Shown here piece by piece: positions 1 to 64,000 of a stretch of DNA of 64,000 nt. Under the pieces are notes generated by a model. That model was given only the letters and a program-made list of their open reading frames with translations, searched no databases and was not told the origin of the DNA. Position numbers and translations under genes: made by a program. The DNA lies in assembly GCF_000003815.2 (NCBI RefSeq), contig NC_049983.1, positions 813,137-877,136 on the forward strand, given 5' to 3'. Positions within the stretch are counted from its first letter, which is position 1. The number at the start of each line of letters is the position of its first letter. The DNA is from Branchiostoma floridae. Taxonomy: Eukaryota; Chordata; Leptocardii; Amphioxiformes; Branchiostomatidae.

Positions 1-310
1 AGTACCATCATTTAGTATTTAGCTTGTTCAATATTGGAACTTGGAAGTTGTGACTACCTCATCATGAAAGAACGCAAACAGTACAAATATTAGATTAAAG
101 CTAAAGAACCAGTGTTTATTTTTTCAGATAACTAATTGTCCCAGAATAAAAAAGTGGTGTATTGCATTGTTACATATCCGTTTCCTTCCTGCATATTAGT
201 TGTTTGCGTATCATTCCCATCTACAGTTTAAACACTCATAGAGACCTGTGTTTCAATCTAGCTATCCAAAATTTCATATGCATGACATAGTACTACTGTT
301 CTACTATAAT

Positions 311-400
311 CAGGTCCAGGTTCAGGTCCGGACCTGGACCTAATCCTCTGGACCTGAACCGGACCTGGACCTGAATTTTCTGTACCGGTACCCAGCCCTA
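311..400. repeat. Dispersed GGTCCAGG/CCTGGACC palindromic repeat
   Basis: Alternating GGTCCAGG, GGTCCGGACC and CCTGGACCT words end in TACCGGTACCCA. The same word order recurs at 52362-52425, ending in the same TACCGGTACCCA. A looser version with GGTACAGGT words lies at 62650-62710 and 62923-63005. It looks like a short fold-back repeat family. No coding potential is seen, and the rest of 1-669 holds nothing else I recognise. Confidence 0.6.
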
Positions 401-669
401 GTAGACATGTAACTTCGTTCTATACGTAATGTGGGTTTTCTGTGCCATTGAAAATCAGGAATGGTGCCAGAAGCTGAATGAAAAACACAATTTCAGACCA
501 AGAGGATTATTAACAAAACAGATTAAGCAAGAAAAAGCAGCCCATGACAGATAAGGAGGACCCAGATTATCAAACCTAAAAACACTGCACTTGACTAGTA
601 ATCATTCTTGGTCTGATTCATGGTCTCCAACCGGGTCGGTCAAGACAATTGTTGGTGATATTTAACTAG

Positions 670-1686
670 CTATCTAGTTATGTTTCAATATCTCGTCAAA
701 AATCAGATATCGTATCATCTGATTCTATTTTCCTGTCGTCCCCTGTCTCTCTTACCACCTCGAATTCTTCGCTTGCACTCAGTGCCTTTAAAGTGCCTAA
801 GTTGGGTAAATGTTGGAAACAGGCAGTGTTATCTGATGTTGAGACGACAGTATTATCTTCTGGATACAGGTTAGCTAGTCGGGCCAAAAAACAAGCTAGA
901 AAGCTTCAGGCAAGGATTGCCAAGTGTTTGCATAGAAGAGAGAAGAACGCCAAGAGGGTTGTCGGGTCGGCCCCATGGCCATGCAATATTAATGCTGAGG
1001 AAACGTCTCCAGATATAGTAGTTGAGGATCCGGGCACAGTCCCGCACCTTGCTATGGCTCCGGCTCCGGCTACAAATGTGGTAGTAGACGATCCGGACAC
1101 AATGCCACACTTTGCTGAGGCGACGAATCCAGATATGGAAGTTGAGGGTCCCAACATAGTGCCACACCTTGCTGAGGCAACGAATACAGATATGGAAGTT
1201 GAGGGTCCCAACATAGTGCCACACCTTGCTGAGGCAACGAATACAGATATGGAAGTTGAGGGTCCAAACACAGTGGCACACCTTGCTGACGCAAAAGATC
1301 CAAATACGGTAGTTGAAGATTCAAACACAGTCTCACACTCAAATGAAGTACCGGATCCGAATTTGGAAATTGAAGATCCAGGCCACACCCCAAACCCAAA
1401 TGCGTTCTGGAAGCAGTTGGATAAGTTGTCGAAGGAGGGACAATGGTCCACAGACCTGGCTGATGCCCTGCCGCATGCACCAGCGAACTTTACTTCAAGG
1501 AGTGTCATCCTTATCACGAGCAATCCCAATCAGCCGACCATTTCTATCACACCAGACAGCGGCAACGAGTCCGGTACCCTTGTAGTACTGTCATATTCTG
1601 CCAGGTGGGGCGGAGAGCATTACGATGCCGTCATCCAGAAGTGCGAGGACAGGTCTGATCCAGAGCACAGATCAGCAGCAATATGA
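670..1686 (+). CDS. OTU-like cysteine protease C-terminal exon, probably transposon-derived
   Basis: The frame is open from 670 to a TGA at 1684-1686 (338 codons) with no ATG near its 5' end, so it is probably a 3' exon or a 5'-truncated element. A possible acceptor is TCAG just before about 706. The N-terminal part is Ser-rich, then basic (RAKKQARKLQARI). The middle is about seven degenerate 19-residue acidic repeats. The last ~90 residues look like the C-terminal half of an OTU domain: a W..DLADALP stretch, a strand like VILITSNPNQP, then LVVLSYSARWGGEHYDAVI, where HYD would carry the catalytic His. The Cys/Asp box would lie in upstream exons that are not visible. OTU domains with this tail are common in animal transposons, so a transposon origin is inferred. 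Confidence 0.5.
   Translation, partial: LSSYVSISRQKSDIVSSDSIFLSSPVSLTTSNSSLALSAFKVPKLGKCWKQAVLSDVETTVLSSGYRLASRAKKQARKLQARIAKCLHRREKNAKRVVGSAPWPCNINAEETSPDIVVEDPGTVPHLAMAPAPATNVVVDDPDTMPHFAEATNPDMEVEGPNIVPHLAEATNTDMEVEGPNIVPHLAEATNTDMEVEGPNTVAHLADAKDPNTVVEDSNTVSHSNEVPDPNLEIEDPGHTPNPNAFWKQLDKLSKEGQWSTDLADALPHAPANFTSRSVILITSNPNQPTISITPDSGNESGTLVVLSYSARWGGEHYDAVIQKCEDRSDPEHRSAAI
1010..1400 (+). repeat. 57-bp coding minisatellite, about seven copies
   Basis: Units of 57 bp (19 codons) keep the reading frame. The middle three copies are almost identical, including two consecutive copies of GTCCCAACATAGTGCCACAC. The outer copies are diverged. The protein unit reads roughly DMEVEGPNIVPHLAEATNT. The centre-young, edge-old pattern suggests recent expansion by slippage or unequal exchange. 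Confidence 0.85.
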
Positions 1687-2412
1687 GAACAGGACAGAGA
1701 CACCGCCTTGCACGATGATTACATCGCCACTAAACATGACCGGAGAGCGAAGATCCCTTGTACGACCGCTGTTTTCAGCACATCACCGTGGTGGCAACTG
1801 AGGGGTCCCTTTTAAAGGTAAGATTGTTTCAGTTTGTCTTCCAGAAGTCTACAATTATGCTAATTTGATGACGTCATCAGCCCAAAATCCAAGATGGCGG
1901 ACCGTTTGGCAAGATCAAGAAAATCTAGCTTGTTATCCCTTTAAATTTGTAACCACCTGGTATTTTTTCATCAAGAACCATCTAAATGAATGTATTTAGT
2001 CTATTTTCATTGCCTTTTGTGATTATTTGTTGCAAAAAAAAGTATTTTTGAAAATTCAAGGTGGTGGATATAATATGGCGGAGCCCAACTGGTATCTTAG
2101 ATGCGCATGACGTCATTTTTGACGCCATTTTGACGTCATTGATGTTGCTACTGGCAACGCAAGTCGTAACAAACATTATTATTCTGTTATCTGCACTTGC
2201 TGTTACATTTTTTTAGCAAAACTTGAAGTTTTCTGAGAATACCCTATTTTCATGGGTCCGGCCAATACAATCAAATTGATGACGTCATAATTACGTCATA
2301 TTACGTTGACGTAACGTCAAACATTTAATACTTGTCAGATATTATGTCTATATCATCTACCAAACATTTGGTGGCCATACAACACATCTTTCAAGAGTAA
2401 TAGGACTTAGAA
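1687..2412. other. Non-coding stretch rich in TGACGTCA palindromes
   Basis: No gene is seen. The CRE-like palindrome TGACGTCA recurs near 1867, 2107, 2130 and 2280, within AT-rich text containing AAGATGGCGGA and GATATAATATGGCGG words. This looks like decayed repeat sequence rather than a promoter, although YY1-like AAGATGGCG words are present. Confidence 0.35.
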
Positions 2413-2695
2413 GTGGAGGGCCTCAAAAGCCCCCCCCCCCCCCCCCCCCCCGTCCAGGTAAGAACAGGTAAGCGATTTGCAGAGAATCGAACGGGTGAGA
2501 CTGTTCACGCAGTGAAGGAAATCGCACTGGTTCGATTCTCTTCACTTGAATGCGGAGCGCGCACGGCGATGGTGAGCCTATACTACCGTGCGAGACTATT
2601 CCCCTGGTGATGAAACGCGCACTGGTCAGCGCGATTCTCTTCGCTTGAAGGCGGAGCGCGCACGGCGATCGTGAGCCAATACTACCGGCCTACTA
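2413..2695. repeat. Poly-C run followed by two ~99-bp tandem repeats
   Basis: A C-homopolymer at about 2431-2452 precedes two copies of a GC-rich unit containing GCGGAGCGCGCACGGCGAT (from about 2533 and 2632). The units share GATTCTCTTC and TACTACCG borders. No function is recognised. Confidence 0.65.
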
Positions 2696-3369
2696 TCCTA
2701 CCGGATTATATGTATTGCTCATTTGTCAGAACATTTTATACTTCCCGGCATATACGACATTCCGAAGTTACGCACCAGTACGTACGTACTCAGCGGAGGG
2801 AGGGGGGCAAATATATTGTACAATGTACTCGGATCATTGAACAAGGCACAAACAACGCACTCACGATACTGAGATACACTTTGAAACCTTTATTCAGACA
2901 TTTTTATCATATTCAAGAGTGAAAAAGGACATGGAGTTAAATCAATAGTATTGTTTTCTTTTTCTACAGGTACAAATGGAACGTCGACAGTTTCGATCTA
3001 ACTCTGAGCAGCGCTAAAGTGAAATGAAGATGAAATGTACATGGACTTACAGGCTGGCGCTGTGCCGAACGAACGACGTGCAGCTAATACTAGTATTCAG
3101 ATATATGTATGTACAAGTATTACACGATGGAAAGAATATTTACAAATATTACACGATGGAATAAAGATGTACGCAGGCCGAGATATCGTACAGAATCTAA
3201 ATTCTACATGGAAACATTAACTACGCTACTCGGACAAAGAAAAACATGGCGCGTCTTTATTCATTATCGTATATTGTCTGGTGAAAAAGTGTGAATAAAC
3301 ATTGTCACTTGAAATCCTACTTAAAGCCGTAATGGCAAAAGCATTTCAGTCGATGCTCAGACTTCAAGT

Positions 3370-4583
3370 ATGACACATCGTAGACCTCGCAGGGCTCGAG
3401 CGGAGGTTGATGACATCACTTCCAACGTGCAAGCATTGGATCTTGATAGAGACGCAGTGTAGGTTTTCTTTCTTTATTCTTACATATGTTGAAATATCAT
3501 TGTACAACTAACTCACATTCCAGTCAACCATGTACATATGTGGGATGTATCAGATGTAATTTTAGTGTGTTTATTTTTACATGTATTATCTTTCTGTCAT
3601 GTGCATTGATGTATTTATGTATTGTGGAGGACCGGAGGAAGAATAGCTCACCAAATAAAGTCAAAGTCGACATTACCGAATCAGACTGTTGTATTTGTTT
3701 CTGTGCGATTTGTCTATATAAATTTATTGGTGTTGGATTATTTAAATATTTTTAGATTTCTCTTCGCTGTAATAGTCGAGAGTGGGAAGCATGTATCAAA
3801 ATGAGAATTAAAGATTTGTTGGAAATTATAATAATTACAACTTTTTAATAATTACAATTTTTTACAGATGCGTGTGTATTGGGCAGGTTGACCCTCTGCC
3901 GTGGTACGTAAGTCGCCTGCGGTACGAGTACAAGTGGTTTGCATTGGCAAGGGACAATACTTTTGCCCTTGCAGACTGCGATGCAGAAGGCCACCTTAAG
4001 CGACGCGCCTTCCAACTCGTCCATTCAAAGCAGTTCACGAAAGGATCAGATGAGAGCTGTGTCCTGTTCTTATGCTCATGTGACGGTGCAGTGGAACAGC
4101 GGGAGCGTCTGCGAGCTACAACCAGAGTGGTAGGCACTTTATTCTATGTCAACTCTGTACAAAGAGCAGAAGAACACAAAAGTATCGTATACATCGTCTT
4201 GTAGTAATTTTCTAGCGTTATCATTCCATCTTAGCCAAGTCACATATATAGAATACTTGGCGATTGTGTGCAAAGTAATACTACATTTGTTACATTCCAA
4301 CAAGACATTATTGATTGATTGATTGATTATCCTTAGTGATATTTATTCTACCCCAGAAGTTCCTTAGTCTAGTACATTTTAAAAACATGTGTCTGACTTT
4401 GTTGCGCGTTACATGTATGTGTAGTACACGTGTATTATCGTTTCTGTTCTAATATATATGTTTTTCTAACAGACAGAGGATTTGAATGGCTTTGTGGCGC
4501 GTGAGGAAGGCTGTTACTGCTTTCATTCACAAGCAGCTAAGTCCATCCTCTCTGAGCCCGGTCTGAATAGGGTTAAAACATGA
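3370..4583 (+). CDS. Three-exon gene with SWIM-like CxC...CxH zinc pattern
   Basis: Exons 3370-3458, 3868-4129 and 4473-4583 join in frame through gtaggt and gtaggc donors and TTTACAG and CTAACAG acceptors, giving 153 residues. The start is the ATG at 3370, and the first exon is Arg-rich (MTHRRPRRARAEVDD). The middle exon has WYVSRLRYEYKWFALARDN and ends with C99-x-C101. The last exon supplies C133-x-H135. This gives CxC-x31-CxH, a SWIM-like zinc site with a longer spacer than usual; Cys31, Cys33 and Cys131 may also bind metal. SWIM fingers occur in MULE/FAR1-type transposases and in ZSWIM proteins, but no transposase catalytic region is visible, so function is not assigned. Frame and phase agreement across three exons argues for a real gene. 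Confidence 0.55.
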
Positions 4584-4913
4584 GTAAACAAACTTACTCA
4601 GTTCTTCCAATACGTCATAGTTAGTTGATGTCGTTAAATATGTAAACAAGTCTACCTTTGTTAGGTGTGTATATTTCTCGTTTACACGTTTAACATTAAC
4701 AACGCTATTACGTATATAAGCCTGCATTCAACAGATTTTGGTTAGCCAAACGCCACGCTCCATCAAACGTGCTATTTGTCCCCGTAAAAAAACACTTGTA
4801 TATCGATTTCCCCTCCCTAAGTCCTTGAAATCACCATGTTAAAGTGTGGCTAATGTAGGTTTATCCCAAATATCAAGTGTCTAGGCTAGGATATACAACA
4901 TGCAACTCTATGT

Positions 4914-5117
4914 AACCTTAGTCCGTGGGGTAACCGATATCCGTTATTTAAAAAAACGACATCTAGGGATATCAAGTCGACAAAAACTGGTTCAAATTGC
5001 AACATGTAGAAAATATAAGATATATTTTGCATGTTGAAACCAATGTCGGTCAACTTGATGACCCCTAAATGCATTGTTCTGAAACGACGGATATAAGTTA
5101 CCCCACGGATAAAGGTT
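4914..5117. mobile_element. MITE with TIRs around GGGGTAACNNATATCCGT (copy 1)
   Basis: The left end carries CCGTGGGGTAACCGATATCCG and the right end its near reverse complement, CGGATATAAGTTACCCCACGG. A second copy of the family is at 27656-27868. No coding capacity is seen. Target-site duplications were not resolved. Confidence 0.7.
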
Positions 5118-5691
5118 AACTAGCGTTATCCTATATATCTTCCTTGTGTCCTTATTCTTCAGAATAATACCGAATATTTGCTCCATTTCTGACCACGTTA
5201 GACCACTTTAGACCTTATCACTGTGAAATGTTTTCTGGCACAGCTATTAGACGTTGTAATTGTCAAACTGTTTGACGTGTTTGAGACTTTATAATACCCG
5301 CCCGATTAGAATTAATTCTTGGCAAAGCATCCACTTAAATATTATCTCCCATATCGTTTGCGCGTTTGATTAGCACCATATGCATAAGCTTGTAAACCAC
5401 CATTTATGCAAAGTACGCCAGTTTTTTTCTCCAGTGAGGTCAAACTGCGTGTTAAGATATGACTGTAGCATTTGATCTACTCACGCCGGGGGTGAAGATT
5501 CATGGTATTAAAATGCGGTGGAATAGTGTTAGAGGGTTGGTTTTCCCCAAACATAGGGCCTCAGGCCTTACATATCATATCCGAGATGAAGTCCCTAACA
5601 GAAGCCATGTGCAATTTGCCACCTGAATCAAGTACGAAAATAGGTGTACGGTGCTTTTCCCAATGGTGTACTATTCGGGCAGCTGAGGAAG

Positions 5692-5762
5692 CCGGAACCG
5701 TTAGATTCTTAAGATGGTATCTCACTCAGTGAGATACCATCTTAAGAATCTAACGGTTCCGG
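5692..5762. repeat. Perfect 35-bp-arm palindrome
   Basis: Arms 5692-5726 and 5728-5762 are exact reverse complements with a single C between them, centred on GGTATCTCACT-C-AGTGAGATACC. The arm includes the MITE end word GGTATCTCACT and an adjacent segment, CCGGAACCGTTAG. This looks like an inverted self-duplication at the edge of the MITE at 5763-5992. Confidence 0.9.
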
Positions 5763-5992
5763 GACTGCACTTTGGCACCGGTGCGGCACTGCGGGGTTCG
5801 TAGGTGACTCAACGAATTTCAGAGATAAAGAACGATCTTTCTTTTGTGTACTTGTTGTCTTTAAACTCATACTCTTACGTATCACGCAATATTTAAGTGT
5901 AAAAACTCGGCGAATATTACAAATCAGTGCCGCAGTGAACGAACCCCACAGTGCCGCACCGGTGCCCAAGTGTAGTGAGATACCACCTTTAG
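5763..5992. mobile_element. MITE with CACTTKGGCACCGGTGCGGC terminal inverted repeats
   Basis: Inverted arms at 5768-5801 and 5939-5972 share GGCACCGGTGCGGCACTG and GGGGTTCGT. Outside the right arm is AGTGAGATACCACCTTTA, and the matching left outer end TAAGATGGTATCTCACT sits inside the adjacent palindrome. The interior is AT-rich and non-coding. Confidence 0.7.
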
Positions 5993-6382
5993 TCAACAAC
6001 CATAAGATCGCCTTGCTACGTCAGCAGTAGATATCACTATGCACAAATCAAAACTATTTTTAATGCACTTACGTTTCGCATTTACAGACGGAGTGCAGTA
6101 TGAGAAAGGACACCGTTATCAGTGTTGATGACCACAAGAAGAACATCGTCTTGACTTTTGTTTCTCTGCAACTTATAAGAATGTGTCAATGGCATAGATG
6201 GTAAAGCCGTTGTATTGCTTGACTCGATCGCACAAATTTGTATCAATACCACGAATGATGTATGCATAAGAGGGTCGCAAACCAAACACGTCGTGAAAGA
6301 GAAGAGGGGAACAGAATGCAAGTCTTCGGGAATATTGAAGTAGTTATCAGTAGTTGTTGTTATTGCCTAAACGTATTACTTA

Positions 6383-7141
6383 GGCCATGTTGATTTGATT
6401 ATATGGATGACATCCTCTGGGAACTCCAAAACTGATGCGAGCGAGCGAATAAAAAAAAAGTTTGGCCAAAAAAAAAGTTTCCTTCAGTATGAAATCTAAG
6501 TGTTCAGGAAGGTTGAACATACGACTTAAAACACATAGTATGGCATACCAACAGTTAGGTGTAGGGACCAGTACATCGTACGGGTGGAAATCGTTTCATT
6601 TTCTTTTTCTTGGGCCGATCCGAAAAAAAGACCTGCAAAAAAATCAGTGGACCGGTTTTCGCCAATTAGAAAATGGACACACTATGTCGACAGGCATTTG
6701 GGGTCTTACCGGGCCAAGAAGACAGCAAGAGCGAAGTTGAGTAGAGTTAGCCTTGATTGCATGAAGATGGGATTTCAAAACGCCAGTGGGAGTGGGATAA
6801 TCCATCAAACAGATTTCTTTGTAGCAATATTGAGTACTGCCGATTCTGAACGGAACCTATACCTGAATTTTCGGTATTGATACCTACCCCTACCAACAAT
6901 AGATTTTTTTTTTCTTTCTGTCCTTTCAAATCTTATTCTTTGACTTTAGATTTATTTTGGCATTCTATGGCATTAGTTATCTATTTTCTGATACTTTTTT
7001 TTCAATCTATGGCATATATGTGCTCATTGTACAGCTACTTTGCACTATTTACTGTGTGGTCGAAAACTTTTTTTTTTTTTGGAAACGGCCGAAAATTGGT
7101 GCGAGCGCGGATGTCATCCATATAATCAAATCAACATGGCC
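6383..7141. mobile_element. PIF/Harbinger-type non-autonomous element, TTA target duplication
   Basis: A 33-bp perfect terminal inverted repeat begins GGCCATGTTGATTTGATTAT at both ends. The flanks are TTA at 6380-6382 and TTA at 7142-7144, the three-base duplication typical of PIF/Harbinger. The 759-bp body has poly-A/T runs and no transposase. Partial relatives of the end (ATATGGATGACATCC) occur at 19712-19745 and, diverged, at about 62216-62290. Confidence 0.85.
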
Positions 7142-7489
7142 TTACAGACATCCAGCCAGGGCAGGCGGCGAAAAGAATAACGCTGTTTTCGACCATATAT
7201 CGAGATAATTACCTTTTTTTCTGTAACGAGTTTGATGAATCGTATTTTATGTCATTTGATGACAGTTAACAGAACATACTCAGTCTGGCAATTGAGGGTA
7301 ATTTTTTATGCTTTGAAGTTTTTAATTCTTGAAATGATCACGCCTTAACTTGGTCCACTTGCCTATAGCATTACATACATCACTGGTAAAGCCACTTTCT
7401 CTTGAAATCGCAAATTTTAGAAAAGGTGGGGCTGCTTCCAAAACAGAAGTCAAACCCAACCTGTTTAGAAATAGCCAACACTAGTATTA

Positions 7490-7692
7490 GATGTAAATGT
7501 ATTTAAGTTCGCGGGGATTTTTAAATTAAAATTTCGCGGTAGCGGGAAAAAGTACTTTTCGCGGTAATACCATAGACTGCAATCTAATATCATAATAGAA
7601 AAATGTTCGCGGCGGTTTTAAATTCGCGGTGAAGTGGTCATCGCGAAAACCGCGAACATTATTCCACAGCGAACATTTCTGCATTTACAGTA
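7490..7692 (+). mobile_element. TACTGTAAATGCA-family MITE, copy A
   Basis: Shares TTTAAGTTCGCGGGGATTT, GCGGTAGCGGGAAAA and CCGCGAACATTTCTGCATT with copies at 17520-17731 (reverse), 24244-24455, and a copy split between about 52503-52535 and 53519-53702. The consensus ends are TACTGTAAATGCA inverted repeats. The left end here is degraded. Confidence 0.85.
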
Positions 7693-7734
7693 TTGTTCAT
7701 AACTGTCCATTGTCACTTGTATATCTACTATGCT

Positions 7735-7795
7735 TATACCATGTACTTGCGATTAGCCCTTGGGCACGAAATTGCAAAATAAACTTCTTATATTG
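7735..7795 (+). mobile_element. LINE 3'-end fragment
   Basis: ATTAGCCCTTGGGCACGAAA followed by GCAAAATAAACTT matches the terminal hairpin plus AATAAA of the LINEs ending near 17150 and 48350. Only the 3' tail is recognisable. Confidence 0.6.
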
Positions 7796-8043
7796 GAACT
7801 CTGTAGTCCCCCGTAGTGTCATCTGTTACTTTCATTTTACAATGGCGTTTGACTTCTCGCAGTCGTTGGTTCTGGTCTCCACTTGATGTACTTTGTACAG
7901 AAGTCGCTAGGCGTCGCTATGTGGTTTCACCTCTGACCCACAAGGAATGCTCCAGAGCGCGTGTCGATCACCAGACAACCAGGACTAGAAACTGAGCAAA
8001 TTTTGTCTTCTTTGAGATCTACGGCAATTCTAATTACGCCACA

Positions 8044-13258
<5,215 letters not shown>

Positions 13259-13510
13259 GTAAGTAAAATATGGTCCATAGACCATTTTGTGTTTTTGCTT
13301 ACATACTAGACTCATTGTTTGCTAACGTTGGTATTTCATAAACATATAGTAGTAGTTTTAGACTTCCAATTTATAGTATCTCACTGAAGTTTTAGAATTC
13401 ATTGTCATAGTATCTCTATTTAAATGTTTAACTAGTTAAGTATTGTCAAGTATTGTGGATTCGGACCGTAAAGACACAATTTTTCTTAGTACTAGTACTT
13501 TATCAACAGT

Positions 13511-14857
13511 ATGAAAACTTTCCCAGGCGGAAGCAAAAGCTTTGGTGCCTGGAACGTTCATGGCTTAGGTACCAAATTAGAGGATATAGATTTCGTGTCT
13601 TATGTAAACAAGTTTGACTTCTTCTCGCTCCTAGAAACCTGGAGCACAGAAAACACAAAAATTAACATTCCCGGCTACAGTTATTTCCACCAATGCAGAC
13701 AAAAAAACAAGCGAGCAAAGCGCTCATCGGGGGGTATAATTTTCTTCTACAAGACTGAGTACAGAAACTACGTCAAGAAAGCACAATCAAAATCCACAGA
13801 TGTTCTCTGGGTACAGATAGACCGAAAGCTACTGGGCCTACCAAAAGACTTGTTCATCTGTTCGGCATATATTAGTCCCAGCACATCAACCACCCACAAA
13901 TACGCAGAAAATCATACATTAGAAATCCTAGAAAGCGAAATATCCAGATATAGTTCAGACGGATTTATTTTACTTGGCGGCGACTTAAACGCTCGTCTTG
14001 GTGATTTGCGCGATTATGTAGATGATAGCACTCCTGACGATTGTAATCCAGACAGCTTCCCTTACTCCTCAGATAGACAACACATGGATAAGGCCCCTCC
14101 GAATAAATTCGGCAGGCATATCGCTGACCTATGTGTTCAAGCTAACCTAAGAGTTTTAAACGGGAGGGTAGCTGGGGATTTACAGGGGAAATTCACCTGT
14201 CACCAACCGCATGGAAGCAGCACAGTTGACCACATAATTTGCAGTCAGTCCCTGATCCCACATATCTTATCGTTTCACATAAAACCATTAACGTTATTCT
14301 CTGATCACTGCATGGTTTGGGCATTAATCCAATCAAAATCAACAAATCACTCCTATCAAGAAAGCCGGAAAATATCAAATGCAAAACCTCTCCCCAAACA
14401 ATATAAATGGAACGATAAATCAGCCCAGAAGTTTCTTTCTTCTCTCGGCCAGTCTCATTTCGTCGACAGACTACGTTTACTTTGTTCTAATGTTCCAAAC
14501 AACATAAACAGCACTTCGGAAATCGATGATTATGTGTCTGAGTTTGGTTCCATTCTGAGAGAAGCAGGTGATCAGTCGCTATGTTTGAAAAGGGTAAGGA
14601 AACGCCCACGTAAAAGACAAAACAAGAAATGGTTTGACAAAACCTGCATGGAAATGAAAAGGGAAGTGAAAAACATAGCATCTTTACTGGAAAAAAATCC
14701 GTCGAATCCAGACATAAGGGGTAGATTCTTCAAAAGTAAAAAAGAATATAAGAAATTGTTAAAAAAAGAAAAAACGAGATTTCCACCAACAAATCATGGA
14801 TCAATTGTCTTCACTAAAGGAAAGAAACCCGAGTGCATTCTGGAACTTGATAAATAA
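13511..14857 (+). CDS. LINE endonuclease region
   Basis: This frame has the exonuclease/endonuclease/phosphatase fold motifs in order: AWNVHGLG (about residue 13), LLETW (about 40), SAYISPS (about 118), GGDLNARLGD (about 157) and SDHCMVWALI (about 264). The enzyme nicks target DNA to prime reverse transcription. The linker after about residue 290 is basic (KRVRKRPRKRQNKKWFDKTC). The last ~25 residues are out of frame with the real protein: after about 14780 the conserved text continues in the frame of the downstream ORF, so a small indel has split a single polyprotein. Confidence 0.9.
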   Translation: MKTFPGGSKSFGAWNVHGLGTKLEDIDFVSYVNKFDFFSLLETWSTENTKINIPGYSYFHQCRQKNKRAKRSSGGIIFFYKTEYRNYVKKAQSKSTDVLWVQIDRKLLGLPKDLFICSAYISPSTSTTHKYAENHTLEILESEISRYSSDGFILLGGDLNARLGDLRDYVDDSTPDDCNPDSFPYSSDRQHMDKAPPNKFGRHIADLCVQANLRVLNGRVAGDLQGKFTCHQPHGSSTVDHIICSQSLIPHILSFHIKPLTLFSDHCMVWALIQSKSTNHSYQESRKISNAKPLPKQYKWNDKSAQKFLSSLGQSHFVDRLRLLCSNVPNNINSTSEIDDYVSEFGSILREAGDQSLCLKRVRKRPRKRQNKKWFDKTCMEMKREVKNIASLLEKNPSNPDIRGRFFKSKKEYKKLLKKEKTRFPPTNHGSIVFTKGKKPECILELDK

Positions 14858-17042
14858 ACTGAAACCAGGAAAGCCAAATGACGATAACCAGATTACAGAA
14901 GAGGAATGGGTAAATCACTTCAAGAATCTTGACAAATTTCCTGATAGCTCTACAGACAACGACCTTCCCAGTGAAAACGTTCAAACAGACTTTTCGAACA
15001 CCCCACCAAACTCGTCAGAACTAGATTCCGCAATTACTCCAGAAGAATTGGACACCGCAGTTTTAAAACTAAAAAACAATAAGTCAAGCGGCAATGACAG
15101 AATTTTGAATGAAATGCTAAAATCTGGTAAAATGTTGCTTAAAGAACCTATACTCCACTTGTTTAACACTTGCTTACAAAATGGTCATTTCCCGCAAGAA
15201 TGGTCAGTAAGTCATATTGTTCCTATCCACAAGTCAGGAGACACCTCCCTGCCAGATAACTACAGAGGGATTTCTATAATCAGCTGTTTAGGGAAATTAT
15301 TTTCCTCCATTCTAAATTCACGCCTTGTCAAATACGCAGAACACAATAACCTCTTCCAGCCACACCAAGCAGGCTTCAGACAAAACTTTAGAACTACCGA
15401 TAATCTGTTTGTTTTAAGTACACTAGTTAGCAAATATCTAAACAAAAATCGTCAACTTTACGCTTGCTTCATTGATTTTAGCAAAGCATTTGATTCTGTT
15501 TGGAGAAACGGCCTCTTGTTTAAATTGAGTAAGCTCGGTATTGGTGGTAAATTTCTAAAAGTAATAGAAGGCATGTATTCAAAGACTATAAACTGCGTTA
15601 AATCTAAAAATGGATTGACTGAAACTTTTGTTACTAATTGTGGTGTGAGACAAGGGTGTAATTTAAGCCCTACATTATTTAACCTTTTTCTTAGCGATAT
15701 TGTGTCCCAATTTGACGGTGCTCCCTGTAATCCTCCATTTATGTACAACAAAACTGTCCCTTGCTTGTTGTATGCTGACGACTTGGTAATTTTTTCCGAG
15801 TCCAAACAGGGATTACAGCATTCCTTGAACAATCTGGAAAATTATTGTGCACTTTGGAAATTAAAAGTGAATCTTAGGAAAACAAAAATTATTGTATTTA
15901 AAAAGGGTGGCAGTCTACCTAAAAACTGTTCTCTCCTGTTTGATAATCGTGAAATAGAAATTGTAACTTGTTATACTTATCTCGGTATTATTGTGAGTGC
16001 AGCTGGCACGTTTAAAGCTAACAACAAATACCTGAGTGGCAAAGGTCTGAAGGCTTTATTCGGAATAAAACAATCTTTAGATAAAGCCACCGCCTCATTA
16101 CCAGTTAGAAACAAACTTTTCGATGCATGTGTCAAACCTATTCTACTTTATGGCTCAGAAATCTGGGGCGCATTAAAAAGCCCTAAAACCTGTCCCATTG
16201 AATCTGTTCACCTTAAATTCTGCAAACAAGCACTAAATATCCCCAGACCAGCATCTAACCTTGCCACAAGAGCGGAATTAGTGAGGTACCCCATTCAACT
16301 GGAAGCCTCCCTGAACGCTATCAAACACTTTCTAAGAATCCGTCAAAACGTGCCAGCTGACAGTCTACAAGCCGACGCCCTATCTTGTCAATTACAACTA
16401 GATGCAAATGGAAACAAGTGCTGGGCGTCCGGCGTTCGTAAGATACTGGAGGAATGCGGTTTTGCCTACATATGGAGATCTCAGATATCTCTAGGAACAA
16501 ACCTATTACCTATAACCAACGCCATCAGCCAACGATTAAAGGATATTTATATTCAAACATTTAAAGCTGAAATACACAATGACAACCGGGACAAATCTTT
16601 CGGTAACAAATTACGAACCTATAGATTATTCAAGACTATTTATAAAGAAGAAGAATATCTGATGGTGAAAAACATACAGCACAGATTGGCTGTCACTAAA
16701 CTCCGGATTAGTTGCCACAAGTTACATATCGAAACTGGAAGGCACAACCGCACCCCTCTGCAGCATAGAGTCTGCCAATTTTGTGATTTGCAACAAGTAG
16801 AAGATGAACAGCATTTTATTTTACACTGTAAACTGTACCATAATGAACGGATTGTGCTTTATGAATATATAAGAAAAGAGTTCCCATATTTTGAACACCT
16901 TAATGCAACGGATAAGTTTCTATTTTTGATGCGCCTAGACAAACCCTGTATATCAAACATTATCTGTTCCTATATCTACACCTGTACAAAGAAGCGAGAA
17001 GATGTCGACCATCCTGTTAGCTTAGTACCTTCAGCTAGTTAA
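14796..17042 (+). CDS. LINE reverse transcriptase with C-terminal zinc motif
   Basis: Reverse transcriptase blocks appear in order: NPSAFWNLINKLKPGK near the N-terminus, NNKSSGNDRILNEML (about 94), PDNYRGISIISCLGK (about 153), the catalytic-Asp block FIDFSKAFDSVW (about 226), GVRQGCNLSPTLFNLFL (about 283) and the active site LLYADDLVIF (about 324). The C-terminus has a CQFCDLQQVEDEQHF..HC zinc-knuckle-like motif (about 665). The catalytic residues look intact. The ATG at 14796 is probably not a real start, because the endonuclease reading runs into this frame after the indel. Confidence 0.92.
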   Translation: MDQLSSLKERNPSAFWNLINKLKPGKPNDDNQITEEEWVNHFKNLDKFPDSSTDNDLPSENVQTDFSNTPPNSSELDSAITPEELDTAVLKLKNNKSSGNDRILNEMLKSGKMLLKEPILHLFNTCLQNGHFPQEWSVSHIVPIHKSGDTSLPDNYRGISIISCLGKLFSSILNSRLVKYAEHNNLFQPHQAGFRQNFRTTDNLFVLSTLVSKYLNKNRQLYACFIDFSKAFDSVWRNGLLFKLSKLGIGGKFLKVIEGMYSKTINCVKSKNGLTETFVTNCGVRQGCNLSPTLFNLFLSDIVSQFDGAPCNPPFMYNKTVPCLLYADDLVIFSESKQGLQHSLNNLENYCALWKLKVNLRKTKIIVFKKGGSLPKNCSLLFDNREIEIVTCYTYLGIIVSAAGTFKANNKYLSGKGLKALFGIKQSLDKATASLPVRNKLFDACVKPILLYGSEIWGALKSPKTCPIESVHLKFCKQALNIPRPASNLATRAELVRYPIQLEASLNAIKHFLRIRQNVPADSLQADALSCQLQLDANGNKCWASGVRKILEECGFAYIWRSQISLGTNLLPITNAISQRLKDIYIQTFKAEIHNDNRDKSFGNKLRTYRLFKTIYKEEEYLMVKNIQHRLAVTKLRISCHKLHIETGRHNRTPLQHRVCQFCDLQQVEDEQHFILHCKLYHNERIVLYEYIRKEFPYFEHLNATDKFLFLMRLDKPCISNIICSYIYTCTKKREDVDHPVSLVPSAS

Positions 17043-17519
17043 TTGTATCTTGTTGTTTTTGCATATGTTTGTTATGTCTGTTATCAGTCATGTCTGTTAT
17101 CAGTGACCTGTACCTAGCCCGTCGAGGCATGAATGTACAATAAAGGTCTTTCAATATATTAAATAAACTCTGTATAATAAAGTCAAACAAAAGTTTCTTT
17201 GTACTATATGTAATGAGTAGGGGTAGTATTTTATATGGAGAGAATTAAGGTACACTTCACATAAAGCTGTTTTTCTAATGCACTTAAATGAGATATAGCT
17301 TACAGCAAAATCTGTGAAAACAATTGTCTACTTCCCCTTCAGATTTTACCTAGTGTTTATGTGTAATCAAAGCTTTCTCCAAAATATCCCCAATTGTAAC
17401 ACATAAGCATATACATAACTGGATTCAGGAAGTGGAACTACTTCTTGATATCTACTAAAAGTTGACCACAATCAAAACCAATTGTTATTTTCTTTAGATT
17501 GTACCTATTATATATAAAG

Positions 17520-17731
17520 TACTGTAAATGCAGAAACTTTTGCAGTGGTTTATTGTTCACGTTTTTGGCGGTGGCCGCTTCACCGCGAATTTAAAACCAC
17601 CGCGAACATTTTTCCATAGCAGTAAAAGACTGTAGTGCATGGTGCTACCGCGAACTTAAAACCACCGCGAAAAGTCCTTTTTCCCGCTACTGCGTAATTA
17701 AATCCCCTCAAACTTAAATGCATTTACAGTA
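17520..17731 (-). mobile_element. TACTGTAAATGCA-family MITE, copy B (reverse)
   Basis: It begins TACTGTAAATGCAGAAAC and ends AAATGCATTTACAGTA, with CCGCGAATTTAAAACCACCG inside. It is the reverse-orientation relative of the copy at 24244-24455. The surrounding 17160-18189 and 18290-18780 are otherwise non-coding AT-rich sequence. Confidence 0.85.
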
Positions 17732-18779
17732 AAGATATTCATGTGTAGTCAGCTGTTTTTTTGTTTCTTCCCAAACATCTCCAATAGTGATACATTATTT
17801 TACAGAACTGAAATCAGGAAGTAAAACTACTTTGTGATGGCTAGAAACACAACACGTTTGAATTTCCTTTCTCCAATGTCCGAAACAATGATGAATTGTT
17901 GAACTCGTTTAACTGGTAATATCCAACACAAAAATTGGACTCACTCAAAATTCTGATAGTGACAGTTTTCAACTTCTACCAACACAGATGAACTTTCAAG
18001 ATTAAGATTAGGAAGGATTATGGCTAGGATTGCTTGAAAACTGTCAAAAATTTGGGTGAGTCCTATTTTTGCGTTGGATATTGCTGTTAAACTAGTTCAA
18101 GAATGACTTCTACCAACACAGATGAACTTTCAAGTTAAGATGTTGAATTGTACCTCGCACAGGATCAGTGAAATCGAGCCCAAGTACTANNNNNNNNNNN
18201 NNNNNNNNNNNNNNNNNNNNNNNNNNNNNNNNNNNNNNNNNNNNNNNNNNNNNNNNNNNNNNNNNNNNNNNNNNNNNNNNNNNNNNNNNGTACCTTGAAC
18301 TTACAGTACTGTAGCTTTAAGTCCAAATCCTGATTTTCTTTACGTCATTGTAGAAAAACCCAAATCCGCCTGTAAAAATCCAAATCCAGGGTTTGTTTGA
18401 CCCCCAGATTGTCAAATTCGACTTCTTTAACCCACCCTCAATAGTTATTGTTTTGGAACGGCCAATATGTACGTTGCCCTCACTGGCACATATGGCATCA
18501 ATTTACCCTGGTTGATGCCTTAGTTTCCCAGAAATCCGCTTTGCTGAAAGGTTCCTTTTGTTGCACGTGACAAAAATAACTTAAGACTACTAGCTGGGTA
18601 TTTAGGTCACCAAGAACAATGTGGAGAATACATTTTGGCAGGAATATAGACTGTACAGAATTTACACTGTACTTTATACTCTATGACTATAGATCTACAT
18701 GCTAAACGTATAAACCCAGATCTGTTTTCAAGACCTTTTCAAATGGGATGAACCATTGTCCACTCTGAAGAATAATAAT

Positions 18780-19767
18780 AAAAACTCTAGCTGTCGACAA
18801 AATGGAAGACTACAACAAAGCAGAGTAGATCTAAGTAAACAAGAGAACAAAACCGGCGTCCCGAACAGGATCAGCCTATAAAATTGGAGCCCACCCACCT
18901 TTCCTCAGTCAAACAGTCTCCAAATCTCTTTCCCGCTCGGACCTCAGTGCCGCGTGGCCGTTTTGCCCCTCTGCATCGTCCGAGATTTCCGGACCAGCGG
19001 CCTCGGAGTCTGGGGTCGGGCCTCAAAGTTCTATATGTTCTTACCCTGGATATTAGAGTACAACTTAGCCGGCTAAGGAAGTTTACGATCAGAGTACAAC
19101 TTAGCCGGCTAAGCGGTGGCGTATCTCCCCGGGCCGGCTAAAGTCGGTTTACGGGGCTATGTTGCTAGCGGCCCGGGAAAGAACCGTAGCCGCGAGCGCT
19201 GTTCTCTGGACACCAGGGTAATGTGTTCTTTCCTCTTCCCGGGTCGCTGGTCACTGCTCGTTGCCAGTTAACGGCTCGTCATCAGCCTGCTACCAGGCCT
19301 GCCCGCTACGGACCTCAGTTCCATTAGCCTCGACGTCAGAATGTTTGTTTCTAGGGCCTACACAGCCCAGCTCCAGGACAAAGATACCCCCAATGAAATT
19401 TTAATCATGAGGCCTTCCTTTGGGGCATGCTGGCCCTAGTGCCGAGAAGTTTGCCTGTGCAGGCCATGGAAACAGTCTGGCATCCAGACTACAGTTCACT
19501 CGCTCTTTATCCGTCCTTCTTGTGAAAGTTCAATTTTGGTCTGTTCTCCAGGCCTCTGTGAACCGTCCAAGGCGCATCTTGCTAGCTGTAGCTGTGCTCC
19601 TTCCTAACTGCCACGTCTCTGTCTCCCTACTCCTGTACATGTGGTCTTAGTTACCGGGGCGGCATGTCACCGCATGGTACAGGCGACACCCAAAAGGCCA
19701 CAGCATGTAAATTATATGGATGACATCCGCTGCAGACTCCAAATTTTATACAATAAGGTGAAAAAAC
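18780..19767 (+). other. GC-rich non-coding block, possible retroelement leader
   Basis: A TATAAAA-like box (CCTATAAAATTGG near 18878) precedes GC-rich sequence with two direct copies of AGAGTACAACTTAGCCGGCT (near 19052 and 19094). No long ORF or clear LTR pair is seen. The composition differs sharply from the AT-rich surroundings. It could be an LTR or leader fragment; identity is unknown. A Harbinger-family end fragment follows at 19712-19745. Confidence 0.3.
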
Positions 19768-19775
19768 AACGTGAC

Positions 19776-21677
19776 CAGCGTTCCCGCCAGGTTCTTGAAA
19801 GTATGCGTCCAAATGTTTGGGAGGGGGGTATTGAGCACCGGAGGCGCGAGACGAGCGCCGCAGGCGCTCGCATTTTAGGGGGGTCCGGGGGCATGCACCC
19901 CCGGGAAAATTTGGATTTTCAAACCCTCTAAAACACAATTTCCTGCAATTTGAGAGGAAAATCATACACTTGAGATTGGATGTCGGTTTCTTCTTTTACT
20001 CCCGTTATTCAGTAATCGACGACCGCCCTCTCCCCAAAATACTTATATTGAAAAGCTATCAGGGAATAAGCCTTCCGTCATCTGGCCCGGGTATTATTGG
20101 TCCAGACATGTCTATATGAAAATTTTGTATTTTTGATGCTTCGAAACAGCGATCTAGAAAGTTCGTCAGCCCATGGAAAAATTCTGCCAATTTTTTTCCG
20201 TCATTGAATAAAAAATGTCTAACGTTACCTCGTGCTATCGATGTTGCGCCCTCCCGCATCAAATAGTTTTCCAAGACGATAAAATGACGGCGCCATCACA
20301 CTTTGTGTTTTTTTTTCTATTTTGCCCGATGCTTTTACTTAAATTTTTCGAATCAGTGGGGTTTTACAATGCCGCGCCGTCATTTTCCACGAGCATGCAT
20401 TTATTTCCTGCGACCTCAGGTAACCCCGTTTTCGGCGTGAAATCTTTGGCTGGATTTCTTTTTAAAATTTAAATAGACCAAGAACGTTATACATTACTCG
20501 AAGGACGACGGTCTGCTGCCGCTTTGGCAGTGATCAGTACCTGTGTAGCCTTGAAGGCAGTTGAAGCAGTAGCCAGAAAAGACGTCCCAACGTGCTGCGC
20601 GCTGCGATCGACCGTCCGTCTGGGGAGGGGGGCGTGCCGCGCCATATGCCACGGATTCCAATGCCAGTGCACGGCCGACTCGATCGACGCTTGGTTAACA
20701 ATATTGCGGCCCCTTTTCTGCCGCAAATTTCGAAATTTGAATTTTGCCATTTTGAAACAAAAGAAATTTTGTAAATAAATAATAAAGTGTATAGTTTTGG
20801 ATTCTTCACTTATTTACCGAGCACAACCTTTTTAACTTAGATAAATGGGGAAACTTTGATACTAAATTGTTAGCAGCTAGGGAAGAAACTTGCCAGGCGG
20901 CACAGGCGGCTACCAATATCACCAAACAACGTCAAGTGCGCTAAAACTCGGTAACTTTTGTTTTTATTCCCGGTGACCAATGATAGAGTATAACATTACA
21001 TTTATCATACGCTGATTGGTTATTCAGATGATTAGATTTGGACCTGGTGGCCAATCCAGACTGCTTGCAGCTTGGCGCCGGCGGCATGTTGTCAAAGATA
21101 CCGACTGCCAATCAACTGCCCTCAGCGTGAGAACTTTTGTTGAGATGTGCACCACTCGCGCAGATTAAAGTTTGTTTGTTCAATACTAGTATTACCCACA
21201 AATCTTAAACAAATACGTAAAATTGAGGACAAGTAAGTATCCTGTATCAGAACATAAAATCTGCATAAGATTTCTTCCTCACCAGAAGAGGTACCGGTGT
21301 CTGGTATGAATGCTGATTGTCAGATGTATTTCACGGACTACAAAAAAATTGCATCGCGCAACGGACAGCTTAGAGTTGCGCGTGGCGGGGTGTGTCGCAC
21401 ATGGCTCCGCTAGTTATAAACGTGCCGCGGTCCGCCCCATGCCCAAACTACCGGGGTGACCGGGAAGTGAACAATTTGAAGTATAAATTGTAAAGGTAGG
21501 ATTCCTTCTTATAAAGACAGATTTTTTTAAAGACTCCAGATATATTTTGTACACTGGTGGTACAGGTCAGCCTTTCTTTCAGTTTTTTTCTATGGACGCA
21601 TTCAGCCGAGCCGAGTGCGTCTTTTCAGAAAAAAATGCGTCCAAAGACGTAAAGACGTATGCCTGGCGGGAACGCTG
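19776..21677 (+). mobile_element. hAT-superfamily non-autonomous element, 1902 bp, perfect 8-bp TSD
   Basis: The element runs from CAGCGTTCCCGCCAGG to CCTGGCGGGAACGCTG, a 16-bp exact inverted repeat. It is flanked by AACGTGAC at 19768-19775 and again at 21678-21685. The CAG...CTG ends and 8-bp duplication define hAT. No transposase ORF is seen. An internally deleted, reverse-orientation relative lies at 25585-26660. Confidence 0.93.
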
Positions 21678-23076
21678 AACGTGACTATAAAAACAAGATG
21701 CCTAAATTTTCAAAACATGGACATCATAAACGTTGTAACAACAATGGTAGTGCAAAACATGGTCATGTATCATTTTGAGCTAACATGTCTTTTATTCTTG
21801 TTCGAAGCAAGTTGGAAACTTCGCTCTATTACCTCCACAACCTCCGAACTATTTTCACTTCAACAACTATACTCATTGCTACCACAGTAGTGTCACTTCT
21901 ACTAGACAANNNNNNNNNNNNNNNNNNNNNNNNNNNNNNNNNNNNNNNNNNNNNNNNNNNNNNNNNNNNNNNNNNNNNNNNNNNNNNNNNNNNNNNNNNN
22001 NNNNNNNNNNNNNNNNNNNNNNNNNNNNNNNNNNNNNNNNNNNNNNNNNNNNNNNNNNNNNNNNNNNNNNNNNNNNNNNNNNNNNNNNNNNNNNNNNNNN
22101 NNNNNNNNNNNNNNNNNNNNNNNNNNNNNNNNNNNNNNNNNNNNNNNNNNNNNNNNNNNNNNNNNNNNNNNNNNNNNNNNNNNNNNNNNNNNNNNNNNNN
22201 NNNNNNNNNNNNNNNNNNNNNNNNNNNNNNNNNNNNNNNNNNNNNNNNNNNNNNNNNNNNNNNNNNNNNNNNNNNNNNNNNNNNNNNNNNNNNNNNNNNN
22301 NNNNNNNNNNNNNNNNNNNNNNNNNNNNNNNNNNNNNNNNNNNNNNNNNNNNNNNNNNNNNNNNNNNNNNNNNNNNNNNNNNNNNNNNNNNNNNNNNNNN
22401 NNNNNNNNNNNNNNNNNNNNNNNNNNNNNNNNNNNNNNNNNNNNNNNNNNNNNNNNNNNNNNNNNNNNNNNNNNNNNNNNNNNNNNNNNNNNNNNNNNNN
22501 NNNNNNNNNNNNNNNNNNNNNNNNNNNNNNNNNNNNNNNNNNNNNNNNNNNNNNNNNNNNNNNNNNNNNNNNNNNNNNNNNNNNNNNNNNNNNNNNNNNN
22601 NNNNNNNNNNNNNNNNNNNNNNNNNNNNNNNNNNNNNNNNNNNNNNNNNNNNNNNNNNNNNNNNNNNNNNNNNNNNNNNNNNNNNNNNNNNNNNNNNNNN
22701 NCAAAGTCATGACTCAAATCAACATTCTATCCAAGACGATAAATCTGAATGCTGAAAGGAGTACACACATGTAATCCCCAAATTAGGGTTACAGAAGCAC
22801 TCCTAATAAAAATTAGGAAATCTGCCAGAAGGTCGATAAATTACCTGGACCCCCATCTTTCCAAAGACTACCAACATACAACATATCAATCCATCCAGCT
22901 TCTTGTGTTATGCTAAACTGAAATATCTGGATACACAAACAGACAGATGCACGTACAGACATACTAAAAACAGCTTCCATTGTTCATGGAGGTGATAAAT
23001 TTGAGAAAATATAGTCTCAGGCTCAAGTTTTTTGTATTCTGATTAGTAACGACGTCTTTCTTATTTTCACTCCCAG

Positions 23077-26000
23077 GACTAAAGCTTGGAGACAAGATCA
23101 TCGAAGGCAAGACCAAGATCGTCTATGCCCTCCCCGACGACCCGGCGAATGTCTACATCCTGTCTAAGGACCGCATCACTGCCGGAGATGGCGCACGTGC
23201 AAACGACTTGGAGGGCAAGGCCGTCATCTCCACGGCAACCGCAACTTCCATCTTCGATCTGCTGACCAGCGCAGGTGAGTAGTAGGAGATGTGGCAACAT
23301 GTTGTGGATCAAAGCCTTGTACAGACATTTGTTTATGTATATGTACCATTAGTCTGTGCAAGGAGGGGCCAGATACAGCAGAGACATTTGCATTTAAGAG
23401 TTTGTGCGCTTTTTACCATCAGCCAAGGGAGCTGGTACTAAGAATATTGACACCAATCATAGGAGGCTGGCTGGCATTTCAGCAGGCTATTGTAGCATGA
23501 AGAAGAGAAGTCCTATGTTAGGCCATACTAGTTTCTTTTTTTGGTTCATTATGAAGTAATATCACGTGACAAGACGACATTACAAAAAAGAGTACAGGGA
23601 AGGAAATTTGTATCACTCCCTGAAACCAGTGCAGTAAGTAATGCAGACTGTCCTCTCAGATGTTATGCTTTTAAATCCGAGAACCAAGAAATTAATTAGG
23701 TGTGTCCTTGGTGCGTGGAAACAACAACAGTCTCCTACACCTGAGCTGTAAGTCTGTAACCCAACCAGATTGACGAATTGTCCCTTTTGTTTCCCAGGTA
23801 TAAAGAACCACTTTGTACGGCAACATGACGACAAGTCCTTCATCGCCCAGCGCTGTGACATGATTCCCATCGAGTGGGTCACACGACGATTGGCTACCGG
23901 CTCCTTCTTAAAACGAAATGTCGGAGTTAAAGAAGGGTACAGGTTCTCTCCACCCAAGCTGGAGACTTTCTTCAAGGTGGGCTCTTGTGAAAGCATGTTA
24001 CTTTCTTATTTATCAAATGTATGATGCATTAATATCAATTATAATTTTGGTGATTGAATGCACCATTGTGGGTAGTTTTCACAGTTCTAGTATCCAGAAT
24101 ATTTTTAACTTTTGTTAAGTCAACAACGTGGGAAAAAGATAATCATTGTCCCAACATCAATGATCCAGCGATGGGTGCAGTCCTTGTCTTAATTGGTAGG
24201 TGGGGCTGGTGCACTTCATGCCACAGTTCTTGTGTTCTTCCAGTACTGTAAATGCATTTAAGTTCGCGGGGATTTAATTTCGCGGTAGCGGGAAAATGGA
24301 CTTTTCGCGGTGGTTTTAATTTCGCGGTAGCACCATGCACTGTAGTCTCTTACTGTTATGGAAAAATATTCGCGGTGGTTTTAAATTCGCGGTGAAGCGG
24401 CCGCCGCGAAAACCGCGAACATTAATCCACCGCGAACATTTCTGCATTTACAGTATGTCCTTGGCAGTTGGTACAAAATATTGAACAAGATCATTTCTTG
24501 AGGGGAGCTAAAGAAGCTAAATAAGACAAGTTTACATTATGCTTTTTCATTGTTTTTATACCATTACATGTACAGTGGAAGCCAGTTAATTGCACAACGT
24601 TTTTAATGCACACTTCTGTTACTGCACGGAATCACAAAATCCCAAACCGGTGCTGTCCAGCTAGATAACTTCGCATTGTTGCACCAGCCGGATAATAGCA
24701 CCAAATTCACTGGCAAATAGGCTGTGCAATTAAGCGGCTTCTACTGTATACATATATTATCCATTGTTGCATTTGTTCCATTCTATCACTTTTCCATAAC
24801 CCTCCATATTGCTTCTGTCCCAGGATGATGAGAACCATGATCCTCAGTGGTCGTACGAACAGCTGCTCGGAGCCAAGCTGGAGGCAGGGGGCCGCGTGAT
24901 TGGTCGAGACGAGGTGGAGATCATGAGCCGGACGACGGTGGCCGTGTTCGAGGTTCTGGAGAAGGCCTGGGCCACGCAGAACTGCACGCTGGTCGACATG
25001 AAGATCGAGTTTGGTGTCAACACGAAAGGTCGGTGCTGATTTTTAAATGCAACTGAGAAGTGATGGATGTCACTAGAAACATCTGGAAGTAATCTTTCTA
25101 TCCTATATGATTGATTTGTAGTATTATCTTAATGTTACAATGGTATTCTATTGACAACTTTTCTGTCTTTTATTTTTCTAATTTTCTTTAGCTGGACTAT
25201 GATAATTTCGTGAATTTTTTCTATCTACTTTCTTAGAAAAAATTTCTGACATTCTCTTTTAATTTCATATCATGCACACTCATGTGGTCATCCAAACTTT
25301 AGGTTAGGGACTGTACGATATTTATCAGGGGGGGAGGGCTGGTGCGTTAGGGGGGGAGGGCCATGTTATTTTTTTTTGAGGTGGGGGGAGGGCCATGTTA
25401 ATTTTTTTGAGATAGGGGGGAGGGCCATGTTAATTTTTTGAAAGAATTGTTTATACTATTTTTTGTTTTGATATCTTGACATGGCCCTAAAACTCATAAA
25501 ATAAGCCTTCTGAAAAGCCTAAATTGCAAAAGCTTCCGGGGGGCTTCGCCCCCCTAGGTCCCCCAAAGTGGCGCTGCCCTGGACCAGCGTTCCCGCCAGG
25601 CATACGTCATTCCGTCTCGGACTTATTTTTTTCTGGAAAGACGCACTCGGCTCGGCTGAGTTTCCCCAAATATTTAAGTTACAAAAGCGGTGCGCGGTAA
25701 TATGTGAAGAATCCAAAACTATACACTTTATTTTTTATTTACAACATTTCTTTTGTTTCAAAAGGACAAAATTTGCGGCAGAAAAGGGGCCGCAATATTG
25801 TTGTCAAGCGTCGATCGAGTCGGCTGTGCACTGGCATTGTCGTCCGTGGCACATGGCGCGGCACGCCCCCCTCCCCAGACGGACTGTCGATCGCAGCGCC
25901 CAGCACGTTGGGACGTCTTTTCTGGCTACTCCTTCAAGGCTACACCGGCACTGATCACTGCCAAAGACGCAGCAGATCACCGTCCTTCGTATAATGTATA

Positions 26001-29000
26001 ACGTTCTTGGTCTCTATGTAAAAAGAAATCCAGCGGTGAGCCAAAGATTTCACGCCGAAAACGGGGTTACCTGAGGTCGCACGAAACAAACGCACGCTCG
26101 TGGAAACTAGTGACGGCGCGGCCTTGTAAAACCCGACCGATTCGATAAATGATAAATTTTAGTAAAATCATCGGGCAAAATAGAAAAAAAAACACAAGGT
26201 GTGATGGCGCCGTTATTTTGTCCTCTGGAAAAACTACTAGCATTTGATGCGGGAGGGCGCAACATCGATCGCACGAGGTAGGCATTCTTTATTCAATGTC
26301 GGAAAAAAATTGGCAGGATTTTTCCATGGGCTGACGAGCTCACTGGCTAGAGCCCTGTTTGGAAGCATCAAAAACCCAAAATTTTCATATAGACATGACT
26401 GAACAAATAATACCCGGGCCAGATCACGGACTGCTGATTCCCCGAGCTATAGTTATAACATATTTTTGGGGGAGGGCGGACGTCGATTACTGAAAAACGG
26501 GAGTAAAAAAGGCAACCGGCATCCAATCTCAAGGGCATAATTTTCCTCTCAAATTGCAGGAAATTCTGTTTTAGAGGGTTTGAAAATCCAAATTTTCCCG
26601 GAGGAGCATGCCCCCGGACCCCTGCCCCGACGCTGTGAAAAAATCCTGGCGAGAACACTGGCGAGATCACTGGCGCCCCCGTGACCTGACGTCTATATTA
26701 AGATTATTTTATCGGTTGTTTTTCTACCCGTTTGATTATGCCTGTCGGGGGGGAGGGCCATGTTGATTTTTTTGAGGTGGAGGGGGAGGGTCACGTTAGA
26801 TTTTTTTGAGATGGGGGGGAGGGCCATCAAAAATTTTTTTGATCCGACTTCCAATGCACCAGCCCTCCCCCCCCGATAAATATCGTACGGTCCCTTAGGT
26901 GCACCAGTGCACCTAATCCCAAAATGAATNNNNNNNNNNNNNNNNNNNNNNNNNNNNNNNNNNNNNNNNNNNNNNNNNNNNNNNNNNNNNNNNNNNNNNN
27001 NNNNNNNNNNNNNNNNNNNNNNNNNNNNNTATCGTACGGTCCCTTAGGTGCACCAGTGCACCTAATCCCAAAAATGAATTTGGAGCCCCGACGACGAACA
27101 AAAATTGCTTTTTCTCCAGGTGTGATTGTGCTGGCTGACAACAAATCATAGCTGTCATTGTTTTATGTATGATCATGTATATATTACTATATTCTCTGTA
27201 CAATGTTATGTGAATGTTGATAAAGGATGAACAAAAAAAAATTGTTTTTTCTCCAGGTGAGATTGTGCTTGCTGACCTGATTGACAGCGACTCGTGGCGG
27301 CTGTGGCCGTCAGGTGACCGCCGGCTGATGAAAGATAAGCAGGTGTACCGCGAGCTGAAGGAGGTGACAGCAGAGGCTCTGGACGAGGTGAAGAGGAACT
27401 TCCAGTGGGTCGCCGAGAGGGTCAAGGTAGGAAATGTCCCTTCTTTGATTGGTCTGTCTGTGCTTACTTTCGCCATATCAGATGGTAGAATTCTTTGCTT
27501 TTACCCACGCTGCTTTGTGAGTGCGAGTGGATCGGAAATGCTGGCAGACTAGTAATGTCACTAGTAAAAGGTTGATTGTTGAGTACTTGTACATTGTTGA
27601 AGTAGCAAATTTCAGTTGTAAGATAGCCATTTTGTGAAAGATACCAAGTATAACACTAGTGCACCTTTATCCGCGGGGTAACCTATATCCGTTGTTTTTC
27701 AAAACAGGGTGTTTAGGCACATCAAGCCGACGGGTGATTAACTGGTTTTATAAACTGCAATATACTGAAAATATTGCAATTTGAAAACAGCGTCCATCGA
27801 TGTGATATCCTCAAGTACCCTGTTTTAAAAGCAACGGATATAGGTCACCCAACGAATATAGCTGAACTAGCATTACATGAACAAATAGAATTGCAAACAT
27901 TTTTTCAGTCAACTATATATAAGAATTATACTTTGGCACCCCTTTACATCTACATGTACATCATAAATACCAACACAGGAAATGTAATGTTGTCCATATA
28001 AGTCCAGGCTGAGTAACATTTCCCTGTTGTTAACCCCCAGCTGCTGCAGACCAAGCCCAGTGCCCAGGTGGTCGTGCTGATGGGGTCAGCCACGGACTTG
28101 GAGCACGGGCAGAAGATCAGTAAAGGGTGCCAGGCACTGGGCATTCCCTGCGACGTCAGGGTCAGCTCTGCACACAAGGGCACCGAGGAGACCATCAGGA
28201 TCCTAAGGGAGTATGAAGGTTTGTTTGTTTGTTGTTTGTTTTTTTGTAGAAATGATGCCAGGGACTGGGCATCCCCTGTGACGTGAGGGCCCTCTGACTG
28301 GAGATCCTGATCAAATTGATAACCTTTTAGAAACCATTTTAACTTTTGTCTAATATTTTATAGGTGGTAACACAGCCACATACAACTATTTTATGTATAG
28401 CATAGAACCTATATGTAGTTCGTACTAGATTAATGTGAGTTGTAAGTTGTCTGATATAAGCTTTGGCCTACATTGTACATTGTGTCTTTCATTCTTGTAT
28501 AGCCTCGAATCTACATGTACAGCATTAGATTAAAGATACAGTGTATACCCAGTTACGTTATACAATGTACATTACTTTGCCTTACATTGTACCTGTTACT
28601 GTGGTTGTGCAATAAACTTTGACTTGACTTAATAGGGCTAGTACAGGTAGATCAAAAATTCTTGAACCCTGCTTTCTCACAACCCTAATGTTCTGTCCCC
28701 TCCAGGAGAAGGTATCCCGTGCGTGTTTGTCGCCATCGCGGGGCGCAGTAACGGGCTGGGACCAGTCCTGTCTGGTAACACGTCCTACCCGGTCATCAAC
28801 TGCCCCCCTGTGAAGGCCGACTGGGGAGCCCAGGACATCTGGTCCTCTCTCAGGCTGCCGTCAGGTCAGAACATGTTCCCCAAACTTTTTAAGTGAGACA
28901 GACCAATCTTTTCTCTGATGCAGTTCACTGCAAAAGCTATCTACTGGTATAGATACTCAAATACAATTCAAACGCTACAACTGAAAAAGAACTGAGATTT

Positions 29001-29778
29001 ATTTACAGACGTACATTTCAAGTGACATCCATCACTCTTCTTCAGCGTCACTAGAATGAACTGGTGGAAACATTGCGCTGAAGAAGAGTGATGGATGTCA
29101 CTCAAAACGTACGGAAGTTAACCTCCATTTTTTATCCAGTTGTAGATATTGAGTTGTATTTGAAAGTTGTTAACCTGAATGTCTAACCTTCATAAATGTA
29201 CTGGTGTAGGTAAAACCTTTGCGACTGTTTGTGTTGTGATCCCTGATGACACTGCCTTCAGGTGCAGCACATGGATTTGTGAGAAGTTTTACTTCTCTGA
29301 TAAGTCACTTTTTCATGCGTGGGCACCTATTCTAGGCCCATTGTAAGCAATCCTTTGGACAACCATGTTTGTTGTGTTGTGATATCCTTACAGTTGTAGC
29401 TGCATAACAGATAGATTCTTGGCATGTGGCTGACTTTTGAGAGGTACTATTTAAAGCAAAAACAGATTACATTCATCTGTTCAAATAGTTAAACCTTTCT
29501 ATCCAACATTTGGGACAAGATGCACTGAAACAACATTCTATAAAACAAGACTAGTGTATCAATTGTTCAGTAGCAATGTTTCACTGAGTGACCTTGTATC
29601 TGTGCTGTTCCTAGGTCTTGGCTGTTCGACCGTGCTGTCCCCCGACGCGGCTGTCCTGGCGGCTGCCCAGATCCTGTCGCTGTCCGATCACATGATCTGG
29701 TCCCGCCTGCGCTGCAAGCAGCTGTACACCTACCTCGGGCTCAAGGACTCTGACAAGGAAGTCCGCAAGGACAAGTAA
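23077..29778 (+). CDS. PAICS: Bifunctional SAICAR synthetase / AIR carboxylase (purine synthesis)
   Basis: Coding exons are 23077-23274, 23798-23976, 24824-25028, 27257-27426, 28041-28218, 28706-28864 and 29615-29778. All phases agree, and the reading ends in TAA. About 417 residues are visible against about 425 in vertebrates, so only a short first exon is missing, probably in the 21910-22701 gap. The N-terminal SAICAR synthetase part shows [36 protein letters not shown] and [10 protein letters not shown]. The C-terminal class II AIR carboxylase part shows [25 protein letters not shown] and [20 protein letters not shown]. The enzyme carries out two successive steps of IMP synthesis in the cytosol. 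Its introns hold several transposons and two broken copies of its own exons. PPAT, the divergent neighbour in vertebrates, is not seen. Confidence 0.97.
24244..24455 (+). mobile_element. TACTGTAAATGCA-family MITE, copy C (best preserved)
   Basis: It is bounded by TACTGTAAATGCATTTAAG and TTTCTGCATTTACAGTA and is rich in TTCGCGGTGG and CCGCGAA words in both orientations. It lies in a PAICS intron. Confidence 0.9.
24573..24746. mobile_element. Tigger/pogo-like MITE
   Basis: The ends are CAGTGGAAGCCAGTTAATTG and its near reverse complement CAATTAAGCGGCTTCTACTG, flanked by TA on both sides. TA duplication and CAGT ends fit the Tc1/mariner-pogo (Tigger) group. It lies in a PAICS intron. Confidence 0.85.
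25307..26894. mobile_element. Harbinger-like element with TTA duplication hosting a nested hAT
   Basis: Inverted ends GGGACYGTACGATATTTATC and G-rich repeats with GGAGGGCTGGTGC are present at both sides, flanked by TTA at 25304-25306 and 26895-26897. G-rich GGGGGAGGGCCATGTTA units repeat near each end. The centre (25585-26660) is a hAT element, so this one was in place first. It lies in PAICS intron 3, just upstream of a gap. Confidence 0.75.
25585..26660 (-). mobile_element. Internally deleted reverse copy of the 19776-21677 hAT element
   Basis: It starts CAGCGTTCCCGCCAGGCATA and ends CCTGGCGAGAACACTG. Shared blocks include GGGAGGGCGCAACATCGAT, GCAGAAAAGGGGCCGCAATA and GGGACGTCTTTTCTGGCTAC in reverse order relative to the first copy. 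The segment equivalent to about 20810-21560 is absent. Clean TSDs are not seen. Confidence 0.85.
26930..27029. other. Nominal 100-N gap between overlapping contig ends
   Basis: The ~49 bases before the gap (from TATCGTACGGTCCC at 26881) are repeated immediately after it (27030), differing by one A in a run. The two contigs therefore overlap, and the gap is probably not real. Confidence 0.8.
27096..27151 (+). pseudogene. Truncated copy of the 5' edge of PAICS exon 4
   Basis: TTTTTCTCCAGGTGTGATTG and GTGCTGGCTGAC parallel the real acceptor and exon start at 27241-27272. Read in the real phase it gives GVIVLAD, then NKS and a TAG at 27149-27151. No donor follows. The copy keeps a good pyrimidine tract and AG, so it could act as a decoy acceptor. 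Confidence 0.75.
27656..27868. mobile_element. MITE with CCGYGGGGTAAC ends (copy 2)
   Basis: CTAGTGCACCTTTATCCGCG at the left pairs with the right end, whose reverse complement starts GCTAGTTCAGCTATATTCG. The subterminal words CTATATCCGTTG and CAACGGATATAGG also pair. Same family as 4914-5117. It lies in a PAICS intron. Confidence 0.7.
28256..28290 (+). pseudogene. Fragment copy of PAICS exon 5 in the next intron
   Basis: TGCCAGGGACTGGGCATCCC and CTGTGACGTGAGGG match exon text at 28129-28160 ([11 protein letters not shown]). It reads [13 protein letters not shown] and then a stop. A TTTTTTTGTAG sits just before it. Confidence 0.7.
28575..28632 (+). mobile_element. Retroelement tail ending in TTGAC repeats
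   Basis: CATTGTACCTGTTACTGTGG, then TTGTGCAATAAACTTTGACTTGACTT, matches the tail at 10706-10780. Confidence 0.6.
29009..29112. repeat. Hairpin with ~38-bp arms in the last PAICS intron
   Basis: GTGACATCCATCACTCTTCT and its reverse complement face each other, with ACGTAC words at both outer ends and a ~28-base loop. A related GTGATGGATGTCACT word lies near 25060. It is probably a small MITE. Confidence 0.75.
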
Positions 29779-30376
29779 CATCCAAGTCTTCAACTGTGCA
29801 TTACAATGCAACGCAATGCAGACTTTATTTAGAAGCTAGTTTTCCAGTAGATTCCTATGTGGTAGAGTGTAAGGTGCCCCTTTGCATTCCATGCATAAAT
29901 TTGCCTTACTTTAAATGCGTAAATTTGGCTTTAAGTCTTTATTACAAAATGCAGTAACCAGCTTAGGAGCTTAAAGCATTTGCTTGTATCTTTCAGTGGC
30001 AATGAGAAACTTGTTTTCCAGTAAATGCATAAATCTGGCTTCAAGCCTTGGTTAATGCAGTTAAGGTTGTCTGTATTTTTCAGCAGTTAAAAGTCGTTTT
30101 TCCAAAATAATAGCTTTTGGTAGAAGTGTGCCTGTGCTTTCTTTGGTTTGCTACGATCTGGCTTCAACTACGATCTGGCTTCAACTAAGTTCAAGTCTAA
30201 GAAATTGAAGTAGCTAGCTTTTCAACTGTCTAGAATCATGTTTCCAATATTAGACATGATGCCATGTACTTGCCTGGTATTAGAACCTTGGAGCTGACCA
30301 GAAGTATTGAATACAAGTTTGCAAGTATCATATTACATTTATGTACCAGTTTGTCATGGGTCATGTATGGTATTGA

Positions 30377-30382
30377 AATAAA
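30377..30382 (+). terminator. PAICS: PAICS polyadenylation signal AATAAA
   Basis: AATAAATGTCTGCAG lies about 600 bases after the PAICS stop, and a GT-rich stretch (CTGTTGTTTG) follows. The intervening 3' UTR has no other clear signal. Confidence 0.65.
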
Positions 30383-30993
30383 TGTCTGCAGTCCAAGTCT
30401 TTTTGTACTACTGTTGTTTGTTTTACTTGATTGATGGTCGATATGTTAGTATCTTCAAAGTACAAATGTAGTAGCTTTTCTGGTCTCTTTTGAAATAACA
30501 GACCACTCCCTGTCAGTTACAGGATTTTTCTAAGGTTATGTGCGCTGAACATGCACCTTGAACCTTTGGTAAAAAAAAACATCTCCATTCAAATTTATTG
30601 GAGGCACAAGGCAGTATCAAAAGCAGGCCAAGCAGTGTCTAATGAGCACCTGGTGGCTAATGAACACTGCTTGGCCAGCATTTTGACAGCAGTCTGATTG
30701 ACTCTATAATGTCACTAAATTAACATGATCACCATTTTCACCAAATTCCTCTGGTTGGTGTAGGAATTTTTCCGGTAAGTACCAGCCAGTTTCTGTCAGC
30801 CTTTTTGCCAAAAGGTTTCTTCTATAGAAAGGTTCATAAAAAATCATAAAATGTAGCTTGCTTTGGCAGGTGGATACTTTACATTCTATGGTATGGCCTT
30901 CCAAAATCTATTTTCTCCATGTCTGCACATAACTAAAGAAAAAAAGTGGAATTCTTTAGATAAAGAGTTATCAGTACTTTTTTTCCATGTATA

Positions 30994-31627
30994 CAGGGGT
31001 GCCTAAGCATTTGCACGAACCCTATGAAATTCGTACGAATATTATGTGATACACACGAATCACTATACGAAAACGCACGAATATTATGAAATTCGCACGA
31101 ATCACTATGCAAAAACGCACGAATATTATGAAATTCGCACGAATCACTATGTGATTCACACGAACCTTATGAGATTTGCACGATCCTTATGCGAAATTGC
31201 GCAACCACTGCCGGGGTCACGTGACAGACGGAGCGGGATTTTCAAGATGGCGGCTTTGATCGGCGGCGACGGAAAATACGATGTAACACGCCGAAATGAA
31301 GCAAAACAGTAGCTCGCAGGCTATCAAATACATCTTTGCGACGGTAAATGTCCATTCCATACCTTTAAATATAAATATCACGGGTAGAAACGCTCAAAAT
31401 CATGCCTCCTCCGGGACGCCGTTTTAATGCATAAGGATCGTGCAAATCTCATAAGGTTCGTGTGAATCACATAGTGATTCGTGCGAATTTCATAATATTC
31501 GTGCGTTTTTGCATAGTGATTCGTGCGAATTTCATAATATTCGTGCGTTTTCGCATAGTGATTCGTGTGTATCACATAATATTCGTACGAATTTCATAGG
31601 GTTCGTGCAAATGCTTAGGCACCCCTG
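30994..31627. mobile_element. Fold-back element with 199-bp arms and 5-bp target duplication
   Basis: Arms 30994-31192 and 31429-31627 are reverse complements with only one mismatch noticed. The ends are CAGGGGTGCCTAAGCATTTG. It is flanked by GTATA at 30989-30993 and 31628-31632. Each arm is itself built of repeated ACGAATATTATGAAATTCGC and ACGAATCACTATG units. The 236-bp core (31193-31428) has AAGATGGCGGC and no ORF. The superfamily is not certain. Confidence 0.9.
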
Positions 31628-31632
31628 GTATA

Positions 31633-33337
31633 GCTTTGAACAAATTCTCGTAACCCCGACCAATACATTCAGACGAACAGGGTCTGCTGTACATGTCTTT
31701 CGACTTTTAATTTCTTGCACTGAATACAAGGAACTTAACGTACATGTAATAATAATGAGAAAACATCCCACCATGCAGGACTTGCAGTTGTGACTTGGTT
31801 CTGGTTGACACAAACCTTATAATACATTACAAACAGTAAGTGTAGTGGAGAAATTCATTGGAGAACAAAAAACACAGAAGAAGGCAACCATCTCTTCAAG
31901 TCATCTTGCGTCCTTTCGAACAAATGCAAAATCAGCTATAGCTCAGGCATTGGCAATTGGTTTTCTCAAGCTGATTTAGAAGTCAGATGTTTTAGAAACT
32001 TGACAGAATTATTTTTGTATGGGCATGCCATGTCGTTTTTAACTTCGAAGTCTAGAATCAGAAAACCCGACTGCCTTTACTGTATGCTTCAGTTGGGCAC
32101 AAGAAACTCAAAGAAAAGTCATTAAGAATTTTGGACATCAACCTGCACAACGTAGTGTCCAAAAGGCTGAAATCTGAACTTTATGCATAGTTGGACAACA
32201 GCAAAGCACTGCATTGGAACAGTAGATAACTTTGGTGGAGCCTGGTACTTTTCCGTACTTCTATCCCCGATTAAAAAAAAAAAAAACTGAACATGTTCAA
32301 GAACTTTAACAGTTTCCCTCATTATTTGGGCCTGCAAATTGAGCAGAAAATTCACAACGACCATGAAGCAAGTTTCTGAGTGTATGTTACAGCCAAGGTA
32401 GCAACTACAACTATCCACAGCCGTGTTGTGGACCAGCATATCAGTAAAAGACCATCTGTGATCGGAAACACCGGAGCGTAGGTTACAGCCAGCCAGATGA
32501 GGTACAACAAAAAGTAGAAGAAATAATCACCCATCATAGAATCTACACATTAATGATAATACAAAACAATAACAAAAGGATGATACAATAGTAACACAAA
32601 TGCTATGCATATACCAAATTAGGGCAGACAACACAAAACTCATTTCTACTGCATCTATTAGCGAAGCAAAGCTTGCATTGTACTTTCATGCACGACAAAC
32701 TGGACCAAAAAAACAACTTCTCTGTCATGCATGTCACACTCCATTTCTTACCATCCCAAGATACTTGGATCAATATTTTTCACTCTCTCATCTTTCTGGT
32801 AGTACAAGAGTACACCATTTATTCCAACTCAAATACATCTATGTAATCTCTGACATTGAAAGGATCAACATGAAGGAAAAGAGGTCTGAATTATTTTTTT
32901 TTAAGCCTGGCAAAGCTACATGCCACCTAAACCTCTCCTCACCTAACACAAAAGCAAACAGTTACATTCTGTGCCTACCCAAGAACGCAGACAAGACACG
33001 TGCTGCAAGGCTTGCTAACCCAGAGATAGGGTCAGATCTTCTCATAAACATAGGAGTATACAGAATCGTTAATTCGGCTAGAAGTCTATGACGCGGGTTT
33101 CTGGTATCAATATTGTTTATCCCAGCCGTATACAGGTTACTCCTGTAGCACATTTATGTACAGAAACCTCTAGGGCTAGTTCCCACGACAGTCGTATCAA
33201 TTTTTTTCTCGTGACTTGAACTTCCGACTGTTTCATGATACACGTAGGCAACACAGAAAAGTCGCCTTTTTTTTTTAACAAGCAAGGTAGAACTGCAAGC
33301 ATTGAATGGGTTGAAATTTTGTTTTGTTTTGTTTTTT
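31633..33337. other. No gene recognised
   Basis: AT-rich sequence with a poly-A run near 32275 and no exon I can support. A minus-strand hydrophobic frame (32352-32537) and a 163-codon plus-strand frame (32600-33091) are open but show no recognisable motif. Confidence 0.5.
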
Positions 33338-33437
33338 NNNNNNNNNNNNNNNNNNNNNNNNNNNNNNNNNNNNNNNNNNNNNNNNNNNNNNNNNNNNNNN
33401 NNNNNNNNNNNNNNNNNNNNNNNNNNNNNNNNNNNNN

Positions 33438-35124
33438 GCACTGTACGATTTAAATGAGACACGGGGTCACCGTGCAAAAACAGCTCGTCTAGGCGGTGCG
33501 GCGAGCAGGACAAGCTTTTCTCAGCTAAGAGAGCTCGTGTCCAATTACAGGTTCCTGCGTATCGGCCAATGTCAGCGCCAGAGTACAATAATGAAGCAGG
33601 CAGTGACCAGTGTACATGTGTAGCCATTCGACGTATTTTTTTCAAGGGGAGGGGCCAGGGCATGTATCGTCTGACTTACGGGCGTCCTGCCGGGTCTAAT
33701 TATATAATTATCCACTACAAGCTGCACGGACAGTACAAGATTGTCTACTGGGGATTGTCAGAACTTTGCCGCAATTACACGGTAATAATTGGGAACAATT
33801 CCAGCAAAACTTATCATGAGGCATGTATGGACCCCACAGGCACTGTCCACCAAATGATACGTATTTGTCGCCATTATTTGACATATGGTACCATGTCTAG
33901 AATATTCTACATTGTATGACAATGTACACTCCTGTACAATAGAGTTCATAACAACAGCAGCAAGGAGATTTAGGAAGAAGCTACAATGGACCGAAAACGT
34001 CACCGATTCTCCCAGACACTATCTACATTTAGTCCTTTTTACCAGGTACCCTCCGAAAGACATGCCATTACGGGGTCTGCGAGCGTTTTTCCGCCAGGCT
34101 TGGCCAGCTGTGTTGATTCATGGTTTAACTTTCTTTGCCCTATTAATCAGCGATGAACGTTGTTAGTAAATTATACGTGAAGCGTAATTAGCCACTTTCA
34201 TTCTACAGAACGTTGTTATCTAGAACGCATCGTTAAGCGGTACTGACAAATTCCCCATATACCGAACCTAATCGCCCGGTTCTCCAAACGTCACAATAAA
34301 ATACCCGGTTGTGTCGCTGAACTGATATTACAATAAGATAAATACAGGCAGGTTCGTAGCTGTGAACACGGGCTGACTAAAACATGTCCTGAAACATGGG
34401 CCCTGCAATTTTACACCTTTTCCTTTGCAGTGCTTAGTGCTGTCAATCATAAAAGTAGATCACGAACTACAATGTATGGTGAAATTAAATCAAAGGTTGG
34501 GCTTCTGGAAATCTGTTCACAAAATAAATGACCACAAGCCTGCTGACAGAAAGTTACGTGCGACCGCATCTGTTCCACCATACATGTAGGACCTGCAAAT
34601 TATGTTAGGATTGCTAGTAGAGCAATCGTGTGGAATTTCTCTGAAGGAAGCGACCTTTGACCTCACTGAGCGACATCCGCTGACTCGGTCGGCCGGGCTC
34701 GCCTTTCGCTTATTATTTCATCCATAAATTTACTGAATTTAGTAGTCATCAAGGGCTTCTACCTAGCGTACAGGGTGTCTAAACTACCGAGGCACCCGAA
34801 TCTGCCAGCAATCAATGCGGAACCGCCGGATTGCCCAGGGAATCGGCCTCTAAAACGCATCAACACGCCGGGCGAGCTGTCCGAACACCACGCCATCGAT
34901 CTAGCCACTTTCGACGGTCAGCAGCGCGCTCCACCCGGGACTCCGAAACATCACGTCACTGAAACTCGGACTCAGAAGACCTGCAGATTCCACGGGGGAC
35001 ATACCCGCTCTCGTCGGGGCCGTACAGTCTAACCAGAGACCAAGCGACTGGAACGACCGCCCCCCACCTCAACATGTCCACCGAACTCAGGCGTATTTTC
35101 GCGCCCTTTTCGTTCTCGCGAGAC
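33438..35124 (+). repeat. Direct duplication, copy 1 (of 37000-38662)
   Basis: The sequence from GTACGATTTAAATGAGAC to TTCGTTCTCGCGAGA is repeated about 3.56 kb downstream with few differences, mainly small indels near 33470, 33650 and 33735. Copy 1 begins exactly at a gap edge and copy 2 ends exactly at another. Both contain the same 85-codon frame (34775-35032 and 38314-38571), which is Pro/Arg-rich and not recognised. Either a recent tandem duplication or two haplotypes placed side by side. Confidence 0.9.
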
Positions 35125-36999
35125 GTCCGTGATCTCGTCCATGTTCCCACTTGTTCCCACCGGCGGCAACTTCGTAAACATCATCAAACGGCACTTAATT
35201 ACTACCCATCCTCTCCCCCTCCCGGGACCCAGACAGTAGGAAGTCGGTGTGCACCTTCAGCAGCATGCTGAAGACCCTCGGGACCCCCCACTTCGCAGCA
35301 CTCCAGCTAGAGCTACGCGCCGTTGCATCCGCTCTCGGGTTAGCCTCTAGGCTGCGCGCAAGTGCCAGGCGGAGTCTTGCAGTGCGATCTTCAACAGCTC
35401 GGGCCCGCACCCCTAACACTACTGACTCTGCGTTCCTTCATCGTCGACAACTCAAGGAGACAAGCTCCAGCAGTGTGCCGAAGACCCTTAGGACCCCTCA
35501 CTTCGCAGTACCAAGTTAGACTCACCGCGCCGACGCACCTGTTTCCGGCCCGAGTCTACGCTGTTCGACAGTGCCCAGCGGCGTTCTGCAGGGCGATCTT
35601 CACCATTCCTGAACTGTACTTTTATATACTCTTCTAATTAACTACAATAACAATACTACCCTCTCCACACATTTCCGCGGTTTGGGACCTGCGGGCAAAC
35701 TTGACCAGTGCTTCGAGTATCAATCAGCCGCCGGACACGTTGAGAGGTCCACGTAGTGGTACTTTCTTTTAGAGACAAAGTGGTCTATACCGTCACTATT
35801 GCTTTGACATCCCTTTTCAAAAAAGGTAGTTCGTTCATGAAATCCAATTAAAAATTTCTAACTGCTTGCCACAGAGATAAACGCTAAAGGTGTAAAAAGA
35901 TGAACTTCAAATTATCCAACTCCCGCTTGGCTCTTTATCACAGATGATCTTAGGTACCATGCGGTAAAAGTGTATCTAGCAATGACAGCGCTTTTGTATG
36001 TATGACGATTCAACACGCATTCAAGTGTAACTGATTCAACCTGATGCTTCGGGAGAAGGGGCTAACTTTTCACAGGTTACAGAGAGCCTTTCTAATTACG
36101 GGTCCCTATCTACCCACCAATGACAGAGCCCGAGTATAACAAGTAAGCACCCAGTCGTGCATAAGCCATCCAACCGGTTTTGTCGGGGGTGGGGGGTAGG
36201 GGGGGGGGGCGTGTGGTGGAGTGTAGAGTGAAGCTTGATGGGCATGTTGTCGGGTCGGGCATTCACAATTATTTGTGCCAACAGTGCAAGTCAGAGCGAG
36301 TCTCTACGGTAACATCAAAATGTTGTCTGTTGCCGCTTTTAAACAGCAACAAGGCAAGAGTACTAGAAAACCTGATGTCGAGACAAATGTGCGCTAAAGA
36401 GTACTTGCCACTCCAGCAAGTCTGACCTTTGCAGTCATCTTCTCACTCTCTTCCTGACTATCAAGTAACCACCTGCGCGAACACACACCAACGCAAACAA
36501 ACAAGCCAAAAATATGGAGTCACCGACATCAAATGCTTGTTCATAAAGCTTAGTGGAATCAAGTGTGACGATAGTGCTGGTATTCAATATACTGCTACGT
36601 CAAACGCCTGACCTTGGCGTGCCGCCAAAAATTACAAACTACAGAAGCAGTCGGTTCGACCGGTTGCGTTCTCGGCTATTGTCGGCAGGCGGCGACCGCA
36701 CCACACAGTGTGGCGTGCTGCAAGATTACTGCGGCCAACGCGCCAGTTGATCGGGTCCCTGATTATCTGTGAGCCGCCCGGGCGGCTCTACTGCCTCGGG
36801 GGACCAGCGCTAGTCTATTCTGACACACAGGGTAGAGCAGAGCCGTCCGTATGCAGCGCCATTTCTTAACTATTACATACTACATTCACGCCGTGATCTG
36901 ATGATCGGTGTATTCTATTCTATTCTATTGATTAGGGTCCCTTTCCTATATTATTCTAAAGGAGCGGATGAAGTGTGCACTATGCCCAAATACAGGCAT
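35125..36999. other. No gene recognised; GC-rich block with diverged internal repeat
   Basis: Two diverged copies of a segment containing GAAGACCCTYRGGACCCC and CACTTCGCAG occur near 35275 and 35480. A GAGCCGCCCGGGCGGCTC palindrome lies near 36770, and a TTCTA pentamer run near 36910. Confidence 0.45.
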
Positions 37000-38662
37000 T
37001 GTACGATTTAAATGAGACCACGTGGTCTAGGCGGTGCGGCGAGCAGGACAAGCTTTTCTCAGCTAAGAGAGCTCGTGTCCAATTACAGGTTCCTGCGTAT
37101 CGGCCAATGTCAGAGCCAGAGTACAATAATGAAGCAGGCAGTGACCAGTGTACATGTGTAGCCATTCGACGTATTTTTTTCAAGGGGAGGGTCCATGGTA
37201 TGTATCGTCTGACTTACGGGCGTCCTGCCGGGTCTAATTATATAATTATCCACTACAAGCTGCACGGACAGTACAAGAGTAGATATCTACTGGGGATTGT
37301 CAGAACTTTGCCGCAATTACACGGTAATAATTGGGACAATTCCAGCAAACATATCATGAGGCATGTATGGACGCTACANNNNNNNNNNNNNNNNNNNNNN
37401 NNNNNNNNNNNNNNNNNNNNNNNNNNNNNNNNNNNNNNNNNNNNNNNNNNNNNNNNNNNNNNNNNNNNNNNNNNNNNNNNNNNNNNNNNNNNNNNNNNNN
37501 NNNNNNNNNNNNNNNNNNNNNNNNNNNNNNNNNNNNNNNNNNNNNNNNNNNNNNNNNNNNNNNNNNNNNNNNNNNNNNNNNNNNNNNNNNNNNNNNNNNN
37601 NNNNNNNNNNNNNNNNNNNNNNNNNNNNNNNNNNNNNNNNNNNNNNNNNNNNNNNNNNNNNNNNNNNNNNNNNNNNNNNNNNNNNNNNNNNNNNNNNNNN
37701 NNNNNNNNNNNNNNNNNNNNNNNNNNNNNNNNNNNNNNNNNNNNNNNNNNNNNNNNNNNNNNNNNNNNNNNNNNNNNNNNNNNNNNNNNNNNNNNNNNNN
37801 NNNNNNNNNNNNNNNNNNNNNNNNNNNCGTCACAATAAAATACCCGGTTGTGTCGCTGAACTGATATTACAATAAGATAAATACAGGCAGGTTCGTAGCT
37901 GTGAACACGGGCTGACTAAAACATGTCCTGAAACATGGGCCCTGCAATTTTACACCTTTTCCTTTGCAGTGCTTAGTGCTGTCAATCATAAAAGTAGATC
38001 ACGAACTACAATGTATGGTGAAATTAAATCAAAGGTTGGGCTTCTGGAAATCTGTTAACAAAATGAATGACCACAAGCCTGCTGACAGAAAGGTACGTGC
38101 GACCGCATCTGTTCCACCATACATGTAGGACCTGCAAATTATGTTAGGATTGCTAGTAGAGCAATCGTGTGGAATTTCTCTGAAGGAAGCGACCTTTGAC
38201 CTCACTGAGCGACATCCGCTGACTCGGTCGGCCGGGCTCGCCTTTCGCTTATCATTTCATCCATAAATTTACTGAATTTAGTAGTCATCAAGGGCTTCTA
38301 CCTAGCGTACAGGGTGTCTAAACTACCGAGGCACCCGAATCTGCCAGCAATCAATGCGGAACCGCCGGATTGCCCAGGGAATCGGCCTCTAAAACGCATC
38401 AACACGCCGGGCGAGCTGTCCGAACACCACGCCATCGATCTAGCCACTTTCGACGGTCAGCAGCGCGCTCCACCCGGGACTCCGAAACATCACGTCACTG
38501 AAACTCGGACTCAGAAGACCTGCAGATTCCACGGGGGACATACCCGCTCTCGTCGGGGCCGTACAGTCTAACCAGAGACCAAGCGACTGGAACGACCGCC
38601 CCCCACCTCAACATGTCCACCGAACTCAGGCGTATTTTCGCGCCCTTTTCGTTCTCGCGAGA
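37000..38662 (+). repeat. Direct duplication, copy 2, interrupted by a 449-N gap
   Basis: Matches 33438-35124 on both sides of the gap at 37379-37827. The last identical bases abut the 100-N gap at 38663, as expected for an unmerged alternative contig. Confidence 0.9.
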
Positions 38663-38762
38663 NNNNNNNNNNNNNNNNNNNNNNNNNNNNNNNNNNNNNN
38701 NNNNNNNNNNNNNNNNNNNNNNNNNNNNNNNNNNNNNNNNNNNNNNNNNNNNNNNNNNNNNN

Positions 38763-41700
38763 CTGTATTTATTTTGGGTGTGCTCCCAACGCCTATGTGG
38801 TAAATAAACTTATTTATATGCAACCACCGGTTTCCTTCTGTCCTCTCCATGTTGTATTCTCTTCTTTAGTCGCACAGACAGATAAAAAGCTAGTTCATGG
38901 TTTGAAGTGCACATGCAACGTGATGCATTGTGGGTGCCCCTGCCAATACAAAGATAATGTCCAAGGGCCTTCCACTTTGACATATTACCCACAATGCATT
39001 CAACAGTGCATGCACACCTCAAACTGTGAACAAGCTTATAACTGATGAATGAATTCTGTATAGGACTATTTATGATATGATGGCAATGTTATTATGAGAC
39101 ATTATCTGCAATATTATCATTTAATTGTAGACAACATGCCATTTCCTCATCTCAACAGAAATCGCAAGACACATAATCATACATCATACATCTTACATGT
39201 AACCTTAAATTGAACCATAATTGGTCTCCAGCCATGTCTAACATTCTCCAAGGACCCATCTAGAAAACAAGGTGGCTGTCACAGCACAAGTCATAGTCTA
39301 CAAACTTCCTCTATAGTGTGATCGATGCAAATCACAGATAATACTCAAATCCATAACCAAATCCAGCCTTTTAAGCATTGTGAAAATGGTGACTGGCACT
39401 GTGCTGTAATGTGACAGCCATCTCTGATGATCACATGACTTAAATGGTCAGAAGTGGGGAGAGTGGCTGAAATGCCAGTAGCAGAGAAACAGAAAGGTCA
39501 ATACACATAAGTCATATCTAGTACACAACATATTTCATGTCCAGTTGTATGGCAAGATTGCAACAAAAACAGTGTTATGTACATGTAAAGAAAGTACAAC
39601 AAATGTATCACAGACAAACAAAATGACAGACACAATAGATGCTAGCACCACTTGGTGCACACTGTATGAAAGGTCCTTGCACAAAGTCTCTGCCTACAGC
39701 ATCATGGAAACATTAGTTCAGTGCAATATTCTACCTGATGTTACAGGTACATGTAGCTACAGTGTGCTACACCAACTGATCAGTTTGCCTCTTGATAACT
39801 GAAATCTTTTGCTTCCAGAAGAGATCAAGTCAATACACAACATAAATCAGTCTCCAACATATAACACATACAGTGTTAATGTTGTTTGAGTAAAATATGA
39901 CAAATATGATGCAAGGACGTAGGTGCACTTTCAGAATAAATGCTCAACTTAATGTTCGTGCTTTGAAATAATGACAAATATCCTCTTGCAGAGCAGACAC
40001 GTCACACGAACCAATTCAGGAAATAAGATGCAACAAACTGGTAGCTCAAAATTTGAAAAATAGCTCTTGAGGGATGTAATTTCAAGACAGCTTTTGAATA
40101 CACCAGTAGACACCTCGCTGGTACATAAATCCGCACATGGCACATCTGAGACAGGAGCACTGTCACCACACGCTGGAAACCCGGCAGGAGATCAGAAAGC
40201 TCCTTTTGCCGGGATGAAGAGACTCACCACTATCCACTAATGCATACCCGGAGGGGGAGCTTGTGCCACAGAGGCAGCGCAGCAAGGGGAGAAAACAGCG
40301 GGAAAATAAGTGGTGCTGTCAGACAGTTTGCCGCCCTTTCAGATCGGCATACTCCTGATCGCTCGGTGCGAGGAGAGCGACTCACAGCACTGTCAGATGT
40401 TGTCAAATATCCCGTCTGAGATTGTTATCCGTCTTCTTTGTAGCATCCTTCAGGCACAGGGCAGAGCTACTAGCCCATCCATCAAGGTCGCTTTAAAGTG
40501 TCGGAAAGATTTCAGAGGTACTATCGGGAGGATATCTGCCCAGCATCTCACGCAACGTTGTCACGACTAACCGCTTTTCTTCCGGGATCAATCCACACCA
40601 TCTCCAAGATCACAGGAAGTGAGACGTTTTGATGTCTGAGATTGACGGCAAAATCAGCTGCCCCTTTTCTTCTTTCGTCAAATGGCCTAACTAGCATGTA
40701 AACAAGGTGACTGAAGAAAAAGGTCGAAAAACAACAGACGAAGTGGTACATGATTGATTAACATATCATGCAGATTCATGGGAACTGTGCGAAATCATAT
40801 TACCCAGCATTACACTGCCATAGGAAAGGACACAGGATAAACGTTTCTGCTAATGTTTCAGGATCTGCACGGAATCCCATATGGGATCACTATTTGTGAT
40901 CCCTCTGGGATTCAACAGCGTTACCTGTTGAGGATTTTTGGATCACAATACAGCCCTCCCCAGCCTACGTTGGCCTTAATCGAAGCCCCTTTCAACACTA
41001 TAGAAATACCATTTGCATGAACTATATGTTGACTATAATGTAGAAGGTATATATACAAACACATACATTACACGTGTCTAGTATACAGTAGCATTACAGT
41101 AACTACCTGGCATTCTTTGGGACAAAAGCTTGGGGTTAACCATGTTAGAGAGAAGAGGCTGCCGAGTACAGACGTGTTATTCAAGTGACTGCAAGAAATA
41201 CAGAATAGATGGGTCAGGAAAAGACAATATGAGTACAAATGTATACATTGGATTACACATGGCCAATTTGGCCTCTTCTCCCATGATATATTTGGGCAAC
41301 GAGACGCGAATATCGTCTTAAGTTCCCTCGGGGCACCACGGGGACATCAGAAATTCGACAGTATATTAGAATCCAAGCCTTAAAGGAAGGCATTAGATGC
41401 TAAGGGCGCCTTAAATCATGTGGGGGGCTGCTGTGCTGGGCCAGCTTCCTCCCTAATAAAATATTGACCTATTTCATTATTCTGCAAATGTAGGGCACAT
41501 CAGCTTATTTAGCTGTGCATAATTACACGACACAAGCTTGGGCGTTCATTGCACAATTACCCACCGCAGCCCTTCTTTTTCATTATAGGGGAAAATGTGA
41601 TTTATTCAGCTATTTGACGTAACACACGGAATTGACGGGGGCCAGGAGGCAACTCAATATGGCTGTCTACATCGCACAGCACATTAGTTCCGTGGAAATT

Positions 41701-42150
41701 TCCGATCCACGCGTGTGCCCCCCTCCCGTAAACGCCATCCCGAAGTGTCGCCCGGCTTGACTTGTGAGGGAAACGTCCTCGCTCAGATCCGGGCTAATCC
41801 TGAGAAAATGGCCGGGGTCGGGAGCGAGCAGATTAAATCTACTGAAACTTCTCTCATTTGTTGTGTAGATTGCTGATGTTGGGGCTGGCCGGGTGCCACG
41901 GGGAGTCTGGGCAGTAATCACGGGAAATGGCCGGCTGTGGAGGCCTCCTCGCTTTGATGGGTGTGGCTCGCTGGTAAATGAGGTGTTCAAGCACATTGAT
42001 TTCCCCATAAGTCACCATTCTGTTGGCAGGAGTTCAATCTTGTACAAACCTGCAATAGGGGGGAATGCAGAACACCTACCCTATCCTCTGCACATATTCA
42101 GGTGGCCCTCAAGTTAATGTGCTGTCCACACTCTGCTGTTTTTAAGAGTA
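38763..42150. other. No gene recognised; possible regulatory sequence
   Basis: A hairpin pairs ATGCATTGTGGGT near 38930 with ACCCACAATGCATT near 38990. The stretch 41380-41960 mixes GC-rich and homeobox-like ATAATTA words without repeats or ORFs, as candidate enhancers do, but nothing in one sequence proves conservation. Confidence 0.3.
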
Positions 42151-43870
42151 AAACACAAACAAGGCAATGTTGGCATCTCCCATTGATTGAGTGAAGCCTC
42201 TGATTGCACTCACCAAACTCATTCATGCATACATTTATCTGCAGGAAGGAGGCTATTTTTAGACATCTGTCAATAACAATGTTTTAGTAAAAGATCGAAG
42301 TAATGGAAACATTATGCAGATAGGGCAGGTTACATTTCTAGGTCATAAAACATAATTGTATGTACCTGTTTCTTTGGAATGTGTACACAGTAAAGCTATA
42401 AAATCTTTTTGAAATGTTTTCTTGCAGTTGTAGATCCTTCATATTTTCCAACCAACCTGTGCAACTAACTAAACCTAAAATATCTTTAGAGGCCAAAGCA
42501 TTAGCAGCCTCTATGAAAAGTAATTGTAAGGAAATCACGACCAAAAGCCAGGCATTTACCATATTGGACCCATCTTGTACTTACCAGGATTGCAAGATTC
42601 CTCTGTTCCTTTATTTTCCTCTAGTTTCATACTTTCTCTGACCATGGAGGTCTAACCGACACCTTGTACCAACAGTTTCTTATCACAAGGCATGAAAACT
42701 GTCCCTCACTACTGTAACTACTACGGGTATCTTGCTTCCAGCATACTTCATCGGTACTTTGACAAAGATCTAACCAAGCATCCTGAATATCGCGGTCATG
42801 TGTTAAATGTAAAACACAAACAAGGCAATGTCAGTATCTCCCTGTGATTGAGTGAAGCCTCTGATTGCAATCACCAAACTCATTCATGCATACATTTATC
42901 TGCAGCAAGGAGGCTATTTTTAGACATCTGTCAATAACAATGTTTTAGTAAAAGATCGAACTAATGGAAACATTATGCAGATAGGGCAGGTTACATTTCC
43001 AGGTCATAAAACATTATTACATGTACATGTTTCTTTGGAATGTGTACACAGTAAAGCTATAAAATCTTTTTGAAATGTTTTCTTGCAGTTGTAGATCCTT
43101 CATATTTTCCAACCAACCTGTGCAACTAACTAAACCTAAAATATCTTCAGAGGCCAAAGCATTAGCTGCCTCTATTAAAAGTGAATAGGAAATCAAGACC
43201 AAAAGCCAGGCATGCACCATTGGACCCATCTCGTACATACCAGGATTGCAAGATTCCCCTGTTCCTTCGTTATCCTCTGGTTTCATACTATTTCTGACCA
43301 TGGAGGTCTAAACTCCCTGTACCGACAGTTTCTTATCACAAGGCATGAAAACTGTCCCTCACTACTGTAAATATATATATATATATCTTGCTTCCAGCAT
43401 ACTTCATCGGTACTTTGACAAAGATCTAACCAAGCATCATGGTTATTGTGGTCATATGTGCAATGTAAAACACAAACAAGATACTAGCAATGTCAGCATC
43501 TCCCTGTGATTGAGTGAAACCTCTGATTGCAATCACCAAACTCATTCATGCATACATTTATCTGCAGGAAGGCTATTTTTAGACATCTGTCAATAACAAT
43601 GTTTTAGTAAAAGATCGAACTAATGAAAACTTTATGCAGATAGGGCAGGTTACATTTCTAGGTCATAAAACATAATTACATCAGCTGTTTCTTTGAAATG
43701 CTTACACGATAAAGCTACATTTGTGCAAAGGATATTTTTAAAATGCATTTTGAGTTTTCTTGCAGTTGTAGATCCTTTATATTTTCCCATCAGCTTGAGC
43801 AACTACACATATCTTTAGAGGCCAAAGCATTAGCTAGCTGCCTAGACCAAAAACAATACCTCCCAACGAA
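42151..43870. repeat. Three tandem ~660-bp repeats
   Basis: The word AAACACAAAC starts at 42151, 42812 and 43468, giving periods of 661 and 656. Copies 1 and 2 are similar throughout; copy 3 is shorter and more decayed. On the minus strand, copies 1 and 2 each keep a frame starting MVNAWLLVVISLQLLF or MVHAWLLVLISYSLL, then EAANALAS, which resembles a signal peptide. It continues with WLENMKDLQLQENISKRF. The two copies differ by in-frame changes. Whether this is coding is open. Confidence 0.8.
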
Positions 43871-44569
43871 GTAGTATCTTGATCGATTGACTGCATGACT
43901 TGGAATGTCTGTAATTTCTGACTAACCACTAGTTCTACCAACTAAGAACTGTACATCCTGTCAGTCCAGTAGGTCTGACCTTTGTGGTGACACAATCTTC
44001 CCTCTCACTACCTGTCACAACTGTATTCAGAAAATTCAACATAACATACAAGAACAAAACCTCTACACATAGTACTAGTATACATGTAAAGACAGCAGTT
44101 ACATGTTGGTCTAGTACAAACTTCTACTACTAAGACTGTGAGAACAAGAAAAGTAGGTAGTGTCATGCTAACATCAATAAACGTCTCCTGACTAGTTTGG
44201 TGGTTACTTTGCCTGAGAAGTGTGTAATTGCACTGGTCAAACCTACCCATGACTTTTGCTGGGTTCAACATAGCACAATGGTTAGATTTAAGAATGTAAA
44301 AAAAATAAAGAAGAAAAAAAAGACTACTGGTTAATCCTTTTCTATATCTATATCAGAATACGTACTGAAAGTATCATGGTCTAGACTTACCCATTACACC
44401 CCTCAAAACAATCCATCTACACCTTTCTTACTTATCCCCAGAAAAACCAAATCAGTAACCAAGCAACCATCTACTGGTATCCATCCCAGCAAAACACACA
44501 CACACACACATATACCAGGGAGGTTTCAACCTCCTTGCATACTTACATAATAAAAAATACATTTACACA

Positions 44570-44603
44570 CAAACACTCACACACACACACACACACACAC
44601 ACA
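44570..44603. repeat. CA microsatellite
   Basis: A run of CACACA units, with a shorter one near 44495. The flanks 43871-45550 hold no recognised gene. Confidence 0.85.
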
Positions 44604-45554
44604 TTTAAGACTTAATTGCAGAAAGAATAGTTCAAAAGAAAAGTTGCCTATTTCGAGCATATATATATAGTTAAGGCCAGGACTGTGCAAAGAGACTGAC
44701 TAAACCTGTACGCATGGGACGGGGGATCTGACCATCTTCCGAGATAAAAAGAAGACAAAGATAGAAGAAAAAAAGGAATAAATATTCTATTTCCAAGGAC
44801 TTAAACTCAATCAGGTATTGAGAAAAGATCATCTCATGATGATAAGCACATTCCTAAATCTACCTTATTCCATACAGTCAGTCAGTCGAGGACCTCAGAT
44901 GTCACCTTGGGAAGCTTATACAGTAACAAGTCATGTACATGTAACATTACATGTACTCTCCCTAAAAGTAAAACTAAAACTGTTGCATGAATCACACACG
45001 GCTCCATCTGTCGCAGTGGACCAAATCTTGGCTGTAAGTCAACACATTACCTTACGGCTAATCCAAGCGATGCCTCATGGCTGGCAGGGCCTGCGAAACA
45101 AGTGTGGAAAGGGTGCCATGTGTTTGACCTGATGTGAAACAGCTTTGTGAAATGACTTTCAAACTAAAGACAACTAAATCTGCAGTCTCAGAGACCCTCC
45201 ACATCCATTCCAGTTCCCTAACTGTGCAACTTTATGCAAAGATCTAGTGATTCTCCATGAGAGATGAGACACGCTGTACATTCAACAGTTTGCCTAACTG
45301 TCAAATGGAGCACAAGATAGATGTCTTGCCTAGCAGGTTCCTTTGAAGTTGTGATACTGAATGTATTTGAGAGATTGTAGATAAACATTTGAACAAAATG
45401 TTACATAGTTCAAGATACCAATCTTTATACTATCCCTTTATGTGAATGCACAAGGCAGTGTCTATGTGTAGCCTGTCATCTAGGCTGCTTCCTTTTAAAT
45501 GTTCTAAAGAAATGAAATGTTCCAAAAGGCATTCTTTTGATACAAGGTTCATTT

Positions 45555-48350
45555 ACTGTAAACTAAACTCAGAACCAGTCCTTACCGCAAATTTGTCTGG
45601 AGCACTGACTCAAAAGAAAAATTTATGGAAACGCTTAATTCGACAGCATTTTCATCTAGCATGAGTTCTTTCATTCGCAAAAGCTACGAACCAACTCCAG
45701 AGTCGTTAGAGCTAGCACTTCATGACTTTGTCACGCCAATGCAGGAAGCCGGTCAAAAGTCCCTGTCCATACGCTGCACTAAAGCAAAAAGACAGCGCTG
45801 CCCGAAACAACTAAATAAGAAAAAATGGTTTAACCAGACTTGCGCTTCAGCTAAAATCAAACTACAAAATATCTGCAAATTACTATCTAAAAATCCCAGA
45901 GACCCTCATATAAGAGGCTCCTACTTTATCCAGAAAAAACAGTACACTAGACTTATCCGCAGAACAAAGAAAGACTACAAAAACAATATCTTAAACCAAC
46001 TGAACTCATTCTCGGGGGCCAACCCTTCAGCATTTTGGTCATTATTAAAAGAATATAAATCTAAAGATCAAACATGCAACCATGAAATAATCTCCGACGA
46101 AAGTCTACATTCCCATTTTAGTAGCCTTTACGGCGAGGATTCCAACACTAACCTGCCTAAATTACCTAATGCTTTCGAAATTCAAATACAAAGAGAGATA
46201 TTGAATCTAGAAGACAAGCTTCAAAATACACATTGTAATTCATTGGATGAACCAATTAATAAAGACGAAATTAAACAAGCTATCTCTAACCTGAAAAACG
46301 GGAAAGCTTCAGGTGGTGACCTCATTCGTAATGAGATGTTAAAATGTTCGTCACATATTCTCATAGAACCGCTATCGAAACTTTTTAACTTATTCTTGTC
46401 TTCTGGTTACTTTCCCCAAGACTGGTGTACCAGCCACATTGTTGCCATTCATAAAGGCGGGGCAAAAGACGACCCCGGCAACTACAGAGGAATTTCAGTC
46501 ACTAGTTGTCTTGCCAAGCTATTTACATCAATACTAAACACGCGCCTAACCACATTTCTAGACGAAAATAATCTAATCTCCCCAAACCAAGCCGGCTTTA
46601 GAAAAGAATTTGGCACGAATGATAACTTATTTGTCCTGGACTCGCTGTTAAGTAAACACCTTTCCGAAAACAAACGCATTTATTCATGTTTTATCGATTT
46701 TAAAAAAGCCTTCGATTCCGTTTGGAGAGAGGGTCTTCGTTTCAAACTGCTAAACTCGGGAATAGGGGGTAACTTTTACAAGCTAATTAAATGTATGTAC
46801 ACTAAACCCCAGACGTGTGTAAAAACCGAGTCCGGTCTAACGCCTCCATTTGTAACCAAAAAAGGCGTTAGACAAGGCTGCAATTTAAGTCCTACATTGT
46901 TCAACCTATTCATTAATGACCTCGTTCATGTACTTGATAATGCCGAATGTGAACCACCATCTCTACATAATTTATTTGTATCGTGCTTGTTATACGCAGA
47001 CGATGTGGTTATATTTTCTGAATCAGATAAAGGGTTGCAATGTGCGCTCAACAGATTAAGTGCCTTCTGCAAGAAATGGAAACTCCAAGTTAATCTTAAG
47101 AAAACTTAAGTTCTGATTTTCAACAAATCTGGCCGATCCTTCCGAACCAAACATTCGTATTTGATCAAGATACCCTGGACATAGTACCTTCTTACTGCTA
47201 CCTAGGCCTGACTATTACATCGTCGGGAAGTTTCTCCCTGACCAAGAAACAACTTTCACTCAAAGCTCGTAACGCTAAGTATAGTTTGAAATCTCTCATT
47301 CGCTCATCGGTCTCGCCAAAGTGCCTGCTAAAAATATTTGATTCTTGCATAAAGCCAATTCTCCTATATGGGTGTGAAATTTGGGGCACAGAGTCTATTA
47401 ATGACAACTCTCCAATTGAAATTTCGCATCACCGCTTTTGTAAGAATATACTTGGAGTTTCCAGAAATTGTAGCAATTTAGCTTCTAGAGCAGAGCTTGG
47501 CAGATTTCCTTTAGACTTAGATATATCTGTGCGTGTTATTCGTTACTGGCTACGCTTATTACAAATGGATTCTCAAAGACATTTGTTACAAGCTGATGCC
47601 CTTTTGTATCAACACAAATCTATTTCTAATAGTCGTAGAAGAACTTTATTACAACGAGTGAAAGAAATTTTAGATGGTAGTGGCCACTCCTACCTTTTGT
47701 ATTCATGTAACTCACTTAGTGATATCAGATCTATATGTACAATGATAAGATCTAGAATCTCTGATATGTATATCCAAACCTCTCGCCATAACTTGAGTAT
47801 AGATACTGGTAAGCTAAGGTTTTATAAGACCTGTAAAACAGCACATACTATGGAAAAATACTTAGAATTAGATAATTTTGATTTACGCTCGGCAATCAGC
47901 AAAATTAGAATTAGTGCCCACCCTCTCGAAATTGAGAGAGGGCGGTACAAGAGGCTATCCGTGTGTGAGAGAATGTGCAAACAGTGTACGTCAAACGTGG
48001 TGGAAGACGAAACACATTTTATGTCAAACTGCTCTCTCTATAATCAAGAAAGAAAAGAGCTGTTCGAAGAGACCATCAAATTCCACCCAAACTTCCTCAC
48101 ATTCACTGACAAAAAGAAATCTGTTCTCCTTCTAACATCACAAAACCCACACATAATAAAAAAGGTGGGATCTTTCGTCTTCCACTGTCTTCGAAAAAGG
48201 AGTCGAACCCATTAACCCAGGATCTAGAGTTAGATTTTACTAGCTTTAGACTAGAGTAGACACTTGTGTTTTTGTATCGTGTACATTTGTTTGAATCTTT
48301 TTATGTTAACTGCAATTAGCCCACGGGCAAGAATTTGCAATAAACTTGAT
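45555..48350 (+). mobile_element. 5'-truncated LINE related to the 13.5-kb element
   Basis: It starts inside the linker after the endonuclease, so the endonuclease is missing. It contains the full reverse transcriptase region and a C-terminal zinc motif. It ends with ATTAGCCCACGGGCAAGAA and GCAATAAACTTG. The protein resembles the first LINE but is clearly diverged, so it is a sister family. Confidence 0.9.
45625..48215 (+). pseudogene. LINE reverse transcriptase, broken
   Basis: Motifs include NPSAFWSLLKEYKS, FIDFKKAFDSVW, GVRQGCNLSPTLFNLFI and LLYADDVVIF, then a stop (TAA at 47107-47109) just after VNLKKT. A one-base loss about 50 bases later shifts the frame. The C-terminal part resumes at about 47160-48215 with ILLYGCEIWG and a CKQCTSNVVEDETHF..NC zinc-like motif. 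Two lesions in a row make it inactive as written. Confidence 0.88.
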
Positions 48351-49544
48351 ATTATACATGTAATTTTACAGCATGTCATGTTTTGTTTATCAGCTTTTAT
48401 TTTCACTATGGAATACTATATTAATCTAAATGCCATATTGTCTCTTTTCATATCCGTGGATAGAGATATTGTGTTGGTGTCCATTTGACAGACAAATGAT
48501 CACTTCCTTTCGGCAAATGAAAAAAACTGTAATTCTACATTTATTAACCAACACTTACAACAGTGCAACAGCAGTTTATTACATGGATATGACTGTATTA
48601 TTCGATAAATCAACAAGCCCCGACAGAGGTCCAGGCGAATAAGGCAAAATCAGCCTGTAAAAATCTTAAATTCATTCATTTTCAAACGCTAAACTTCTTT
48701 AGATTTACATTGCTTCACAACAATGTAGATCATTTATACAGCTAGAGGAAGCTACTGTTATTCCCAATGTCCACAAACCATGTGTATAATCTAATAATAA
48801 AGAGGTCAATGTCAAATTCAGATTTAACTTCTGGTTTTACAAAAATTGAGCATCTCCAATATAGAAGATATTGCCTACATTTTACTGATACAATTCCCAA
48901 GCATGGGACACTACAGCATCTTTTGCACTATAGCATATATTTCCTTCCAGAAAATGCAAGTCACAAGGCAAGTAATTAGTGATCTTAGTGATATCACTAC
49001 CTTTATCATTTAAGTCAATACAAGTTGATTTACACATGCCTTTTACTGACTCACATATATAAATAGGACGTTCCCATAGCTTAGACCATCTCCATCAATA
49101 CATTTTATATACACATGTAGAAATGCAAAATAAAAACCAGACATGCAGCCACTCTCTAACTGGCTGAATGGCTGTTATTCTCTCATTGGTTGAACTGTGA
49201 CAGACAGTCGGGACGTTTTCTTGACAATCACAGTGATGGTGTACATGTATTAGTCACAACAGATGCTTCTGTGTTAATGTGTGTTACTTTATCATAACTA
49301 ACACTGATGACATAAAGCGGTCCTCGTCGACTTGACGGACAAACAACATCATCACTAGTGTTACACAATGAGAAGTGTATGATATCACCATTAATATTTT
49401 CAAGAACAATAAGAACATACATGTACCCCCTGGAGAATATCTCATACATGTAGGTGGGTTCAGATGAGATATTGTCACATACCCAGTAGTCATATAGAAA
49501 ACTGACATTCAGTTAAACACAACTTGAACAAATAGGAGTAAATG

Positions 49545-51661
49545 TTAACAAGAGTCCACCTGACAGTTGAAGTACCTAGCCAAGACTGAAGCCTCCTCTG
49601 CCATTTCTTCTTCAGTTCTCCACTTTCCATCTTCACCCATTTCCTTGTCGTGTTTGTCTAACTAGAAAAAGAAATATAACTGTTACAGTGGTTTTCTAAG
49701 TCATAGTTTGAAGAGAAAAAAACACAAAAACTTTCAAGCAACAAAAAATTACAGTGATTGCGCATAGAAAGGTTGATTCTTACCGCCTCATACACCTCAT
49801 CATTTTGTGGAAAGTCGCCACTTTTCCTGGGAAGTATGTGTACATGGACATGCTGCAAGGATACAACAAGGAGGTTATATAACCTCCTTGGATACAACAT
49901 TACAGGTTACTGCACAATAGTGCCACCTGGCACCTGATGTAATAACTGCAAGGGCCTCGTCACTGTTTTTGCACAGTTCAAAAATGCTACCTTGCAATCC
50001 ATTGTAGTATTGCACCTCTATGGATTCACACATGACCTACATGTATGAACTTTTGCGCTCACATATGACCTGTTTTATAACTTGTATTCCAATAGATGAA
50101 TGCTTTCAATGAGATCTTCACAATCTAAAAGATACTTGACATCAGAAACTATACATTCTACACTTTTGGGCATACGAACCATTNNNNNNNNNNNNNNNNN
50201 NNNNNNNNNNNNNNNNNNNNNNNNNNNNNNNNNNNNNNNNNNNNNNNNNNNNNNNNNNNNNNNNNNNNNNNNNNNNNNNNNNNNNNNNNNNNNNNNNNNN
50301 NNNNNNNNNNNNNNNNNNNNNNNNNNNNNNNNNNNNNNNNNNNNNNNNNNNNNNNNNNNNNNNNNNNNNNNNNNNNNNNNNNNNNNNNNNNNNNNNNNNN
50401 NNNNNNNNNNNNNNNNNNNNNNNNNNNNNNNNNNNNNNNNNNNNNNNNNNNNNNNNNNNNNNNNNNNNNNNNNNNNNNNNNNNNNNNNNNNNCTGTTACA
50501 GTTCCTGACATCAAATCATGCAGTACAGGTGTTGTTAAAAATAAGGTTACAGTGTGATTTAAAAAAAGTACAAACCTTTACTGTTTGCCCTGCTTCAGGT
50601 CCGTCCTGAAAAAAAAAGGAATTTAAAAAAAAATGTACAAACATTTTGACTACAAACATTACTTTTGGCATCACAAGCCCCAAACTTTCTATATACTAAA
50701 TTGGAATCCTATCTAGGTAACACAATGCACTGTGTTGGCCTTTTATGTACATGTTACTTAATACAAAGAATGCACAAAATTCCCTGCTAACTTATGCAAT
50801 GTACAAATGTAATTAGCACAAACCAGGACATAGCATACTACATATCATCTTTTATAAATGTAAAAGGCAGTCAGGCTTAGAGTTAGTCTGCATGAGGATA
50901 GTAAGTAATGATAATGATTACTAGGCATGTATTAATTACATCTCTCACCTGTATGGCAATGGTGAGTGAAGTGCTCTGAAAGTGTTTTTCTACCACCCCT
51001 GAGATTGTCTGTGTGGCCATGAAAAGATCAGCCACCTCCTCTGATGACAGCTCTCCAAATCTCTCCACCACTCTCAGTGGGGACACCAGGACGTCTGCAA
51101 TGGAACTGCAGCTAAGGAGGCCTGCATTGGCTTATGTATTGACTTTAGCCTGTTTTCCTACTCCCAAAAAAAGATATCTGGATCCTTCCAACAGATATCC
51201 AGCAATGTTTTTGCAAATTGCTAATTGGCTGCCCCTGTAAATATAGAGGAGCTGGGATAGAATTCCTAATTGATTAAACACAGCCCTAAATATTTAGGAT
51301 TGGTAGACAAGAGTGCTTTAAAAAAAAAGGTTTCAGCCGAAGTGGTGCTGTCAACAGAGCATGAAACACAGGAAGTCTGTTTTGTATGACTACTTAGAGT
51401 TTTGTTTTGAATTTCATCTTCAGATGTCAGATGAAAAAATTTGTCCTTAAATGCCAGTGGTCATCTATAAAAAGACTTCAGTTGGCAGGTTTTAGCTGGT
51501 ATTAGCCAGGTAAATGTAAACACTTTTTACTAGTACTCATTACTAGTAAGTTTCAGTGCCCATATCATTTATAGATAGCCCACAACCAGAACATACAAGT
51601 AGATATTCCAAGGATACGACCAGGAACAACAGGCTTCCTGTTGACAAACCCAATACTGAGC
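49545..51661 (-). CDS. FHIT: Fragile histidine triad diadenosine triphosphatase, missing exon 1
   Basis: Minus-strand exons, in order of translation, are 51618-51661, 50949-51094, 50576-50605, 49784-49852 and 49545-49661. All phases agree. They encode [61 protein letters not shown], then [23 protein letters not shown] and a C-terminal tail [25 protein letters not shown] is the histidine triad, whose middle His forms the nucleotidyl intermediate. The Tyr in NDEVYEA corresponds to the phosphorylated Tyr114 of human FHIT. About 135 of ~150 residues are seen; the first exon (MSFRF.. in the family) was not found and may be further upstream on this strand. The 50184-50492 gap is intronic. Confidence 0.95.
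49867..49890. repeat. 24-bp perfect palindrome at an FHIT 3' splice site
   Basis: AAGGAGGTTATATAACCTCC plus flanking C and TTG reads the same on both strands. It lies about 12 bases upstream of the acceptor of the HVHVH exon. Flanking words GGATACAAC occur on both sides, so it may be a tiny insertion. Confidence 0.7.
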
Positions 51662-52535
51662 CTGGATTTAAAGAAAACACACGATGATTGGAGAACGTGC
51701 TGTCCAAATCTAAATGATGGTCCTGCCATTTCCACAAGATGGCTCGATCTGCGTAGGAAGAGAAGGTATACTATATTGAATAGTGTTCATCTTCAAACGA
51801 TAAAATGACCAATAAACTAGCTATAGGTCACTTGAACTTACAGACATTAGATGTCAGCAATTGGTCCAATTGCACAAATACCAGCACAAGCTTAGTAGTA
51901 GTATACTAGTACTAGTAGTAATGTCCAATATCAGGACAACTAGTACCACTTTAACTAGCTCCCAGGATGATAACAGATGAGTGACAACAACAAATACACA
52001 ACAAATACAACAGCAATGTGCCTTAGCCCCTCGAAGCGCTTCTGACCATAGCCCGAAAGGCTACGGAGCATTGCTGAAGGCGGCCCCGAACATGGACAAA
52101 GTTATCCATGATGGCGGACGGGATCGGTTACTCTGAGTGCTAGGATGACAAAGGTTGTGTTTTGGGCTACTTTGGGGAAACCAGAGATCGCGAACGGCCA
52201 GGCCCAGTAGGCAAGACTCCAGGGAAGCCAGGGTCGTGCAGAAAACCGGAGGAAAAGGGTATCTTCATGTGGCAGATACACAAAAAACGTTATCGCTATT
52301 GGGTGTTTCCCCAACGTTGCAGAAAATCAACGCTGCACTACCCTGCGATCATTGCCCAAGCTAGACCTGGACCTGATTCCCTGGACCTTAACCAGACCTG
52401 ACTTTTTCGTACCGGTACCCACCCTTATACATGTGGTGATGTACATACTATATAATTATACAATCTCCAGGCAGATCTTGCTGTGGCATAAAGATAGTAC
52501 CATATACTGTAAGTGTAAATGCATTTAACTTTAAA

Positions 52536-53518
52536 CGCTGTGGCTTTTGACACACTCAGTGTGCCAATAGCCAAACAGGCTATTGACACACCGAGATGCC
52601 AGTCAGCCAATCAGAGCTTGTAACATGCCTTTCCGGCAATATTTTACACAAGCAATAGTTGATTAGACATTGTTCGGAAGATTAGACATTGGAATCTTTG
52701 AATCTTGGAATGAACGGACGTATTCAAGTTATGCCCTACATCTGGATACCTAATAATACAGCCTTCATCGTGTATGTATGACGTAGCGTAGTGGATAGAG
52801 CGTCGGCCCGGGAATTCATGATACCAGCTCCGACCCGGTTCGAGTCCGCGCCGGAGTTTTTTAAATTTTTTTTTTTTTTCAATTTTTCTTGTCCCTTTTT
52901 AAACATCCATTTGATATAAGAATATTTTATATATAAACAACTTTTAAAGTTTCTGTTAACAATATAAACCAAAAATAACACTGACCACAAAACATGTCAT
53001 AATTTTCGGCCGTGTGGTTCCGGCGCTATCGGCAGCGACTCGGAAGAATATTTCTTTCACATTAAAAATAATGGAGGTAAAACAACAACTATAACTTCGC
53101 TTCCTTAGTGATATAAGTTTTGAGGCCGAAAATTCTCCAATATGGCAGGAATTCGTCGGTAAACACAGCTGAAAACGTGTTCCTATAAACCGATCCAACA
53201 TGGCTGCCATGATCACATGCGGTGACAGTAAAACTAGCACCCTATATGATAGCAGATTCCGATGTTTAAAATTGTGCCGTAAACACGTGAAAAAAATCGT
53301 ATTTTGGGTTGATAATGGACACAGGATGCCATTTGTATTTTTCAGAGTGTTGATTGTCAAATATAATCGTAAGATTTCCTCATTTTAGTGGTTTCTATCA
53401 CTGGGTGTGTCAATAGCCTAACAGGCTATCGACACACTCAGTGTGCCAATAGCCTAAACAGGCTATCGACACACCCAGTGTGTCAATTGTCACACTGGGT
53501 GTGTCAATAGCCTCGCTC
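52536..53518 (+). mobile_element. ~983-bp element with GGCTATTGACACAC ends and 9-bp target duplication
   Basis: The ends share GGCTWTTGACACACYCAGTG as inverted repeats. It is flanked by AACTTTAAA at 52527-52535 and 53519-53527. Near the right end GGCTATCGACACAC and CACTGGGTGTGTCAATAGCC words are reiterated (53398-53515). An inverted relative lies at 54034-54998. A nine-base duplication suggests a Mutator-like mover. No transposase is seen. It contains the tRNA-like segment at 52786-52870. Confidence 0.75.
52786..52870 (+). ncRNA. tRNA-like segment with A box, B box and T-run
   Basis: TAGCGTAGTGGATAGAGCG fits the tRNA A box, GGTTCGAGTCC is a perfect B box 40-50 bases on, and TTTTTT follows at once as a Pol III stop would. 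The intervening CGGCCCGGGAATTC does not give a clean anticodon arm, so this is tRNA-derived rather than a working tRNA. The inverted copy keeps the same three signals: GGTTCGAGTCC and T-runs near 54290-54335, and the A box near 54745-54765. Confidence 0.55.
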
Positions 53519-53769
53519 AACTTTAAAAGTTTAAGTTTGCAGGGATTTAATTTTGCGGTAACGGGAAAAAGGACTTTTCGCGGTGGCTTTATGTTCGTGG
53601 TAGCACCATGCACTGTAGTCTCTAACTGCCATGGAAAAATGTTTGCGGTGGTTTTTAATTCGTGGTGAAGCTGCCACCGCAAAACCGCGAACATTTACAG
53701 TAAAGCAAGGCAAGGAGTTTAGCCGACAGAGGAGTTTCATTGACCACAACGCTGCCTGGAGATTGATAC

Positions 53770-53848
53770 ATTTATGCTACGCTATGCTGGAGATTAATAT
53801 ATCTATGCTATGCTATGCTGGAGTCTTTATGCTATGCTATGCTAGACC
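53770..53848 (+). repeat. TATGCTATGC minisatellite
   Basis: Repeated CTATGCTATGCTGGAG units with diverged spacers run into the gap at 53850. Confidence 0.7.
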
Positions 53849-54033
53849 TNNNNNNNNNNNNNNNNNNNNNNNNNNNNNNNNNNNNNNNNNNNNNNNNNNN
53901 NNNNNNNNNNNNNNNNNNNNNNNNNNNNNNNNNNNNNNNNNNNNNNNNNNNNNNNNNNNNNNNNNNNNNNNNNNNNNNNNNNNNNNNNNNNNNNNNNNNN
54001 NNNNNNNNNNNNNNNNNNNNNNNNNNNNNNNNN

Positions 54034-54998
54034 GATTTGCGGCCTCAAAACTTACATCACTAAGGAAGCGAAGTTATAGTTGTTGTTTTACCTCCATTAT
54101 TTTTAATGTGAAAGAAATATTCTTCCGAGTCGCTGCCGATAGCGCCGGAACCACACGGCCGAAAATAATTTTTATGACATGTTTTGTGGTCAGTGTTATT
54201 TTCGGTTTATGATGTTAACAGAAACTTTAAAAGTTGTTTATATATAAAACATTCTTATATCAAATGGATGTTTAAAAAGGGACAAGAAAAATTGAAAAAA
54301 AAAAATTGAAAAAAACTCTGACGTGGACTCGAACCGGGTCGGAGCTGCTGTCACCAGGCTTTTAGCCAGGCATGCGTCAACGCGTCATCTGGACGCCCTT
54401 TTCTTAGAATAACAAGAAATTTGATGCCCCTGGACGCCCTGTACAGGGGAGAAAATCCTCTGACAAGCATGAAATTCTGATTGACCAGGGATGCTACAAG
54501 GTCATCTGTGGTCACAGTCTTCTACTGTGACATCTGTAACAGTATTTTTGCCTCTTGGGATACCTTAGAATGCACTATTTTAACTTAAAATCATCAAAAA
54601 CTCTGCAACATGGAAGGTGGATGCCCCCAGACCCCCCTACAAAAGTCACTTACCGCGACTCACCAATAAGTTTGGACACCCTATTATAAAATCCTAGCTA
54701 AAAGCCTGGCTGTCACGAATTCCCGGGTCAACGCTCTATCCACTACGCTACGCCAAACATGCACGACGAAGGCTGTATTAACAGGTATCCAAATGTAGGG
54801 CATAACTTGAATACGTCCGTTCATTCCAAGATTCAAAGATTCCAATGTCTAATCTTCCGAACAATGTCTAATCAACTATTGCTTGTGTAAAATATTGCCG
54901 GAAAGGCATGTTACAAGCTCTGATCGGCTGACTGGCATCTCGGTGTGTCAATAGCCTGTTTGGCTATTGGCACACTGAGTGTGTCAATAGCCACAGCG
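54034..54998 (-). mobile_element. Inverted second copy of the 52536-53518 element
   Basis: Reverse complement of 52536 to about 53150: shared text includes GAGTCGCTGCCGATAGCGCC, GAATACGTCCGTTCATTCC and GGCATCTCGGTGTGTCAATA. Its inner end is lost in the gap at 53850-54033. It is itself interrupted by a hAT element. Confidence 0.88.
54355..54708. mobile_element. hAT MITE, 354 bp, perfect 8-bp TSD, nested
   Basis: CAGGCTTTTAGC and GCTAAAAGCCTG form the ends. GCTGTCAC flanks it at 54347-54354 and 54709-54716. It landed inside the tRNA-like segment of the surrounding element, separating A box from B box. It has no ORF. Confidence 0.92.
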
Positions 54999-56225
54999 AT
55001 TGTTGTTGAGTCAAGCATGTCATTATTACATCTAAGGTAAACACATTCTTTTATATATTTACCTATTTGTACACAGTAAAGGTTATTACCTCCAAGAATG
55101 TAGATCGAACGGAAAGTATCAAATTCTTTAGAGCAAGGAGCTTAAATTTTTTAAGCTCCTTGTTTAGAGATAGATGAAGAAATGTAAAAGGTACCAACTC
55201 TACTTGAATGGGATGAACTGAGTCATCTTTGTTTGCGTGGTATTACTGGGATTTGCCCTTTGAACGGAGTTATTATAATTTCAGAAATATTTTCACTTCA
55301 GTTCGTTCCTATGTTTGTACCGACATTAATCAGACGCATTAGTTCTATAGCCCGCCCGATCTTTTACTGGTCGCCTTTTGACAATGTCTTTAAAGCCATA
55401 TATATTGTTTTTTCACCTGGAGGTCATTGCGGGCCATAAAAATCTATTTTTTTAACGATAATACTTTTATTCAATAATAGTTAATACTTTGAATAAAAGT
55501 CCTTATTTATTTTCCATTGTAACCAGGGCAACTCTCTCGGTTGCTAAGGAAGGCACAAGACACACGTATACAGAGAATATACACAATATGTACATGTACA
55601 TAACAATTGTATGTACATAACAAGTCCATCATACACACATACCAATTCTCATATTTGTTATCCGTGCCAAGTCGTAAATTGTAAAGTCTTAAACTGGAAC
55701 TATGCGACTCCGGATGTCTTACTGAGAGATGATTGCGGTGCGTTATATGGCAGTTAGCTGAGGAATGACTTAATGAGTTCACTCTACTATATTGCATTAA
55801 CAAAAATGCTGTTAGATTTCGTCAGATGAAATAAGTTTTTTTTTTGGACATTCCATTTTGCCGAACTAACAGACATAAGAACTCACCGATACCATACCTG
55901 GTATACTTACTGAATAAGTAATTACTCATTAGAAACCGCTTCTGATATGTTTATTACTCAGTAATGATACAGCGTTTGTATGGCAACTTGATATTTTTAT
56001 ACTTATTATAAATTTTAAGACGAATACCCTACAATATTCTAGTAAAGAATTGCTTGTAGGACATTATGTAAAGTTTTTAATAGTGTGCCCGTTTTTTTTA
56101 CTACAGCTGTTTGTATTATGTGAATGTCGACGCAATTCAGCTATCAGCTGCTATGTCGTACATGTTGCAATAAAACTTGTCAAACTTGTCAAACTTTTCT
56201 CTATCCATACTCCCCTCTCACAGAA

Positions 56226-57836
56226 ATGGAAGATTCCAGTCTTGAACGTTTCTGTAAAGAAAAGTGTGCAGCAGGAGATCCTGGAAAGGAGAGTGACAGC
56301 AGGGAGACCCAGACAACAGACATGGGTCTGCAGCAGGAAACGTGTAATGTGAACTTTCCCCAACCTAAAAAAGAATCAACCTCACAGGTACAAAAGAGCA
56401 GAGGTGATGTAAGAAGTACCATAGTCCTTGTACCTTGGTCCTTTATCCCAGTCCAGAGTACGATAATCCCGGCGGTCCAGGCTGTGGGAAGTCATGTGAT
56501 GAAAAACACTGGTGAGAAGCCTTATACGTGTGGGGAAGATGGCTACAGAACTGCCCCAAACGACCAGTTAGCTAAACAGACGAGAACACTCACAGAAGAA
56601 AAACCTTACAAATGTGACCATTGTGATTATTCTGCTGCAGTAAAGTACGCTTTGGTCCAACATCTAAGAAAGCACACTGGTGAGAAACCCTACANNNNNN
56701 NNNNNNNNNNNNNNNNNNNNNNNNNNNNNNNNNNNNNNNNNNNNNNNNNNNNNNNNNNNNNNNNNNNNNNNNNNNNNNNNNNNNNNNNNNNNNNNNNNNN
56801 NNNNNNNNNNNNNNNNNNNNNNNNNNNNNNNNNNNNNNNNNNNNNNNNNNNNNNNNNNNNNNNNNNNNNNNNNNNNNNNNNNNNNNNNNNNNNNNNNNNN
56901 NNNNNNNNNNNNNNNNNNNNNNNNNNNNNNNNNNNNNNNNNNNNNNNNNNNNNNNNNNNNNNNNNNNNNNNNNNNNNNNNNNNNNNNNNNNNNNNNNNNN
57001 NNNNNNNNNNNNNNNNNNNNNNNNNNNNNNNNNNNNNNNNNNNNNNNNNNNNNNNNNNNNNNNNNNNNNNNNNNNNNNNNNNNNNNNNNNNNNNNNNNNN
57101 NNNNNNNNNNNNNNNNNNNNNNNNNNNNNNNNNNNNNNNNNNNNNNNNNNNNNNNNNNNNNNNNNNNNNNNNNNNNNNNNNNNNNNNNNNNNNNNNNNNN
57201 NNNNNNNNNNNNNNNNNNNNNNNNNNNNNNNNNNNNNNNNNNNNNNNNNNTGCAGCAGAAAAATCCACTTTGGATCAACACCTCACTATACACACCGGTG
57301 AGAAACCCTACATGTGTGACAAATGTGGGTACAGGACAGCTAAAAAGTCTTATTTCACCTTTCATATGAAAACCCATACAGGGGTGAAATTGTACAACTG
57401 TGATCTGTGTGACTATTCGACAGCACGGAAATTTCATCTAGACCAACATCTAGCTAGACACACTGGTGAGAAACCCTTCATGTGTGCGGAGTGCGGATTC
57501 AGGACAGCTTTAAAGGCTAACTTATCCCGACATATGAGAACCCACACAGGAGAAAAACCTTACAAATGTGACCAGTGTGACTATTCTGCTGCGCAGAAAG
57601 GTGAATTAGATTACCATGTAGCAAACCACACCGGTGAGAAACCCTACATGTGTGGAGAATGTGATTTCAGAACAAGTCGAAGGCCTTGTTTAACCCGACA
57701 TATGAGAACCCACACAGGAGAAAAACCCTACAAGTGTGACCAGTGCGACTATTCTGCAGCACAGAAAGGCACATTAGACAAACATCGTAAACAACACGCT
57801 TTCAAGAAACCCATGAATATATGTGAGAAGCGTTGA
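56226..57836 (+). CDS. C2H2 zinc-finger protein
   Basis: The ATG at 56226 is chosen because a pyrimidine tract and CTCACAG acceptor lie just before it; the frame is open further up to 56124. A ~95-residue acidic/polar leader (MEDSSLERFCKEKCAAGD) precedes the array. The first finger (YTCGEDGYRTAPND) has lost its second Cys and both His, so it is degenerate. One intact finger (YKCDHCDYSAAVKYALVQHLRKH) precedes the 556-N gap. After it come one partial and six complete fingers with TGEKPY linkers, then FKKPMNICEKR and a stop. Fingers alternate between a YMC..CGFRTA type and a YKCDQCDYSAAQKG type. Likely a nuclear DNA-binding protein; targets unknown. No KRAB or BTB domain is seen. Confidence 0.9.
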   Translation: MEDSSLERFCKEKCAAGDPGKESDSRETQTTDMGLQQETCNVNFPQPKKESTSQVQKSRGDVRSTIVLVPWSFIPVQSTIIPAVQAVGSHVMKNTGEKPYTCGEDGYRTAPNDQLAKQTRTLTEEKPYKCDHCDYSAAVKYALVQHLRKHTGEKPYXXXXXXXXXXXXXXXXXXXXXXXXXXXXXXXXXXXXXXXXXXXXXXXXXXXXXXXXXXXXXXXXXXXXXXXXXXXXXXXXXXXXXXXXXXXXXXXXXXXXXXXXXXXXXXXXXXXXXXXXXXXXXXXXXXXXXXXXXXXXXXXXXXXXXXXXXXXXXXXXXXXXXXXXXXXXXXXXXXXXXXXXXXAAEKSTLDQHLTIHTGEKPYMCDKCGYRTAKKSYFTFHMKTHTGVKLYNCDLCDYSTARKFHLDQHLARHTGEKPFMCAECGFRTALKANLSRHMRTHTGEKPYKCDQCDYSAAQKGELDYHVANHTGEKPYMCGECDFRTSRRPCLTRHMRTHTGEKPYKCDQCDYSAAQKGTLDKHRKQHAFKKPMNICEKR

Positions 57837-58424
57837 GTGCAGAACAGCTTAAGTGGCAAACTGAACTGAAAATAGGAGAACTCGTCCATGCAGGAAAACC
57901 TCAAAATTATCCACGTGACTATTTTGCAGCACGAAATGTGTTTCGATAGCAATGGAAATCAGAGCCTGTGCCAGAAAGTAGGGTTTATCTGTGTATACGT
58001 AACCTTCTGTACATAGGTACCGCAACATGGGACAACATGAAAGATAGTTCTACTATTAGGGATATCCAAGTAGAGTATATCCCTCACTGTTGATATCCCT
58101 ATCGAGGCCTGTTATGATCTTCATGTCAAGTATTTAGAAATGTTAACAAGTATGTATAGAGAAGGCACCATGAGTCTATCTAAGATGTTCTCGAGTAAGA
58201 TGATTGTAATCAGACTCAGAATGTTGTAGGCGTTTGAAATGTTACAGTCTGGATTAATCTTAGATACTTAGAGGGAATAATACACAATGTGAGATATCGT
58301 ACCTACGCATTGTGTTCGCACCCCNNNNNNNNNNNNNNNNNNNNNNNNNNNNNNNNNNNNNNNNNNNNNNNNNNNNNNNNNNNNNNNNNNNNNNNNNNNN
58401 NNNNNNNNNNNNNNNNNNNNNNNN

Positions 58425-59119
58425 CGTCGTTGTTGTGGCTTGTACCGGTGTAGCAGCGGCCGGTTGTCCCGATGGATGCGTTGGGTCGGGGTGTCGGGAT
58501 GCGTTGTCGGCAGGTCGCCTCGATAAAGCCGGCGGGTCGGGGTGTTGAGGTGCCGCGGCGACGGCGGCGGGGGCGGTAGAAGGCCTTGAGTGTCTATCGA
58601 AAAATGTATATAAACAACATAGGGGATAAACAACACGGAATATTTTCATCTACTGACTATTACAGAAAACTCGGGGACGTCAAATCATCTTTTTGGTAAG
58701 AAATAACACACCGATCTGTTACTTACGTCTGGGAACGTTGTTCCTCTGGTGGGGGCGCAGAGTCGCGGGATGCCCCGGCCTGTACCGGTGTTAGCCACGG
58801 CCCCTCGCTCTTATCTTGACTCCACCGCACTTCATCTTCGCTCTGCTCGACTGTTTCACCCTCTTGTACATCCACATCCCAGTCTATGTTTTCCAAGTCT
58901 AGCTCTCGCAAGACTTCCCGACGAGTTCTAGTACATGAAAACATTAAAATATTGGTACACAAACGAGTAACACACGTCATCAATCGTTAAAAAGAAAAGA
59001 CGGCTACATAAGAAACTCAACAGAAAGTTTAACACTAAGAAATAATTTAAAACTTACCTCTTGGCGTCTTGGTGACCTCCGTCGTTTGGGGGTCGCCGTT
59101 TTCTTCCGCCAGGCCACAT
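58425..59119 (-). CDS. Unrecognised acidic/proline-rich protein, 5' part
   Basis: Minus-strand exons 59058-59119, 58727-58927 and 58593 down to the gap edge at 58425 join in frame with gtaagt donors and CTAG and ATAG acceptors. The start is MWPGGRKRRPPNDGGHQDAK. Exon 2 is acidic (LRELDLENIDWDVDVQEGE, VEQSEDEVRWSQDKSEG). Exon 3 is Pro/Ala/Thr-rich (HPDPPALSRRPADNASRHPD). Exons 2 and 3 share a TPVQA motif and the same underlying DNA word, ACACCGGTACARGCC. The rest is beyond the 100-N gap. A basic start followed by an acidic region resembles the N-termini of some transposase-derived proteins, but no domain is visible and no function is assigned. CCAAT words lie near 59213 and 59253. Confidence 0.6.
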
Positions 59120-60298
59120 GTCATAACGCGTCGGGGAACAGGTTTGAATCTACCCGCTAACACGGCGTTTTTATGTCCTTGGGCAAGGTCAGCGCGCGCA
59201 AGTGATTCCTTGACCAATCATATTCGAGATACAGACAACCCATTGTCTACACAGCCAATCACAGCAAAGGACTGATCCCAGACAATTTTCTTGTCACTTG
59301 TTGAGTGAGGCGCTAGTTACACAAACTCTGATTAACGCTACATAAACTTAACTCTGATAATCTTAGTCCATATCACAAACAGTTTTGTTACTAGATTATG
59401 TCCCGACAGGTCATGATTACTGCGTGTTTAATTTATCGCAGAGCTGCTTGCTTATGTAATACTTTTCCATTCATTACTGTTTGAGGATTAACACCCAGCC
59501 TTGGACGACTTTTTTACATACAACTGGATTAGCTCTAATAAATCTTTTAATTTTCACCTTTTAGAGATAGCTTAGCTTAGTCTTATAGTCTTAGCAATAT
59601 TTACATGTTTATCAACGTTATTATCGTACCTGTTACTTCTCATTCACAGACAATTTCTTTAATGCCGTCAGCTCTGAATGAAATACAAAAGTAGCACGGT
59701 TTTAGGACGGAGTTAAAAAGATGATCTAGAAAATGCCAAACATTACGGTTTGATGCGTCCTGCTGACGGTTGTCGCTCTTTTTTCGTCTCCTTATTCTTC
59801 TTGGGTTTTGAAGAGATGTCTTGCGTCGATATTCCGGGTAAAAGATTTGTTTTTACATCCCAAATGTTCCGACGTTCCGCGATCATTGATTCCGACTGTA
59901 TTGGTGACTGCATTTCCCGTGTGCGTTCGTACGCGCGCGCGTGTGTTCACTGTTTCAAACAAGTACGCTGAGTAAGGAAACTTCTAGCTACAACATTGTC
60001 TGTGTCGGGAATAGCGTGATAGGTACAATCAAGACATCGGCGGTGTGTTTGTGTATATAATCATACGAGTGTCAGCCCTAATCAATTTTCTGCCTAATTG
60101 GGATGTAATTCCACTGCCCGTAAATGATCAGACCTATTACGCTGTGTTTGCTTTGTCATATACTAGACAAAGGGGTTTTGTCAAGCTACCGCCACGCATT
60201 GTCTTTTCTTCATGGAAAAGACAACATTTGTAATTAACGCTCGTCTGATCTGTAATTAGACGTCTGTAACCGGCTGTCTGTCGGGTTATCCTCCCAGC

Positions 60299-60310
60299 TT
60301 AATAAAAAGC
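60299..60310 (+). promoter_or_regulatory. TATA-like box of the 110-residue gene
   Basis: TTAATAAAAAGC lies about 50-60 bases before the ATG at 60360, leaving room for a ~30-base 5' UTR, as in compact histone genes. Confidence 0.45.
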
Positions 60311-60359
60311 GCAAACATTTTCTTGAATCATTCATCTTTGAACTACTGCTACCCGAGAG

Positions 60360-60692
60360 ATGGCCGCCGCTTACGATAAAGACATCCCCGATGCCCTGAC
60401 CCTAGCGACTCTTGCGATGTACATCGACCACAACTGGCACGGTACAGTACTGATAGAGAACTCTAAGCCGTTAATAAGTGTTCTGACAACTCTGAAGTTG
60501 AAGCTAGAAGCCCTGGGATCCCGGAGCGGTGTCGACTTCAGATTTAAAATGTTCGATGTGCCGATGCTTGGGACGGACTACTTACCGGTGTACGTACAAA
60601 ACAGCGAGGACGTCAGGAACATTCTGGACATTCTCAACAGAGATTTTCCTGAGGTGAAAACCATGGTCCTAGCGCCGGGAAAACACTACTAA
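60360..60692 (+). CDS. Intronless gene for an unknown 110-residue protein with histone-type 3' end
   Basis: The ATG at 60360 has good context (GAGAGATGGCC), and the frame is closed by TAA at 60690-60692. The protein starts MAAAYDKDIPDALTLATLAMY and ends TMVLAPGKHY. It is slightly acidic, with mixed helix/strand-like text (LISVLTTLKLKLEALG, DVRNILDILNRDFPEV) and no signal peptide or membrane segment. It is not a histone and I do not recognise a family. It is followed 30 bases after the stop by two histone-type stem-loops. A TATA-like box and a short 5' UTR complete a compact single-exon unit. This suggests an mRNA processed like replication-dependent histone mRNA, hence S-phase or egg/embryo expression; that is inference. 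Confidence 0.7.
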   Translation: MAAAYDKDIPDALTLATLAMYIDHNWHGTVLIENSKPLISVLTTLKLKLEALGSRSGVDFRFKMFDVPMLGTDYLPVYVQNSEDVRNILDILNRDFPEVKTMVLAPGKHY

Positions 60693-60722
60693 GTCAACCC
60701 ATCACGCCGTACGTTAAACCCC

Positions 60723-60743
60723 GGCCCTTCTCAGGGCCACCCA
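60723..60743 (+). terminator. Histone-type 3' stem-loop 1
   Basis: GGCCCT-TCTC-AGGGCC makes a 6-bp stem with a 4-base loop, preceded by AAACCCC and followed by ACCCA. This is the arrangement recognised by stem-loop binding protein in histone mRNA. The loop TCTC is one step from the usual TTTC. Confidence 0.8.
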
Positions 60744-60759
60744 AATATCACCAAACCCC

Positions 60760-60780
60760 GGCCCTTTTCAGGGCCACCCA
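60760..60780 (+). terminator. Histone-type 3' stem-loop 2 with purine-rich downstream element
   Basis: GGCCCT-TTTC-AGGGCC has the canonical TTTC loop, followed by ACCCA. A purine-rich CAGAAAAGTG lies about 8 bases further, where U7 snRNA would pair in a histone gene. The two stem-loops sit in near-identical 37-bp direct repeats. Confidence 0.82.
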
Positions 60781-63700
60781 AATGTTTCAGAAAAGTGCTT
60801 ATCGTTTCACAAAACACATACACATACACACAATTAAATACCTACTAATGAGGATTTACAATTCTTTAATGAATAGTTCTTGTTATCAACACCGATCTAA
60901 TCTTGTTCTTATCCTGTATTAAACTGTTTTGTTACATAATTATATCAATATCACCTCCACCTTGGATCTGAGATGTAAAAATGATATAGTGTAATTAGTA
61001 TTAATCCGATTTACCATTAATCCTACGATAAGCCGATAAGAAGCTAATTATGTCAACACTCCTTAGGGCAGCGACTCCTAGCGGCGGAGTCAGAACTGCA
61101 GTTGGTCTGAACAGACCTGTATTCTACTCACCATGAAAGAGTGATGAACAGATGAATTGTTCAAAATGTAAATGAAGTAACTTGAGAACAGTCACCACAA
61201 GCAATTCTTAACTCCAACACCACATCATTAATCATAAGACGAAACAAAATATTAAGCGAATACATGACTAGAAATGCAGTAAGTTATGTTTAACAAGAAA
61301 CTGACATTAGGCTCACTTATATAATGTAGCTGCTGTATTAAAGTATGGGAGACCTTTTGAAGGTAAAGTTTTTTTCAACACCACAGAAATTTTGTCACTT
61401 ATCTTCAAGGGAAAGTTCCCAATACGTTCACAGGTAGAAAACTTTGAATATGTCAAAAGAACTTCATTTCCTTAAAATGACTTACCAATAGTGAAGATAA
61501 TCACGTGTTACCATTGTTATCCACCAAAGAAGAAACATGATCATGTCAAATGTGACATCGCAAACGGATAATTTTTCTGCTCCCTCGTGTTGGACTGTTT
61601 CTGTTTCAAGACCTTTATAGACGTTTATAGCTAGCTGTGTTCTTCAAATTCCCGNNNNNNNNNNNNNNNNNNNNNNNNNNNNNNNNNNNNNNNNNNNNNN
61701 NNNNNNNNNNNNNNNNNNNNNNNNNNNNNNNNNNNNNNNNNNNNNNNNNNNNNNTGTGTTTAACTAGTTCACTACTGTTACAACCGTGATAGAAACGCCT
61801 TCCCTATAGCTACTGAAGGCTGGGGTTAATTATAATGGCATTACTAAAGGCTGTAAAGGCTGGCGGTGGCGAACACCAGGCTAGTAAACAGCCACCAAGT
61901 CTTGGCAATCATCGCTACCTTCGTATTGGAGTGCACACTACTCAACAGTTATAACGGAGATGTACTTTGAAACGCGCACAGTTGTAGGACCAGTGTTCAA
62001 CCTCAGATCTCAGACTCCTGACCACGTGCGGTCAAGGTCGTAGGACAAAAAGGCGAACTGATTTGCACGCTGACCCAGATACATGTACAGTGCTAGAAAC
62101 TGAAGGCCAGGGCAGTCGTCTGGGGCAGTAGCTTGCTGACCCAGAAAAACGTATACCTTCCTACTGAAGGCCGGGGTTTATAGCCGAAATGGCTTTAAAA
62201 AAATGCTGATTTGCTTACATGGATGACACCCCATGGGAACTCAAAAACTGGTGCGAATTTAGAAAGAAAAGAGTCTGGCTAAAAAAAAAGAGTTGCCTAC
62301 GCCATGACATTTATTGTGACCAGGAAGGATGAATAGCCTGACAAAAATCGCGCTCCTAGCGAGAGATTGTGTAAACACAGGCTAGAAGGGTACACAAATG
62401 GCTAAATACACTGAATACGGCCATTAAGGACCATATATAGAGGACTTTACGGACCAACACAAAACTAGTAAAAGTTTAAATACATCGTACTTCTTTCAAT
62501 TTCGTTCTAAATAAACAAAAAAATGTAATAACGGACAAAATAAAGAGGTACTTCACTAGTTTAATAAGTGCTTGTTCTGTAAACTATTTTTTTATGATAA
62601 ACTTTTTTATTCTATTTTCACCGATGAAAGAGACAAGATATCCAAATCGTACAGGCACAGGTACAGGTACGTAGGTTTAAGAACAGGTCCAGACCTTAAC
62701 CTGTGCCTAAACAAGTTTGGTCAATGGTCTGTAAGTTATAAATGTAGCAAACTGTCTTTTTAGTGCAAAATTGCCATCTTTGTATGAGGATTTAGATATT
62801 TGAACCTCATAAAACGAATTTTCAACTGCAATATTATTACATTTCTCATCCTTGGAATTTACTTGTATTTAGTCTCAAAACGTGGTCTTCAATAGAGATT
62901 TAGTTAGTTTAGGTACAGCTAGGTACACAGATGACGGTCCGGACCTGTACCTAAACGATTTTAAAAGGTACGGTACAGGTAACGTTACGGATATTTAGGT
63001 ACACAGGATCCATCCAAAGCTTCTCGAGCTACGAAGGTCACAGACAAACGACAAATCAAACATAACCTCAGTCTTGGCGAAGCGGCCTTCTATGGTACTT
63101 TATCGGAATCCCCGGATTTTGAGATATCGTTAGTTGCGAAGAGCTAGTGGGTTCACAACGCCTCCTAGCGGAATCTGGACAAATGACATGGCCATTCAGC
63201 CCTCCCTTTTACTAAACATCATTTGTTACCGCAGATTCATCACAATCAAACGTGTCAAAATACTCTTCAAAAGCTACCATCTTCGTTTGAAATTGTATCA
63301 AAATTATATATATAACATAATACAAATAATTACAACAGATATGCATGAATTAAAAAGAAAATTCTTTCGTATTATGGTGAATAATTTTATTGATTCGTTG
63401 TCCATAATTGGCAGGCTATTTGTTTCTGCTCATTCGATAACTCAAATCGGTACACAGAGACATGGAGAAAATTTCTCCTACTTTATAATATTTATTTATA
63501 ACGTAAGCGCATATTAATGTAAGCAAATAAGGCCAAGTTGTACTACATATGGAAGAGGAATTTGAGATGGAACAACAAGACAATGAAGACATCGTTCAAA
63601 ATCAGGAGACAGGCAAGTTTCACCCGGAAAGTTTTAGGGGAGGGGGGCATAGAAATATTGACTTGCAACTCTGAAGAATTGACCGAAGCTCTAAACTATT

Positions 63701-64000
63701 TGGCTGTTTTTTTTCTTCTGTAAAACGCCATGTCATAAATAGGATGCACATGTATAGATATCACAGTTTTATATATGACTGAATGAGCTACTCGGTGAAA
63801 GAATAGGTTGAATCTCCTTGGGTGTGTTGTTTGTTTGAGATATGTTTTTGCAATTTAATTTTGTGGATCAAAGTTCAGATTATGTAACAGGGTGACAGCT
63901 CACTTATGCCAGTATTGCCGTACTACGCATTTATGGTCTTGTTGTTGTTTGTGCTTTTTAACGTGGGCCTAAGTAAAGAAACATATGATATGAGGTTGTT
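60781..64000. other. No gene recognised
   Basis: AT-rich sequence with a 100-N gap at 61655-61754, a diverged Harbinger-family end near 62216-62290 and GGTACAGGT repeat words at 62650-62710 and 62923-63005. Short open frames near 63134-63517 and 63538-63723 look like chance in low-complexity text. Confidence 0.5.

Follow-up and report, generated by a model that had tools for sequence, protein, structure and literature searches.

Part of a small family of non-histone genes in the lancelet Branchiostoma floridae probably uses the replication-dependent histone 3′-end pathway, a reading to which we give a probability of about 0.7. In animals, the hairpin-plus-downstream signal is generally regarded as reserved for histone mRNAs. 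The gene that led to this reading lies in a 64-kb stretch of DNA, analysed as a whole and called the window below, and its parts are as follows.

60023..60258, forward strand: region 5′ of the gene, conserved with the C2 paralogue by alignment; probable promoter/enhancer
60299..60336, forward strand: weak candidate, picked by eye, for a histone-like core promoter, TTAATAAAAAG then ATCATTCATC
60360-60692, forward strand: non-histone coding frame in a single exon, ATG at 60360 to TAA at 60692, 110 amino acids plus stop
60723..60743, forward strand: histone-type stem-loop 1 with ACCCA, GGCCCTTCTCAGGGCC-ACCCA, without a downstream element of its own
60760..60780, forward strand: histone-type stem-loop 2 with ACCCA, GGCCCTTTTCAGGGCC-ACCCA
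60788..60806, forward strand: U7-type histone downstream element CAGAAAAGTGCTTATCGTT, inside the match to covariance model R1

ORF analysis shows a reading frame open in one exon, and 30 nt past its stop codon begins stem-loop 1, directly trailed by stem-loop 2, whose start lies 37 nt from that of the first; CAGAAAAG starts at 60788, 7 nt past the second ACCCA. The two 21-mers agree with the histone consensus at every position, and no third match appears in the window even when 3 mismatches are allowed, a limit at which shuffled windows hold a mean of 0.17 matches and reach two or more in 2 of 100 shuffles. RF00032 (Histone3), the sole Rfam family at its gathering threshold within the window, matches 60755-60800 with 36.2 bits against a cut-off of 34 and covers stem-loop 2. 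Each hairpin has a 6-bp stem and a 4-nt loop, and shuffled versions folded equally well in 4/200 and 3/200 cases. The whole genome holds 126 exact matches to the consensus, 71 on the forward and 55 on the reverse strand, and none to the mirrored control pattern. By RF00032 and the consensus, therefore, the gene has the conserved 3′ stem-loop of the histone class, and by likeness to the histone genes of the same genome it also has a U7-type downstream element at the set spacing. The 110-codon single-exon frame and the two hairpins with ACCCA, as given in a preliminary description of this DNA, are thus borne out by coordinates, consensus fit and the Rfam match.

Further weight comes from R1, which was trained only on 20 histone-gene sites of the same genome, all following histone frames (17 labelled H2A, H2B, H3 or H4, and 3 after H1 frames). 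On 60750-60815 it scores 52.3 bits (E 4.1e-10), and on stem-loop 1 it gives a partial match, of the hairpin part only, at 28.1 bits (E 2.6e-4). Its chance-level matches number three, at E 2.5 to 6.5, with one of them in the window (32259). On three histone loci (L045-L047) it finds 11 matches of 20 to 86 bits, some of them training sites or their copies and so high-scoring by construction, and the family modules fall within this range. A chance origin of the window hairpins is ruled out by the consensus counts, the mirror control and the R1 scores.

The protein itself was also described at the outset as not a histone, and Pfam, PDB and tblastn of histones agree. It has no Pfam, PHROGs or PDB match even at E up to 10, and five histones searched against the window by tblastn give none either; by these searches and NCBIfam, the gene does not encode a recognisable histone, unlike the genes of the replication-dependent histone class. 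The sole NCBIfam match of the protein, SecF at E 0.025, was taken as chance, as were APP1_cat (E 0.0093, confined to one paralogue) and Csn2 (E 0.002, in 1 of 11 family members). Judged by eye, the protein looks like a putative beta-alpha-beta-beta-alpha-beta domain with a shared pattern W-x-G-T-[IV]-L; a PB1-like or other known fold was weighed by eye and set aside, profile searches of Pfam and PDB returning nothing of note. A viral or phage origin was likewise rejected, viral contigs and phage records holding no relative of the protein, and a histone pseudogene or histone neighbour within the window is rejected because the tblastn search with five histones finds no similarity there.

In the 5′ flank, 60023-60258 aligns with C2 at 72.7% identity over 245 columns (E 6.6e-28), and 40-nt bins from 60020 to 60259 reach 60-82% between window and C2 against a shuffled mean of 54%. 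Set beside 60299-60336 and compared by eye, several of the regions upstream of histone genes in this genome show TATAAA and TTCATTCATTC. Two other genes or frames were observed in this part of the window. A C2H2 zinc-finger gene (56124-57836) has six zf-H2C2_2 stretches and is split by an assembly gap. A 73-residue frame (CTRTRREVLRELDLE...) at 58726-58944 on the minus strand is 59% similar to one at L037:6457-6690 on the plus strand, so that this CTRTRREVLRELDLE frame adjoins both the window gene and the C11 pseudogene copy, in differing relative positions.

The signal proved real, and the gene that the preliminary description took to be a single one turned out to be a member of a family, part of which keeps the signal. 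With three family proteins encoded by single exons and the joined C2 protein as queries, the 513-Mb genome (431 contigs) shows at least 19 places at E<=0.001, counted as places and not as exons; the number is a lower bound because the search scores only the best candidates. A C14 place at E 0.77 was set aside, and its fetched stretch has no R1 match. Ten places hold a full-length frame from ATG, namely the window, C2, C5:15.3M, C3:11.93M, C11:17.385M, C13:9.019M and four on C196; at the remaining nine the frame is truncated, carries a frameshift, lacks an ATG or is a fragment. The C2 paralogue consists of two exons with a likely GT-AG intron, as deduced from frame and homology. C5:15.3M, C9:974k and C16 are three copies of one family type, of which the C9:974k and C16 frames are cut on the 5′ side to 74 codons each and are mutually identical, an assembly gap lying upstream of the C16 copy. 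A tree of 13 rows, 12 of them different, which leaves out the C11:17.03M pseudogene and the fragments, places the window, C2 and the C5/C9/C16 copies on one branch and C3, C11:17.385M, C13 and C196 on the other, with strong support for one of its nine inner branches, that joining window and C2.

Could the locus instead yield a non-coding, histone-type RNA whose frame is never translated? The window and family proteins match no known protein domain, and the same 3′ end occurs on a repeat without a recognised gene, both of which would suit such an RNA. The frame is nevertheless retained in paralogues that are 35-45% identical to it, the alignments scoring 178 and 123 where shuffles reach at most 51 and 45, and codon differences are concentrated at third positions (35/23/53 for window and C2, p 0.002; 41/28/57 for window and C5, p 0.007), which makes an untranslated frame highly improbable. 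The dN/dS ratio is about 0.26 for window and C2, with dS near saturation, and 0.13-0.36 across six diverged pairs, dS being near saturation in four of them and in the window comparisons. The close pair C5/C9:974k gives 2.15 on 9 changes (1 synonymous, 8 other), C9:974k being truncated. The excess at third positions together with the low dN/dS supports the frames as coding, and on these comparisons the window and paralogue frames look to be under constraint. The window gene is best regarded, as far as its sequence goes, as a probable member of a small, fast-diverging protein-coding family that is sequence-unrelated to histones.

In 18 sources totalling 108 kb, which take in all 19 family places, R1 finds intact modules at six: the window with two hairpins, C2 with five, and C5:15.3M, C9:974k, C16 and C3 with one each. 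The C2 modules score 69, 66, 64, 44 and 38 bits, the C3 module 60.5, and those of C5, C9:974k and C16 46.4 each; ten of the eleven modules at the intact places have E values of 4e-14 to 9e-7, the eleventh being hairpin 1 of the window. Weak matches of 21.8-26.2 bits (E 7e-4 to 8e-3) at C9:961k, C9:973k, C11:17.385M, C11:17.03M and a sixth C2 unit can be read as decayed remnants. The genome's own homologues thus divide into 6 places with an intact module, 4 with weak remnants and 9 with none, and because of these nine the signal is not family-wide; in the small fetched pieces, absence spans about 390 to 670 bases past the frame. Among the ten full-length members the module is intact in four and decayed in C11:17.385M, and R1 finds none within the stretches fetched for C13 and the four C196 copies. 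That the module is a true histone-type 3′ end, as first proposed, is upheld by its recurrence on paralogues with full-length frames. At C2 (L036:4947-5510), one frame is followed by five tandem hairpin-plus-downstream-element modules, every hairpin carrying its own element, and by a degenerate sixth near 6621. Near the C5 copy, a hairpin on the opposite strand (GGCCCTTCTTAGGGCC-ACCCA, L038:4291-4311, minus), 20 nt past a 77-codon open frame and without a downstream element, scores 19.3 bits (E 0.03).

The signal also occurs outside the family. Scoring of the best candidates with the Rfam histone model gives at least 75 places genome-wide, 74 of these over the cut-off, and seven places outside dense histone arrays were examined for their neighbours: the window gene, C9:16.17M, C19:3.55M, C3:4.42M, C3:4.79M, C3:18.42M and C17:164k. 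The hairpins at C9:16.17M and C19:3.55M follow pieces of a second non-histone family, whose C9 and C19 members share 55% and 60% identity in stretches of 58 and 43 residues; it does not resemble the first family in sequence (best E 1.3), and its best Pfam hint is P2RX7_C at E 0.13. Their R1 scores, for hairpin plus downstream element, are 41.3 bits at L064 and 57.6 bits at L044. L064 (C19:3548650-3549750, minus) encodes 217 residues from an internal ATG, with a CHYCFCRPC motif, and L044 (C9:16162000-16171900, minus) holds pieces similar to this C19 protein. C3:4.42M and 4.79M are two copies of a dispersed CAGCACTGG-repeat element without a recognised gene, for which a genome search gives 39 matching rows, short fragments included; this element was seen at L040, L041, L042, L043 and L048 (near 4.9 kb in each) and at L060 and L061. 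The C3:18.42M hairpin is an orphan, and C17:164k is likely a histone relic, judging from its flank.

Given that the dispersed repeat ends in the module in five fetched copies, the module does travel, and a mobile or recombined histone 3′ end might have landed near the family genes as a passenger without function for them, the more so as 9 of the 19 places miss it and truncation or decay affects several family copies. Against this stand the retention of the module in each of the two branches of the tree (C3 in one; the window, C2 and C5 in the other) and its position 10 to 36 nt past the stop in the four full-length genes that bear it. The module is also more strongly conserved between window and C2 than the coding region is, with 91% identity over 44 nt (60750-60793) that comprise the hairpin, ACCCA and the start of the downstream element, and no alignment was found between the rest of the window 3′ UTR and the C2 3′ region. 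Moreover, the C2 stem carries a paired change, the outer G-C being replaced by A-U in four of five hairpins; hairpin 4 has an outer A-G mismatch and hairpin 2 an inner C-A mismatch. Across 11 distinct hairpins, two of them from the C11 pseudogene, 93.9% of cells hold standard pairs against 3-62% with the partners slid, and shuffles reach the covariation score in 2/500 cases, the percentage paired in 21/500 and the number of co-varying pairs in 340/500; the covariation is modest because a single pair varies on both sides. Taken together, a functionless passenger seems improbable, and use of the histone pathway by some members of the family is preferred.

As to where the module came from, the suggestion that it was captured from a histone cluster is possible, since one locus lies next to such genes: the C3 paralogue begins some 0.7 kb from a stretch that resembles H3 (37-61% identity), the adjoining 9.9 kb also show similarity to H2A and H2B, and this paralogue is the sole intact-module member of its tree branch. 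The window and the other fetched family loci show no histone similarity; of 18 family-search loci checked together, with flanks that were short or 9.9 kb long, 17 have none, and neither does the C3 piece itself. Either capture of a histone 3′ end at C3 or an older common origin followed by repeated losses would fit, and the tree is too weak to choose between them.

In animals, SLBP sits on the hairpin and the U7 snRNP on the downstream element, with cleavage between the two. Family mRNAs would most likely mature by the same putative route, and for processing, the absence of poly(A) and timing we infer the following. SLBP would bind the hairpin of the window pre-mRNA, base pairing would bring the U7 snRNP to the downstream element past stem-loop 2, and a cut just past ACCCA would leave a tailless mRNA ending in two hairpins; because a downstream element exists for hairpin 2 only, the cut would likely fall just after 60780. 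The element at each C2 hairpin makes nested 3′ ends possible. By analogy with histone messages, translation would proceed via SLBP and decay would set in once replication ends, so that the protein may occur in S phase only, or only in eggs and early embryos.

C1 carries two exons of an SLBP RNA-binding domain. The Rfam model of the U7 snRNA finds nothing in this genome nor in its control genomes. A first U7 pattern, with a spacing that we take to be longer than that of vertebrate U7, occurs at 11 places against 15 in the mirror control, and no U7 was identified at the 10 distinct places examined, one of which, on C6, has a 9-bp stem past an Sm-like site. A second pattern with short spacing occurs at 8 places against 4 in the control, and none of the 8 combines a strong 3′ hairpin with good pairing to the downstream element. 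These searches identified no U7 snRNA, which does not mean that the genome lacks one. About 2.3 kb from a histone array, L083 (C13:10812100-10812340, minus) holds a U7-like Sm string, TCTTTTGTCTTAAATTTGTCTAG, for which no claim is made given its weak 3′ stem and poor pairing to the downstream element.

Among the points that count against the pathway reading are the full-length members without an intact module, the apparent C2 intron, which sets that gene apart from typical histone genes, and possible poly(A) signals. ATTAAA lies at +141 and +226 past the stop of the window gene and AATAAA at +132 in the C5 copy, and h2afx is, in the part of PMC3188798 consulted, an example of a bimorphic histone transcript. 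The family messages could likewise use the hairpin part-time, in S phase or in oocytes for instance, and otherwise a downstream poly(A) signal, as H2AX does. C2, however, with its five tandem modules, has no AATAAA or ATTAAA within 1 kb past the stop, and we consider the bimorphic arrangement unlikely, if the most credible of the alternatives to regular use of the histone pathway.

If regular use of the pathway is correct, a chordate family breaks the rule that such ends are histone-only, and some of its messages may be made tailless and timed with DNA replication. Such genes would be missed by poly(A)-selected RNA-seq, and they would offer a natural experiment on the contribution of the hairpin by itself to S-phase timing and tailless translation. 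A broader proposal, which we hold tentatively and at somewhat less than even odds, is that lancelets have recruited the histone 3′-end pathway as a general switch, by which a dispersed non-coding element and two or more non-histone protein families, seemingly unrelated to each other, would make tailless, replication-timed RNAs; tandem hairpins might then serve as multiple SLBP sites or as redundant cleavage sites.

The consulted portions of PMC6303110 and PMC2642717 state that, among the mRNAs of animals or cells, those of histones alone are known to end in the hairpin or to lack polyadenylation. For human cells, PMC3188798 reports poly(A)-minus mRNAs of genes other than histones, untied, in the part consulted, to the histone hairpin, and PMC1924863, as far as its consulted part goes, treats the histone mRNAs of C. 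elegans. Among the titles and abstract openings found, none concerns lancelet non-histone genes with a histone 3′ signal.

Compared with the histone genes of the same genome, the family shares the six-bp stem, the four-nt loop, an ACCCA-type 3′ flank, ACCCC before the hairpin and a purine-rich downstream element at similar spacing; it differs in its non-histone protein, in its tandem hairpins (two in the window, five at C2) and in the apparent intron and A-U outer pair of the C2 paralogue. H2AX-type genes resemble it in combining a hairpin module with a possible downstream poly(A) signal, whereas H2AX is a histone, as the consulted portions of PMC3188798 and PMC2642717 present it. The dispersed repeat (L040-L043, L048) likewise ends in a hairpin and downstream element, but shows no family frame and has different flanks.
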